From the NCBI GenBank assembly GCA_020160875.1, contig JAIUPE010000005.1, positions 18,481 to 75,087 of the forward strand: DNA of 56,607 nucleotides. Direction: 5' to 3'. The DNA comes from Pseudomonadota bacterium (GTDB lineage: Bacteria > Pseudomonadota > Alphaproteobacteria > Rhodospirillales > Rhodospirillaceae). Shown here piece by piece: positions 1 through 56,607 of this stretch. Numbering within the stretch: the first letter of the stretch is position 1; every line of letters begins with the position of its first letter. Position numbers and translations under genes: made by a program. The notes beneath the pieces were generated by a model, which worked only from the letters and a program-made list of their open reading frames with translations, did no database searches and was not told the DNA's origin.

Positions 1-755
1 ACGATGGATTTGACGCCCTTGAAACCATATTTCCACGGCACGACAAGACGCAGCGGCGCCCCGCTCTGTCCAAGCAGCGGTTGGCCGTACAAACCAACCG
101 CGAGGATCGCAAGCGGGTTCATCGCCTCGTCCATCCGTAGGCCTTCGATATAGGGCCATGGCAGATTTGCGGAGCGTTGGCCGCGCATTTCGGCGGGCCG
201 GACGACGGTCTCGAACCGCACGAACTTCGCGCTGCCCTGCGGCTCGAACCGCTTGATGACCTCGGCCAGCGAGATGCCGACCCAGGGGATGACCATCGAC
301 CAGGCCTCGACGCAGCGCATGCGATAGATGCGCTCTTCGACCGCGTGCGGTTTGATGAAATCGTTGAAGTCGATCGTGCCGGGTTTATTGCACAGGCCAT
401 CGACCTTGACGGTCCAAGGGAGCGGTTTGAACGCAGGGGCGTATTCGGCGGGGTCACCCTTGTCCAAACCGAATTCATAGAAATTGTTGTAGGTGGTGAT
501 GTCCTCGAACGAGGTCGGTTTGTCGTTCTCGCCGAGTTTGGCGTAGCCCTTCTTGAGGTCGGAGAATTTGCCGCCCGCCGCGGGCAGGACCGCGCCCTCT
601 GCTTCACCTGGCGCGCCCGCCACAATCCCACTCAACGCAAAACTGCCGGCGATCAGTCCCGTGGTTTTGATAAGTTCCCGGCGATTGAGATAAGCGCTCT
701 CGGGCGTGATCTCATGAGACGCAACGTCCGAGGCCTTGCGGCGGCGAATGAGCAT
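1..755 (-). CDS. msrP: Methionine sulfoxide reductase catalytic subunit MsrP (5' part only)
   Basis: Periplasmic molybdopterin enzyme that reduces methionine sulfoxide in proteins, normally fed electrons by the membrane heme protein MsrQ. The gene runs off the left edge, so only about the first 250 residues are present. The N-terminus has a twin-arginine pair (R25-R26, in [10 protein letters not shown]) followed by a hydrophobic stretch, fitting Tat export. The [14 protein letters not shown] segment carries the Cys expected to bind the molybdenum, and [10 protein letters not shown] near the edge is the family signature. The start is the ATG at 755. MsrQ, if present, lies outside the window. 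MsrB is encoded 8 kb away, so the strain has at least two methionine-repair enzymes. Identification is from recalled family motifs. Confidence 0.95.
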
Positions 756-811
756 TGGATTTCCTCGCAGGTACGCTTCAGCAACGACGGATATTATATC
801 GTGCTTGGCCG

Positions 812-848
812 CAAAAAGAAAAAGCGCCGGACCCGTGGGCCCGGCGCT
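812..848 (-). terminator. Intrinsic terminator after the TPR gene
   Basis: An 8-bp stem (AGCGCCGG at 823-830 pairing with 841-848) with a 10-nt loop. Read on the minus strand it is followed by a T-rich tail complementary to 811-822. It sits directly downstream of the last gene of the tonB operon, before msrP. Confidence 0.8.
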
Positions 849-876
849 CTCATTTTCTTGAAGAAAGCCTAGATAT

Positions 877-2133
877 TTAGGCCTTTTTCGGCTGGCTGCT
901 GTAGATCTTCCACAGGTTGGCCACCTTCTCGGACTGGCTGCCGGCAGAGATCGACTTGAACGCCGCGAGGGCTTCCGCACGGCGACCGGCGCTGATGTGC
1001 GCAATGCCGAGACGGAGTTGAGCATCGTCCTTATTGTCGACGCCTTTGGCGATACCGGCGGTGATCAACTCGATCGCCTTATCGTTGTCGCCCATGCTCC
1101 AGTAGGCTTCGCCGAACTTCACGGTGGCGTCACCCTTGGCCTGCTTGCTGGCTTCAGCAACACCCTGCGGAAGGGTCTTGGTGTCGGCTTCGCACTGCTT
1201 GGTGGCCAAGGCGAGGAGACGCGCTTCGCGTTCCTTGTTGGCCGGCTGGCCCATGACGCCAGCCTTCGTGCCCTTTTCGATCACGGCCTTGCCTTCGCAC
1301 GGCAGGCCTTCCTGAAGGGCGATTTCGGCCATCTGCGTGTACTCACGGTCCGTCGTCATGATACCGCTGACGTACTTGATACGCGCGACGTCGAGTTCGA
1401 CGTGCGGATTGCCACGGAGCGAACGCTCGGACATCTGCACGAACTGGGCGAAATACTTCGGATCCGGATACAGCGTGATGAGCTTTTCCATCGTGCTGGC
1501 GACGGCATCGGTATTGCCGAGTTCGTAGTCGGCGCTCATCAGCAGCTCGAGCCACTGCTTATCCGGATTGCGGCGGGCGGATTCGGCGCCCTTAACCGCC
1601 GTACGGATATTTTCCGCAGCTTGCTTGTAGTCCTTTTGGATGTAGTAGCTCTGACCGACGAGGACCTGCATGTCGCCGTCCGCGCCGTTTTCCTTCATGT
1701 AGCGGTTCGCGTACTCAATGGCCTTCGGGTAATTCTTGGCCTGATAGTTGACGCTCGCGAGTTGCTTCACGCGATCTTTCGCCTGTTCCGGGGTCATTTG
1801 CCCGGTGGCCAGGGACGCTTCCCACGCCGCCGTACCCTTCGCGAAATTGCCGCTCTGGAAGTAAGACACCGCCAGGATTTCGTTCACGAGGAACGTTTCG
1901 TAGGCGCTCTTACCGCTGACGGCCGCCGCTTCTTCAGCGCTCGCGACAGCTTCCTTGAACTGCTTCTTCTTCAGGAATTCCTGAGCGGCCTGCAGCGGTT
2001 TGCCAACAGCCGGCTTAACGCTCGGCGCTTTTTCCGCCGCGAAGGCGCCCTGCGGCGCCACGATCGCACCCGCTCCGACAAATCCTGTCGCCAACATGAG
2101 CGACAACGCGATCAAAGAAGCTTTCGATTTCAT
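877..2133 (-). CDS. Secreted TPR-repeat protein of the TonB operon
   Basis: A 418-residue protein with a clear signal peptide ([18 protein letters not shown] to about residue 33, ending ...AFAAE). The rest is helical and reads as repeated TPR-like pairs: [54 protein letters not shown] and [17 protein letters not shown]. It is the last gene after tonB-exbB-exbD-exbD. TPR proteins often accompany alphaproteobacterial TonB systems, and a periplasmic scaffold role is likely, but its partner is unknown. AGAGGA lies about 10 nt before the start ATG. It is followed by a strong terminator. Confidence 0.85.
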
Positions 2134-2167
2134 GTTTGCAGTGTCCTCTTACAAGCAAAAGAGAAAC

Positions 2168-2270
2168 GCCACTGGTCCTTTTAACCGGTGGCGCCCCTCG
2201 CTACCCCAATGCAAGTCTTGCCAAAATCCTAGGCTTTATTATGGCAAGGGCCAAAAGCCCAAGGCAAGAC
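2168..2270 (-). other. Paired stem-loops between exbD2 and the TPR gene
   Basis: The 147-nt gap holds two inverted repeats. GTCTTGCC at 2215-2222 pairs with GGCAAGAC at 2263-2270, and GCCACTGGT at 2168-2176 pairs with ACCGGTGGC at 2184-2192 (one mismatch). On the minus strand the second is followed by a loose T-rich run. This could be a partial terminator or processing signal that lowers TPR expression relative to exbBD; that role is inferred. Confidence 0.45.
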
Positions 2271-2279
2271 CACCTAGTG

Positions 2280-2708
2280 TTACTGGTTCAAAAACTGCTC
2301 GTTGCCGACGAAGCCGATCTTCTTAACGCCAAGGCGTTGAGCGATCGCGAGAATTTTTGCAACCGTGTCGTATTTAGCCAAACGGTGCGGGCGAAGATGA
2401 ACTTCCGGCTGCGGTTGACCCGCGGCCACCGACGCCAGGTAACGAGTCACCTGGGCCAGGTTCTGTGTAACGTTACCATCCCAAATGATGGTGCCGTCGA
2501 AGTCGACTTCAACCGTGTGCACCACCGGCGGCGCCGGCGGATTGGTATTCTGGTTCGGCCGCGGCATGTCCAGCTTCACGGCGTGCGTTTGCACCGGCAA
2601 GCTCATGATGAACATGATCAGCAGCACAAGCATCACGTCGATCAGCGGAGTGGTGTTCATTTCCACCATCACGCCGCCTTCGTCTGCTGCACCTACGCTC
2701 ATTCCCAT
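2280..2708 (-). CDS. exbD: ExbD/TolR-type biopolymer transport protein (second copy)
   Basis: A 142-residue inner-membrane protein with one N-terminal membrane helix (about 20-40) and a periplasmic domain. The TTPLIDVMLVLL motif holds the conserved membrane Asp (D24) that senses the proton gradient in ExbD/TolR proteins. With ExbB it forms the motor that energises TonB. AAGGAG sits 8 nt before the ATG. It is a second, diverged ExbD: the membrane segment is FIMSLPVQTHAVKLDMP, against FLITVPVVTKTIELKLP in the first copy. Tandem exbD genes after tonB-exbB are known in Xanthomonas and alphaproteobacteria, where one copy can be dispensable for ordinary iron uptake. Confidence 0.95.
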   Translation of the reverse strand: MGMSVGAADEGGVMVEMNTTPLIDVMLVLLIMFIMSLPVQTHAVKLDMPRPNQNTNPPAPPVVHTVEVDFDGTIIWDGNVTQNLAQVTRYLASVAAGQPQPEVHLRPHRLAKYDTVAKILAIAQRLGVKKIGFVGNEQFLNQ

Positions 2709-2739
2709 AACGAAAACTCCTTAGGAAGTCTCGGAGCGG

Positions 2740-3171
2740 CTAGTTGCCGCCCCGAAGCTCCGGATCAGTAATGAAGCCAACCTTCATGATGCCGCCGCGC
2801 TGTGCGGTGGCGACCACACGCCCGATGAACTCGTATCGAGCTTGTTGGTCGCCACGGATGTGCACTTCCGGCTGTGGCACTTGAACGGCCGCGGCCTTCA
2901 TGCGCTCCAGCAGGGTCTCGGGGCTCACCATGAGGTCGTTCCAGTAGATTTTACCATCCTTATCGACGGCGATGATGATGTTCTCGGGCTTCGTCTGCGT
3001 CGCTTCGTTAGAAATGACGGGCAGCTTAAGCTCGATCGTCTTCGTCACGACCGGGACGGTAATCAGGAAGATGATGAGCAGCACCAACATGACGTCCACG
3101 AGCGGGGTCGTGTTAATCGTCGAGTTGACCTGTTCTTCCCCACCACTGGAGGGTCCGACACTCATACCCAT
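2740..3171 (-). CDS. exbD: ExbD/TolR-type biopolymer transport protein (first copy)
   Basis: A 143-residue ExbD with one membrane helix and the conserved Asp at D26 in TTPLVDVMLVLLIIFL. The C-terminal periplasmic domain ends with the IMKVGFITDPE strand typical of the family. TAGGAG lies 8 nt before the ATG. It is 31 nt after exbB and 31 nt before the second exbD, so all are probably one transcript. It forms the proton-driven motor with ExbB and transmits energy to TonB. Confidence 0.95.
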   Translation of the reverse strand: MGMSVGPSSGGEEQVNSTINTTPLVDVMLVLLIIFLITVPVVTKTIELKLPVISNEATQTKPENIIIAVDKDGKIYWNDLMVSPETLLERMKAAAVQVPQPEVHIRGDQQARYEFIGRVVATAQRGGIMKVGFITDPELRGGN

Positions 3172-3202
3172 ATCGATAACTCCTACTAGAACGCGTTAGC
3201 GC

Positions 3203-4111
3203 TTAGGCGCGGCGCGTCTGGGCACGACCGCTCAGCAGCACAGCATGGACGTCCGAAGCGAAGTTACGGACGCGAGCCGCGACGATTTTGTTGCGCGCGA
3301 CGAGCAGGTTGTAGAACAGCACCGCCGGCACCGCGACCGCCAGACCGATGGCGGTCATGATGAGCGCTTCACCGAGAGGACCCGCGACGCGGTCGATCGA
3401 CACCTGACCGGCGACGCCGATCGAGATGAGGGCGTTCAGGATCCCCCACACCGTGCCGAACAGACCGACGAACGGAGAGACCGAGCCGACCGAGGCGAGG
3501 AACGACAGGCCAGAACCGAGACGGCCGTTGATGGCGTCCTGCGAACGCTGCAGCGACATGGTGACCCACTCGTTCAGGTCGACCTGGTCGGTCAGCTTGC
3601 CTTCGTGGTGTTCGGAAGCGCGCAGGCCGTCTTCAACGACGGTGCGGAACACGCTGTTGGCGTCCAGCTTAGCAACGCCTTCCTTGAGGCTGCCAGCGGT
3701 CCAGAAGTTCTTCTGAGCGGCATCAGCCTGACGGAGGACCGAGGCGGTGTCGAACAGACGCAGGATGGTGATGTACCAGGTGCCCATCGACATGAACACG
3801 AGGATGAAGAGCACGGTCTTGGCGACGAAATCGCCGTGTTCCCACATCGCGGCGAAGCCGTACGGGTTTTCCACTTCGACCTGGTCGGCGGTGGTGGTGG
3901 CGCCGTCAGCCGGGGCAGCGGCAACGTCAGCCGGAGCGGCAGCGGCGTCAGCCGGAGCAGCGGCCGGATCGGTCATCGCAGGAGCAGCGGCCGCATCGGC
4001 CGGAGCAGCGGCGTCCTGGGCATAGGCGATGCCGCCCGACAGGACGACCGCCAGAGCCACGGCGGACATCAAGCCCGCGAGTTTCGAAACAAAGGTGTTA
4101 CGGGTATTCAT
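3203..4111 (-). CDS. exbB: ExbB/TolQ/MotA-family proton channel with Ala-Pro-rich N-terminal extension
   Basis: A 302-residue inner-membrane motor subunit. Residues 1-31 form a cleavable-looking signal peptide (ending AYAQ). Residues 32-72 are a low-complexity run of PADAAAAPA-type repeats. The ExbB core follows, with a helix at about 96-115 and the paired helices of the MotA/TolQ domain at about 200-280 (ASVGSVSPFVGLFGTVWGI and ALIMTAIGLAVAVPAVLFY). The Ala/Pro-rich extension should lie in the periplasm and recalls extended ExbB proteins of alphaproteobacteria. AGGA precedes the ATG by 8 nt. It is the second gene of the tonB operon. Confidence 0.95.
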   Translation of the reverse strand: MNTRNTFVSKLAGLMSAVALAVVLSGGIAYAQDAAAPADAAAAPAMTDPAAAPADAAAAPADVAAAPADGATTTADQVEVENPYGFAAMWEHGDFVAKTVLFILVFMSMGTWYITILRLFDTASVLRQADAAQKNFWTAGSLKEGVAKLDANSVFRTVVEDGLRASEHHEGKLTDQVDLNEWVTMSLQRSQDAINGRLGSGLSFLASVGSVSPFVGLFGTVWGILNALISIGVAGQVSIDRVAGPLGEALIMTAIGLAVAVPAVLFYNLLVARNKIVAARVRNFASDVHAVLLSGRAQTRRA

Positions 4112-4174
4112 GTTGTGATCCTCACTAAACGCAAACTTTTGATTGGTCCAAGTTACTGCAGCGGCTAGGACGTC

Positions 4175-4807
4175 CTAGCCCTTCAGCGAAAACGTCACTT
4201 TAATTCTCATCTGCATCGCTTCCGGCTTGCCGTTGCGCGTTCCAGGCAAGAAACGCCAGGAACGAACGGCTTCCTTCGAAGCGGCTTCATCAAGCCGTTC
4301 GAAACCGCTGCTCTGGTCGATCTTGGCTTCGGTGACGCGGCCTTCTTCGCTCACGCTGAGCAGAAGGACGACCGTGCCTTCTTCGCCAAGTCGCTTGGAC
4401 ATGGCCGGATAGATTTCCTCGGCGCCGGCATTCGGGCGGCGCGGATTGGTGCGCGGCGGAATCAGAACGTCCGCGGGCGGCGGCGGCGGCGGAGGTGCAA
4501 CTTTCTTGGTGACCTGGATGGCGGAGGTCGGCGCAGCTTCCTGCGTGATGACCACATCCGGCATATCCATGACGACCGGCGGCGGCGCATCGAACTTGGG
4601 CGGCGGCGGCGGCGGTGCTTCGGGGATTTGCTGCGCTTCTTCGATCACGCGCGTTTCGATCGGTTCAAGAAGAGCATCGACCATGGTCTTCGCAAGACCA
4701 GTGGTGAGAGCCCAGAGCATCAGCGCGTGGACCGCGATGACGACGATGAAACCGATCGTGCGTTTGTTAGACGCCGGCTTTTCAGTACGATGAACAGGAA
4801 GTTCCAT
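4175..4807 (-). CDS. tonB: TonB energy-transducing protein
   Basis: A 210-residue protein with an N-terminal membrane anchor (about 21-40) and a proline-rich spacer with runs of APPPPPP around 62-115 that spans the periplasm. Its C-terminal TonB domain (about 130-210) contains GTVVLLLSVSEEGRV, AVRSWRFLPG and a final RIKVTFSL strand. It passes the energy from ExbB-ExbD to outer-membrane receptors such as the one at 27469-29916. It is the first gene of the operon and has only a weak GAG before its ATG. The long upstream gap probably holds its promoter. Confidence 0.95.
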   Translation of the reverse strand: MELPVHRTEKPASNKRTIGFIVVIAVHALMLWALTTGLAKTMVDALLEPIETRVIEEAQQIPEAPPPPPPKFDAPPPVVMDMPDVVITQEAAPTSAIQVTKKVAPPPPPPPADVLIPPRTNPRRPNAGAEEIYPAMSKRLGEEGTVVLLLSVSEEGRVTEAKIDQSSGFERLDEAASKEAVRSWRFLPGTRNGKPEAMQMRIKVTFSLKG

Positions 4808-5174
4808 GCGCTCACTCGAAATGGGTTAGCGGAATTCAGAAAATCTCGATGGGCGAAAAGCGTCGCGGTTTAACAGGGCATTGCCCACTTTGGCAAGTGC
4901 CCCACAGCCACGCAGGCTGGCCCTTTCGGCCACCCTGTAACCCCCCTCATCCATCCCCTTGGTTTATATCCCACGGGAAGCCCGTAACCAACGGCATGTG
5001 AAATGTTGTGTCAAGTCACTTATGCCGTGCGTCAGAAAAAGATCGCATCGATGAATAGTTTGCTTCGAGAATTATTCATGCAGCCCTCCGCGCGTATCCT
5101 GACGATGACTTGTTTTATCTAGCAAAACTCGATGTATCGATGCACGCGCGCAGCTCGCTGCACTGCGAACCGAT

Positions 5175-5223
5175 ATATCGCGCCGTTTTTATCGGCGCGA
5201 TATCAGACGCGTTAAAGCGCGTC
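5175..5223. other. Tandem stem-loops
   Basis: An 11-bp perfect stem (ATATCGCGCCG at 5175-5185 with 5193-5203, loop TTTTTAT) is followed 2 nt later by a 6-bp stem (GACGCG 5206-5211 with CGCGTC 5218-5223) and a short AT-rich run. This looks like a terminator or a small RNA 3' end on the plus strand, but no gene upstream on that strand explains it. Confidence 0.5.
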
Positions 5224-5320
5224 ATATTTTAGAAATCTAATAAGGAATTTTATCGCGTTAGGGCGAATCGCGGCGATGTACGCATCTGCGAATGACCAGC
5301 GCGGAACGTGAAAGGCTATC

Positions 5321-5367
5321 TTACATACTGTATGTAACAATGCGGCCAGACACTTACGCCGTATGTA
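5321..5367. promoter_or_regulatory. Candidate operator: 17-bp palindrome plus half-site repeat
   Basis: TTACATACTGTATGTAA at 5321-5337 is a perfect palindrome with 8-bp arms around one central T. A second GTATGTA half-site sits at 5361-5367, 31 nt (about three helical turns) further on, within CACTTACGCCGTATGT. A 13/16 match to that 16-mer also occurs at 5017-5032. The arrangement resembles a cooperative dimer-binding site upstream of the gene at 5487. The regulator is unknown. Confidence 0.5.
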
Positions 5368-5486
5368 GTAAGAGGTCCCAACCACGTATTGCGCCGCACC
5401 CAAAACATTATACCGCGGTGTGGCCGTGAACGCGATGCGGCCGTGATAAAGTGTTGGCGGGTGGATTGAGCGAGGAGGCGTTATCC

Positions 5487-6620
5487 GTGCTGTCTCAGCC
5501 GACTGACCGGCGCGCGGAAGAAGAGCGACGGGCCCTGCATGGTCTCAAGGCCCAACGGAAGCGGTTCACGCTTGCGGCCGCGTTCTTCTCCATCTGCCTC
5601 ATGTACACGTTCCATCAGACCCCATACGCGCCGGCGATGCCTGTCTTCGGGGTCGCGATCGCAGAAGCCATCGGCTTTTTTCTGCTGCGCGCGCGAGATG
5701 CACGCTTTCCGTGCGTGATCGTCCCGATCTGCGCCGCCCTGATTTTCAGCTCCAGCATCATCATCGCGGCGCGACTTGATTCGACATTCGGCGCGCTCCA
5801 CTTCGCGTTCATGTTCCTGGTTGGCGGCGGCCTCATGTTGTTGATCGCGCCGGGACGGCGCGGCGTCATCCTGTCGCTGATCGTGATGGGCGTCATCGGG
5901 ATCGCCGGCGCGATTTCTCTCGGCGCCGCGGCAGGCGCATTTGACGTGATCCACACCGCGGGCTCCCTGCTCATCGGTCTTCTCGTGCCATATCTCGTCG
6001 CCGGTAGGATTGAGGACGCACACCGCGAGTCCTCGGCGCTGCAAACCGAGCTGGCGCGGCGCGCCACGTCCGATGAGATCACCGGCGTCTCCAACCGCGC
6101 GCATATCAACTTGCTTGCTCAAAATGAATTCGCACGCGCGCGCCGTTACGGCGAACCTTATTCCTGCTTCACGATCGAGATCGAAAAGTACGAGCACCTG
6201 CTTGCGTCGCACGGACGCGCGGCGGCAACGGCCGTCGTTCAGGTCCTTACCGGCTACTGCGTCGTGGTGATGCGCCACTGCGACAGTTTCGGACGGTTAA
6301 CGCCAAGCCGCTTCCTCGGCCTACTCCCCGAAACGCCGGCGTTGGGCGCGCGCACCTTGGCTAACCGCATGTGCCGCGATCTTGCGGCACTGGACGTTGC
6401 GTTCGGCGGCGAAAAGCTGCACTTCACCGTCGCGATCGGCTGCGCGGAGATGCACGCGGTGGACCAGTGGGCCGGCGACATGTTGCGCCGCGCGGACCAG
6501 GGATTGGCCGACGCCCTTGAACGCGGCGGCAATTGCGCCGTTTTTGCAACCGTCCCTATCCACCAACCCGCGAATGAAGGCTCGAACAATGGTGACCCAC
6601 CGGGGGGCGTGTCGCCGTGA
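5487..6620 (+). CDS. Membrane protein with degenerate GGDEF-like domain
   Basis: About 377 residues. The start is set at GTG 5487 because AGGAGG lies 8 nt upstream (5473-5478); an in-frame GTG at 5451 has no such site. The protein has a charged N-terminus, about six hydrophobic segments (residues ~30-185), a short coiled segment, then a GGDEF-fold domain beginning RRATSDEITGVSNRAHINLLAQNE. Where active cyclases have GG(D/E)EF, this one reads RLTPSRFLGLL, so diguanylate cyclase activity is unlikely. It may be a nucleotide or signal receptor, or act through its membrane part. The stop overlaps the next start by GTGA, so translation is coupled to tam. Family placement comes from overall pattern. 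Confidence 0.75.
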   Translation: MLSQPTDRRAEEERRALHGLKAQRKRFTLAAAFFSICLMYTFHQTPYAPAMPVFGVAIAEAIGFFLLRARDARFPCVIVPICAALIFSSSIIIAARLDSTFGALHFAFMFLVGGGLMLLIAPGRRGVILSLIVMGVIGIAGAISLGAAAGAFDVIHTAGSLLIGLLVPYLVAGRIEDAHRESSALQTELARRATSDEITGVSNRAHINLLAQNEFARARRYGEPYSCFTIEIEKYEHLLASHGRAAATAVVQVLTGYCVVVMRHCDSFGRLTPSRFLGLLPETPALGARTLANRMCRDLAALDVAFGGEKLHFTVAIGCAEMHAVDQWAGDMLRRADQGLADALERGGNCAVFATVPIHQPANEGSNNGDPPGGVSP

Positions 6621-7405
6621 GCGACGTCATGACGTGGACACCGGACGTCTATCTCAACTTCGCGGCCTATCGCGTGCGGCCGGTCGCGGATCTGTTGCCG
6701 CGCATCACGCCGCCGGATCAAGGCGTTCTCTACGATCTTGGCTGCGGTCCCGGCAACGTCACAGTGAAGTTAAAGGCGCGTTGGCCGGCACGAACCGTGA
6801 TCGGCGTGGACTCCTCACCCGAGATGATCGAGACCGCGCACCGCAAACACAGCGAAGAAGGCGTGACCTTCGAGCTTGGGAATATCGCCGCGTGGAACGC
6901 TTCGCAGCCTGCGGCGCTGATCTTCACGAACGCGGCCCTCCATTGGGTCCCAAGTCATGAAACGCTCCTTCCGCGTCTCGCGCGCAACCTGATGCCCGGC
7001 GGCGTTCTCGCGGTGCAGATGCCGCTCGGCCAACGCGCGCCTTACCACACCTGCATCGATGATATCGCCGCGTCGCCCCGGTGGCGCGACACACTGGCCA
7101 AGGCGCATCCCCAGACCACGCCGTTGTCCGCGGGCGAATACGACGAACTGCTCGCCCCGCTTATGGACGACATCGACATTTGGGAAACCGATTATCGCCA
7201 TGTCCTCACCGGCGAGGACCCCGTCGCCGCGTGGGCGTCGGGTACAACGCTTGTGCCGTACACGAGCCTGCTCGAAAAAACAGAGGCCGCGGCTTTCACC
7301 GCGGCCTATGCAACAGCCGTGAGAGAGGCGTATCCGCCTCAGTCGGATGGACGCACTATTTTCACGATGCGCCGGATATTCATCGTCGCGCGGCGGCGCG
7401 CTTAA
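6617..7405 (+). CDS. tam: Trans-aconitate 2-methyltransferase
   Basis: A 262-residue SAM-dependent methyltransferase that methylates trans-aconitate, a side product that inhibits the TCA cycle. The SAM-binding motif is VLYDLGCGPGN (about 37-47), followed by VIGVDSSPEMIE with the acidic ribose-binding residue. IFTNAALHWVPSH and LLPRLARNLMPGGVLAVQMP are characteristic of the Tam subgroup. It starts at a GTG inside the stop region of the preceding membrane protein (GTGA overlap). The last 18 bases lie within a short tandem GC-rich repeat that continues past the stop. Confidence 0.9.
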   Translation: MSDVMTWTPDVYLNFAAYRVRPVADLLPRITPPDQGVLYDLGCGPGNVTVKLKARWPARTVIGVDSSPEMIETAHRKHSEEGVTFELGNIAAWNASQPAALIFTNAALHWVPSHETLLPRLARNLMPGGVLAVQMPLGQRAPYHTCIDDIAASPRWRDTLAKAHPQTTPLSAGEYDELLAPLMDDIDIWETDYRHVLTGEDPVAAWASGTTLVPYTSLLEKTEAAAFTAAYATAVREAYPPQSDGRTIFTMRRIFIVARRRA

Positions 7406-7452
7406 GCAAGGCGCGGCGGCGCGCGTAAGACAGGGCGCGGCGGCGCGCCTGG
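7388..7452. repeat. 23-bp GC-rich tandem repeat, nearly three copies
   Basis: Units begin at 7388, 7411 and about 7435. Each has the core GCGCGGCGGCGCGC followed by a variable tail (TTAAGCAAG, GTAAGACAG, CTGG). The first unit encodes the RRRA-type end of Tam and includes its stop codon. The array ends next to the stop of the convergent small gene at 7459. Confidence 0.8.
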
Positions 7453-7458
7453 CCCTTC

Positions 7459-7659
7459 CTAGAACGTATCGACTTCGCGCAAGCGAATAACGGCGTCGAG
7501 CGCTTCGCCGAACGAAAGGTCGGGACGAACCGACATCACCGCGGCGGCGGCGGCGCGGCTCTGTCCCATGTAGTCGCGGCCGGAAGCCCGCGCGCTGGTG
7601 ACGGTTCTCACAACAATCCCGCGCAAGTCGCGCGCGTTGAAACGGTTGGCGCGGCCCAT
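7459..7659 (-). CDS. Small hypothetical protein, possible upstream frameshift
   Basis: I do not recognise the family. The shortest credible version is 66 residues from the ATG at 7659, with GGTGGAG 6 nt before it. Its sequence is Arg/Ala-rich, with SARASGRDYMGQSRAAAAAV and a C-terminal helix ending AVIRLREVDTF. The frame stays coding-like upstream to about 7740 but has no ATG there. A better ribosome site (AAAGGAG, 6 nt before an ATG at 7732-7730) lies in the next frame and encodes MAIGLDRE before turning into non-coding-like sequence. A single-base frameshift between 7690 and 7730 would join the two. Codon use in the called part fits a real gene. Confidence 0.55.
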   Translation of the reverse strand: MGRANRFNARDLRGIVVRTVTSARASGRDYMGQSRAAAAAVMSVRPDLSFGEALDAVIRLREVDTF

Positions 7660-7834
7660 ACGCGGCTCCACCGGCGGAACCGGCACAGCGGTGAACGAGC
7701 GACCAAAGCTCTCGGTCGAGACCGATTGCCATCGCTGGCTCCTTTAGAAACAGATGAGGTCCTAAAGAATGAAACGGCGGAAGGCCCCGCAAGTTCCCCG
7801 TGAACAAAGAAGTTTTACGGCGACGCCTCAGGAT

Positions 7835-8095
7835 CTATCGGTTCGGGAGGGGCTCCAGCGGCGCGCCATCCTTGCCGCGCGGCGCGACGTTTTTGGCGCG
7901 CTCGGCGCAAGCCGCCACGGTGGCCCGTTTTTCGGCCATGGTCATGGTGCGCCAGGCGCCGATCTCCTTGATCGTCCGGAGGCAGCCGATACAAAGCCCG
8001 CTCGCCCGGTCCATAGTGCAGACACTCACACATGGCGAGACCACCACGTCTTCATCCGTGGGATCGTCTTCGGCGGGTGGCGGAGGAAGTGTCAT
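7835..8095 (-). CDS. DUF1289 small Cys-rich protein
   Basis: An 86-residue protein with four cysteines in the DUF1289 arrangement: SPCVSVCTMDRASGLCIGCLRT (C22, C26, C35, C38), followed by IKEIGAWRTMTMAEKRATV. The spacing suggests a metal or Fe-S site. No reaction is established for the family. The N-terminus is acidic and proline-rich. It is divergent from queF with only 47 nt between the starts, so the promoters overlap. Confidence 0.85.
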   Translation of the reverse strand: MTLPPPPAEDDPTDEDVVVSPCVSVCTMDRASGLCIGCLRTIKEIGAWRTMTMAEKRATVAACAERAKNVAPRGKDGAPLEPLPNR

Positions 8096-8142
8096 ACGGC
8101 GCGCGCGTGCTATGGTGCGGAATATTTTGAAGGAAGCTCGCT

Positions 8143-8601
8143 ATGGATATATCCGATAACCTGACACAACTCGGCGGACAAGCGGCACTACCGGCCTCGC
8201 CGGATGTCGCGGTGCTTGAAACCGTCCCAAACCCGCATGCCGGAACGGACTATCTGATCCGTTTTACCTGCCCCGAGTTCACCTCGCTATGCCCCGTGAC
8301 CGGCCAACCCGACTTCGCCCATATCGTCATCGATTATGTGGCCGACGAGACCATCGTCGAATCGAAATCGCTGAAGCTGTTCCTCGGCTCCTTCCGCAAT
8401 CATGGCTCGTTCCACGAGGACTGCACACTCACCATCGCCAAGAGGATCGTGGAAGCGACATCGCCGAAATGGCTACGCATCGGCGGCTACTGGTACCCGC
8501 GCGGCGGCATCCCGATTGATGTGTTCTGGCAAACCGGCGCCCCACCGCAAGGACTGTGGGTGCCCGACCAGGGCGTCCCGACGTATCGCGGCCGCGGCTG
8601 A
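8143..8601 (+). CDS. queF: NADPH-dependent 7-cyano-7-deazaguanine reductase
   Basis: A 152-residue enzyme of queuosine synthesis that reduces preQ0 nitrile to the preQ1 amine. The catalytic Cys50 is in [12 protein letters not shown], with the expected Asp57. The QueF signature ESKSLKLF spans 73-80 and binds NADPH and substrate. The length matches the short unimodular subfamily (YkvM type) rather than the longer E. coli type. AAGGAAG lies about 8 nt before the ATG. No other queuosine genes are nearby. A strong terminator follows. Confidence 0.95.
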
Positions 8602-8653
8602 AACATTTCGCGCAGGGTGCTTGCCACAAACAAACACGGCGCGTGCCGCAACG

Positions 8654-8685
8654 AAAAAGGGGCGCGGTATCCCGCGCCCCTTTTT
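8654..8685 (+). terminator. Intrinsic terminator after queF
   Basis: A 9-bp GC stem (GGGGCGCGG 8659-8667 with CCGCGCCCC 8672-8680) with a 4-nt loop, flanked by five A and five T, so it can work in both directions. Confidence 0.95.
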
Positions 8686-8899
8686 AACTCCCGGTCAGCC
8701 GATGTCAGCGACCTGGAGCCCTCCCCCCTCGTGTTCAGCGCGACGCCGGAGTAGCCGCCGCGACGGGGGAAACCATTACCTACCGATTACAATCGAGCAA
8801 GCGCGACCTTAAAAGCACTGTAATTTTTTTTGGTTGACGCGACATTTTTGCACTAGTCGCGCAATCGTGCGGTTGCACCGCATTCCAACCCTCGCGCGA
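8686..8899. other. Gap between queF and msrB with stem-loops
   Basis: No gene was seen. Near the msrB end, AGTCGCGC at 8855-8862 pairs with GCGCGACT at 8894-8901 (overlapping the msrB stop), and TGCGGT-TGC-ACCGCA forms an inner stem. A run of eight T lies at about 8823-8831. The nested structure probably protects or ends the msrB transcript, although the usual T tail is absent on that strand. Confidence 0.5.
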
Positions 8900-9301
8900 C
8901 TAAACGTCCGCCTTTCCCTTGAAAGATAGCGACGCCGAGTTGATGCAATAGCGCTCGCCGGTCGGCGCAGGACCATCGGGGAATACGTGGCCGAGATGTC
9001 CGCCACAATTGGCGCAGGTGATCTCGACACGCACCATGCCATGGCTCGTGTCGCGGTGATGATCCAGCGCCGCAGCCGAGGCGGGCGCGTAAAAGCTGGG
9101 CCAGCCCGATCCCGAATTAAACTTCGTTGCCGAGTCAAACAGTGCCGTGCCGCAGCCGGCGCACACGAAAGTGCCCTCGTCCTTGAAGTCGTTATAAGAA
9201 CCTGTGAACGGACGCTCCGTGCCCTTCTGACGCAGAACGCGAAACTGTTCGGGCGTCAACTCGGCGCGCCACTGGTCTTCGGATTTCGAAATCTTGGCCA
9301 T
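8900..9301 (-). CDS. msrB: Peptide-methionine (R)-S-oxide reductase MsrB
   Basis: A 133-residue enzyme that reduces the R form of methionine sulfoxide. The catalytic Cys119 is in [13 protein letters not shown]. Two CxxC pairs (C47/C50 and C96/C99) form the structural zinc site. [10 protein letters not shown] and [25 protein letters not shown] (broken here at the zinc pair) are family signatures. There is no signal peptide, so it acts in the cytoplasm, complementing periplasmic MsrP. It lies 16 nt downstream of the DUF2333 gene and is probably cotranscribed with it. Confidence 0.97.
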
Positions 9302-9317
9302 CTAGATCCTCCATGTC

Positions 9318-10304
9318 CTACTTCTGAAGGGTGTCGACGAGCTCACGAAGCTGGGTACGCGCACGCAAGAGATAGAAACCAAGCGTGGCGAGATGCGATG
9401 GCGACAAGGTGCTGTCTTGCGCGCCATTGATGACGATTAAAGGATCCATTGCGGCGCCCGTGCGCATCGACGTCAGCATTTCGGTCCAAATCTCGCCGGC
9501 GCGCCGATCCTCGATCACGGTCGAGAAGTCTTGGCCGACGGCATTGAGGATAACGGCATAGCCGTACATCTTGCCCTTAACATTGAAGAACACGTCATCG
9601 GCCTCGGAATCAAAGTGGCCGCCCGCCGCGCCCACACGCGCCTCGATGATCGCGCTGGCGGACCCAAGGTCCGACGCGATGCGATCCAACAGGACGATGA
9701 GATTGTCCGCGCGCCGTTCATAGGTCGCCTTACCCGCGGCGAGGTCGCGGTTGTAGAGCATCAAGGCATCGACGCCCCGCTTGTACTGCGTTTCCGCTTT
9801 CGCATCCGGCCAGATATTGCCCTGCCCCCAGTACCAAATCCGGCCATCGTATTTGAGCAGTCCCGCAGCGCGGTCGACATTCTCATCGATGGCGCTGGAG
9901 CCGCGCACACGCCCCAGATGATCACCGAGCTCGAGGGCAAAGCGCGAAACGGCATACATGACGCCGAGCTGATAGTTGGGGGTGTTGTCGAGCGGCGCGG
10001 ACGGATGCCAGAACGGCTTATTGGCGATCCAGCGGTCGGCCTCGCGCATGGTGATGGTCGCTACGATCGCCACCGCCTGGCTTCCGCCGGCCACGCTGTA
10101 TTGCGGCGCCGGCGCCACGTCGAGATTGTCGTCGATCTCGTTGAAGACGAGCATGCCGAGCGGATAATAGACGATGAAAATGAACAGGAACGTCGCGACG
10201 ATCCACGGCGCCGCCCGCGTGAATGTCGTCTGAAGGTCCACGTTCGAAGCCGACGCCCACAACGACTTCAGACGGTCGAAAAAATGACGAACAGGTTCGG
10301 ACAT
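9318..10304 (-). CDS. DUF2333 membrane-anchored protein
   Basis: A 328-residue protein with one membrane helix near the N-terminus (about 32-55, PWIVATFLFIFIVYYPLGML) and a large C-terminal periplasmic part. Motifs matching the DUF2333 family include NKPFWHPSAPLDNTPNYQLGV (20 kept in memory as two halves), DGRIWYWGQGNIWP and YGYAVILNAVGQDF. No biochemical function is known for the family. It is transcribed with msrB and divergent from the DMT permease, with 108 nt between starts. Confidence 0.85.
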   Translation of the reverse strand: MSEPVRHFFDRLKSLWASASNVDLQTTFTRAAPWIVATFLFIFIVYYPLGMLVFNEIDDNLDVAPAPQYSVAGGSQAVAIVATITMREADRWIANKPFWHPSAPLDNTPNYQLGVMYAVSRFALELGDHLGRVRGSSAIDENVDRAAGLLKYDGRIWYWGQGNIWPDAKAETQYKRGVDALMLYNRDLAAGKATYERRADNLIVLLDRIASDLGSASAIIEARVGAAGGHFDSEADDVFFNVKGKMYGYAVILNAVGQDFSTVIEDRRAGEIWTEMLTSMRTGAAMDPLIVINGAQDSTLSPSHLATLGFYLLRARTQLRELVDTLQK

Positions 10305-10412
10305 GGACTCTGCTTATACTCGGACTGGGCGCACCGGCCTTTGGTGCCGGCCAAGATGGAGTTTACCGGATGACGGGTCAATGGCGGGAAAAGACCGCCG
10401 GACGGGGGCGCG

Positions 10413-11297
10413 ATGCTCGCGCTTAGCCTGCCTGCGCTCCTGCTCGGCCTCGGATGCGGCGTTCTTTATTCCGCGGCCGACATGTTCCGCAAGGCGGCGC
10501 CCGCGTCCTGTCCGTCCGAGACGATCCTCTTTTACTATATCGGCGGCCAGATCCCGGTGCTTGCGGCATGGGTGCTGTGGACGGGTGAGCGCGATATCGC
10601 GCCCGGCTACGTTCTGCCCGGCGTCGTGGACGTTGCCTTCGGTCTCGGGGCGAACCTTCTTTTCATTGTCGCCATCCGCCGCTCGCCGTTGAGCCTGATG
10701 GTGCCGCTTCTCGCCCTCGTGCCGGTCGTGGCTTTGCTTTTCGGCGGTTTGACACTCGGTGAATGGCCGACACCGGCGCAGGATGCAGGTCTTTTGCTGA
10801 TCGCGGCCGGCCTCTTCACTTTGTTCCAACCGCCCTCCGCCAAACCGGGGATTGGCGCGGCGTGGCAGATGCTACGCGCCGAAAAAGGGACGGCCCCCAT
10901 GCTGGCGGTCGTGCTTTTGTGGTCGGCGACACCTGCGATCGACAAAATCTGCCTTGGGTACACCTCGCCGGGAATGCACAGCCTGATCCAGGTCGCCGCG
11001 ATCTGGGCACTCCTTTTGGTATGGGTGCTCTGGCGCCGCCCAGCTTTTTTGAGACCGCCGCCCGGCGCAATAGCGCCGGTCAGCGGCTCGGCCGTCGCAG
11101 GCGCGCTTGGCTACATCGTCCAGCTCATCGCCTATTCCATGGCGATGGTGGCGCTCATCGAGGTCCTCAAGCGAACGGTGGGACTGTTGGGATCGCTGAT
11201 CCTGGGCCGTACGCAATTCCGCGAACCGCTGACGGTCGCCAAAGTCGCGGGAATCACCGTCATCGCGGCGGGGTTGCCGCTGGTGATGATCGGTTAG
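10413..11297 (+). CDS. EamA/DMT-superfamily permease
   Basis: A 294-residue inner-membrane protein with about ten hydrophobic helices arranged as two EamA-like halves, the usual plan of drug/metabolite transporters. The C-terminal half contains MVALIEVLKRTVGLLGSLILG followed by REPLTVAKVAGITVIAAGL. The substrate cannot be told from sequence. GGGGGCG precedes the ATG. The 3' end overlaps the convergent phosphatase gene by 4 nt. Confidence 0.85.
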   Translation: MLALSLPALLLGLGCGVLYSAADMFRKAAPASCPSETILFYYIGGQIPVLAAWVLWTGERDIAPGYVLPGVVDVAFGLGANLLFIVAIRRSPLSLMVPLLALVPVVALLFGGLTLGEWPTPAQDAGLLLIAAGLFTLFQPPSAKPGIGAAWQMLRAEKGTAPMLAVVLLWSATPAIDKICLGYTSPGMHSLIQVAAIWALLLVWVLWRRPAFLRPPPGAIAPVSGSAVAGALGYIVQLIAYSMAMVALIEVLKRTVGLLGSLILGRTQFREPLTVAKVAGITVIAAGLPLVMIG

Positions 11298-13462
11298 ACC
11301 GCCGTTTCGGGGAACTTCACGACGACGAGGGTGACATCGTCGTTCTGCACGATACCGCCGGAGAACGCGGTCAGCGCATCGACGACGGCATCGCAGATTT
11401 GGGCCGCGGGAAGGTGCGAGTTCGCGCGGATCACATCCATCAGGCCCTCTTTTCCAAAGGCGTCCCCCGCCGGGTTGCGCGTTTCCCAAATGCCGTCCGT
11501 GCCTAAGATCAGCATACCGCCCGCCGGCCAATCGCTGCGGTCGTTCTCATGGAACAACCAGTCTGGGTTTACGCCAAGTGGAATGTCCTGAGCCGCGAGC
11601 TCTTCAAATTCCCGCGTTGCGCGGTCGAAGAATAACAACGGGCCGTGTCCCGCGCTGATCCACCGCAGGCGGCGTGTCTCCGGCTCCAGCACGAGATACA
11701 CGAGGGTCACGAAACGGCCTGCCGCGGAATCGGCCGCGACGTGGCGGTTCACGGCGCGCATGACGGGCTGAAGCGCCGTATCCTCCTTGGCGAAACTACG
11801 TAGCAGCGCGCGCACCGAGGTCATCGTCAGGGCCGCGACGATGCCGTGGCCCGACACATCTCCCACGACCAGCCCCAGCCGCTCGCGGCCGCCGTCGCCG
11901 CGCAAAGGGATGAAGTCGTAGTAATCGCCGCCGACGGCATCGTGATAGACACTGCGCCCGGCAATGTCGAAACCGGCGATGCGCGGCGCGGCCTCGGGCA
12001 ACAGTTTTTGTTGTACTTCGCGCGCCAGAGTGAGCGATTCCTTCACCTGAATATGGCTACGCAGTTCCGGCACCATCGCATTGAAAACCATCGCGAGGTC
12101 GCCCACTTCATCGCGACTGCCGACGTCGGCCCGGGCCTCGAGGTTCCCGCGCGCCAGTCCTTCGGCCGTCGCCGCGAGTTCACGCAAGGGGCCTGTGATG
12201 GTGCGGGCCGCAAGCGCCGCAAGGCCCGCGATCATGACGACAAGCGCGATGGAGGCGATGCCCGCGAGCCGGACCTCGTCGAGCACGGCTTGCCGCACAT
12301 TGTCCTGCGCCTTTTCCGCCACGACCTCGATGTCATCGACCGGCACGATGTAGAGGAGCGTCGAGCCGAGATTCTCGAGCCCTCCATAAACCCACAGCGC
12401 TTCGCGGCCACGGTGAACCCCGCGCTGAATGCCGTCGCGTCCAACCGCCAGATCGGCGGTAATGCGTCCGATGATGCTTTTGTCAGCCTCAAGCGCCGGG
12501 GTTTCAGGGCGCGCGTCCCAGGCGATCCCGGTATCGCGATACAGACTGGAGGCGATCACCCGCAGGGACGGCGTGCCTGCGCTCTTGCCTTGGACATAGG
12601 CGTGTCCTTCAGCGTCGATCAGCTGCACGATGTAACTTTCCGCACCGGACCCGAGACGCGCCCTCGCGTGCGCGGAGTCGAGGAAAGACAGGACATCGAC
12701 GTCGATGGCCGCCACGCCGGCAAAGGCATTCTCGTCGCCGCGGATCGGCATGGTCGCAGTCAGCAGGAGACGCCGCGTGGAAGCATCCAGCAGCGGTGGA
12801 TTCCAGACGACGTCCTCGGCGTTACGCGTATTTGCGTACCATTCACGCTGGCGCGGATCATAGGCGGGTGGATACCCCCCGTGTCCCGGGAAAGACGTAT
12901 GCACGCCGTCTTCGAGGGTGATGTACTGCCAATAGAAGAGCCCCGGATTGTCACGCTCCAGACGCCGATAGAGATCGTCCATCCCTGCCAAGCGGCGCAT
13001 CAACGGCCGCACGGCGCCAGGTTCAACCCCGGGCGGTATCAGGAAGGACTGATGCGCGCGTGAAATCGGGATGGCCTGCAACTCGCCCGTGGCGGAGGCG
13101 ATCGCATGATCTATCGCGAGCTCCGCGCCGGGCGGCCACGTCTTCGAGGAATCAAAATCCGTATGGAAATAGAGCGGGATGTCACCCACGGGCGGCGCGC
13201 CGGCCAAACGGTTCTCGACCTCGCGCGCCAGGAGACGCAAGGCGAGTTCGACTTGACGCCGCTGCGCCTCCATCAAGTCCGAGGAGGTCGCGACCGCCTG
13301 CAGCAACTGCGTCTGCATTTCGCTGACCGCGGCGGTCTTACCAGCGCCGGCAATCGCCCGCCCCAGGCTCTGCATCGCCTGCTCGCTGCGCCACGACAAA
13401 GCCGCCAGCGGAATAAGGCCGATGACCAGAAGCAGGATAAAGAGCTTCGCCTGAATACGCAT
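11294..13462 (-). CDS. Cache-HAMP-SpoIIE (RsbU-type) protein phosphatase
   Basis: A 722-residue membrane sensor. It has an N-terminal helix (about 5-25), a large extracytoplasmic double-Cache-like region (about 45-385, with LFYWQYITLEDGVHTSFPG and DPRQREWY typical of dCache), and a second helix at about 397-420. A HAMP linker (about 420-470, TGPLRELAATAEGLARGNLEA) leads to a C-terminal PP2C/SpoIIE domain (about 490-722). The phosphatase motifs are VVGDVSGHGIVAALTMTSV and LGTDGIWETRN with metal-binding acids. Such proteins dephosphorylate anti-sigma antagonist proteins in partner-switching systems. No anti-sigma factor or STAS partner gene is next to it, so the target is unknown. Confidence 0.9.
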   Translation of the reverse strand: MRIQAKLFILLLVIGLIPLAALSWRSEQAMQSLGRAIAGAGKTAAVSEMQTQLLQAVATSSDLMEAQRRQVELALRLLAREVENRLAGAPPVGDIPLYFHTDFDSSKTWPPGAELAIDHAIASATGELQAIPISRAHQSFLIPPGVEPGAVRPLMRRLAGMDDLYRRLERDNPGLFYWQYITLEDGVHTSFPGHGGYPPAYDPRQREWYANTRNAEDVVWNPPLLDASTRRLLLTATMPIRGDENAFAGVAAIDVDVLSFLDSAHARARLGSGAESYIVQLIDAEGHAYVQGKSAGTPSLRVIASSLYRDTGIAWDARPETPALEADKSIIGRITADLAVGRDGIQRGVHRGREALWVYGGLENLGSTLLYIVPVDDIEVVAEKAQDNVRQAVLDEVRLAGIASIALVVMIAGLAALAARTITGPLRELAATAEGLARGNLEARADVGSRDEVGDLAMVFNAMVPELRSHIQVKESLTLAREVQQKLLPEAAPRIAGFDIAGRSVYHDAVGGDYYDFIPLRGDGGRERLGLVVGDVSGHGIVAALTMTSVRALLRSFAKEDTALQPVMRAVNRHVAADSAAGRFVTLVYLVLEPETRRLRWISAGHGPLLFFDRATREFEELAAQDIPLGVNPDWLFHENDRSDWPAGGMLILGTDGIWETRNPAGDAFGKEGLMDVIRANSHLPAAQICDAVVDALTAFSGGIVQNDDVTLVVVKFPETAV

Positions 13463-13499
13463 AGAAGCCGTATAGCGCGGGACGAGGCTTTATGCAGCC

Positions 13500-14741
13500 C
13501 TATTGCGCGGCTTTCTTGAGCATGTCGTCGATCAAGAAGCCCTGGAACAGGTTGATTCCCATCCGGGCGCCGACTTCAAGGGCGCGCTCGTTGTCGACGC
13601 GGATCAGGACCGGCAGCACGTTACAGTCGATGAGGTATTTCACCGCGCGCTCGCGTTCCTTGAGGACATCCTCGGCGCCGTTGCGCCAGTGGATCTTCGC
13701 GATACTCGCGCCGATATAGTCGAGATCCACCAGACCGACGGTCTGCGGGAATATCTGGTCGACCGCGATGGTGGCGCCCTTCGATTTAATGAGGCCGCGC
13801 GCGACCTGGAACTCGTCGAAGTTCTCGACGATGTTGGACTGGCGGAATTCGAACACCACATCCTTGAGGACCGCTTCGGGCATGCGCTCGATGAAGTTCT
13901 CGAACTGCTCGGTGAAAACACTTTCAACGTTGAGGTTGACCGAGCAGCGCCCACCCTTCGTATGCATCGCCTCGAAAGCCTGCAGAAGGATCTGGTCGAG
14001 CACGAGCGTGAATTCATTGAATAAGCGCCCGGAACCACGCATTTCGACGTCGACGAACAGTGGTTTGCGCAGCAGGTCCATGCTGATGAAATACTCGGTC
14101 AGCACCCGTTCGGTCGGCCGGCCGGGCACATGCATGCAGATATCCTGATCGCGCACGAACGCCTTGATGAATTTCTCCGTGCCGAACTTCTCATACGCCT
14201 TCATCACGTTTTTGATATCGTTCGTGGTGAGCGGACGAAGCTGTTTGTTACCTTCGTCCGGCTCGGCGGTGTTACGCTGGGCGACCTCGGCGTATTTGGC
14301 GACGCGGTCCGCCGCAGAACGGTAGTTGTTGACGAGATCATACGAAAGCACGAGGCGGCTTTGGTCGATGCTGCCGAAGCTGCCCGGGAAGTTCCGTTCG
14401 ATCGTCCGCAACATCTCGACCTTGAGATCGCGGACCAGGCCGATGAGCGCGGTTTCGGTGACCTTGGCGAGGATCCCGAAATCCGACGCGGAAACCTGAT
14501 AGGTATGCCCGTGACGCTTGGCGCCGATTGCCGCCATGCCTTCGCCGATCTGCGCGACCAGCGCGGGCGTGCGCTTGGTCTCCGGGAGCGCCGCCGCGAC
14601 ACTTACTATTACGAGATTTACTCCCGCCTCGGGCGCCTGACGCCACTGGCCCATATCTTGAACGAGGGCGCGCAAATCCTTCAGGCGCACACCGCCTGCT
14701 CCACCGTCGGCCGCTGCTGGCGTGGACGCTATGTCAGACAT
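13500..14741 (-). CDS. Protein with degenerate EAL-like domain
   Basis: A 413-residue cytoplasmic protein. The C-terminal half (about 210-410) has EAL-fold landmarks: a MDLLRKPLFVDVEMR opening, LVLDQILLQAFEAM, SVNLNVESVFTEQFENF (the position of the conserved Asn strand), TIAVDQIFPQ in place of the DDFG segment, IAKIHW, and a GINLFQGFLID end. The EAL motif and most metal ligands are absent, so phosphodiesterase activity is unlikely. The N-terminal half (about 20-190) is unrecognised. It lies 37 nt downstream... of nothing on its strand: the phosphatase gene follows it, so the two may share a transcript. It may be a non-catalytic regulator, as known for other degenerate EAL proteins. Confidence 0.75.
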   Translation of the reverse strand: MSDIASTPAAADGGAGGVRLKDLRALVQDMGQWRQAPEAGVNLVIVSVAAALPETKRTPALVAQIGEGMAAIGAKRHGHTYQVSASDFGILAKVTETALIGLVRDLKVEMLRTIERNFPGSFGSIDQSRLVLSYDLVNNYRSAADRVAKYAEVAQRNTAEPDEGNKQLRPLTTNDIKNVMKAYEKFGTEKFIKAFVRDQDICMHVPGRPTERVLTEYFISMDLLRKPLFVDVEMRGSGRLFNEFTLVLDQILLQAFEAMHTKGGRCSVNLNVESVFTEQFENFIERMPEAVLKDVVFEFRQSNIVENFDEFQVARGLIKSKGATIAVDQIFPQTVGLVDLDYIGASIAKIHWRNGAEDVLKERERAVKYLIDCNVLPVLIRVDNERALEVGARMGINLFQGFLIDDMLKKAAQ

Positions 14742-15053
14742 CCCATCCCTGTCCTGACCGAAGGCCGCAGCTCGGTAACCACTTCATAAAACCGACAAAA
14801 GTCATAGAGGCCCTCGTTTCGGCCAAGCTATCCCGTAAGCCCGTACTGGTCAATTAAAGCCATGATAAAGTTGGACTTTCCAAGCCTTACAGCCAATATG
14901 GCCCCATCCCTTACCCCAACCGCGCGTTTCTTCCTTTGACCGAGGACAAAAGCGGGCGGAATGTGTTGAAGAAAAAAGATAAACCGGAAATTGGGGTTCC
15001 CGGCGGGCCGGGAGTAAAGGACAATGGGGGATAAAAGCCCCGGGGAGGTCGGT
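14742..15053. other. Divergent promoter region
   Basis: About 310 nt between the EAL-like gene (minus) and the SCP2 gene (plus). No gene was seen. It must hold promoters for both directions. A GC stem (CCCGGC 14999-15004 with GCCGGG 15007-15012) lies just before the SCP2 gene. No confident -35/-10 pair could be picked. Confidence 0.5.
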
Positions 15054-15362
15054 ATGAGCCTGGATGATCTGGTCGGCGAGATGTCGGCGCAAGCCGATAA
15101 GCTCAAAGAGTTGAATCACGCCGTCCTTTTCGACTTGGGAGATGAGGGGAAAATCCTGCTCGATACCACCGGCGGCGAGGTCAAGATCACGCCGAATCCG
15201 GACAGCGACGAGGCCGAGACGACGTTGGTGCTTTCGAGCGACAACCTTGTGAAGCTCGTGAACGGCGATCTGAATCCGATGGTCGCCTTTACCCTTGGGA
15301 AGCTGAAGGTGTTCGGCTCCAAGGGCATCGCGCTAAAACTTTCCAGCCTCCTCGACAAGTAG
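15054..15362 (+). CDS. SCP2 sterol-carrier domain protein
   Basis: A 102-residue single-domain SCP2 protein that binds lipids or fatty acyl chains in a hydrophobic pocket. It has VLFDLGDEGKILLDTT, a DEAETTLVLSSDNLVKLVNGD segment split here by wording, and PMVAFTLGKLKVFGSKGIALKLSSLL, the family's C-terminal pattern. The start is ATG 15054, with GGGGAGG 5 nt before it; an in-frame ATG at 15024 has a poorer site. It ends 15 nt before fadD, so it probably presents fatty acids or acyl-CoA to the beta-oxidation enzymes encoded next. Confidence 0.9.
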   Translation: MSLDDLVGEMSAQADKLKELNHAVLFDLGDEGKILLDTTGGEVKITPNPDSDEAETTLVLSSDNLVKLVNGDLNPMVAFTLGKLKVFGSKGIALKLSSLLDK

Positions 15363-15377
15363 GGCCGGGACCGCCGT

Positions 15378-17075
15378 ATGAACGCAGACGGTTCATCGCA
15401 AGGGGCGAGTCATCCATGGCTGAAGAGCTATCCCACCTTCGCGCCCTGGGACATGCCGCTGCCCGCTGCACCGGTCTTCAATATCCTGCACGATGCGGCG
15501 GCGAAGTTCGCCAATCGTCCAGCCATGGACTTCTTCGGTAAACATTGGACTTACGCGGAAACCGCCGCGCTGGCGGCACAGGCCGCGAAAGGATTCCAGA
15601 AGCTCGGGGTAACCAAGGGCACGCGCGTGGGCCTTTTGCTCCCCAACACCCCTTATTACATCGCGGCCTATTTCGGCGTGCTGATGGCGGGCGGCATCGT
15701 GGTCAACATGAATCCGCTGTACGCCGTACGCGAGCTGGAAGTCATGGTGAAAGATTCCGGCGCGGAGATCCTGGTGACCATGGATCTGACCGCGATGTAC
15801 CCCAAGGCGCGCACGCTGCTCAACAACACCAACATCCGTAAGTTGGTCGTGTGTTCGATGACGGAAGCGCTGCCGCTGGGCACAGCCGTTCTGTTCAACC
15901 TTTTCCGCCGCTCGACCGTGGCGAATGTCGAGGAAGACGATCGCCAAGTTTGGTGGGAAGAGCTCGTCGACAACGACGGCACGCATGAACGGGTGCCCAT
16001 CGATCCCAAGGAAGATGTCGCGGTGCTTCAGTACACCGGCGGCACGACAGGACTTCCCAAAGGCGCGATGCTCACCCACGCCAACATCACCGCCAACGCC
16101 CGCATGGTGTCGCGTTGGCACGGCAGCCCTGTCTATGGGCATGAGAAATTTCTGGCGGCCCTGCCCTTCTTCCATGTTTTCGCCATGACGGTCGCGTTGC
16201 TTTGCGCCATGGATCTTGGCGCCGAAATCATCATGATGCCGCGATTTGAGCTTAAGGACGCGCTCAAGAAGATCGACAAGAAGAAGCCGACCGTATTTCC
16301 CGCTGTGCCGACCATCTTCACGGCGATCAACACCTCACCCCTGTCCAAGAACTACGATCTGACATCGCTGAAGCTGTGTATCTCCGGCGGCGCGCCCCTG
16401 CCGGTTGAAGTAAAGCACGAGTTCGAAGAAAGCAGCGGCTGCGTGGTGGTCGAAGGCTACGGCCTTTCCGAGACCTCGCCCGTGGTCTGCACCAACCCCA
16501 CGCACGGGATCAACAAGGCCGGCTCGGTGGGATTGCCGATGCCGAATACGATCATCGAGATCCGCGCCCTCGACGACGATCGCGTGCTCGGTATCGGCGA
16601 GAAAGGCGAGATTTGCGTCCGTGGCCCGCAGGTCATGAAGGGCTATTGGAATCGCCCCGACGACACCGCCGCCGTCATGAAGAACGGCGCGTTCCATACG
16701 GGCGATGTCGGTTACATCGACGAGGACGGCTACGTCTTCATCGTCGACCGCATCAAGGACATGATCAACGCGTCGGGCTACAAGATTTACCCGCGCATGG
16801 TCGAGGAAGCCATTCACCTGCATCCGGCGGTCGAGGAAGTCACGGTGATTGGCGTGGCAGATCCCTACCGCGGCCAGGCGCCGAAAGCCTTTATCAAGGT
16901 GCGCGACGGCATGACGCTGAGCGAAACCGAAATTCGCGAGTTCCTGAAAGAGAAGCTCTCGAAGATCGAACAGCCAGCCCAATATGAATTCAGAGATGTT
17001 CTGCCGAAAACACTCATCGGCAAGCTTTCAAAAAAGGAATTGAAACAGGAAGAGGCCGCCAAGTCCGGCGACTGA
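15378..17075 (+). CDS. fadD: Long-chain fatty acid--CoA ligase
   Basis: A 565-residue AMP-forming acyl-CoA synthetase that activates free fatty acids. The phosphate-binding loop is YTGGTTGLPKGAMLTH (about 219-234). It also has GYGLSETSPVVC (A5 motif), TGDVGYIDEDGYVFIVDRIKDM split across A7 and A8, and the C-terminal PKTLIGKLSKKEL with the catalytic Lys. It heads the beta-oxidation run after the SCP2 gene. The start is ATG 15378, with a weak upstream purine-rich site. Confidence 0.95.
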   Translation: MNADGSSQGASHPWLKSYPTFAPWDMPLPAAPVFNILHDAAAKFANRPAMDFFGKHWTYAETAALAAQAAKGFQKLGVTKGTRVGLLLPNTPYYIAAYFGVLMAGGIVVNMNPLYAVRELEVMVKDSGAEILVTMDLTAMYPKARTLLNNTNIRKLVVCSMTEALPLGTAVLFNLFRRSTVANVEEDDRQVWWEELVDNDGTHERVPIDPKEDVAVLQYTGGTTGLPKGAMLTHANITANARMVSRWHGSPVYGHEKFLAALPFFHVFAMTVALLCAMDLGAEIIMMPRFELKDALKKIDKKKPTVFPAVPTIFTAINTSPLSKNYDLTSLKLCISGGAPLPVEVKHEFEESSGCVVVEGYGLSETSPVVCTNPTHGINKAGSVGLPMPNTIIEIRALDDDRVLGIGEKGEICVRGPQVMKGYWNRPDDTAAVMKNGAFHTGDVGYIDEDGYVFIVDRIKDMINASGYKIYPRMVEEAIHLHPAVEEVTVIGVADPYRGQAPKAFIKVRDGMTLSETEIREFLKEKLSKIEQPAQYEFRDVLPKTLIGKLSKKELKQEEAAKSGD

Positions 17076-17114
17076 ACCCGTTCACGCAAAGACATAGGCA
17101 AAGGGAACAAAGCC

Positions 17115-18251
17115 ATGACCAACGTCGTCATCTGCGGTTACGCCCGCTCACCCTTCACGCTCGCCAACAAAGGCGCGCTCAAGAAGACGCGCCCCGACGA
17201 TCTGGCGGCCGCCGTCATCAAGAGCCTCGTGGAACGCACGAAGGTGAACCCTGCCGATATCGAGGACATCGCCCTGGGCTGCGCGTTCCCCGAGGGCGAG
17301 CAAGGTATGAACATGGGCCGCATCGTCGGCTTCCTGGCCGGACTTCCCAACAGCGTCGCGGGCGATACCGTGAACCGCTTCTGCGGGTCGTCCATGCAGA
17401 CCATCCATCAAGCGGCCGGTTCGATCATGATGGGCGCGGGCGACGCCTTCATCGCCGCCGGTGTCGAAAGCATGAGCCGTGTCCCCATGGGCGGTTACAA
17501 TTTCATGCCGAACCCGATCCTGGTCGACGCCGGTCACGCCGCTTACATCGGCATGGGTGAAACCGCCGAGAACCTGGCGCAGAAGTACCAGATCCCGCGC
17601 GCCAAGCAGGAAGCCTTCGCGATGGAAAGCCACCAGCGCGCCGCCAAAGCCCAGGCCGCCGGCAAGTTCAAGGATGAGATCGTTCCCGTAAAAGGCGAAG
17701 GCGGCATGGTCGATACCGACGGCTGCATCCGCCCCGATACGAACCTCGAAGCCCTCGCGGGTTTGAAGCCGGCGTTCAAAGAAACCGGCTCGGTCACGGC
17801 CGGCACGTCCTCACCCCTCACCGACGGCGCCTCGGCCGTGCTGGTGTGCAGCGAACAATACGCCGCGAAGAACAATCTGAAGCCGCTCGCGCGCATCAAG
17901 TCGATCGCCGTGGCGGGCTGTGCGCCGGAAATCATGGGCATCGGCCCGGTCCCGGCTGTGCAGAAGGCCCTGCTGCGCGCCGGCCTCAAGATCGGCGACA
18001 TCGACCTCATCGAACTCAACGAAGCTTTCGCCGCGCAAGCGATGTCGGTGATGCAGGAGCTCGGGCTTGACCCGGCGAAAACCAACATCGACGGCGGCGC
18101 GCTCGCCATGGGTCATCCGCTTGGCGCCTCGGGCGGCCGCATCACCGGCAAGGCCGCCGCGCTCCTTCAGCGCGAGAAGAAGAAATACGCCCTCGCCAGC
18201 ATGTGCATCGGCGGCGGGCAAGGTATCGCCACTGTCCTCGAAGCCCTTTAA
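17115..18251 (+). CDS. fadA: Acetyl-CoA C-acyltransferase (3-ketoacyl-CoA thiolase)
   Basis: A 378-residue thiolase that cleaves 3-ketoacyl-CoA to acetyl-CoA and a shortened acyl-CoA. The nucleophilic Cys is in VNRFCGSSMQTIHQA (about Cys89). The His of GGALAMGHPLGASGGR and the Cys of CIGGGQGIATVLE complete the active site. It is slightly shorter than E. coli FadA (387 residues). It is 39 nt after fadD and 14 nt before the fused dehydrogenase, consistent with one operon. Confidence 0.96.
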   Translation: MTNVVICGYARSPFTLANKGALKKTRPDDLAAAVIKSLVERTKVNPADIEDIALGCAFPEGEQGMNMGRIVGFLAGLPNSVAGDTVNRFCGSSMQTIHQAAGSIMMGAGDAFIAAGVESMSRVPMGGYNFMPNPILVDAGHAAYIGMGETAENLAQKYQIPRAKQEAFAMESHQRAAKAQAAGKFKDEIVPVKGEGGMVDTDGCIRPDTNLEALAGLKPAFKETGSVTAGTSSPLTDGASAVLVCSEQYAAKNNLKPLARIKSIAVAGCAPEIMGIGPVPAVQKALLRAGLKIGDIDLIELNEAFAAQAMSVMQELGLDPAKTNIDGGALAMGHPLGASGGRITGKAAALLQREKKKYALASMCIGGGQGIATVLEAL

Positions 18252-18265
18252 GGGAGTTTCGGCCC

Positions 18266-20602
18266 ATGGCTGAGATCAAAAAAGCCGCCGTCATCGGCGC
18301 GGGTGTGATGGGCGCAGGCATCGCCGCCCACATCACGAATGCGGGCGTGCCCGTCGTACTCCTCGATATCGTTCCGAAGGATGGCGCCAACCGGAATGCT
18401 ATTGCGGAAGGTGCCGTCGCGAAGCTCCAGAAGGCGGACCCGGCGCCGTTCATGTCCAAGCGGAACGCGAACCTGATCACGACGGGGAACCTCGAGGACA
18501 ATCTCGATCTGCTCGCCGATTGCGATTGGATCGTCGAAGCGGTCATCGAGCGCCTCGACATCAAGCAAGACCTGTACAAGAAGGTCGAGAAGCACCGGAA
18601 GAAGGGCTCGGTGGTGTCATCCAACACCTCGACGATCCCGCTGAAGGAGCTGACCGCCGGAATGCCTGAGAGCATGATCCCGGATTTCATGATCACCCAC
18701 TTCTTCAATCCACCGCGCTACATGCGCCTCCTGGAAATCGTGGGCGGCCCGAAGACGCGTAAAGACGCGCTCCAGATGGTGCGCGACTTCGGCGACATTC
18801 GCCTGGGTAAGGGCGTCGTCATCGCGAAAGACACCCCGGGATTCATCGGCAACCGCATCGGCATCTATTGGATGCAGAATGCGGTGGTCGAAGCGTTGAA
18901 CCTCGGCCTTTCCATCGACGAAGCCGACGCCGTGGGCTCGCGCCCGTTTGGGATCCCGAAGACCGGCGTGTTCGGCCTTCTGGACCTGATCGGTATCGAC
19001 CTGATGCCGCACCTCACGAAGTCCATGCTCTCGTTGTTGCCCAAGACCGATCCGTATGTCGCCATCTCCGGTGAAGTTCCGGTGGTGACGACGATGCTGA
19101 AGAACGGCTGGATCGGCCGCAAAGGCCCGGGCGGCTTCTATCGTCTGCGCAAGGACGGCGCGGCCAAGATCAAGGAAAGCATCAACCTCAAGACCGGCGA
19201 ATATGGGCCGAGCGTGAAATCGAGCCTCGAAAGCGTCGATGCCGGCAAAAAAGACGGGCTCAAAGGCGTCGTCGAACATACCGACAAGGGCGGCCAATAT
19301 GCTTGGAAACTCGCAAGCAAGGGCCTTACCTATACCGCCGCGCTTGTGCCCGAAATCGCCGACATCATCGTCGATGTCGATGAAGCGATGAAGGACGGCT
19401 ACGGCTGGAAGACCGGACCGTTCGAACTCATCGACCAACTGGGGGCAAAGTGGTTCGCCGACAAGCTGGCCGCGGAGAAGATGACCGTGCCGCCGCTCCT
19501 GAAGCTCGCCGCGGAAAAAGGCGGCTTCTACAAAATCGACGGCAAGTCCCTCAAATATCTGACGGTCGACGGCGACTACAAAGAGGTCGTCCGCGCGCCG
19601 GGCGTTCTGCGCCTTTCGGACGTCAAACGTGGCGCGACGCCGATCATCAAGAATCCTTCCGCGAAAGTGTGGGACCTCGGCGACGGCGTGGCGTGCTTCG
19701 AATTCACCTCGCGCGCCAACAGCCTCGATCCCATGACGATGCAGGGCTACAAGGACGTTCTGAAACTGTTCAAGAACGATAAGAAGTGGAAAGGCCTCGT
19801 GATCCACAACGAGGGCCCGAACTTCTCCGTCGGCGCCAACATCGGGCTCATGCTGTTTGCGGCCAACATCGCCATCTACAGCGAAATCGAAACCCAGATC
19901 GAAGACGGTCAAAAGACCTACATGCAGCTGAAGCACGCTCCCTTCCCGGTGGTCACCGCGCCGCTCGGCATGGCGCTTGGCGGCGGCTGTGAAATTCTTC
20001 TGCACAGCGCCGCTATCCAGGCGTACGCGGAGACGTACACCGGCCTCGTGGAAGTCGGCGTCGGCGTGATCCCGGCTTGGGGTGGCTGTAAAGAGATGCT
20101 GCTGCGCTTCAAGAAGGATCCCAAGCTGCCGAAAGGCCCGATCCCGGCCGTCGCAAAGGCGTTTGAAATGATCGGCACCGCGCAGGTAGCGAAATCGGCC
20201 TTCGAAGCCAAGGAAATGGGCATCCTGCGCAAGGACGACGGCATCAGCATGAACCGCGACCGTCTCCTGGCCGATGCGAAAGCGAAAGTCCTGAAACTCG
20301 CCGAGAACTACACGCCGCCGAAGGAAGAGACGATCTCGCTTCCGGGCGCGGGCGGCGTCGCGGCGCTCAAGGTCGCGCTGCAGGGCCTCACGCTGCAAGG
20401 CAAGGTCACGCCACACGACCAGACCGTGTCGCTGGCTCTGGCGAACGTGCTGACAGGCGGCAATACGGACTTCAAGGACGAGCTCACCGAGAAGGATATA
20501 CTCAAGCTTGAGCGCAACGCCTTCCTGGAACTCGCGAAGAACCCCAACACGCTCGCGCGCATGGAACACATGCTCGATACGGGCAAGCCCTTGCGTAACT
20601 AA
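18266..20602 (+). CDS. fadN: 3-hydroxyacyl-CoA dehydrogenase / enoyl-CoA hydratase (FadN-type fusion)
   Basis: A 778-residue bifunctional beta-oxidation enzyme. The NAD-binding domain is first (AVIGAGVMGAGIAAHI at about 8-23), followed by two dehydrogenase C-terminal domains. The crotonase-like hydratase is at the C-terminal side (HNEGPNFSVGANIGLM, APLGMALGGGCE, VGVGVIPAWGG). This order is the reverse of E. coli FadB and matches Bacillus FadN. The start is ATG 18266 with AGGGAG 9 nt upstream. It sits directly after the thiolase. It should work with the FadE-type dehydrogenase at 21329. Confidence 0.95.
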   Translation: MAEIKKAAVIGAGVMGAGIAAHITNAGVPVVLLDIVPKDGANRNAIAEGAVAKLQKADPAPFMSKRNANLITTGNLEDNLDLLADCDWIVEAVIERLDIKQDLYKKVEKHRKKGSVVSSNTSTIPLKELTAGMPESMIPDFMITHFFNPPRYMRLLEIVGGPKTRKDALQMVRDFGDIRLGKGVVIAKDTPGFIGNRIGIYWMQNAVVEALNLGLSIDEADAVGSRPFGIPKTGVFGLLDLIGIDLMPHLTKSMLSLLPKTDPYVAISGEVPVVTTMLKNGWIGRKGPGGFYRLRKDGAAKIKESINLKTGEYGPSVKSSLESVDAGKKDGLKGVVEHTDKGGQYAWKLASKGLTYTAALVPEIADIIVDVDEAMKDGYGWKTGPFELIDQLGAKWFADKLAAEKMTVPPLLKLAAEKGGFYKIDGKSLKYLTVDGDYKEVVRAPGVLRLSDVKRGATPIIKNPSAKVWDLGDGVACFEFTSRANSLDPMTMQGYKDVLKLFKNDKKWKGLVIHNEGPNFSVGANIGLMLFAANIAIYSEIETQIEDGQKTYMQLKHAPFPVVTAPLGMALGGGCEILLHSAAIQAYAETYTGLVEVGVGVIPAWGGCKEMLLRFKKDPKLPKGPIPAVAKAFEMIGTAQVAKSAFEAKEMGILRKDDGISMNRDRLLADAKAKVLKLAENYTPPKEETISLPGAGGVAALKVALQGLTLQGKVTPHDQTVSLALANVLTGGNTDFKDELTEKDILKLERNAFLELAKNPNTLARMEHMLDTGKPLRN

Positions 20603-20611
20603 CTTGTTGTC

Positions 20612-20694
20612 GCGCCCCGGTTTGACCGGGGCATCCATGCTCCATCCGCACGGAATGGGAGATGGATCGCCCGGTTAAACCGGGCGATGACGGA
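20612..20694. repeat. Palindromic intergenic repeat (REP-like pair)
   Basis: Two perfect GC palindromes face each other in the gap before the dioxygenase gene: GCCCCGGT-TTG-ACCGGGGC (20614-20632) and CGCCCGGTT-A-AACCGGGCG (20668-20686). Between them ATCCATGCTCC and GGGAGATGGAT are also complementary, so the whole block can fold. The pattern, ending GCGATGACGG, resembles dispersed intergenic repeats common in alphaproteobacteria. It may trim or attenuate the operon mRNA. Confidence 0.7.
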
Positions 20695-20714
20695 TAGAGA
20701 AGACGAAAGAATAA

Positions 20715-21317
20715 ATGACCACGCGCCGTAACGTTCTTATGTATCTCCCGCTCGCCGCGCTCGTCGCCGCGTTGCCGGTGCACGCCGCTCCGCGTCCTGG
20801 GGAAGATGACGCTTTTTTCGAGAAATACAAAGCGCCGGAGGGCTCTTCGTTCTTCATCTCAAACACGCCGAAGAGCGAGAAAGGCGACCGCATGGTCGTG
20901 CGCGGCGTCGTCATGGACAAGAGCAAGAAGCCGATCCCGAATGCATCGGTTTACATTTATCACACCGACGCGGACGGCCGTTACAACAACACCGAACCAC
21001 GCCCCGGCTTCGGCGGCGAAAGCCCGCGCCTATTCGCCTACATGCGCAGCGATGCGGTCGGGCGTTACGTGTACGGCGGCGTGCGTCCGGCGGCCTATCC
21101 GGGCCTGACCTTGCCCGCGCATGTCCATTTCGTTGTGCAAGCCGAGGGCTTTCAGCCGCGCGTCTTCGAGTTCTGGTTCGAAGGCGATCCCATGATCAAG
21201 GAAGACCAGCTCGCCGGACAGGCGAAGGATCCGGACAGGTTCCTGATCCGCGCCGCGGTGAGAGATTCAAACCGTGTTTGGCAGATTACCAACGACATCG
21301 TCTTGGAACGGAAGTGA
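20715..21317 (+). CDS. Secreted intradiol ring-cleavage dioxygenase-like protein
   Basis: A 200-residue protein with a signal peptide (about 1-24, ending PVHAAP; twin Arg at residues 4-5). The mature part is the intradiol dioxygenase fold: MVVRGVVMDKSKKPIPNASVYIYHTDADGRY, broken here as a continuous strand region at about 60-90. All four iron ligands of protocatechuate 3,4-dioxygenase have counterparts: Tyr90 (DADGRY), Tyr128 (RPAAYPG), His136 and His138 (PAHVHF). It should therefore bind ferric iron and could cleave a catechol-type ring outside the cytoplasm. Its place inside a beta-oxidation run is unexpected. The natural substrate is unknown. Confidence 0.8.
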   Translation: MTTRRNVLMYLPLAALVAALPVHAAPRPGEDDAFFEKYKAPEGSSFFISNTPKSEKGDRMVVRGVVMDKSKKPIPNASVYIYHTDADGRYNNTEPRPGFGGESPRLFAYMRSDAVGRYVYGGVRPAAYPGLTLPAHVHFVVQAEGFQPRVFEFWFEGDPMIKEDQLAGQAKDPDRFLIRAAVRDSNRVWQITNDIVLERK

Positions 21318-21328
21318 GGAGATAGACC

Positions 21329-23131
21329 ATGGCCGTCTACACCGCCCCCTTGCGCGACATGAAGTTCGTGTACCGCGAACTGTTCAATGGCGACGACTTG
21401 CAAAAGCTTCCGGGTTACGGCGACTTCAGCCCCGATGTGGTGGACGCCGTGCTCGAAGAAGCGGCGAAGATCTCGCAGGAGGTTCTGTTCCCGATCAATC
21501 GTTCGGGTGACGAGGAAGGCTGCACCTTCGAAAACGGCGTGGTCCGCACGCCGAAGGGCTTCAAGGACGCCTACGATCAGTTCACCGCGGGCGGCTGGAC
21601 CGGCCTCGGCGCTCACCAGGAATACGGCGGCCAGGGCGCTCCGAAAGCGCTGAACATGCTGGTCGAGGAGATGATCTGTTCGGCCAACATGTCGTTTGGC
21701 ATGTACCCTGGCCTGACCCACGGCGCCTACAACGCCCTCAAGCTTTACGGCACGGAAGACCAGAAGCAGCTCTATCTGCCGAAGTTCGCGGACGGCTCAT
21801 GGAGCGGCACCATGTGCCTCACCGAGCCGCAGTGCGGCACGGATCTCGGCCTTGTGCGCACGAAGGCCGACCCGCAAGCCGACGGCAGCTACAACCTCAC
21901 CGGCACCAAGATTTTCATCTCCGCCGGCGAACATGACCTGACGCAGAACATCGTGCACCTGGTGCTCGCGCGCCTTCCCGACGCACCGCCGGGCATCAAG
22001 GGCATCAGTCTTTTCATCTGCCCGAAGTTCCTGCCCAAGGCCGATGGCAGCGTGGGCCCGCGCAACGGCGCGTCCTGCGGCTCCATCGAGCACAAGATGG
22101 GCATCAAGGCGTCGGCCACTTGCGTCATCAACTTCGACAACGCCAAAGGCTGGCTCGTGGGCGAGAAGCACAAGGGCATGCGCGCCATGTTCGCCATGAT
22201 GAATACGGCCCGCCTCGGTGTAGGCGTGCAGGGCCTGGGCCTGTCGGAAGCCGCCTATCAGGGCGGCCTGCTTTATGCTCGTGAGCGTCTGCAAGGCCGC
22301 GCGCTCAAGGGCGCGAAGTTCCCGGAAAAGCCGGCTGACCCGCTGATCGTGCATCCGGACGTGCGCAAGAACCTTCTCACCATGAAGGCCCTGACCGAGG
22401 GTATGCGCGCGCTCGTGATGTGGGTGTCCACCAGCCAGGACCTGGCGGAAAAAGCCGCGACCGAGGAAGAACGTACGCGGCACGACGACCTGATCCAGTT
22501 CCTGACGCCGGTGGTCAAAGCCTTCGGTACCGATATCGGTTTCGACAACGCCAACATCGGCGTGCAGATCTATGGCGGGCACGGCTATATCCGTGAGCAC
22601 GGCATGGAGCAGTATGTGCGCGATGCGCGCATCACGCAGATCTACGAAGGCACGAACGGCATCCAGGCCCTGGACCTCGTTGGCCGCAAGATGACCGCGC
22701 ACTACGGCCGTTACATGCGTGCCTTCTTCCATCCCGTGCAGGCCTTCATCGAAGAGAACGCCGCGGATCCGAAAATGGAAGAGATCGTGCTGAACCTCGC
22801 CAAGGCTTTCGGCCGCCTGCAACAGGCTGTCGGCGCGGTGGCGCAAAAGGGCCTCAGCAATCCCAACGAAGCCGGCGCGGCATCGAGCGACCTTCTGAAA
22901 CTGCTCAGTTATGTCTCGGTCGGCTACATGTGGGCGAAGATGGCGAAGCTCGCCTTCAGCAAGGAAGGCGACGACCCCACGGGTTTCTACAAGGGCAAGA
23001 TCAAGACGGCGCGGTTCTATATGACGAAGCTTTTGCCTCAGACCGGCGCGCTTCTGTCGACGATTCTCGCCGGCGGCGAGACCATCATGGACCTCGAGGA
23101 CGAGCTGTTCAGCGCGGCGGTGGCGGCTTAG
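21329..23131 (+). CDS. Acyl-CoA dehydrogenase (large, FadE/DmdC-like)
   Basis: A 600-residue FAD enzyme that makes the first double bond in acyl-CoA oxidation. Motifs include MCLTEPQCGTDLGLVRTKA, KIFISAGEHD, and IQIYGGHGYIREHG-type sequence followed by DARITQIYEGTNGIQALDLVGRK, which contains the catalytic Glu region of this subgroup. The extra N-terminal and C-terminal segments (about 450-600) match the large acyl-CoA dehydrogenases related to DmdC. AGGAG precedes the ATG by 8 nt. It probably supplies enoyl-CoA to the FadN-type enzyme. The acyl chain preference is not predictable. Confidence 0.93.
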   Translation: MAVYTAPLRDMKFVYRELFNGDDLQKLPGYGDFSPDVVDAVLEEAAKISQEVLFPINRSGDEEGCTFENGVVRTPKGFKDAYDQFTAGGWTGLGAHQEYGGQGAPKALNMLVEEMICSANMSFGMYPGLTHGAYNALKLYGTEDQKQLYLPKFADGSWSGTMCLTEPQCGTDLGLVRTKADPQADGSYNLTGTKIFISAGEHDLTQNIVHLVLARLPDAPPGIKGISLFICPKFLPKADGSVGPRNGASCGSIEHKMGIKASATCVINFDNAKGWLVGEKHKGMRAMFAMMNTARLGVGVQGLGLSEAAYQGGLLYARERLQGRALKGAKFPEKPADPLIVHPDVRKNLLTMKALTEGMRALVMWVSTSQDLAEKAATEEERTRHDDLIQFLTPVVKAFGTDIGFDNANIGVQIYGGHGYIREHGMEQYVRDARITQIYEGTNGIQALDLVGRKMTAHYGRYMRAFFHPVQAFIEENAADPKMEEIVLNLAKAFGRLQQAVGAVAQKGLSNPNEAGAASSDLLKLLSYVSVGYMWAKMAKLAFSKEGDDPTGFYKGKIKTARFYMTKLLPQTGALLSTILAGGETIMDLEDELFSAAVAA

Positions 23132-23156
23132 CACCACCGGCGGCCGGGCGCGGCGC

Positions 23157-23675
23157 ATGAACCTGATCTGGCGCATGATCTGGATGTTCATCGCCGCGCG
23201 ATTCGGCGCGCGGGCGGATGTCATGGGCGAGCACAAGCTCGCCTTCCGGTGCCTGCCCACCGATCTCGATATCTTCATGCATATGACGAACTCGCGTTAT
23301 TCGAGCTTCGGCGATTTGTCGCGGGTCAGCTTCATGATCCGGAACGGCGCTTTTAGCCGCCTGCGCGCGGCGGGCTATTTCCCTGTGCTCGGATCATCGA
23401 CCTTCCGTTTTCGCCGGCCCATCTGGCTGTTCGAGAAATTCACGGTCTCCACCAGCGTCCTCACCTGGGACGACAAGTATCTCTACCTGCTCCACAAATT
23501 CGAGACCGCCAAGGATATGCCGGCCATCGCCGTGGTGAAGGCCGCCTTCATCAGCAAGAAGGGCGGCCGCGCGTCGATGGAGGAAGTCTTGACGCTGATG
23601 GCTTACACGGGCTCGAAGCCCGAAAGCCCGATCGCGAAGGAAGTTTCCGATTTGGATTTGGTGTTGAAAGCTTAA
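23157..23675 (+). CDS. Thioesterase-like (4HBT, THEM6-type) protein
   Basis: A 172-residue hotdog-fold protein. The motif TDLDIFMHMTNSRYSSFGDLSR (split around the conserved HMTNSRY) is the active-site helix of the 4HBT_2/THEM6-like thioesterases. FRFRRPIWLFEKF and KAAFISKKGGRA follow. The first 15 residues are hydrophobic with aromatic residues and may tether it to the membrane. It lies 25 nt after the acyl-CoA dehydrogenase, so it is likely to hydrolyse an acyl-CoA in the same pathway. Confidence 0.85.
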   Translation: MNLIWRMIWMFIAARFGARADVMGEHKLAFRCLPTDLDIFMHMTNSRYSSFGDLSRVSFMIRNGAFSRLRAAGYFPVLGSSTFRFRRPIWLFEKFTVSTSVLTWDDKYLYLLHKFETAKDMPAIAVVKAAFISKKGGRASMEEVLTLMAYTGSKPESPIAKEVSDLDLVLKA

Positions 23676-23696
23676 CTCGAGGGGGAGTCTTCTGAC

Positions 23697-24233
23697 ATGA
23701 ACCGCACACTTCGTTTCTACGCACTCGTGATCGCTGTTGCCTTCGCCGTCCCCGCCGCCGCTCAGGACGCCGGCAAGGCGGCACGCGCGGCCGCCAACAA
23801 AGAACTCTTTGAAGCGTCGGGAAAGCCCGCGGCCAAGGCTCCCGCCATCGCCATCCCCGCGACCAGCTACAAGGTGCTGAAAACCGGCCCCGCCAGCGGC
23901 GCGCATCCCTCGCGCTCCAGCGCCATCAAAGTGCGCTATGAAGGCAGCTATCTCGACGGCGAGATCTTCGACACCTCCTATGGCAAAGAGGCGGACAACG
24001 CGACCATCTATCCGCTCCGCGCGCTGATTCCGGGATTCGTATCGGCCGTGATGATGATGAAGCCCGGCGACGAATGGCTGGTTTATGTGCCATCCCAGAT
24101 GGCTTACGGCGCCGTCGGCCATCCCCTCGCGACCAAGGATATCTTCTTCAAGATCGAATTGGTCGATCACGCGGAAATGCCGCCGCCGCCGTCACCCATC
24201 ATGAAGTTGCTGCCGGGCCGCGACAAGCGATAG
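23697..24233 (+). CDS. Periplasmic FKBP-type peptidyl-prolyl isomerase
   Basis: A 178-residue protein with a signal peptide (about 1-22, ending AAAQD) and a single FKBP domain at about 75-165 (IKVRYEGSYLDGEIFDTSY, ALIPGFVSAVMMMKPGDEW, PSQMAYG, and IFFKIELVDH). It should assist folding in the periplasm. The C-terminus is a short proline-rich tail. GAGGGGGAG lies about 10 nt before the ATG. It is the last gene of the run; the secreted dioxygenase encoded upstream is a possible client, by position only. Confidence 0.92.
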   Translation: MNRTLRFYALVIAVAFAVPAAAQDAGKAARAAANKELFEASGKPAAKAPAIAIPATSYKVLKTGPASGAHPSRSSAIKVRYEGSYLDGEIFDTSYGKEADNATIYPLRALIPGFVSAVMMMKPGDEWLVYVPSQMAYGAVGHPLATKDIFFKIELVDHAEMPPPPSPIMKLLPGRDKR

Positions 24234-24242
24234 GCCATTTTC

Positions 24243-24274
24243 CGGGCACGCGGGCGTATCAGCTCGCGTGCCCG
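24243..24274 (+). terminator. Stem-loop after the FKBP gene
   Basis: A 10-bp perfect stem (CGGGCACGCG 24243-24252 with 24265-24274) and a 12-nt loop, 10 nt past the FKBP stop. The following run is TATATAC rather than poly-T, so it may be a weak terminator or end-protection hairpin. Confidence 0.6.
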
Positions 24275-24440
24275 TATATACACACCGCATCCAATTTTCC
24301 GCGACTCCCGGTCCCGGCACAGCCTCTCCACATGAACGCGGCGAGGTGGTGAGGCGCGCGCGCATACGCCCACGATTTATCCGAAGGCGCCCCATAAGGA
24401 ACTTCACCGGGGGCTGTCGCGCCGGGAGGCGCGAGCGCAA

Positions 24441-24476
24441 ATCGGGCTCCGGCTTCGAGGGAAACCGGAGCCCGAT
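24441..24476 (-). terminator. Terminator after katG
   Basis: A 12-bp perfect stem (ATCGGGCTCCGG 24441-24452 with 24465-24476) and a 12-nt loop, about 55 nt beyond the katG stop. The tail on the minus strand is short (TTTGCGCT). No gene was seen between the two convergent hairpins (24275-24440). Confidence 0.7.
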
Positions 24477-24531
24477 CTGTTATCGGCGTCAGGTCGTCCG
24501 GCCATCGCCGGCGCCAGACCGACCTGTCCGC

Positions 24532-26923
<2,392 letters not shown>

Positions 26924-27030
26924 TTTATAGTCCAGTCCACACGGAAGGCCGGCGGAGAGGGCCTTAAAGACGTATTTTTTGTTCTGTTTGAGGGACTTAA
27001 GGGCTAGCGGCGGACCGCCTCCCCACAGAC

Positions 27031-27459
27031 CTAGTGCGGTTTTTTGGCGTTGGCTTTCATCTGCGCGTTCAGCAGCAGGAAATCGTTATAGAGCCGCGTG
27101 CATGCGCTGCGCGGACCGCCGCAGGCGAACTCCATTTTCACCTCGAGACCCTGCTCGCCATCCTTGAGCTCGCGGCAAATCACGGCCGGATACGCTTCAT
27201 GCCCGAGGCGCGTGAACGTCCAGATATGCGTGAAATCCAACTGCTCGTAGGCGAGGAATTTTTCATCGCCCGCCGCTTCGCGGACACCTCCTCGCTCGAC
27301 AAGCGCATTTGCGACTTGGTCGAGCGATGGAGCGTGCAAACCGCAAATATCCACCGGCTTTCTGGGATCGACATGCACCGGTCCTGAAAGCGGCTTCGGC
27401 TCCGCCGCGTGCGCGACGGAGCCGACAACCATTACGAAGGCTAGAAGACGGAGCTTCAC
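27031..27459 (-). CDS. Small secreted protein downstream of a TonB receptor
   Basis: A 142-residue protein with a signal peptide (MKLRLLAFVMVVGSVAHAAE, cleaved near residue 19). The mature part has four cysteines (DICGLH, VICREL, FACGG, SACTRL) that could form two disulfides, and a C-terminal helix. I do not recognise the family. It begins 9 nt after the receptor's stop, so the two are surely cotranscribed. It is probably a periplasmic partner of that receptor. Confidence 0.75.
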   Translation of the reverse strand: MKLRLLAFVMVVGSVAHAAEPKPLSGPVHVDPRKPVDICGLHAPSLDQVANALVERGGVREAAGDEKFLAYEQLDFTHIWTFTRLGHEAYPAVICRELKDGEQGLEVKMEFACGGPRSACTRLYNDFLLLNAQMKANAKKPH

Positions 27460-27468
27460 GCCTTGAGA

Positions 27469-29916
27469 CTAGAAGTTGACCCGCGCCTGGATGGCGAGGG
27501 TACGGCCACGGTCGGCGAAGGCGTAGTCGGAGTTCGCTCCGAAGGTCGAACCCGCGAGCGGCGTATCGCCCCCGAACTGGATGTAGTGTTCGTTGGTCAG
27601 GTTGCGTCCGATGAACGCCACCTGCCACAGACCCGAGTCCGGACCGAAGCCGACGCGCACGCCGAGGGTCGCATACCCCTTCTGAATGAGCGCCGGGTCG
27701 AAGGTGTTCGACGCATGGTATTTCGAGGTGAAGAACACATCGAGCGAGCTGTCGAGGCGATAACCGGAGACAATCGGATAATTCGCCGCGAGACCGACCG
27801 TACCCTGCACATCGGAAACCAATTGGTTGGTCTGGCCGGTGTAGTTGCAGAGTTCGGGGCGTCCATCGCCGTTGAGATCGACGTTCGGAGTCTGACCGAA
27901 GTAACACTGGCCGTTACGGAAATCCTTGAACTTGAAATCCGTCAAGGCGAGCGACCCCGTCAACGACACGTATTCGTTCATACGCACCCGGCCGTCCGCC
28001 TCGATACCCTGCGAGCGGGCTGAAGCCGCGTTCCCGACGTTGAAACCGAGAATACCGTCGAAGATCGAAATCTGGAGATCCTTGAACTCGGTGTAGTAGG
28101 CCGCGACGTTCAAAGTCGCGGCGCCGAACGAGGCCTTCGTGCCGATTTCGAAGCTATTGGCGCTTTCGTCCTCGAACTCGAACGAATCGTTCATCGTTGG
28201 ATAGAAGTTGCGATTGTTGGCGCGGAAGTCGAAGCCGCCGCTCTTCGCGCCGCGCGCGTAGCTTGCGTACAGCATCAAATCTTCCGTCGGATTGAAGAGC
28301 AACTTCACGTCCGGCGAGAAACGCGTCTCCTTGCGGTCACCCGACACCGGCAGCGCACCGAGCTGGCCGATCAGCGCGGCCCCAGTGGGACCAAGCGCCG
28401 AAAGATTGGTGGAGCTGACGCGGAAGACTTGGGCGTAAACGGCGGCGGCGATGGCCTGAGCGGCCGGCAGCGGATCGCCGTTTTCGCGCAAAATCGTGAG
28501 TGTACGCATGCCCTCCTTCTTCTCGGAGCTGACGCGGGCGCCGAGCTGAATTTCCCACTTGTCCATGGGCCGCACGTTCACCTGCGCGAATGCCGAGATC
28601 AGGCTTGAATCGACCGAAGCACTGCGGGCCGCTTGCGTGCCCGCCAGCGCGCTGCCGGCGCCCGGCGATTGCTGGTTCACCAGCGGGACCAACACCGATG
28701 TCGGCTGCACGACGATGTTGTCGGAGTAACCGTGATTTGAGTTCTGGTAGTAGGCGCCCGCGACGAAATCGTAGCTTTCGTTGACGGGCGAGGTCAGCCG
28801 GAACTCCTGGCTGAACTGGTCATAGTCTTCCTTCAGACCCGCCAAGAACACATTGGCGCCGGTGTAATCGCAGTCACAAAGCTCGTCATACTTGAGCTTG
28901 GTGTAACCCGTGATCGAACGCAATTCATAGCCGCCGATATCGACCTTAATGTTGCCGACATAGGTCTGCTGCTTGTTGTTGCTGAAGTCGCCGTTGGAGC
29001 TGCGGTTGCCGTTCAGCGTGTTGTCGAGGACGCTGCGATCCGCGCCGAGGCCAACGAGGATCTGCGCGTAAGTACGGCCCGTGAAGGGACCGGCAGCGAC
29101 GGGCGTTTCGTTCAGCGTTTCGATAGAGCGGCCCAGTACGTCGAAATCGCTATATTCGGCTTTGAAGTTCGCGACCACCGTATCGGACACGTCGGCCTCG
29201 ATGATGCCGCGCAAGGTCGCGTCCTTGCGTTTCGGCTCGGTGCGCGAGAGGGTCAGGTTGCGCACATAACCGTCGCTATCGCGCCAGCGCGCCGCGACAC
29301 GGGCGCGCACGGTATCGGTGATCGGACCGGAGACCGCGCCTTCGGCGATGTATTCCTGGTTCTCGAATTCATAGGTGCCGGTGAGATAACCTTCAAAGCT
29401 TGCCGTCGGTTGGGCGGTCAAGATATTGAGCGCGCCCGCGATCGAATTCTTTCCGAACAAGATGGTCTGCGGGCCACGCAGCACTTCGACGCGCTGAAGG
29501 TCGAGGAACGGGAGGCGCGTCTGTTGCGCGCGGGTGTAGGCGATGCCGTCGACATAGTAGCCGACGGACTGTTCGAACGCCTGGTTGATGCCCGATCCGA
29601 GACCACGGATGAAGATATTCGTGCTGATACCGGTTTCGGTCATCGTGAAGTTCGGCACGAGCTGCTGGAGATCTTCGGCTTTTGCGATACTCACGTCCTG
29701 CAGCTTATCGCCGCTCACGGCCGTGACCGAGATCGGCGTATCTTGAATGCTCTGCGCGCGGGATTGCGCCGTGACGATGATCTCTTCAATCACAGGCTCC
29801 TGGGCGAAGGCCGGCACGGCCGAGGCCATGAGGGCCGACGAGACCATCAGCGCGGACTTGAGGGTAAGACTAAAAAGGCCGCGCGAAGGCGCGCGGGAGA
29901 CGACAGTGCTCTTCAT
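27469..29916 (-). CDS. TonB-dependent outer-membrane receptor
   Basis: An 815-residue receptor with a signal peptide (about 1-38, ending PAFAQE). A TonB box-like EEIIVTAQSRAQS segment (about 44-56) leads to a plug domain (DTPISVTAVSGDKLQD to about 165, with QRVEVLRGPQTILFGKNSIAGALN). A 22-strand barrel follows, ending with aromatic-rich GRTLAIQARVNF. The plug and barrel resemble the large iron-complex/sugar family of sphingomonad-type receptors. The ligand is not predictable. GGGGAGGA lies 5 nt before the ATG, with a small palindrome (TCCGA-CGA-TCGGA, 29955-29967) 40 nt upstream. It depends on a TonB system such as the one at 2.3-4.8 kb. Confidence 0.95.
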   Translation of the reverse strand: MKSTVVSRAPSRGLFSLTLKSALMVSSALMASAVPAFAQEPVIEEIIVTAQSRAQSIQDTPISVTAVSGDKLQDVSIAKAEDLQQLVPNFTMTETGISTNIFIRGLGSGINQAFEQSVGYYVDGIAYTRAQQTRLPFLDLQRVEVLRGPQTILFGKNSIAGALNILTAQPTASFEGYLTGTYEFENQEYIAEGAVSGPITDTVRARVAARWRDSDGYVRNLTLSRTEPKRKDATLRGIIEADVSDTVVANFKAEYSDFDVLGRSIETLNETPVAAGPFTGRTYAQILVGLGADRSVLDNTLNGNRSSNGDFSNNKQQTYVGNIKVDIGGYELRSITGYTKLKYDELCDCDYTGANVFLAGLKEDYDQFSQEFRLTSPVNESYDFVAGAYYQNSNHGYSDNIVVQPTSVLVPLVNQQSPGAGSALAGTQAARSASVDSSLISAFAQVNVRPMDKWEIQLGARVSSEKKEGMRTLTILRENGDPLPAAQAIAAAVYAQVFRVSSTNLSALGPTGAALIGQLGALPVSGDRKETRFSPDVKLLFNPTEDLMLYASYARGAKSGGFDFRANNRNFYPTMNDSFEFEDESANSFEIGTKASFGAATLNVAAYYTEFKDLQISIFDGILGFNVGNAASARSQGIEADGRVRMNEYVSLTGSLALTDFKFKDFRNGQCYFGQTPNVDLNGDGRPELCNYTGQTNQLVSDVQGTVGLAANYPIVSGYRLDSSLDVFFTSKYHASNTFDPALIQKGYATLGVRVGFGPDSGLWQVAFIGRNLTNEHYIQFGGDTPLAGSTFGANSDYAFADRGRTLAIQARVNF

Positions 29917-30071
29917 GGAAATCCTCCCCGATAAGGCTCGAGGACCCAGCTCTATCCGACGATCGGACAGAAAGCCTGCCCTGCCCTAGAAGCCTTGATT
30001 CCCAGTATCTTACGAGGAGAAGCCGATTGCCGTAAAGCCGGGAAACATCAACCCGTGCGTGTATATTCTTG

Positions 30072-31673
30072 TTACGAAGCCTTCGCGAGGTCTTCCCCGG
30101 CCAAGGCCTTGTCCACGAGCCGGATCGATTCCGCAACGCCATATAAGGCGATGAACGAGCCCATCCGCGGCCCCTGTTCCTGGCCCAGAAGCACCTGGTA
30201 CAGGGCCTTAAACCAATCGCGGAGCGATGCGAATGTCTCCGGATAGCGTTTACCGATTTCGTAAACCATGGTTTGCAGGGCTTCCGGAGTCGCTGCGTCT
30301 TTGTAACCGGCGAGCGCGTCGCGCAGGTCGGCGAACGCCTGGCGTTCATTGTCCGCGATGGCGCGATAGACTTTCGCCGGCTTCACGAAGTCCTGATAGT
30401 AAACAACCGCATGTTTCACGAGGCGGTCGAGCAGCGGCGCGCTTTCGGGCGTGGCGCCCGGCACGAACCGCGAGATGTAATGCCAGAGCACCGACGGGTT
30501 CTCGGCATGCGCGACACTCGCGAGATTCAAAAGAATGCTGAAACTGACGCGCACCGTATCCTGCGGTGGACGTCCGCCGTGGATGTGCCAGGCGGGATTA
30601 TCGAGCTTCGCCTTATCTTCTTCTGCCGGAAACTTCTCGAGAAAATCGAGATACTCGTCGACGGCCTTGGGGATCACGTCGAAGAACAGGCGCTTGGCCG
30701 TCTTCGGCTTCTGATACATGAATAGCGATAGGCTTTCATGCGGCGCATACTTCAGCCAGTCCTCGACCGCGAGGCCGTTGCCCTTGGACTTGGAGATCTT
30801 CTGGCCCAGCTCGTCGTTGAACAGCTCATACGTCAGATTGAGCGGCGGCGTGCCGCCAAGAATGCGGCAGATCTGGCTTGAAAGCTTGACGGAATCGATG
30901 AGGTCCTTGCCGGACATCTCATAGTCGACCTCGAGTGCATACCAGCGCATCGCCCAGTCGCACTTCCATTGCAGCTTGCAGTGCCCGCCCGTAACCGGCG
31001 TACGCACATGACTGCCATCTTCGTCCTTGTAGACGATCGTACCGCTCGCCAGATCGCGCTCAACCACAGGCACCTGCAAAACAACGCCTGTTTTCGGCGA
31101 AACAGGGAGGAACGGCGAATAGGTCGCGCGGCGCTCGGCGCCGAGGGTCGGCAGAATGACATTGATCACTTCGTCGTACTTCTCGAGCACACGAAGCAAG
31201 GCCTTATCGAACTCGCCGGATTTATAGGAGACGGTCGAACTCTTGAATTCGTATTCGAAGCCAAAGGAATCCAGGAACGCGCGCAGGCGCGCATTGTTAT
31301 GAGCGCCGAAACTCTCATGCGTCCCGAATGGATCCGGCACGCTCGTAACGGGCTTGCCCAGATGCTGGCGCATCATGTCCTGGTTCGGCACGTTGTCCGG
31401 CACCTTGCGCAAACCGTCCATGTCGTCCGAGAAGGTGAACATCCGCGTTTTGACGTTGGGAGCCAGCAGTTCGAACGCCTTGCGCACCATCGTGGTGCGG
31501 ACGACTTCGCCGAAGGTGCCGATGTGCGGCAACCCCGATGGACCATAGCCGGTCTCGAACAGCACATAACCTTTCGCGGGTGCGGCCATTTTGAGCCGCT
31601 CATCCCAAAGGGCACGGGCCTCAACAAAGGGCCAGGCATTGCTATGGCGGGCAAGAGCGGTGAGATCGGTCAT
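30072..31673 (-). CDS. lysK: Lysyl-tRNA synthetase, class I
   Basis: A 533-residue class I enzyme that charges tRNA-Lys. The HIGH-type motif is [16 protein letters not shown] (about 37-52). The KMSKS-type motif is KISKSKGNG. Alphaproteobacteria and archaea use this class I form instead of the class II LysS of most bacteria. The start is placed at ATG 31673 ([16 protein letters not shown]), because the upstream in-frame extension does not resemble the family. The receptor gene follows 155 nt later on the same strand but probably has its own promoter. Confidence 0.96.
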
Positions 31674-31853
31674 GGGGCAATCGGGGGTGAATCTACTAAG
31701 GTATAAGGAACAACAATGGGAAAACCGGGGCCTTAGTACCGGCAATTTTCGGTGAGGTCACCCCTTTCAGGGTTCTAAAAACCTAGTTTTGGGCGTTCAC
31801 TGGTCCGGATTTCGCCGTTCTGTCTTTGGAAAAGCCCGTTCGGAGCGGGCATT

Positions 31854-32831
31854 GTGACTGCGACGCCCATGGATATCACCCCCCTTATCACCACGGCGAC
31901 CCCAGCGCTGGAGGCGCGCTTCCTGGAGCCAGACGGCTTCAAATGGGGGCATTTCACCGCCCGCGACGGCGCCCGTCTCCGATGGGGCCATCTTCCGGCC
32001 GGAACCGCCGACGACTGCATTCTCCTGGGCGGATACATCGAATTCATCGAGAAGTATTTCGAGGCTGCGCGCGACTTTCATCGCCGGGGCTTCAACGTGT
32101 GGTGCCTCGATTGGCGCGGCCAAGGCCGGTCTGCGCGCAGCGGGCGGACCAAGCCGGACCCGCGCCTCTTTGACCGCGACGCCGATGACCTGGCGCAATT
32201 CGTCGCCGCGGTGTCCCCCCGCGATCACAAACGTCTCCTTGTCGCCCATTCGATGGGCGGAGCCATATCCCTACTCGCTCTGGCGAACCACGCCCCCCTT
32301 GTGGACGCGGCTGTGCTTTCAGCACCCATGATTCAAATCAACACCGGCGGCGTTCCGCGGTGTGCCGCACGCGCACTTGCCTTTGTAATGTCGGCGATTG
32401 GACAAGGCGATTCTTTCGTTCCCGGCGCTAGCGCATGGCCCAATCTCGCATCCCGTTTCGGCAACATGAATCGCCTCTCCAACCATCCAGTCCGAGGTAA
32501 GCTTGTGGACGCATGGTTCACCGCGGCAGAAGACCTGCGTCATGATGGACCGACTTACGCGTGGCTTAAGTCCGCGTTCGCCTTGACGACGCGAATCTCG
32601 AAGGCGGACCTTCTCGCGCGCGTCCGTACGCCGATCCTGATCGGCAGTGCGGGAAACGATTTGCTGGTCGACGCCGCCGCACATTTGCGCGCCGCCGCCT
32701 TACTGCCGGACGGACGCCTGGTGACGTTCGCAACCGCAAAACACGAGCTTTTCCAAGAAACCGACGACATCAGGGATCGCTGGTTTGCCGCGATCGATTC
32801 TTTTGTCGCGGAGCATATCCGGCCCACATGA
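31854..32831 (+). CDS. Alpha/beta hydrolase, lysophospholipase-like
   Basis: A 325-residue cytoplasmic hydrolase. The nucleophile elbow is VAHSMGGAISLLAL (Ser at about 128). NVWCLDWRGQGRSARSG and PILIGSAGNDLLVD, followed by a C-terminal TAKHELFQE, give the Asp and His of the triad. The pattern matches the monoglyceride lipase/PldB-like Hydrolase_4 group. The start is GTG 31854; ATG 31869 is an alternative, and neither has a strong ribosome site. Its last four bases overlap the start of the GH13 gene (ATGA). The substrate is unknown. Confidence 0.85.
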   Translation: MTATPMDITPLITTATPALEARFLEPDGFKWGHFTARDGARLRWGHLPAGTADDCILLGGYIEFIEKYFEAARDFHRRGFNVWCLDWRGQGRSARSGRTKPDPRLFDRDADDLAQFVAAVSPRDHKRLLVAHSMGGAISLLALANHAPLVDAAVLSAPMIQINTGGVPRCAARALAFVMSAIGQGDSFVPGASAWPNLASRFGNMNRLSNHPVRGKLVDAWFTAAEDLRHDGPTYAWLKSAFALTTRISKADLLARVRTPILIGSAGNDLLVDAAAHLRAAALLPDGRLVTFATAKHELFQETDDIRDRWFAAIDSFVAEHIRPT

Positions 32832-34426
32832 CGGCGAAGGCCGAACCAGCATGGTGGCAGAGCGGGATCGTTTATCAGATTTATCCGCGCTCGTTCCAGG
32901 ACGCCAACAACGATGGCATCGGCGATCTCGCGGGGATCATCGCGCGTCTCGACTATCTCGTCTGGCTCGGCGTGGATGCGCTGTGGTTGTCGCCGGTGTA
33001 TCCGTCGCCCATGGTGGATTTCGGCTACGACGTCTCGAACTACGTCGATATCGATCCGATCTTCGGCTCGCTCGACGACTTCACGAGATTGATCGACGCG
33101 GCGCATGGCCGCGGCCTCAAGGTCATCATGGACTTTGTGCCCAATCACACATCGGAAGCCCACCCGTGGTTCATGGACAGCCGGAGCTGCCGCACCTCGG
33201 CCAAGCGGGATTGGTACATCTGGCGCGATGCCGGCCCGGGTGGCGGACCACCCAACAACTGGCTTTCGGAATTCGGCGGATCCGCGTGGACCTACGACGA
33301 AGCCACCGGCCAATACTATTACCATGCGTATCTTCCACAGCAGCCGGATCTCAACTGGCGCAATCCCGACGTCCGCGCAGCCATGCAGGAGGTCCTTCAT
33401 TTCTGGTTCAAGCGGGGCGTCGACGGCTTCCGTATCGATACGGTTCATCACCTCTATGAAGTGACGACGTTCGTCGACAATCCGCCAAACCCGGACTTCA
33501 AACCCGGCATGGCGCCAACTCTCGCGCTCGACCGGCGGAACCAATACGACCAGCCCGAACTTCACACGACGCTCGCCGGCTTTCGCCGCATCGCGGACTC
33601 TTATGGCGAACGGGTGCTGATTGGCGAAATCTATCTGCCGCTTGAACGGATCGTGACCTATTACGGCGCCGACCTCATGGGCGTGCATCTCCCCTTCAAT
33701 TTCCATCTCATCGGCGCGCCGTGGAAGGCGAAGATTTTGGCCGATCTCATCACGCGCTATGAGGCCTTGCTGCCGCCCGGGGCTTGGCCAAACTGGGTGC
33801 TGGGAAATCACGATCGCGCGCGGATCGCGAGCCGTATCGGCCCCGAGGCCGCCCGTGCCGCGACCATGTTGCTGCTGACCTTGCGCGGAACGCCGACCCT
33901 ATACTATGGCGACGAGATCGGAATGACCGACGTCGCGATCCCGCCCGAGAAGGTTCAAGACCCGTGGGAGCTGCGTGTCCCCGGATTTGGATTTGGGCGC
34001 GACCCTGTACGCACGCCGATGGCGTGGACCGGAGAACCCCACGGTGGTTTCAGCCTCTGTGCGCCGTGGCTTCCGCTGCACGATACGCGGGCCTTGAACG
34101 TCGCGGATCAGCAAACTCGCCCCGACTCGATGCTGACCCTGACCCGCGCGCTCATCGCTTTGCGGCGCGAAGAACCGGCCCTCAACCGGGGTAGCTATGG
34201 TCTCATCGCGGCGCGCGGCGATGTGCTGGTTTATGAGCGCCGCCATGGCGCGCGCGCCGTCATGGTGCTTCTGAACCTCGCCGCCGCGCCGGTCTATACG
34301 CCGATCGACGGCGCCGGGGCGCTTCTCCTGTCCACACATCCCGGCGACGCCCATGAACGTGTCGGCGCGCTGGTCTGCCTGCGGCCACACGAAGGGATCA
34401 TTGTGGAGATTTCCCGAGAGGCGTGA
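32828..34426 (+). CDS. GH13 alpha-glucosidase
   Basis: A 532-residue glycoside hydrolase family 13 enzyme of the oligo-1,6-glucosidase/maltase kind. The (beta/alpha)8 motifs are present: DFVPNHTS (about 102-109), GFRIDTVHHLYE with the nucleophile Asp204, the acid/base Glu267 in LIGEIYLP, and LGNHDRARI with Asp329. There is no signal peptide, so it acts on imported maltose or isomaltose-type sugars. Start and stop overlap with the hydrolase (ATGA) indicates coupled translation, an odd pairing of a lipase-like and a sugar enzyme. Confidence 0.94.
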   Translation: MTAKAEPAWWQSGIVYQIYPRSFQDANNDGIGDLAGIIARLDYLVWLGVDALWLSPVYPSPMVDFGYDVSNYVDIDPIFGSLDDFTRLIDAAHGRGLKVIMDFVPNHTSEAHPWFMDSRSCRTSAKRDWYIWRDAGPGGGPPNNWLSEFGGSAWTYDEATGQYYYHAYLPQQPDLNWRNPDVRAAMQEVLHFWFKRGVDGFRIDTVHHLYEVTTFVDNPPNPDFKPGMAPTLALDRRNQYDQPELHTTLAGFRRIADSYGERVLIGEIYLPLERIVTYYGADLMGVHLPFNFHLIGAPWKAKILADLITRYEALLPPGAWPNWVLGNHDRARIASRIGPEAARAATMLLLTLRGTPTLYYGDEIGMTDVAIPPEKVQDPWELRVPGFGFGRDPVRTPMAWTGEPHGGFSLCAPWLPLHDTRALNVADQQTRPDSMLTLTRALIALRREEPALNRGSYGLIAARGDVLVYERRHGARAVMVLLNLAAAPVYTPIDGAGALLLSTHPGDAHERVGALVCLRPHEGIIVEISREA

Positions 34427-34490
34427 ATCCTGGAGCTCCAGGCACGCCGCTTGCGCCGACAGCGAACTGCCGGTACAGGTCGAACCTTCC

Positions 34491-37256
34491 ATGAACACGT
34501 CCACCGCCGCCGCGCTGCCCGTTCGTCGCATCCTTCTACCCGATGCGCCCGTTGTCGTGGCCGAGTGGACGAGCGTCGCTATCCTCGACACCAGCGGCGA
34601 AATCGCCATGAAGACGACGGCCATGGCCGGGCAATTGATGTCCACGGCGCGCCCGATCCTCTGCCACACACCGGCCACTGCGGCGCGGCTGAAAACCGAA
34701 CGCTTCGCGGCCCATGACGTCTTGGAATTATTCGCCTTTGTCCGGCCGGCCAGCTTCTGCCTGCCGACCGTCGGCGGCGTCGCATCAGCCTTGGGTTTGC
34801 CGACCCCGACGACCCTTGAAGACAAGCCCGAGACATTACTGCACGCGGTACGGCTGCTGCTCGAGGAGCTCAAACGTCTCGGCGATCTTGAGGCAAAAAC
34901 ACTTGCGGCGACAGCCGGCGCCATGGCGCGTGGCGGGTGGGCTTGGGGGCCGTCGGTGCTCGCCGCCCTCGGCGGCGATCCTAACGCGGCGCGCGGCTTC
35001 GGGCCCGCCGCGGGCCTTCGTGTCTGGATCGACCTTCCGGCCTGGGAAGAACGCGCGCCGCCGGCGCCGCCAGGCAGCAAGCCCGTGCCGAGCGCGGACT
35101 CAGAAGCACGCCTCGAGCGGCTGCTGGGCGAAGGCGCCGAGGCGCGGCCAAGTCAACGCGCGTATACACGGCTTGTCACAGAGGCGTTTCAGCCGCGAGG
35201 CGCTTCAAATCAGCCGCTTCTTGTCCTTGCGGAGGCCGGGACCGGCACAGGAAAGACCCTCGGTTACGTGGCGCCCGCCAGCGTATGGGCCGAGCAGAAC
35301 CAGGGCGCGGTCTGGCTTTCGACCTTCACGCGCAACCTGCAGCGCCAGTTGGATCAGGAGCTCGACCGCCTGCATCCAGATAGCGACGAGAAAAAACGGC
35401 GCGTCGTGATCCGTAAAGGCCGCGAGAACTACATGTGCCTCCTCAGCTATGAGGAGGCGCTGAACCGCCTCGGCGCGCAGCCCAATGACGCGGTCGCGCT
35501 CGGGCTCGTGGCACGCTGGGTCAGCGCAACCCGCAACGGCGACATGGTCGGCGGCGATCTACCGGGCTGGCTACCGGAAGTGCTGGGCCGCGAAAAAGTC
35601 ATCGGCCTCGCCGACCGGCGCGGCGAATGCATTTACGCGGCCTGCAACCACTATCAGAAGTGTTTCGTCGAACGCACGGTGCGCCGCGCACGTTACGCGG
35701 ACATCGTCGTCGCGAACCATGCGCTTGTCATGGCGCAGGCCGCGCTTGGCGGCATCGACGACGCACTCCGGCCAACCCGTTATGTCTTCGACGAAGGCCA
35801 TCACATTTTCGAGGCCGCCGATTCCGCCTTCTCGGCGCACTTCACCGGGCTGGAAGCGGCCGATCTCCGCCGCTGGCTGCTGGGCGCCGAAGGCAATGTC
35901 AAAAGAAGCCGGGCGCGCGGACTGAAGCGGCGATGCGAGGACCTGATCGCATGCGGAAGTGGCGACGACTTTGGGCTTTCCAACGCGGTCGAAGACGCCG
36001 TCGAAGCCGCGCGCGCGCTTCCCAGCCAAGGCTGGCGCAATCGCGTGAAGGACGGCGCCCCCCAGGGGCCATCCGAAAAGTTCCTAGCACGGGTGCGCGA
36101 ACAAGTGCTCGCGCGCGGCGACACATCGTCGCCCTATTCGCTGGAAGCGGAAACCGTCCCTTTGCTCCCCGGTCTCGCGGAAGCGGTCGACGGGCTCGAA
36201 ACCGCGCTCGCCCGTCTCGAAACGCCCTTACGAAAACTCATCGCCAGCTTCACCGCGAAGCTCAACAAGGATGCCGGAATCCTCGAGACCTCCATGCGCC
36301 AGCGCCTCGAAGCGGTGATCCGCACGCTCGAGCACCGCGGCGCGATGCAAGTCACGGCATGGCGCGGGATGGTGAAGGCGTTGAAGGAGGCAACCCCGTC
36401 CGAATTCGTGGACTGGTTCCACATCGAGCGCATCGACGGTCATGATATTGACGTCGGCCTCAGCCGGCACTGGGTGGACCCCACCCTACCCTTCGCACGC
36501 GCGCTGGCCGATCATGCGCATGGGATCGTCGTAACGTCCGCGACGATGCTTACAGGCGAAACCGACGAAGCAACGGACTGGACAAATGCCGAACAGCGCG
36601 TCGGCGCGTGACATCTCTCGGCGCCGGTCGCGCGCGCCTCGCTCGCCTCACCCTTCAACTATGTCGACAATACACGCGTCATCGTCGTCACCGATGTACG
36701 CAAGGATGACTTGAAACAGGTGGCCGCGGCCTACAGGGAGTTCTTCCTGGCCGCTGGCGGCGGCGGGCTCGGTCTCTTCACCGCCATCAGCCGCTTGCGC
36801 GAAGTGCACAAGCATGTCTCCGGACCTCTCGATGAAGCGGGCATCCCGCTTTACGCACAACATGTGGACGCCATGGACACCTCGACACTGGTGGACATCT
36901 TCCGCGCCGAGGAGGATGCGTGCCTTCTTGGAACCGACGCGGTGCGCGAAGGCGTCGACGTGCCGGGACGCTCGTTGCGTCTCGTTGTCTTCGACCGCGT
37001 GCCTTGGCCCCGCCCGGATATCCTGCATAAGGCCCGGCGTACCGCGCACGGCAAGAAAGGTTACGACGACGCCATCACACGCCTGCGCCTGAAGCAGGCC
37101 TTCGGCCGTCTGATTCGGCGCGAGACGGACCGCGGCGTTTTTGTGCTTCTTGATCCTATGATGCCCTCGCGCCTTTGCACGGCGTTCCCGCCCGGCGTGG
37201 AGGTCGCGCGCGTCGGCCTTGCGGATGCGGTCGCGATGGTCCGCGATTTTCTTTAG
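34491..37256 (+). pseudogene. DinG/XPD-type ATP-dependent DNA helicase interrupted by one in-frame TGA
   Basis: A 5'-3' superfamily 2 helicase of 921 codons, start ATG 34491. It has Walker A AGTGTGKT (residues 249-256), Fe-S cysteines C316, C380, C385 and C391, and a DEGH box at 434-437. The N-terminal 200 residues look like a worn exonuclease-type domain. A TGA at 36609-36611 (codon 707) stops the frame. The same frame continues without other defect to 37256, encoding helicase motifs GTDAVREGVDVPG and KQAFGRLIRRETDRG. So the gene is split by a nonsense codon, not a frameshift. The truncated product would lack the second motor domain. CGA to TGA is the simplest origin. The TGA-C context favours readthrough, and a sequencing error is possible. 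Confidence 0.85.
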
Positions 37257-37310
37257 ACTCTCTCATCGCCCGATTGCGGGGGCGAATCAAACGGCGACGA
37301 TCAGCCGGGA

Positions 37311-38225
37311 TCAACCAACCTGACGCGCTTCCCGTAGCTTTACGAGGCTATGCATGGCGGCGTTCATCGGCGCAGCGACATTGAACTTTTTGCCCTGCGC
37401 CGCGACATAGCCGTTGAGGGAATCGATTTCCGTCTGTTTGCCGCGTGCGAGATCTTGCTGCGTCGACGACAAGGTCCCGGGCATCGCCGGGCCGAGTTTG
37501 CGCACGCGGTCCTGCATATCGGCCAGATCCAACGCGATCCCCTTTGCCTTGGCGACCGCGACGCATTCCTCGGCCAGGAGCATCATTATTTTCAATGCGC
37601 CGGGATCATTCACCAACACGCCGTAGGTGCAGCCGGTCAAGGCTGAAAGCGCGTTGTACGTCGCGTTCATCACCAATTTCGTCCACATCTCCTGCGCAAC
37701 GGTCTTGCTGACCTTGCATGGAATTCCGCCGTACTCGCAGGTGATGGAGATCTTATGGAGAATGTCATCCGCGACATCGCCGCCAATGACGAGGTCACCG
37801 CGGCCGTTATGCTTCAGATAACCGGGCGACGGCATCGCGCAGGCCACATAGACGCCCGCGGACACGACATCGAAACCCAGTTCCTCCTTGATACGCTCGG
37901 CGTTGTCGACGCCGTTTTGCATGCTAACCATCACCGCATCGGGGCGCATGCGCGTCTTGGCGTCTCTCGCCGCCGCCACGGTATCAAGGGTTTTCACGCA
38001 AAGAAGGATCAGATCGCCATCCTTCACCGCGTCCATTTCGGTGGTGGCCGCGACCTTGACGTATTCCTTGAAGGTGGTGGTGTCCATCATCAAGCCGTCG
38101 CGCTGTATGGCCTCGACGTGCTGGGGACGCGCAATCAACGTGACCTTGATGCCGGCCCTGGCGAGCATGCCGCCGTAGTAACAGCCCACCGCACCGGCGC
38201 CGACGACGACGACATGCTTGAACAT
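37311..38225 (-). CDS. panE: 2-dehydropantoate 2-reductase (ketopantoate reductase family)
   Basis: About 304 residues. The NADP-binding motif is VVVVGAGAVGCYYGGMLARAG, shown here only by its GAGAVG core at about residues 9-14. The C-terminal half carries the conserved Lys of CKVSKTVAQEMWTKLVMNA and the Asn/Ser region LTGCTYG. The family makes pantoate for coenzyme A, though many paralogues act on other 2-keto acids. The start is ATG 38225, which overlaps the stop of the upstream gene by one base (TGATG); a GTG one codon earlier is possible. Confidence 0.88.
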   Translation of the reverse strand: MFKHVVVVGAGAVGCYYGGMLARAGIKVTLIARPQHVEAIQRDGLMMDTTTFKEYVKVAATTEMDAVKDGDLILLCVKTLDTVAAARDAKTRMRPDAVMVSMQNGVDNAERIKEELGFDVVSAGVYVACAMPSPGYLKHNGRGDLVIGGDVADDILHKISITCEYGGIPCKVSKTVAQEMWTKLVMNATYNALSALTGCTYGVLVNDPGALKIMMLLAEECVAVAKAKGIALDLADMQDRVRKLGPAMPGTLSSTQQDLARGKQTEIDSLNGYVAAQGKKFNVAAPMNAAMHSLVKLREARQVG

Positions 38226-38791
38226 CACTCTTCCCCGGCCGAGGCGAAACGGATGGTGACGGGGCTTTGACCGATGGCCGCGGGCGAACGTGACAGGCGC
38301 GCCTGGATGGAATGGCGCGGAACGCAGGTGCCTTTGGAGCCCAGCGGCAGGCCAAGCTGCGCCATTTCCTTGCGCGACATGCGGATCGCGGTCACCGGAC
38401 GCGCCTTGCCCCAGTTCACCTCGCGCTCAACGTCGACGAACAAGAGCGTCCAATATTCAGGATGCGGCATCCAATGCATCTCGGCCTTGGCGAGATACTC
38501 GAAGCCCAGAATCTCATCGATCTCCTTGTCGGTGAGGCTGTCGGTCAGGGCGCAGACCTTCTCCCACGGCCACTCGGTCAGGGGGCCGAAGTCGATCACA
38601 TCCTCCGCGCCCATCAGGACGAAGCGCAGGTTCTTGTGGAAGACGATCTCTTTCTTGGATTCAGGCCCGCCGGTGCGGGTGTAGAGCATATAGATCGTGG
38701 CCGGCGCGAGCGTGAAGACCGCGAGCAACCCCACGACTTTCAGAAAGGATTTGGATGGTCCCCAAGACGTCATGAAGCGCTTATAGCGCAT
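38225..38791 (-). CDS. Hypothetical single-span membrane protein
   Basis: A 188-residue protein I do not recognise. It has an N-terminal membrane helix (about 16-37, FLKVVGLLAVFTLAPATIYML) and a mostly soluble remainder, with WPWEKVCALTDSLTDKEIDE and HPEYWTLLFVDVEREVNWGKA. MTSWG at 38773 is a possible alternative start. It is coupled to panE by a one-base stop-start overlap. Confidence 0.7.
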   Translation of the reverse strand: MRYKRFMTSWGPSKSFLKVVGLLAVFTLAPATIYMLYTRTGGPESKKEIVFHKNLRFVLMGAEDVIDFGPLTEWPWEKVCALTDSLTDKEIDEILGFEYLAKAEMHWMPHPEYWTLLFVDVEREVNWGKARPVTAIRMSRKEMAQLGLPLGSKGTCVPRHSIQARLSRSPAAIGQSPVTIRFASAGEE

Positions 38792-38832
38792 TGGGCGGGC
38801 TTGGTCTTTTTTGATTTCTGCATAACCGCCAA

Positions 38833-38866
38833 AGCAAAAGGGCCGCCCCTCGCGGCGCGGCCCTTC
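38833..38866 (-). terminator. Terminator after groEL
   Basis: A 9-bp stem (AAGGGCCGC 38838-38846 with GCGGCCCTT 38857-38865) and a 10-nt loop, followed on the minus strand by TTTTGCTTT. It lies 28 nt past the groEL stop. Confidence 0.85.
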
Positions 38867-38892
38867 GCTGTCTATCGCTTAGGAAGCTGGAC

Positions 38893-40545
<1,653 letters not shown>

Positions 40546-40564
40546 TTATTCTTCGGGGACCGAC

Positions 40565-40852
40565 TTACTCGATGATTCCCATGATGTCGGACTCCTTCAT
40601 GATCAACAGCTCCTTGCCGTCGATCTTCACTTCCGTGCCCGACCACTTGCCGAACAGGATGCGGTCGCCCTTCTTCACGTCGAGCGGGACCAGCTTGCCG
40701 CTTTCGTCACGGTTGCCCGATCCGACCGAGATCACTTTGCCTTCCATCGGCTTTTCCTGAGCGGTGTCCGGAATGATGATGCCGCCCTTGGTTTTGGTGT
40801 CGGATTCGGTACGTTCGACCAGAACGCGGTCGTGCAGAGGCCGAAACTTCAT
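40565..40852 (-). CDS. groS: Co-chaperonin GroES (10 kDa)
   Basis: A 95-residue lid of the GroEL chamber. [30 protein letters not shown], shown at its start and mobile loop (KTKGGIIIP), and [20 protein letters not shown] are family signatures. The start is ATG 40852, with GGAGGG 5 nt upstream. An upstream in-frame extension to 40921 crosses the CIRCE element and was rejected. Confidence 0.99.
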
Positions 40853-40910
40853 AAGTCCCTCCATTATCCTATTGATAGTTAAAACGTTTTTCCCCCGGCC
40901 CGCGCGCGCA

Positions 40911-40937
40911 TTAGCACTCAAGCCCGGTGAGTGCCAG
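40911..40937 (-). promoter_or_regulatory. CIRCE element (HrcA operator)
   Basis: TTAGCACTC at 40911-40919, nine bases, then GAGTGCCAG at 40929-40937. The left arm is the exact consensus and the right arm matches 7 of 9 positions. It lies 59 nt upstream of groES, where HrcA represses groESL in alphaproteobacteria. Confidence 0.92.
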
Positions 40938-40938
40938 C

Positions 40939-40967
40939 TAGGTAGCTAGCAGCTCCAGACGAGTCAA
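40939..40967 (-). promoter_or_regulatory. Predicted vegetative promoter of groESL
   Basis: On the minus strand, TTGACT (complement of 40962-40967) is separated by 17 nt from TACCTA (complement of 40939-40944). The CIRCE element begins 2 nt further on, so it would cover the transcription start. The -35 box is good and the -10 box moderate. Confidence 0.6.
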
Positions 40968-41008
40968 GGGGAGCCCCCGTGAAATAGGATCTGAATTGGG
41001 CGGCGCAA

Positions 41009-41323
41009 CTAGGTGCGGTCGGGGCCCATCAAGGGGTGGGACCCCTGTGCCCGGTACACGAAATAGAGGTTGCGGCTGTAAATCAGCACCCCGCCGAGCT
41101 GGGCGATCATGAAGACCGGCTCCTCGATGTAGACGGCGTAGATCAGGGTCAGGATGCCGCCGAGCAGACTTAGATGCCAGAAGGCCAGCGGGATCACGCT
41201 GCGTTTCAGGCGTTCGCTCGCGAACCACTGCACAAAAAAGCGCGAGCCAAAGATGACCTGTCCAGCGAGCCCAATGGTCTTCATGAAGTTCATGGTCGCG
41301 AACCAACCTAGGAACCAGCTCAT
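41009..41323 (-). CDS. Lipid-A-disaccharide synthase N-terminal-like (LAB_N) membrane protein
   Basis: A 104-residue inner-membrane protein with three hydrophobic helices. GSRFFVQWFASERLKRSVIP and FWHLSLLGGILTLIYAVY are LAB_N family patterns, and LGGVLIYSRNLYFVYR ends the domain. It overlaps the glycosyltransferase gene by 4 nt. The pair resembles arrangements with a polyprenyl-phosphate sugar transferase and a small membrane partner that modify lipid A or another envelope glycan; the exact role is inferred. Confidence 0.88.
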   Translation of the reverse strand: MSWFLGWFATMNFMKTIGLAGQVIFGSRFFVQWFASERLKRSVIPLAFWHLSLLGGILTLIYAVYIEEPVFMIAQLGGVLIYSRNLYFVYRAQGSHPLMGPDRT

Positions 41324-42072
41324 CTTCGTACCTCTTGTGATTTTAGCGTCGGGCGCCTGTTCCGGCGCATCAGCCAGAACACACCCAGCATATCGACGAT
41401 CCCAATCAGGCCGCGGCGCCAGATGGTGTACTTTGAGCTCCCGCGCACACGCATGCGGTGCGACACCGGCATGGACACGACACGTCCGCCAGCGCGCAGC
41501 ACCAGCGCCGGCATGAAACGATGCTGCGCATCAAAGCGCGGCAGCGCGAGGAAAAGTTCGCGGGACAACAGCTTTATGCCGCATCCGGAATCCGGCGTCG
41601 CATCGCCGAGGACGGCACCGCGAATGCCGTTCGCGATGCGCGAGGCAATCAAGCGGCGGAGGTTGTCGCGTCGGCTGCCGCGACGGCCGATAAAAAGGGT
41701 ACGCGGCGCTTCGACGCCCGCGCCCGCCCGCGCTTCCAACAGGCGCGGCAGGTCGGCGGGATCGTTCTGGCCGTCACCATCCAACGTGGCGATCCAGGCG
41801 CCGCACGCATGGACTACGCCAGTGATCGTCGCCTGGCTTTGGCCGCAGGATATGACGTGCGTGAGGACTCGCACCCGCCGATCGTTCAGGCCCGCGAGTT
41901 CGACGGGCGTCGCATCGGTCGATGCGTCATCCACGAAAATGATCTCATAGGTCACCTGGCCGGCAAGCGCGGCGTGAATCTCCGCGGCCAGCCGTGCGAC
42001 ATTGCCAGCTTCGTCCCGAACCGGGATGACGATGGAAAGCTCCACAGACTCTGAAAGCGGGGGCGTGGTCAT
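41320..42072 (-). CDS. GT2 glycosyltransferase (polyprenyl-phosphate mannosyl/glucosyl type)
   Basis: A 250-residue family 2 transferase. SIVIPVRDEAGNV opens the nucleotide-sugar domain, IIFVDDASTDAT follows, and the DxD-like TLDGDGQNDPADL binds the metal. SHRMRVRGSSKYTIWRRGLIGIVDML marks the DPM1/ArnC-like C-terminal region, with one short hydrophobic helix. It probably loads a sugar onto undecaprenyl phosphate for envelope glycan modification. The next gene on the same strand is the LAB_N protein (4-nt overlap). Confidence 0.9.
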   Translation of the reverse strand: MTTPPLSESVELSIVIPVRDEAGNVARLAAEIHAALAGQVTYEIIFVDDASTDATPVELAGLNDRRVRVLTHVISCGQSQATITGVVHACGAWIATLDGDGQNDPADLPRLLEARAGAGVEAPRTLFIGRRGSRRDNLRRLIASRIANGIRGAVLGDATPDSGCGIKLLSRELFLALPRFDAQHRFMPALVLRAGGRVVSMPVSHRMRVRGSSKYTIWRRGLIGIVDMLGVFWLMRRNRRPTLKSQEVRR

Positions 42073-42195
42073 AAAGTGCCAGGACTGGTGACGCCGCCGT
42101 CATACACGCGCCCAGCGCGCCGATCAAAGGCTTGTGTAACCTTTGTTTCCCTGGCCGGCCTTGTTCACAAGGAAGTCATGGCCTAATGCTAGCCC

Positions 42196-43293
42196 ATGCC
42201 CACCGCCTCTATGACGTCCGTCCGACAGCCCCCCTCCTCGCGCGCCATCGCCTGGTGGCTCGTGGTCTGTGCCGCCATGATTTTCGTCATGGTCGTGATC
42301 GGGGGCGCCACCCGGTTGACGGAGTCTGGACTATCCATGGTGGAATGGAAGCCGCTCCACGTCGTGCCGCCGTTGAACGACGCCCAGTGGCAAGACGAGT
42401 TTTCGGCTTATCGGACCTCGCCCGAGTACCGTCTAAAGAACGTGGGGATGTCGCTCGGCGACTTCAAGAAAATCTATTGGTTCGAATTCACACACCGGCT
42501 GTGGGGCCGCATCATCGGCGTCGTGTTCGCCGTGCCCCTCTTGTGGTTCATCTGGCGCGGCGCGGTCGACCGGCCGCTGCTTTACAAACTCGGCGGCCTT
42601 TTCCTATTGGGCGGCGCACAAGGTGCGCTGGGGTGGTTCATGGTCGCGAGCGGGCTGGTCGACCGGCCCGACGTCAGTCAATACAGATTGGCCGCCCATC
42701 TCTGCCTCGCTTTTACGGTATATGGCCTGATCGTCTGGGTCGCGCTTGATCTGTTTGGGAAGGACACTCCGCCCCCCACGCGCCTCGATCCAGGGACACG
42801 GCGCCTGGCGGCGATCCTGCCCTTCTTCGCCCTGTTCGTGATCGGCGCGGGCGCCTTTGTTGCGGGGATCAATGCGGGACTTATCTACAATACATTCCCG
42901 TTGATGGACGGGCAGGTCATCCCCGAGGCCGTATACGCCATGGACCCCTGGTACTTGAGCGCCTTCGAAGATGCGACCACGGTGCAGTTCAATCACCGGG
43001 TGGTGGCGATCACCCTCGTTATCTTAGTGGCCTTCGCCTGGTGGCGCGGCCGCGCCGCAGCGACCGGACGCACGCGCGCCGTGCTCAACGCGCTCATGAT
43101 GATGGCCCTTGTCCAAGCTTCCCTCGGGATTTCGACGCTCGTCCTGCAAGTTCCACTTGGCCTTGCGCTGGCACACCAAGCTGGCGCGCTGATCCTCTTC
43201 ACGCTGACGGTGTGGTTCGCTCACACCCAACGCGGCTTGCGCGCGGAACCCGCGCGTGCCGCATCGCCCCTTCACGCTGAACCCGCGGAGTAA
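42196..43293 (+). CDS. ctaA: Heme A synthase (Cox15/CtaA type 2)
   Basis: A 365-residue inner-membrane protein with eight predicted helices that oxidises the C8 methyl of heme O to give heme A for cytochrome oxidase. FVMVVIGGATRLTESGLSMVEWKP and FEFTHRLWGRIIG (with a heme-linked His) are Cox15 signatures, as is VQFNHRVVA in the second half. The long first loop after residue 50 fits the alphaproteobacterial/mitochondrial form. ATG 42211 is an alternative start. No ctaB or cox genes are adjacent. Confidence 0.96.
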   Translation: MPTASMTSVRQPPSSRAIAWWLVVCAAMIFVMVVIGGATRLTESGLSMVEWKPLHVVPPLNDAQWQDEFSAYRTSPEYRLKNVGMSLGDFKKIYWFEFTHRLWGRIIGVVFAVPLLWFIWRGAVDRPLLYKLGGLFLLGGAQGALGWFMVASGLVDRPDVSQYRLAAHLCLAFTVYGLIVWVALDLFGKDTPPPTRLDPGTRRLAAILPFFALFVIGAGAFVAGINAGLIYNTFPLMDGQVIPEAVYAMDPWYLSAFEDATTVQFNHRVVAITLVILVAFAWWRGRAAATGRTRAVLNALMMMALVQASLGISTLVLQVPLGLALAHQAGALILFTLTVWFAHTQRGLRAEPARAASPLHAEPAE

Positions 43294-43296
43294 GCC

Positions 43297-44730
43297 ATGG
43301 CCGATCTCAAGACGACCGACACGCTGTTCTTCGACAAGACCGGCATGGACAAGGGCGCCGTCAGCAAGATCGTCTCCAACGCGCTGCAGGGTTGCGACGA
43401 CGGTGAGCTCTACATGGAGTACTGCCAGTCGGAGAGCTTCACGTTCGACGACGGGCGCATCAAGAACGCCTCGTTCGATACGTCGCAAGGCTTCGGTCTG
43501 CGGGCGGTTGCGGGCGAAACCACGGGATTCGCGCATTCCACCACATTGACCGAGCAAGCGATTGCGCGCGCAGGCGAAACCGTGCGCGCCGTGCGTTCAG
43601 GCCGCGGCGGCACGCTCGCCGAGCCGCCGTCGGGCACGAACCAGCAACTGTATACGGACGAGAACCCGCTGCCGATGGTTCCGTTCGACATCAAGGTCTC
43701 CACCCTCGCCGAAATCGACGCCTATGCGCGCAAGAAAGATCCGCGCGTGAAGCAGGTGAGCGCCTCGCTGTCCGGCTCATGGCAGGCGGTGCACATCCTG
43801 CGTCCGGATGGTTACAACGTCGCGGACATCCGCCCGCTCGTGCGTCTCAATGTGAGCGTGATCGTCGAAGACAAGGGCCGCATGGAATCCGGCAGCTACG
43901 GCACCGGCGGCCGTGTGACCTACGGCGAATTCCTGAAAGCCGAAACCTGGCAAGGCGCCGTCGATGAAGCGCTGCGTCAGGCGTTGGTGAATCTAGAATC
44001 GGTCGAAGCCCCCGGAGGCGAAATGCCAGTCGTGCTCGGGTCCGGCTGGCCAGGCGTGCTGCTGCACGAGGCGGTGGGCCACGGCCTCGAAGGCGACTTC
44101 AATCGCAAGAAGACGTCCGCATTCTCCAATCTCATGGGTCAGCGCGTTGCATCCAAGGGTGTGACCGTGATCGACGACGGCACATTCCATGACCGCCGCG
44201 GATCCCTCACCGTCGACGATGAAGGCACGCCGACCTCGCGTACGGTGCTCATCGAAGACGGTATCCTTACCGGCTATCTGCAGGACCGCCTGAACGCGCG
44301 CCTGATGAACATGCGCCCAACCGGCAATGGACGCCGCCAGTCTTACGCTCATCACCCGATGCCGCGCATGACCAACACATTCATGCTGGGCGGCGACCGC
44401 CATCCCGAGGAAATCATCGCCTCGGTGAAGAAAGGCCTCTATGCCGTAAATTTCGGCGGCGGTCAGGTCGACATCACCTCGGGTAAATTCGTCTTTTCGG
44501 CCACCGAAGCTTACATGATCGAGAACGGCAAACTTGGCCGCCCCGTGAAAGGCGCGACGCTGATCGGCAACGGCCCCGACGTGATGACCAAGGTGTCGAT
44601 GATCGGCAACGACATGAAGCTGGACCCGGGAGTCGGCACATGCGGGAAAGACGGTCAGGGTGTGCCCTGCGGTGTCGGTCAGCCGACGCTGAAGATCGAG
44701 CAGCTCACCGTGGGCGGAACCGCCGTCTGA
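43297..44730 (+). CDS. tldD: Metalloprotease TldD
   Basis: A 477-residue zinc protease subunit that works with PmbA/TldE to cleave unfolded peptides and mature some modified peptides. The HEAVGH zinc motif is at residues 257-262 (LLHEAVGHGLEGDF). GQRVASKGVTVIDDGTF and MTNTFMLGGD are family segments, and a third metal ligand Cys is expected near GVGTCGKDGQGVPCGVGQP. It begins three bases after the heme A synthase stop. PmbA is not in the window. Confidence 0.97.
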   Translation: MADLKTTDTLFFDKTGMDKGAVSKIVSNALQGCDDGELYMEYCQSESFTFDDGRIKNASFDTSQGFGLRAVAGETTGFAHSTTLTEQAIARAGETVRAVRSGRGGTLAEPPSGTNQQLYTDENPLPMVPFDIKVSTLAEIDAYARKKDPRVKQVSASLSGSWQAVHILRPDGYNVADIRPLVRLNVSVIVEDKGRMESGSYGTGGRVTYGEFLKAETWQGAVDEALRQALVNLESVEAPGGEMPVVLGSGWPGVLLHEAVGHGLEGDFNRKKTSAFSNLMGQRVASKGVTVIDDGTFHDRRGSLTVDDEGTPTSRTVLIEDGILTGYLQDRLNARLMNMRPTGNGRRQSYAHHPMPRMTNTFMLGGDRHPEEIIASVKKGLYAVNFGGGQVDITSGKFVFSATEAYMIENGKLGRPVKGATLIGNGPDVMTKVSMIGNDMKLDPGVGTCGKDGQGVPCGVGQPTLKIEQLTVGGTAV

Positions 44731-44896
44731 CATTTGCCCCTCGATTGCTTCTTTGTTGTAAGCGGCGCCGGCCTTAGCGCCGTCCGCTTCGCTTTCCAGC
44801 GCCGCACAGGTCCGCCGCTGTTGTAAGTCTCTGCGCAGTCCGGGTAAGGTGAAAGATACGTGCTGTTGAAAGCGCTTTAGAGGATTGTTCCGTCGC

Positions 44897-46282
44897 ATGG
44901 CACGCTGGCACGCCTTATGGATGAAGCCGGTTCTCGCGCCCGACATCGAACGCGAACTTAATGTTGAGCGCCTGCTTGCGGTTGTGCGCCTTCAGCCTGT
45001 TGCGGCGGCGGCTCACTCGTTGAACGTGGCGATCCTTGCCATCGCCGCATGGTCATACTTCCATCCACCCGCTTTCGTCGCGTTGGTCGCCGTCTTCCAA
45101 ATCGCCGCGGCGTGGCAGGTTTACGTGTGGGCCTCTCATCGCGGACGCTCGCGCCCATCGGAGGTCAAGGATCGCACCGTCACGCGTCTGTTCGGTTGGG
45201 CGATCGTCTATGGCTTGTTATGGGGTCTTTTCACGACGATGCTGGTCATATCGGTCGCGGCCCCCGACGTCGACCTTTTGGTCTTCAGCATGATCGCCGG
45301 CATGGCGGCCGGCGGAACCATCATGCTGTACTGCATTCCCGCTGCCATGGCCGCGTTCCTCGTGTGCGCTATCGTGCCGCCCTGGGTCGCCGTTGCGGTT
45401 TCGGGTGACCGCATGGCGCCCGGCGTCGTCGCCTGCACCGTAGTTTATTTCACGCTTCTCATGATCGCGGGTTTCAACGGGTATCAAACTTTTGTCGAAA
45501 ATGTCCGGCTGCGTGTGCAGAACGCGGAGCTGGCCTATAAGGCCGAGGTCGCGAACCGCGCGAAGTCCAGGTTCCTTGCCAATATGAGCCATGAACTTCG
45601 CACACCCCTCAACGCGATCATCGGCTTTGCCGAAGTGATCCATAATCAGTTCAAGGGTCCGGTTGGTAATCCGCAATACGTGGACTTCGCGCGTTCGATT
45701 CATGAAAGCGGGCGGCATCTTGTCGGGATCATCAACGATATCCTCGACCTTTCGAAGGTTGAAGCCGGCAAGGCGGACCTGGACGAAGATGTCACGCACG
45801 TCGCGGCACTGATCGGGCATGCGACAAGCCTGATGCGCCAATCGATCGATAGCGCGCAGTTACGCCTTGAGATCCAAGTGGAACAGGATCTGCCGGACGT
45901 TCTCGTTGATGCACGAAAGATCAATCAGGTGCTTTTGAACTTGATCTCCAATGCCGTGAAATTCACGCCAGCCGATGGAAAAATCCAGATCAAAGCCCGG
46001 CACGCCGCCGACGGCGGCGTCGAAATTATCATTACGGACACGGGAAGCGGCATCGCTCAGGACGAACTTGCCGATGTGCTGAAGCCTTTTGTCCAAAGCC
46101 GCGACACCGAACGCAGCCGGGTCCAGGGAACCGGCCTCGGCCTGCCGCTCGCCGATCAGCTCATGAAGCTGCATGGCGGAACACTGACCTTGGCAAGCAC
46201 ACGCGGGGTAGGCACCAGCGTCACCGTGCATATTCCGCGCGCGCGCAGGATCGAACCGCAGGTGAAACGCGCGTCTGCGTAA
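44897..46282 (+). CDS. Membrane sensor histidine kinase (PleC/DivJ-like layout)
   Basis: A 461-residue kinase. About six membrane helices (residues ~42-195) form the sensor, followed by a short coiled linker. The HisKA domain is FLANMSHELRTPLNAIIGFAEVI with phospho-acceptor His232 (given here by position; the core is SHELRTPLN). The ATPase domain has the N box (VLLNLISNAVKFTP), G1 (ITDTGSGI) and G2 (GTGLGLPLADQLM). No response regulator is adjacent, so it is an orphan by position. The start is ATG 44897; the upstream purine-rich AGAGGA is rather far (13 nt). Confidence 0.92.
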   Translation: MARWHALWMKPVLAPDIERELNVERLLAVVRLQPVAAAAHSLNVAILAIAAWSYFHPPAFVALVAVFQIAAAWQVYVWASHRGRSRPSEVKDRTVTRLFGWAIVYGLLWGLFTTMLVISVAAPDVDLLVFSMIAGMAAGGTIMLYCIPAAMAAFLVCAIVPPWVAVAVSGDRMAPGVVACTVVYFTLLMIAGFNGYQTFVENVRLRVQNAELAYKAEVANRAKSRFLANMSHELRTPLNAIIGFAEVIHNQFKGPVGNPQYVDFARSIHESGRHLVGIINDILDLSKVEAGKADLDEDVTHVAALIGHATSLMRQSIDSAQLRLEIQVEQDLPDVLVDARKINQVLLNLISNAVKFTPADGKIQIKARHAADGGVEIIITDTGSGIAQDELADVLKPFVQSRDTERSRVQGTGLGLPLADQLMKLHGGTLTLASTRGVGTSVTVHIPRARRIEPQVKRASA

Positions 46283-46285
46283 ATC

Positions 46286-46816
46286 CTAAAACCGCAGACT
46301 GCCGACGATTCCAAACGCGGGCTTGCGTCCCCCGATCATGGGCATGAGCGTCACATTTTCGTCCATGTGGTCGACAAGAAAATAAGCCGAGGCATGCGCG
46401 ATGGCCGCCGAGGCAATCACATCGCGCCAGCGATGGAAGTCGCCGTCCACCCGACTGACCGCAACGGCGGTGGCGGCAAGCTCAGCCGGCAAACCCCACT
46501 CCCAGCCGTAGCGATAATGGATGAACGCGGCGCCGGTGAATGCCCAGGCCGTGTGCCCGGACGGAAACGAACGGCGCCCGCCGTTAGGCCGTGTGTCGTC
46601 GACGGCATGCTTCAGCGCATAGGTGGCGCCGAGCGTGATCGCACCGCTCGCCAGGAGCTGTTTGAGACCGTCGGTGTCGTCCTGTGCCAAAGACAGAATC
46701 GCCGCACCGGCGGGAAGCGCGTAACGGCCAACATCGCCATAGGTGGTAAAAGTTTCACCAGCGGCGGCCGGCGAAAGGGGAAGAAGGGCGAAGGACAACG
46801 CCCCCACAAGTCGCAT
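46286..46816 (-). CDS. PAP2-family phosphatase, secreted or membrane-attached
   Basis: About 176 residues from ATG 46816. A signal peptide (MRLVGALSFALLPLSPAAAG) is followed by the three-part phosphatase signature: KHAVDDTRPNGG, SFPSGHTAWAF and SRVDGDFHRWRDVIASAAI with the catalytic His residues. It may remove phosphate from a lipid such as undecaprenyl pyrophosphate or phosphatidic acid. GTG 46828 (four codons earlier) is an alternative start. It is convergent with the histidine kinase, with 3 nt between stops. Confidence 0.85.
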   Translation of the reverse strand: MRLVGALSFALLPLSPAAAGETFTTYGDVGRYALPAGAAILSLAQDDTDGLKQLLASGAITLGATYALKHAVDDTRPNGGRRSFPSGHTAWAFTGAAFIHYRYGWEWGLPAELAATAVAVSRVDGDFHRWRDVIASAAIAHASAYFLVDHMDENVTLMPMIGGRKPAFGIVGSLRF

Positions 46817-47207
46817 CAGACCGGTCACGCGTATTTCCCAAAAATGGCAGACCCCGTTCTCTAGCGCATCCCGGGCCAGGACCCCCATCAGGTAGTGGTA
46901 ACAGGCGTCCCATTTTCGTCCGGCAACCGCCCCGGGCATAACCTGTATTAACCTCGCTTTTTACTTAAAAACCAAATGCTTCCGAGACCCGCAGCGCCTC
47001 AAAAAGCCTTGACTTTACAAGATGAACGGGGAGTAATTTATGCGCAATCGAGTTTTGGCCTGACGTTGCTAGCACCACCCGCTTCGGCCCCGGGGCCTTT
47101 TACCTTGGGCGGCGCTCACGAGTCACTCCCAACACTGGTTGTCGGACGCCGCGCGACGGGTGCGCGGTATTTCGCGCAAGTGGGCGCATCGACGGAGAGA
47201 GACGCAA
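46817..47207. other. Intergenic region with cold-shock promoter and leader
   Basis: About 390 nt between the PAP2 gene (minus) and the cold-shock gene (plus). No protein gene was seen. The right part holds a likely promoter (47009-47039), leaving a leader of about 165 nt before the cold-shock start. Long leaders are typical of cspA-type genes, whose mRNA folding responds to temperature. No specific fold could be assigned. Confidence 0.55.
47009..47039 (+). promoter_or_regulatory. Predicted promoter of the cold-shock gene
   Basis: TTGACT at 47009-47014, then 17-19 nt, then AGTAATTT (47032-47039) as the -10 region. It stands in a locally AT-rich stretch inside a GC-rich gap, about 170 nt before the gene. 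Confidence 0.5.
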
Positions 47208-47411
47208 ATGGCTTCAGGCACCGTGAAGTGGTTCAACAAGGTTAAGGGCTATGGCTTCATTCAGCCAAGCGATGGCGGTAAAGACGTGTTCGTGCACATC
47301 ACCGCCGTTGAGCGCGCTGGCATGGATACGCTGGTTGAGGGCCAAAAGATCAATTACGACCTCGTCAGCGAACGCGGCAAGGCCGCTGCCGCCAACCTGA
47401 AGGCCGGCTAA
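47208..47411 (+). CDS. cspA: Cold-shock domain protein (CspA family)
   Basis: A 67-residue single cold-shock domain that binds single-stranded RNA and DNA. RNP1 is KGYGFIQP and RNP2 is DVFVHIT, with the opening GTVKWFNKVKG. The start is ATG 47208, with GGAGAGAG 6 nt before it. An upstream in-frame ATG at 47139 is not conserved in the family. It is monocistronic, bounded by a strong terminator. Confidence 0.97.
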   Translation: MASGTVKWFNKVKGYGFIQPSDGGKDVFVHITAVERAGMDTLVEGQKINYDLVSERGKAAAANLKAG

Positions 47412-47420
47412 GGCAAGACG

Positions 47421-47489
47421 CGAACCTTCCGGGGTTCGCTTCGTCCCAACGAGAACGGCGTGGCCGACGGGCCGCGCCGTTTTTCTTTG
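47421..47489 (+). terminator. Double hairpin terminator after the cold-shock gene
   Basis: A small stem (GCGAACC 47421-47427 with GGTTCGC 47434-47440) is followed by an 11-bp stem at 47456-47466/47471-47481 (one T-G pair, 4-nt loop) and TTTTTCTTT. Confidence 0.93.
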
Positions 47490-47492
47490 GGT

Positions 47493-47780
47493 TCAACCCT
47501 CTCGTTCCAGGGCGAGGCCCAGGGTATCATCCGCGCCGATCTGCGTCTTTTTATGCACCTCGGCCTTGATCGGCGGGAGGCGCGCTTCTTCTTTGGGGGA
47601 GGAAACAGCGACGTTTTTCCACGTCACTTTTTTATCGTCGCCGCCACGCGGACCGAGCCCGTCGGCGAACCCGTGCCTTCCAACCGCGCCCTGATTCCCG
47701 ACGCCGACACTTTTGGCGCCCTCACGAAATGCCACGCCGCGTTGCCCGGCCACAGCCAGACTTTGGCGCGTGTTTTCCAT
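47493..47780 (-). CDS. Hypothetical protein downstream of hpnA
   Basis: A 95-residue frame with codon use like that of neighbouring real genes (third positions mostly G or C). I do not recognise it. It is polar and Gly-rich at first, then Lys/Glu-rich with KKVTWKNVAVSSPKEEARLP and a C-terminal DDTLGLALEREG. No signal peptide or membrane segment. It begins 12 nt after the hpnA stop, but its ribosome site is weak. An overlapping plus-strand frame is longer but reads as a shadow. Confidence 0.45.
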   Translation of the reverse strand: MENTRQSLAVAGQRGVAFREGAKSVGVGNQGAVGRHGFADGLGPRGGDDKKVTWKNVAVSSPKEEARLPPIKAEVHKKTQIGADDTLGLALEREG

Positions 47781-47792
47781 GGCATCGGCAGC

Positions 47793-48779
47793 CTACAGAT
47801 ACTTGTGAGCCCGAAACCAGGCGAGAGCGTCGCTGATCGCTTCGTCCACGGGGCGCGCCGTATAGCCCAGCTCACGCCCCGCCTTCGCGCTGGAAAAAAA
47901 CATCCGCTTGCGCGCGAGCTTCAAGCCATCCACCGTCACGAACGGCTCCCCGGTGTTGAAGACGCGCGCGAAGAATTCCGCGGCATAGGCGATCGGCATG
48001 ATCGCCGCGTTGGGGATCTGGATCGTCGGCGCCTTACGGTTCACCTGCGCGGCGATGCGCGCGAGGATTTGCTGAAGGGTGAGGTTTTCCGCCCCAAGCA
48101 CATAGCGCTCCCCCACCTTGCCTTTGTCGTGCGCGAGTAAATGTCCGCGCGCAACGTCGTCGACGTGCACGATATTGAGCCCCGTATCGACAAAGGCCGG
48201 CATGCGGCCAGCGGCCGCCTCGACAATGGTACGGCCCGTGGGCGTCGGCTTCACGTCGCGCGGGCCCACCGGCGCCGTGGGGTTAACAATGACGACCGGA
48301 AGGCCGGAAGCGGCTAGCGCGCGCACGCGCTCTTCGGCGTCGAACTTCGAGCGTTTGTAAGGGCCGATCATATCCGCCGCGCTCACCGGCGTGACCTCAT
48401 CGGCCTCGCGGCCATCGGGGAAAAGGCCGAGGGTCGCAACGGAACTGGTATAGACCAGGCGCGAAGCCCCCGCGTCGGCGGCGGCTCGCAACAAGCCCGC
48501 GGTTGCTTCGACATTCGTCGCAAACATGGCCGCGGGATCGCGTGTCCACAGGCGGTAGTCCGCGGCGACGTGGTAAACACTCGACGTCCCTTGCACCGCT
48601 TTCCGCCGGGCGTCCGGATCGCGCAAGTCGCCCTCGACAATCTCGACTTTCAGCCCCTCGAGATTGCGGCGATCGCTGCCCGCGCGCGCCATCACGCGCA
48701 CGGTTTCGCCGCGGGCCAGCAACGCGCGGGCCACAGCCGAACCAACAAACCCGGTCGCGCCCGTCACCAGCGCGGTCAT
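47793..48779 (-). CDS. hpnA: Hopanoid-associated NAD-dependent sugar epimerase HpnA
   Basis: A 328-residue short-chain dehydrogenase/reductase of the extended type. The cofactor loop is VTGATGFVGSAVA (about 5-17). VYHVAADYRLWTRDP, VYTSSVATLG, IGPYKRSKFDAEE (catalytic Tyr and Lys), PRDVKPTPTGRTIVE and VDTGLNIVHVDDVARGHLL closely match the HpnA family found in hopanoid clusters. The true substrate is not established; a sugar attached to hopanoids or its precursor is assumed. Its start overlaps the end of a small, apparently broken gene (ATGA). Confidence 0.92.
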   Translation of the reverse strand: MTALVTGATGFVGSAVARALLARGETVRVMARAGSDRRNLEGLKVEIVEGDLRDPDARRKAVQGTSSVYHVAADYRLWTRDPAAMFATNVEATAGLLRAAADAGASRLVYTSSVATLGLFPDGREADEVTPVSAADMIGPYKRSKFDAEERVRALAASGLPVVIVNPTAPVGPRDVKPTPTGRTIVEAAAGRMPAFVDTGLNIVHVDDVARGHLLAHDKGKVGERYVLGAENLTLQQILARIAAQVNRKAPTIQIPNAAIMPIAYAAEFFARVFNTGEPFVTVDGLKLARKRMFFSSAKAGRELGYTARPVDEAISDALAWFRAHKYL

Positions 48780-48951
48780 TGCGTGAAGCTTTTTTTCATG
48801 ACGTCGCGCGTGCGGTCCGGCGGATCGTCAACGATGTCGCCAAGTCCGGAACAGCCACGACGCACCTGCCGTTATGCGCGGCGAGCTCCGCGTACAACAT
48901 CTTCCGTGCGTCTGGCGCGACATTCTGCGTGAGTTCCAGCTTGGGATTCAT
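48778..48951 (-). pseudogene. Small gene with an apparent frameshift, upstream of hpnA
   Basis: From the ATG at 48951 a frame begins MNPKLELTQNVAPDARKML and then loses coding character after about 36 codons. In the next frame a sequence LGDIVDDPPDRTRDVMKK runs to a TGA that overlaps the hpnA start (ATGA), as expected of a real coupled gene. One missing base near 48841-48850 (in TCCGGACTTGG on the minus strand) would join them into about 57 residues. Alternatively only the 29-codon downstream piece (GTG start) is real. Family unknown. Confidence 0.4.
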
Positions 48952-48978
48952 ATCTCATTCGAGCATGATGCACCCCAC

Positions 48979-49794
48979 ATGCACAAGCGCCCCCCGCAGA
49001 TCATCTTTACCGCCGATGACTTCGGCCTTTGTGACGAAGTGAACGAAGCCGTCGAACGCGGCCATCGCCACGGCGTGCTGTCGGCTGCCAGTCTCATGAT
49101 CGGCGCACCGGCGGCCAGAGACGCGATCGAACGCGCGCGCCGCATGCCGCGCCTCGCCGTCGGGTTGCACCTCACGCTGGTGGAGGGACGGCCCGTGCTT
49201 CCGCCGGCGGTTCTGCCGGCGCTGCTCAAGCCGGACGGCGCGTTCCATGACAATCTCATCGGCGCCGGCGTGCGGTGGTTTTTCTCTCCCGCCGCCCGCC
49301 GGCAGCTGCGTGCGGAGATCCACGCGCAATTCGAGGCTTTTCGCGCAACCGGTCTCACGCTGGATCATGTGAACGCACACAATCACATGCACCTGCATCC
49401 CACCGTCCTCGGCTGCATTCTCGAGGCCGCGAAGGATTTCGACGTGCGCGCCGTACGTTTACCCTACGAGGCGCCCGCGGCCCTGCTGACCCCGTGGATG
49501 GGGCTGATGAAAAAGCGGCTTACCCGCGCCGGCCTCGCCTTCAATGACCGTGTGGTCGGCATGCACGCGACCGGCCAGGTGAATGAAGACCTTGTCCTGC
49601 GGAAGCTGGACGGCTTGCTTCCGGGGACCACGGAATTCTACCTCCACCCCGCCATATGCACGACGGCCGCGCTGGAGGCGGCGGCGCCGGGCTACGACCG
49701 CACCGGCGAACTCGCGGCCCTGACAAGCGCCCGCGTCGGCGCCCGGCTCAGGGAATTGGGTCTCACACCCGCGTGTTTTCGCGATATTTCCTGA
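48979..49794 (+). CDS. hpnK: Hopanoid biosynthesis deacetylase HpnK (YdjC family)
   Basis: A 271-residue YdjC/ChbG-type deacetylase. IIFTADDFGLCDEVNEAVERG, quoted only at its TADDFGL metal site, and LDHVNAHNHMHLHP carry the metal-binding Asp and His residues. In Burkholderia, HpnK is known to remove acetate from N-acetylglucosaminyl-bacteriohopanetetrol made by HpnI. The hpnI gene lies 4.4 kb downstream. The start is ATG 48979, with a weak ribosome site. It leads a plus-strand run with the PhyH-like gene and hpnN. Confidence 0.9.
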   Translation: MHKRPPQIIFTADDFGLCDEVNEAVERGHRHGVLSAASLMIGAPAARDAIERARRMPRLAVGLHLTLVEGRPVLPPAVLPALLKPDGAFHDNLIGAGVRWFFSPAARRQLRAEIHAQFEAFRATGLTLDHVNAHNHMHLHPTVLGCILEAAKDFDVRAVRLPYEAPAALLTPWMGLMKKRLTRAGLAFNDRVVGMHATGQVNEDLVLRKLDGLLPGTTEFYLHPAICTTAALEAAAPGYDRTGELAALTSARVGARLRELGLTPACFRDIS

Positions 49795-49872
49795 TTTTTG
49801 CGTGATGGAGCGGCTTGCATTCCCCCGAGCCGCCGATAGGATGCGCCCAACAATAAGACTGGGGAACACCCT

Positions 49873-50727
49873 TTGAACGCCCGCACGCTGACCTCCAACG
49901 GCGCTCCAATTCCGTTCACGCCGCAGTACTTCGGTGCCCTTCGCGAAAGTCATACCGGCCTTCCGGCGGAAACCCTTCGCGCGCGCTACGCCGAGGACGG
50001 CTACGTCCTGCTGAAGGGTGCGCTGGCGTCCGAGGCGGTCTTCGATTTGCGCGAAGCTTACTTCCGCCTGTTTGATTCGAGCTTCTTCAAGGATGGCGAC
50101 GCGCGCCGCGGCGTTTTCTCCGGCGTTGAGCCGAAAGGTATGCCAGGCCATGGCCTCGCCGGTCACCCGGCTCATACTTTTGTCCGCAGCGACGTATTTC
50201 GCGCCTTCACCGGCGCTGCCGCGATGAAGACCATCGCTGAAACGTTTTTTGACGGTCCGGCGGAACTTATCCGCCGCACACCACTGCGCCATTTTATACC
50301 GGGTCGCAAACGCTCATCGCGGGCGCACCTCGATCGCACCTACATCGAGGGCGTCGCCGCAGACGTCGTGACGATTTGGGTGCCGCTCGGCGACTGCCCG
50401 ATCGATGTCGGCGGCCTTCTATACATGGACGGTTCGCACGAGGACACCGTGCTGGAGAATGTACGCGCCAGCGCGCCCAACGATCGCACGGATATGCGCC
50501 CAATCACGCACGACCTGAAATGGCTGTCGGATTTCAGCGGCCGCCGGTGGCTGTACGCCGACTATGCGGCGGGAGATGTTGTTGTGCATTCCCCGGCCAT
50601 CGTCCATGCCTCGCTCGATGGCGAATCGGACCTGATGCGAGTGTCGACGGACGTACGCTTCCGGCGCGCGGGCAGCCCCTCGGATCCGCGCTGGCTGAAC
50701 GACTGGTCCGCGGACGACGGCTACTAG
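49873..50727 (+). CDS. Phytanoyl-CoA dioxygenase (PhyH)-family Fe(II)/2-oxoglutarate oxygenase
   Basis: A 284-residue non-heme iron oxygenase. The metal triad is His152-x-Asp154 (SRAHLDRTY) and a distal His at 245 (VHSPAIVHASL; His239 is a second possibility). Arg256 is placed to bind 2-oxoglutarate. FARYAEDGYVLLKGAL-type opening and GGLLYMDGSHED fit the family. The start is TTG 49873, with GGGG 7 nt before it; no suitable ATG exists nearby. It stands between hpnK and hpnN (3-nt gap to hpnN), so it probably hydroxylates a hopanoid or its attached group. That substrate is inferred from position. Confidence 0.88.
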   Translation: MNARTLTSNGAPIPFTPQYFGALRESHTGLPAETLRARYAEDGYVLLKGALASEAVFDLREAYFRLFDSSFFKDGDARRGVFSGVEPKGMPGHGLAGHPAHTFVRSDVFRAFTGAAAMKTIAETFFDGPAELIRRTPLRHFIPGRKRSSRAHLDRTYIEGVAADVVTIWVPLGDCPIDVGGLLYMDGSHEDTVLENVRASAPNDRTDMRPITHDLKWLSDFSGRRWLYADYAAGDVVVHSPAIVHASLDGESDLMRVSTDVRFRRAGSPSDPRWLNDWSADDGY

Positions 50728-50730
50728 CCC

Positions 50731-53334
50731 ATGAGCCTCGCGCGTACCGCAACGCGCGTGGTCCACGCGAGCCGCAGCCGCCCATGGCTCGTGATCGCGA
50801 TCATCGTCATCATGGCCGTTGCTTCCGCCGCAGGCGCGGTGCGAACCCTTGGCGTCAATACGGACACGACAGCCCTGTTCGACGCGGATCTTCCCTTCCG
50901 TGTCGCGGAACGGGACTTCGATCGCCAGTTTCCGGGCGAAATCGATCTCGTCGTCACCGTGATCGACGGGCCGTCCGCCGCAAAAGCAAACAAAGCGGCC
51001 GACAGCCTCGCCGCGCGCCTTGCCAGGAACACGGCCCTCTTCGTAAGCGCCTTTAATCCGACGGGCGGTCCCTTCTTTGAAAAGAACGGCGTACTTTATC
51101 TCTCGACGGCCGAGATCGATGCCATTGGCGCCGAACTCGCAGCCGCGCAACCGCTCCTCGGCGCCATATCGAATGACCGCAGCGCGCGAGGACTTTTCCG
51201 CCTTCTCGCGCTCGCATTCACGGCCGCGGCGGAAGGAGAGCCCTCGACAGCAGGCATTGCGCCGACCGCCGCACAAGCCGCAGCCGCAATCAACGCCACC
51301 CTGGATGGAAAGCCAGCCGCCGTCGATTGGCCGGGCCTTTTCAGTCAATTTCAGTCCACCTCGCAGCCACGCGCCTTCGTGATCGCCAAGGCCAAACTTG
51401 ATCTTACCGCCCTTGAGCAGGGCGCCGACGCCACCGCTTTCATACGCGCGCAAGCGGCCGACCTCGGCCTGACCACCGACAACGGTTACCGCGTAAGACT
51501 TACCGGTGAAGTTCCACTGACCGATGAAGAGTTCGCAACCATCGCGACCGGCACGACCTTGGCCGGTGTCATGGCGGTGGCCGGTGTCGGTCTTCTGATG
51601 GTGCTGGCGCTGGGATCGTTCAGACTGGTGGGCGTGACGCTCTTCACACTGTTGATCGGGTTCCTGTTCACCCTGGGTTGGGCGGCGATCAGCGTGGGGG
51701 AAATCAATCTGATTTCCATCGCTTTCGTCTTCATGTTTGTCGGCATCGCGGTCGACTTCGCGATGCAGTACTGCCTGCACTACCGCGAAGAGCGCCTTAA
51801 ACGCGGCTCGGTCAACGACACGGAGGCGCTCGACGTCGCCGGCGGACACATGGCCGAACCGCTCCTTCTGAGCGCCGCCACCGTTGCGATAGGCTTTTTC
51901 TGTTTCCTGCCGACCGCCTACCGCGGCGTCGCCGAATTGGGCGTGATCGCGGGCGGCGGGATCATCATCGCGTTCCTCCTGAATTTCACGCTGATGCCGG
52001 CGTTGCTCCGACTCACAAAATTAAAGCCGGAAACCTCTCCCGTGGGTTTCGTACGGGCGGCGCCCTTCAATCGTATGCTTCTCAATCACCGCCGGCGGGT
52101 CATGGTGGGCGCGGCCGTTCTAATGGCCGTCGCGACATTGGCGCTTCCGCGCCTGGTGTTCGATTTCGACCCCATGAAGCTCAAAGACCCCCATACGGAA
52201 TCCATGTCCACGGCGCTGGAGCTGATGGACGATCCGCTGGTGAATGCGAATACCCTTAGCGTTCTTGTTAAAACGCGCGACGAGATCCAGGCGCTTTCCG
52301 AGACCCTGGAGAAACTGCCGGACGTCGGGCGTGTGCAAAGCCTGTTCGATCTTGTGCCTGAAGATCAGGACACAAAACTCACAGCGCTTAGCGATATGGC
52401 GCTGTTCCTCGACCCCGTGGTTAATCCGCTACATCAGGCAGCGGCGCCGACCGCCGCGGACATCCTCGATGCCGCGCGCGCCGCACGCGCCGCGACCGAA
52501 ACCTATCTCGCCTCGCCCCATGCCGCCGGACCATTGCGCGACGCCGCGGCTCAGGTTAGCGATGCGCTTCACCGTTTCATCGACCGCAACGATCCCGCCC
52601 TTGGCGAACGTCTCTCAAGGGCCCTGCTTGCCGGCTTCGACGATGCTCTCGCCCCGCTTCGCGCGATGCTGAGCGCCGCGCCGGTCAGCCTGGACGACCT
52701 GCCGGCGCCGCTGCGCGAGACCTATGTGGCGCAGGATGGACGTTACCGCCTCCAGATATTCCCGAAAGACAACAGCCGAAACATCGACGCCATGGCACGG
52801 TTCACGAACGCGGTGCGCGCCGTCGCGCCCGATGCCTATGGCCCACCGGTCGTGATCTATGAAAGCGGACGGATCGTCACACAAGCCTTCGCGACCGCCG
52901 GCGGCCTCGCACTGGTCGCGATTACCTTCGTCCTCCTCGTCATGTTCCGCCGCATCGGCGACGTGCTGCGCGTGCTCGCGCCGCTTCTACTGGCGGTGAC
53001 CCTAACCCTCGGAACATGCGCCTTGATCGGGTTCCCGCTGAACTTCGCCAATATCATCGCGTTGCCGCTCTTGCTGGCGGTCGGCGTCGCCTATCCGATT
53101 CACTTCGTTTCGGCGTGGCGTGAGGGCGAGGCCCTGCTGCTCTCCTCACCGGCGGGACGCGGCATGTTGTTCAGCGCCCTCACCGATACCGCGGCCTTCG
53201 GGAGCATGTCGCTTGCCACCCACGCCGGCACATCGAGCATGGGCCTACTTCTCACCCTTGCCCTGGCGTTCAACCTTCTTGCGACGTTGATTGTTCTGCC
53301 GGCGATTCTTGGTGCGCCGGCCAAGCGACACTAA
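50731..53334 (+). CDS. hpnN: Hopanoid-associated RND transporter HpnN
   Basis: An 867-residue MMPL/RND inner-membrane protein with about twelve helices: one near residues 15-35, five at about 265-430, one near 450 and five at about 715-865, with two large periplasmic loops between. VDFAMQYCLHYREERLKRG and the repeated C-terminal helix set match the HpnN family. In Rhodopseudomonas and Burkholderia HpnN moves hopanoids to the outer membrane. It follows the PhyH-like gene by 3 nt. Its stop overlaps the convergent hpnM gene. Confidence 0.93.
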   Translation: MSLARTATRVVHASRSRPWLVIAIIVIMAVASAAGAVRTLGVNTDTTALFDADLPFRVAERDFDRQFPGEIDLVVTVIDGPSAAKANKAADSLAARLARNTALFVSAFNPTGGPFFEKNGVLYLSTAEIDAIGAELAAAQPLLGAISNDRSARGLFRLLALAFTAAAEGEPSTAGIAPTAAQAAAAINATLDGKPAAVDWPGLFSQFQSTSQPRAFVIAKAKLDLTALEQGADATAFIRAQAADLGLTTDNGYRVRLTGEVPLTDEEFATIATGTTLAGVMAVAGVGLLMVLALGSFRLVGVTLFTLLIGFLFTLGWAAISVGEINLISIAFVFMFVGIAVDFAMQYCLHYREERLKRGSVNDTEALDVAGGHMAEPLLLSAATVAIGFFCFLPTAYRGVAELGVIAGGGIIIAFLLNFTLMPALLRLTKLKPETSPVGFVRAAPFNRMLLNHRRRVMVGAAVLMAVATLALPRLVFDFDPMKLKDPHTESMSTALELMDDPLVNANTLSVLVKTRDEIQALSETLEKLPDVGRVQSLFDLVPEDQDTKLTALSDMALFLDPVVNPLHQAAAPTAADILDAARAARAATETYLASPHAAGPLRDAAAQVSDALHRFIDRNDPALGERLSRALLAGFDDALAPLRAMLSAAPVSLDDLPAPLRETYVAQDGRYRLQIFPKDNSRNIDAMARFTNAVRAVAPDAYGPPVVIYESGRIVTQAFATAGGLALVAITFVLLVMFRRIGDVLRVLAPLLLAVTLTLGTCALIGFPLNFANIIALPLLLAVGVAYPIHFVSAWREGEALLLSSPAGRGMLFSALTDTAAFGSMSLATHAGTSSMGLLLTLALAFNLLATLIVLPAILGAPAKRH

Positions 53335-53969
53335 CCGGCAGTTTCAAGCTTATCGGTCAACGCGTTCAGATGCGCGATCAGGGCCGGAGCGCCGCCGCTA
53401 TTAAATACCCCGGAGAAATCAGAACGCCGCAGGGCGAGTTGACTCACCGACCCATCAAGCAGGACATCGATCACCTGCCACGGGCCCTCATTCTTTTCCG
53501 CCGGTTTTTGACGAAGGCGGTAATTGAGCGCGGTGGCTTTTCCGGATTTCGGTTTGATCTCGGTGTTCACCATGACGTCGGGCTTTTGCGGATCGGTGAA
53601 GTCCGTAATGATGAACGCCTCGCCGTTCCAACTCTTGAACTGCGATGCATAGGTGGCGATCGTCCACTCGGCGAACGCTTGGGTCAGTTTTTTGCGCTCG
53701 TCTTCACTCAGCTTTTGCCAGCCGCCGCCGACCGAAATCCGCGTCATCGTTTCCAGATCGAAAACCTCCTGCACGACGGGGGCCATCTTCTCCTTGCGCG
53801 CGGCGAAGTTCCGCATCGCGCCTTGCCTCATATTGTCCAGCAGCGCGGCGTTCAGCTTCTCGACCACCATGACGGCCGCCGGCTTGTCTTTGACCGACAC
53901 GGCATGGGCCGGCATGCTCGCCGCGAACGCGACAAAACAGCATAGAAGCAGATAAGTCACGCAGCGCAC
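53331..53969 (-). CDS. hpnM: Hopanoid-associated MlaC/Ttg2-like periplasmic protein HpnM
   Basis: A 212-residue protein with a signal peptide (about 1-23, ending PAHAVS) and an MlaC-type lipid-binding domain (FDLETMTRISVGGGWQKLS, FAEWTIATYASQF and WQVIDVLLDGSVSQLALRRSDF are typical; each quoted in part). It probably ferries a lipid through the periplasm for the hopanoid system together with HpnN. It is transcribed opposite to hpnN and hpnI. Confidence 0.9.
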   Translation of the reverse strand: MRCVTYLLLCCFVAFAASMPAHAVSVKDKPAAVMVVEKLNAALLDNMRQGAMRNFAARKEKMAPVVQEVFDLETMTRISVGGGWQKLSEDERKKLTQAFAEWTIATYASQFKSWNGEAFIITDFTDPQKPDVMVNTEIKPKSGKATALNYRLRQKPAEKNEGPWQVIDVLLDGSVSQLALRRSDFSGVFNSGGAPALIAHLNALTDKLETAG

Positions 53970-54186
53970 GGTTCACTCCCTGAAGAGCCTCGCATTCGGC
54001 CTATACTGCGCCCTAAAATCTGTCAATTCCAAGGCTCCGGCGCGCAAAGCGCGCTCATGGACTTAGAATGGAACACCGTGTTTTTAGGCGCCATGGGCGC
54101 GCTCACGCTCGACAATGGCCGCCGGAACACGATAGAGGTACCGGCCCCTTTCGCACCAAGCGTGAGGGTCGTAAGCAGAGCGCGGC
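53970..54186. other. Divergent spacer between hpnM and hpnI
   Basis: 217 nt holding the promoters of hpnM (minus) and hpnI (plus). The frames crossing it continue into hpnI out of phase and are shadows. No clear operator was seen. Confidence 0.5.
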
Positions 54187-55362
54187 GTGACTCTCTTTTT
54201 CAATATCCTGCAAAGCCTCCTTCTTGCTCCCGTGATCGGCGGCGGCGTTTTTTGCCTTCTGTGTGTCTGGGCCGTCGCGCGTTTCGTGAAGCGGGCGTCT
54301 CCGGCCAGCGCCTTTCAGCCACCGGTCACCGTGTTGAAGCCGATTTACGGCCACGACAAAGGCCTCGAGGAGAATTTGCTGAGCCTGTGCCGTCAGGATT
54401 ATCCCGACTTTCAAATCGTGATGTCGGTGCAGCGCGAGAACGATCCGGCGCTGCCGCTGCTCCGCAAGTTGGCGGCCGACTTTCCGGACCGCGTAACGCT
54501 GGTCGTCAAAACCAGCGAGCCCGTCGTCAATGGAAAGGTCCAAAACCTGGTGAACGGCCTTGCCGCCGCAAAGCATGAGATTCTCGTGATCAGCGATAGC
54601 GATGTCCGCGTGCGTGCCGACTATTTGAGAAGCATCGTCGCCCCGCTCGAAGATCCGGGCGTGGGGTATGTCTGCACCTTGTACCGGTCCGTGGACGCCG
54701 GGTCGTTCCAGGAGAAGATGGAGCTTCTGAGCCTGAACGCCGACTTCGTTCCGAGCCTTGTTTTCTCGGCCGTGACCGGCGCTGCGGATTTCTGCATCGG
54801 CGCGACCGTGGCCTTCCGCAAAACCGATCTCTCGGCCATCGGCGGGATGGCCGACCTTGGAAACTATCTGGTCGAGGACTACGAACTCGGACGCCGTCTG
54901 CTCGCGATGGGCAGGCGGATGGTCCTGCTGCCTCACACCGTCGAAATCGTGGCGGATTACCCCACTTTCCGCGGCTGGTGGCACCACCAGATCTATTGGG
55001 ACCAGAACACCTGGGCGGCCAATCCGACGGGGTTTGCCCTCACCATCCTGACCCGCGCCGTGCCTTTTGCGCTGCTTTTCGCGCTTCTTCGTGGCTTCGA
55101 TGACACAGGATTGAACATTCTCCTGGCGACCCTTGTGCTACGCCTTGGCACGGCGGAAGTGATTGCGCACATTCTCGGGGACCGGGAGGGCCAGCGGGCC
55201 GTGTGGCTTTTGCCGGTCCGGGACTTGTTCGCGTTGGTGTCGTGGTATATCGCCCTCACGCGTAGAACCTTCGAGTGGCGCGGTTTGCGCTTCGGCCTTA
55301 CGAAGGATGGACGTATCGTTCCGCGCGACAACGGTGTCGTGCTTCCAGGGATAAAACCGTGA
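54187..55362 (+). CDS. hpnI: Hopanoid glycosyltransferase HpnI (GT2, ceramide-glucosyltransferase-like)
   Basis: A 391-residue membrane glycosyltransferase with an N-terminal helix (about 5-30) and C-terminal helices (about 285-365). The catalytic domain has TVLKPIYGHDKGLEENL, the DSD metal motif at 137-139, the acceptor acid in LVEDYELGRRL, and HHQIYWDQNTW in the place of the QxxRW motif. HpnI is known to add N-acetylglucosamine to bacteriohopanetetrol. The start is GTG 54187. Its stop overlaps the epimerase start by GTGA. Confidence 0.92.
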   Translation: MTLFFNILQSLLLAPVIGGGVFCLLCVWAVARFVKRASPASAFQPPVTVLKPIYGHDKGLEENLLSLCRQDYPDFQIVMSVQRENDPALPLLRKLAADFPDRVTLVVKTSEPVVNGKVQNLVNGLAAAKHEILVISDSDVRVRADYLRSIVAPLEDPGVGYVCTLYRSVDAGSFQEKMELLSLNADFVPSLVFSAVTGAADFCIGATVAFRKTDLSAIGGMADLGNYLVEDYELGRRLLAMGRRMVLLPHTVEIVADYPTFRGWWHHQIYWDQNTWAANPTGFALTILTRAVPFALLFALLRGFDDTGLNILLATLVLRLGTAEVIAHILGDREGQRAVWLLPVRDLFALVSWYIALTRRTFEWRGLRFGLTKDGRIVPRDNGVVLPGIKP

Positions 55363-56381
55363 CTTCGAACTCACAGTTGGAATTCGTTACCAGGTCCGGT
55401 CATGTTCTGGTCACCGGCGGCGCCGGGTTCATCGGCAGCCACGCCGTCGATCATCTGCTCGCGCGCGGCTGTCGCGTCACCGTAATCGACAACCTCTCGA
55501 CCGGTTATCGGGCCAACCTTGTGCAATGCGAGGGCCGTGCCGACTTCCAATTCATCGAAGCCGACATTACCCAGGACCTCTCCGCGGCTTGCGAGCGTGC
55601 CGTGAAACACTTCGGCGCCATTGACCGCATCACCCACTTCGCCGCGCAAACGGCCGTGCCGCTATCCGTCGAAGACCCGGTCACCGATATCCAAGTAAAC
55701 CTCGGCGGCACCGCACGCCTCTTGGAATACGCGCGCCGCAACGGCGTTCAGAAAGTCGTGTTCGCATCATCCTCGGCTATTTATGACGACGATGCGCCCG
55801 TACCCGTCAGTGAAACGTCGACCGCACGGCCCGCATCGCCTTATGGAATCGACAAACTCGCCGGTGAATTCTTTTTGGACTACTACGCGCGTTATCACGG
55901 CGTCGCCTTCACGGCTTTACGCTTCATGAACGTGTACGGCCCGCGCCAAGACCCTTCCAGCTACTACTCCGGCGTCATCTCGATCTTCCTCGACCGCGCC
56001 GTGGCCGGCCAGCCCATCACCATATTCGACGACGGCGAACAGACGCGCGACTTCGTCTATGTGACGGACGTGGCGCATGCCGTGGTCACGGCCGCCCTAT
56101 CGGACGCCGGCAACGGCGCGATCATCAATATTGGCACCGGTCTCGAAGTGTCGATCAACCAAATCACGCGGACGATCATCGAACTCACGGGCTCGGCCTC
56201 GCAGGTACGTTATGAGCCCCCGCGTCCAGGCGATATCCGCCGCTCGGTGACGACAATGACCCGTGCGCAAGACCTTCTTGCGTTCGCCCCGCAAGTCGAT
56301 CTCCGCGAAGGCCTTGCACAGACGCTCGCCTGGGTCCGCGATCAGGCGCTCGCCAATACCCGCCGCGGATCCGCGGCTTAA
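55359..56381 (+). CDS. NAD-dependent nucleotide-sugar epimerase/dehydratase (GalE-like)
   Basis: A 340-residue extended short-chain dehydrogenase. The NAD loop is VTGGAGFIGSH (18-28), the catalytic Tyr162 and Lys166 are in SPYGIDK, and VFASSSAIY supplies the Ser. FMNVYGPRQDPSSYYSGVIS is typical of UDP-glucose 4-epimerase-like enzymes. The start is GTG 55359 inside the hpnI stop (GTGA). Coupling to hpnI suggests it makes or changes the sugar donor for a hopanoid head group, perhaps a sugar other than glucosamine. Confidence 0.88.
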   Translation: MTSNSQLEFVTRSGHVLVTGGAGFIGSHAVDHLLARGCRVTVIDNLSTGYRANLVQCEGRADFQFIEADITQDLSAACERAVKHFGAIDRITHFAAQTAVPLSVEDPVTDIQVNLGGTARLLEYARRNGVQKVVFASSSAIYDDDAPVPVSETSTARPASPYGIDKLAGEFFLDYYARYHGVAFTALRFMNVYGPRQDPSSYYSGVISIFLDRAVAGQPITIFDDGEQTRDFVYVTDVAHAVVTAALSDAGNGAIINIGTGLEVSINQITRTIIELTGSASQVRYEPPRPGDIRRSVTTMTRAQDLLAFAPQVDLREGLAQTLAWVRDQALANTRRGSAA

Positions 56382-56386
56382 GCCGC

Positions 56387-56607
56387 ATGCGCATTTTCAA
56401 GCTTCTCACGCTGATTGGCGGCATTGCGATTTTCGCATGGATCGTCACCCGGGCCGATATGTCGTCGGTCGCCGAAGTCATGGGCCGCCTGGGCGTGATG
56501 GGCGCCGGCACCGTGCTTTTCACCTTTGGCGTCGCGATGGCGTCTGACGTTTTTGGCTGGGCCCTGATGTTCCGCAGCGCGGCATTATCGGGTGTGTGGA
56601 CCCTGCG
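56387..56607 (+). CDS. Lysylphosphatidylglycerol-synthase-like membrane protein (HpnL-like), 5' part
   Basis: Only the first 73 codons are in the window. From ATG 56387 the sequence MRIFKLLTLIGGIAIFAWIV is a first membrane helix, and AGTVLFTFGVAMASDVFGWA a second. Both fit the AglD/UPF0104 membrane domain to which hopanoid-linked HpnL belongs. It begins 5 nt after the epimerase stop. The assignment to HpnL rests partly on context. Confidence 0.65.
   Translation, partial: MRIFKLLTLIGGIAIFAWIVTRADMSSVAEVMGRLGVMGAGTVLFTFGVAMASDVFGWALMFRSAALSGVWTL

Follow-up and report, generated by a model that had tools for sequence, protein, structure and literature searches.

A PhyH-family oxygenase gene that accompanies hpnI and hpnK: a candidate hopanoid-tailoring step

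Introduction

Hopanoids are widespread in bacteria, where they are the counterpart of sterols, and fossil hopanoids serve as biomarkers; each gene that shapes a head group or side chain helps to trace a hopanoid lipid to its source. The described HpnI/HpnK pathway, which adds and deacetylates a hexosamine, has no oxygenase. In contrast, the hopanoid cluster in the window analysed here (a stretch of 56,607 nt from a Rhodospirillaceae genome) includes a gene of the phytanoyl-CoA hydroxylase (PhyH) family, which we denote phyH, along with a divergent hpnI, and hpnJ is optional. What does this oxygenase do, and which of the hopanoid genes around it are its partners?

Passages of a 2025 survey of Alphaproteobacteria (PMC12583986) describe the genes for bacteriohopanepentol and bacteriohopanehexol as unknown, with no candidates beside hpn clusters; cyclitol ethers of both the pentol and the hexol are said there to exist, again with genes unknown. 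Among the open-licence papers listed, no title or beginning of an abstract assigns a PhyH-type enzyme to hopanoids, although a report elsewhere is possible; excerpts of two papers (PMC12654047 and PMC5395668) both mention hopanoid and phytanoyl-CoA, one meaning EctD and the other fatty-acid oxidation. PhyH is a candidate for a hopanoid-modifying step not earlier assigned to any gene.

Results

An intact PhyH-family gene in a hopanoid cluster

The phyH gene starts 78 nt after the end of hpnK and ends 3 nt before the start of hpnN (Table 1). The first-pass annotation had placed it directly after hpnK and three bases before hpnN, and the spacing together with the profile matches of both neighbours bears this out. 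The HpnK profile match runs from residue 42 on, and the real start may lie inside the called ORF. A GalE-like SDR gene, whose top NCBIfam match is galE (190 bits, below the cut-off of 262), immediately follows hpnI in the window and in the same-genus loci. A PAP2-family phosphatase gene adjoins hpnA in the window as well as in G012 and G004; its product has a weak LpxE match under the cut-off. The assembly of the window genome (219 contigs, 90.9% complete) carries squalene-hopene cyclase on a separate contig (747 bits), and SHC was found in all nine genomes tested, in one of them as a fragment below the cut-off.

Table 1 Features of the window and of related loci. Positions without a prefix are those of the window; prefixes name another contig or locus.
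Feature	Position	Strand	Description	Profile match
PAP2-family gene	46286-46939		phosphatase
hpnA	47793..48779	-	hopanoid-associated SDR, transcribed in the direction away from hpnK	NCBIfam TIGR03466, 488 bits (cut-off 368)
hpnK	48874..49794	+	hopanoid hexosamine N-deacetylase, YdjC family	NCBIfam TIGR03473, 341 bits (cut-off 232.6)
phyH	49873..50727	+	predicted Fe(II)/2-oxoglutarate oxygenase, HpnK/HpnI-linked PhyH subfamily, 284 aa
hpnN	50731..53334	+	hopanoid RND-type transporter	NCBIfam TIGR03480, 912 bits (cut-off 752)
hpnM	53331..53969	-	MlaC-like hopanoid-associated protein	NCBIfam TIGR03481, 182 bits (cut-off 160)
hpnM-hpnI gap	53970..54186		217 nt; same-genus relatives have a radical SAM gene and hpnJ here
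hpnI	54187..55362	+	hopanoid N-acetylhexosaminyl transferase, divergent clade	NCBIfam TIGR03472, 323 bits (cut-off 310)
GalE-like SDR	55275..56381	+	NAD-dependent sugar epimerase/dehydratase family	PF01370, 213 bits
Other PhyH-family genes	G000:C65:8974-9621, G000:C3:94130-94501, G000:C3:16193-16582
Decaying phyH	L067 (G011) 8568-9404		with short hpnK remnant
Radical SAM gene	L062:8912-10072		386 aa	PF04055; no close NCBIfam match
Sugar aminotransferase genes	L102:13238-14722, L104:13063-14262		DegT/DnrJ type, beside hpnK

The phyH reading frame begins with TTG, preceded by a GGGGAA stretch. On its 5' side the first in-frame stop, a TAG (49837-49839), lies 33 nt ahead of the start, and between the two the frame has none of the three common start codons. 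The frame is kept in other genomes at 49-87% identity, and comparison with the nearest relative gives a dN/dS of 0.10, similar to that of the neighbour genes; these two observations show that the ORF is no chance frame.

In a Pfam search, the protein matches PhyH (PF05721) at 53.5 bits (cut-off 22) over positions 1-211 of the 213 in the profile, and no other family at E<=0.001. Residues H152, D154, H245 and R256, the HxD...H motif with its arginine, are invariant across the 19 intact orthologues described below, and constant also in those of 26 outgroup rows that have a residue at the position. In keeping with the family, we take the first three to be the metal ligands and R256 to be the arginine that binds 2-oxoglutarate. 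The intact site that had been read off the single sequence is thus confirmed by the Pfam score and by the conservation. By family match, intact residues and predicted fold, PhyH is a putative Fe(II)/2-oxoglutarate oxygenase. The window genome has three further PhyH-family genes, on contigs other than that of the hopanoid cluster.

Predicted fold and comparison with known enzymes

The AF2 model of PhyH (pLDDT 89.7) has the double-stranded beta-helix fold of the family and matches PhyH-fold entries across most of the chain. Its nearest solved fold is PtlH, the 1-deoxypentalenic acid 11-beta-hydroxylase (PDB 2rdn/2rdr; ~21% identity), a proximity that may hold equally for PhyH proteins outside this subfamily; in a single-sequence comparison with the PDB, PtlH ranks only third. 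The HxD motif, the distal histidine and the arginine align with those of PtlH. For all the likeness in fold, PhyH is no member of the PtlH equivalog family NF045813: this is its sole match in NCBIfam, and the 31 bits fall far below the cut-off of 550. PtlH acts in an antibiotic pathway, on a sesquiterpenoid acid, whereas phyH is linked to genes for a membrane triterpenoid; the gene partners of the two differ.

Other enzymes of the PhyH fold include KanJ, SnoK and SnoN, which belong to antibiotic pathways and carry out their reactions on amino-sugar natural products. They are less similar in fold to the window protein than PtlH is, and SnoK and SnoN are titled carbocyclase and epimerase, respectively. 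Human phytanoyl-CoA 2-hydroxylase (PDB 2a1x), which gave the family its name, shares both the Pfam family PF05721 and the fold.

Distribution of phyH and its gene neighbourhoods

We searched for PhyH in 61 genomes: that of the window, 18 further members of its genus, and another 18 and 24 from the family and the order, respectively. Of the 18 further genus members, 11 carry an intact phyH (63-87% identity), always in the order hpnK-phyH-hpnN, and one, G011, a broken copy. Outside the genus, this search yielded one intact gene, in G020 (57% identity), where hpnK and phyH are adjacent and hpnN lies ~5.5 kb away. An alignment-based scan of 84,980 species, which requires one of two conserved 8-residue motifs, returned 19 loci (L091-L109), among them the broken G011 copy (L108).

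Rather than lying mostly away from hopanoid genes, all 19 intact orthologues, the window's included, adjoin one: 16 have hpnK directly on the 5' side and three (L102-L104) have hpnI directly on the 3' side. In L102 and L104, hpnK is found ~3.5 kb past phyH on the opposite strand; L103 stops 2.4 kb after hpnI, and there is no hpnK in its visible part. Beside hpnK in L102 and L104 is a DegT/DnrJ-type sugar aminotransferase gene; both of these bins are gamma-labelled and have phyH and hpnI without hpnJ. A hopanoid role for PhyH is well supported because all 19 intact orthologues are adjacent to hpnK or hpnI.

All 19 scan loci are labelled as MAGs or uncultured organisms. Two carry the label Gammaproteobacteria bacterium (L102 and L104), one Sphingomonadales (L109) and five others Rhodospirillaceae; by these labels, which for the gammaproteobacterial spread are those of the scan loci, phyH reaches beyond Alphaproteobacteria. 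The locus labelled Klebsiella pneumoniae (L103) is from a metagenome bin, probably with a wrong label, and the 'Candidatus Marinimicrobia' labels of many same-genus bins look wrong as well. In a 385-genome sample of the class, a profile built from the 19 orthologues has a subfamily-level match in the window genome only (488 bits), with the next match at 128 bits. Two plasmid homologues from other taxa reach 185 and 181 bits, and the closest outgroup homologues found, on plasmids of Arthrobacter and Rhizobium, are 35% and 32% identical. The subfamily is separated from the outgroups by a branch of ~2 changes per site and has conserved blocks of its own.

phyH tracks hpnI and hpnK

Within the genus, HpnK is above its cut-off in 12 of the 19 genomes. 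The identical 12 genomes have HpnI at 300 bits or more, over the cut-off of 310 in eight of them, and nothing above 60 bits was found for HpnI in the other seven. Intact phyH occurs in exactly these 12, so that, as in the described pathway, hpnI and hpnK are present in every genus genome with an intact phyH. Were the genomes independent, a phyH/hpnK split of this kind would have a one-sided probability of 2e-5, but they are related. Mapped on an HpnN tree of 22 sequences, the phyH-hpnK-hpnI set undergoes four joint state changes on supported branches (G004+G005, G011, G009, G008+G018), which by a sign test is not significant (p 0.125), gain and loss being indistinguishable by count. For this tree, G017, in which no hpnN was found, was left out, fragments were used for G005 and G013, the absence in G005 was taken from the whole-genome search because its contig breaks off within hpnN, and L109 was labelled hpnI-present, its 20.8-kb locus having no hpnI.

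Traces of these changes are visible in the loci, where HpnK matches from extended ORFs antisense to hpnA were disregarded. In G004 and G018, hpnA adjoins hpnN with neither hpnK nor phyH between them. In G011, a genome rated 100% complete, a decaying phyH persists together with 25 residues that match the end of hpnK; these remnants are an intermediate stage of the joint loss of phyH and hpnK.

The first-pass annotation had tied phyH to hopanoid genes and suggested that its product would hydroxylate the hopanoid side chain, ring or sugar before export. The tie to hopanoid genes holds, with a change of partner: phyH tracks hpnI and hpnK, not hpnN. Of the seven genus genomes without phyH and hpnK, five (G004, G008, G009, G011 and G018) have hpnN above the cut-off and one (G005) has part of it; none was found in the seventh, G017, which is 76% complete. 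In four of the 19 loci (L102-L105) hpnN is not adjacent to phyH. An export role was dropped as the main link on these grounds.

HpnI type and the HpnJ step

Some genomes have the hexosamine genes without phyH. In four hpnK-bearing genomes of the 61-genome search (G023, G036, G046 and G054), no phyH match was found; there, hpnK lies beside hpnI and hpnJ, and HpnI is 34-35% identical to that of the window. A tree of 54 HpnI rows (without L109, in whose locus hpnI was not found) contains a 20-row clade with 100/100 support and a branch of 1.3 changes per site, comprising 18 rows from phyH genomes together with G403 and G436. The latter two have hpnK and an HpnI of this clade, and no phyH in their loci or genomes at E<=1e-12, which implies that the divergent HpnI works without PhyH. 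In a first tree, the clade had seemed exclusive to phyH genomes, an idea disproved by the addition of G403 and G436. Thus, phyH goes with the divergent HpnI type, but this type does not require phyH. Because six genomes (these two and the four above) combine hpnI and hpnK without phyH, PhyH is an accessory and not a core enzyme. At 29-36% identity, the window HpnI stands well apart from the usual alphaproteobacterial form, in a clade, noted also at L189 and L190, that extends to gamma-labelled bins.

A role in or after the cyclitol-ether chemistry of HpnJ was considered and rejected, given that hpnJ is absent and phyH intact in G000 (the window genome), G012, L102-L104 and L109. HpnJ is over its cut-off in nine of the 12 genus genomes with phyH, and a tenth has it split across two contigs; the missing ones are the window genome and its nearest relative G012, in both of which hpnM and hpnI are adjacent. 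In eight genomes reached through the loci, HpnJ was sought at E<=1e-60 and found in L101, L106 and L107, with no match in the other five (L102, L103, L104, L109 and L091, the last a contig of G012). Absence from a metagenome bin can mean missing sequence; in the case of G000 and G012 it is backed by the closure of the hpnM-hpnI gap. Hence hpnJ is dispensable for the occurrence of phyH.

Of 14 loci in which this flank of hpnJ is visible, 11 have a radical SAM gene immediately on its 5' side; the three without it (L141, L143 and L191) have the usual HpnI. A misassigned ORF antisense to hpnJ, named HpnIcan, was disregarded in this comparison. In the window and G012, this gene and hpnJ are both gone from the hpnM-hpnI gap.

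Discussion

Proposed reaction and alternatives

PhyH is, on the genomic evidence, a conserved and specific accessory of the amino-sugar branch of hopanoid synthesis, with a predicted reaction. HpnI would attach an N-acetylhexosamine to bacteriohopanetetrol (BHT), HpnK would remove the acetyl group, and PhyH, with O2 and 2-oxoglutarate, would oxidise a C-H bond of the resulting hexosaminyl-hopanoid, before or without HpnJ. The hexosaminyl-hopanoid substrate, the hydroxylation outcome and the site of attack are what we infer. We consider it reasonably probable that the product of HpnI and HpnK is the substrate, whatever the site; this is the simplest choice because, within the genus, phyH is absent whenever the hexosamine genes are, and because it is independent of the cyclitol step. 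According to a passage of the survey (PMC12583986), Rhodoligotrophos appendicifer, which has no hpnJ, makes BHT glucosamine only, so the window organism should likewise end at a hexosaminyl-hopanoid, and PhyH would then be its last known tailoring gene.

As to the site, we tentatively place it in the side chain: PhyH would hydroxylate hexosaminyl-BHT at C-31/C-30, giving pentol- or hexol-type amino-sugar hopanoids, and would be the first hopanoid-tailoring oxygenase. Two points tip the balance slightly from the sugar to the CH2 adjoining the polyol: the nearest fold belongs to a terpenoid hydroxylase, and pentol and hexol glycosides are known without a known gene, as far as the survey passages go. 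The same passages incline to an oxidation-hydration route over direct hydroxylation (PMC12583986), a point against the side chain unless one allows that a 2-oxoglutarate oxygenase can hydroxylate a CH2 directly. Of comparable, likewise tentative standing is an attack on the hexosamine itself, which PhyH would hydroxylate, oxidise, epimerise or oxidatively deaminate, yielding a new hopanoid head group and no pentol. The activity of the PhyH-fold enzymes KanJ, SnoK and SnoN on amino-sugar compounds is in line with this variant, as are the SDR or aminotransferase neighbours.

PhyH might instead be a general pentol synthase that acts ahead of HpnI, hydroxylating C-31 of free BHT. The lack of genes assigned to bacteriohopanepentol and bacteriohopanehexol leaves room for such an enzyme, and the survey passages report these lipids from Rhodospirillales and Sphingomonadales, groups that also appear in several locus labels (PMC12583986). 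An enzyme of this kind, however, would have no need of hpnI or hpnK, yet phyH is absent or broken in all seven genus genomes without them. No scan locus is labelled Acetobacteraceae, Enhydrobacter or cultured Sphingomonas, and none of the cultured pentol producers named in the survey passages (PMC12583986) is among the 19 loci that the 8-mer-dependent scan drew from 84,980 species. We regard this alternative as improbable. Most improbable of all is that PhyH is a general catabolic oxygenase with another substrate, a passenger in the operon: the Arthrobacter and Rhizobium plasmid homologues do lack any match to the window's hopanoid genes in the 17 and 21 kb around them, the former sitting among AraC, MarR and MFS genes, but the subfamily is set well apart from them, changes state repeatedly and jointly with hpnI and hpnK, and in L102-L104 keeps these partners despite a different order, phyH-hpnI in place of hpnK-phyH.

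With oxidation of a hexosaminyl-hopanoid as the preferred reading, the link of this oxygenase to the amino-sugar branch brings one tailoring step within reach of a single-gene test, and phyH would predict which uncultured lineages have an oxygen-requiring hopanoid modification. The divergent HpnI, for its part, may differ in its acceptor or in the sugar that it transfers. The survey passages describe later-eluting isomers of BHT glucosamine and of the cyclitol ether as unexplained (PMC12583986); given these isomers and the GalE-like SDR, a hexosamine other than glucosamine is conceivable.
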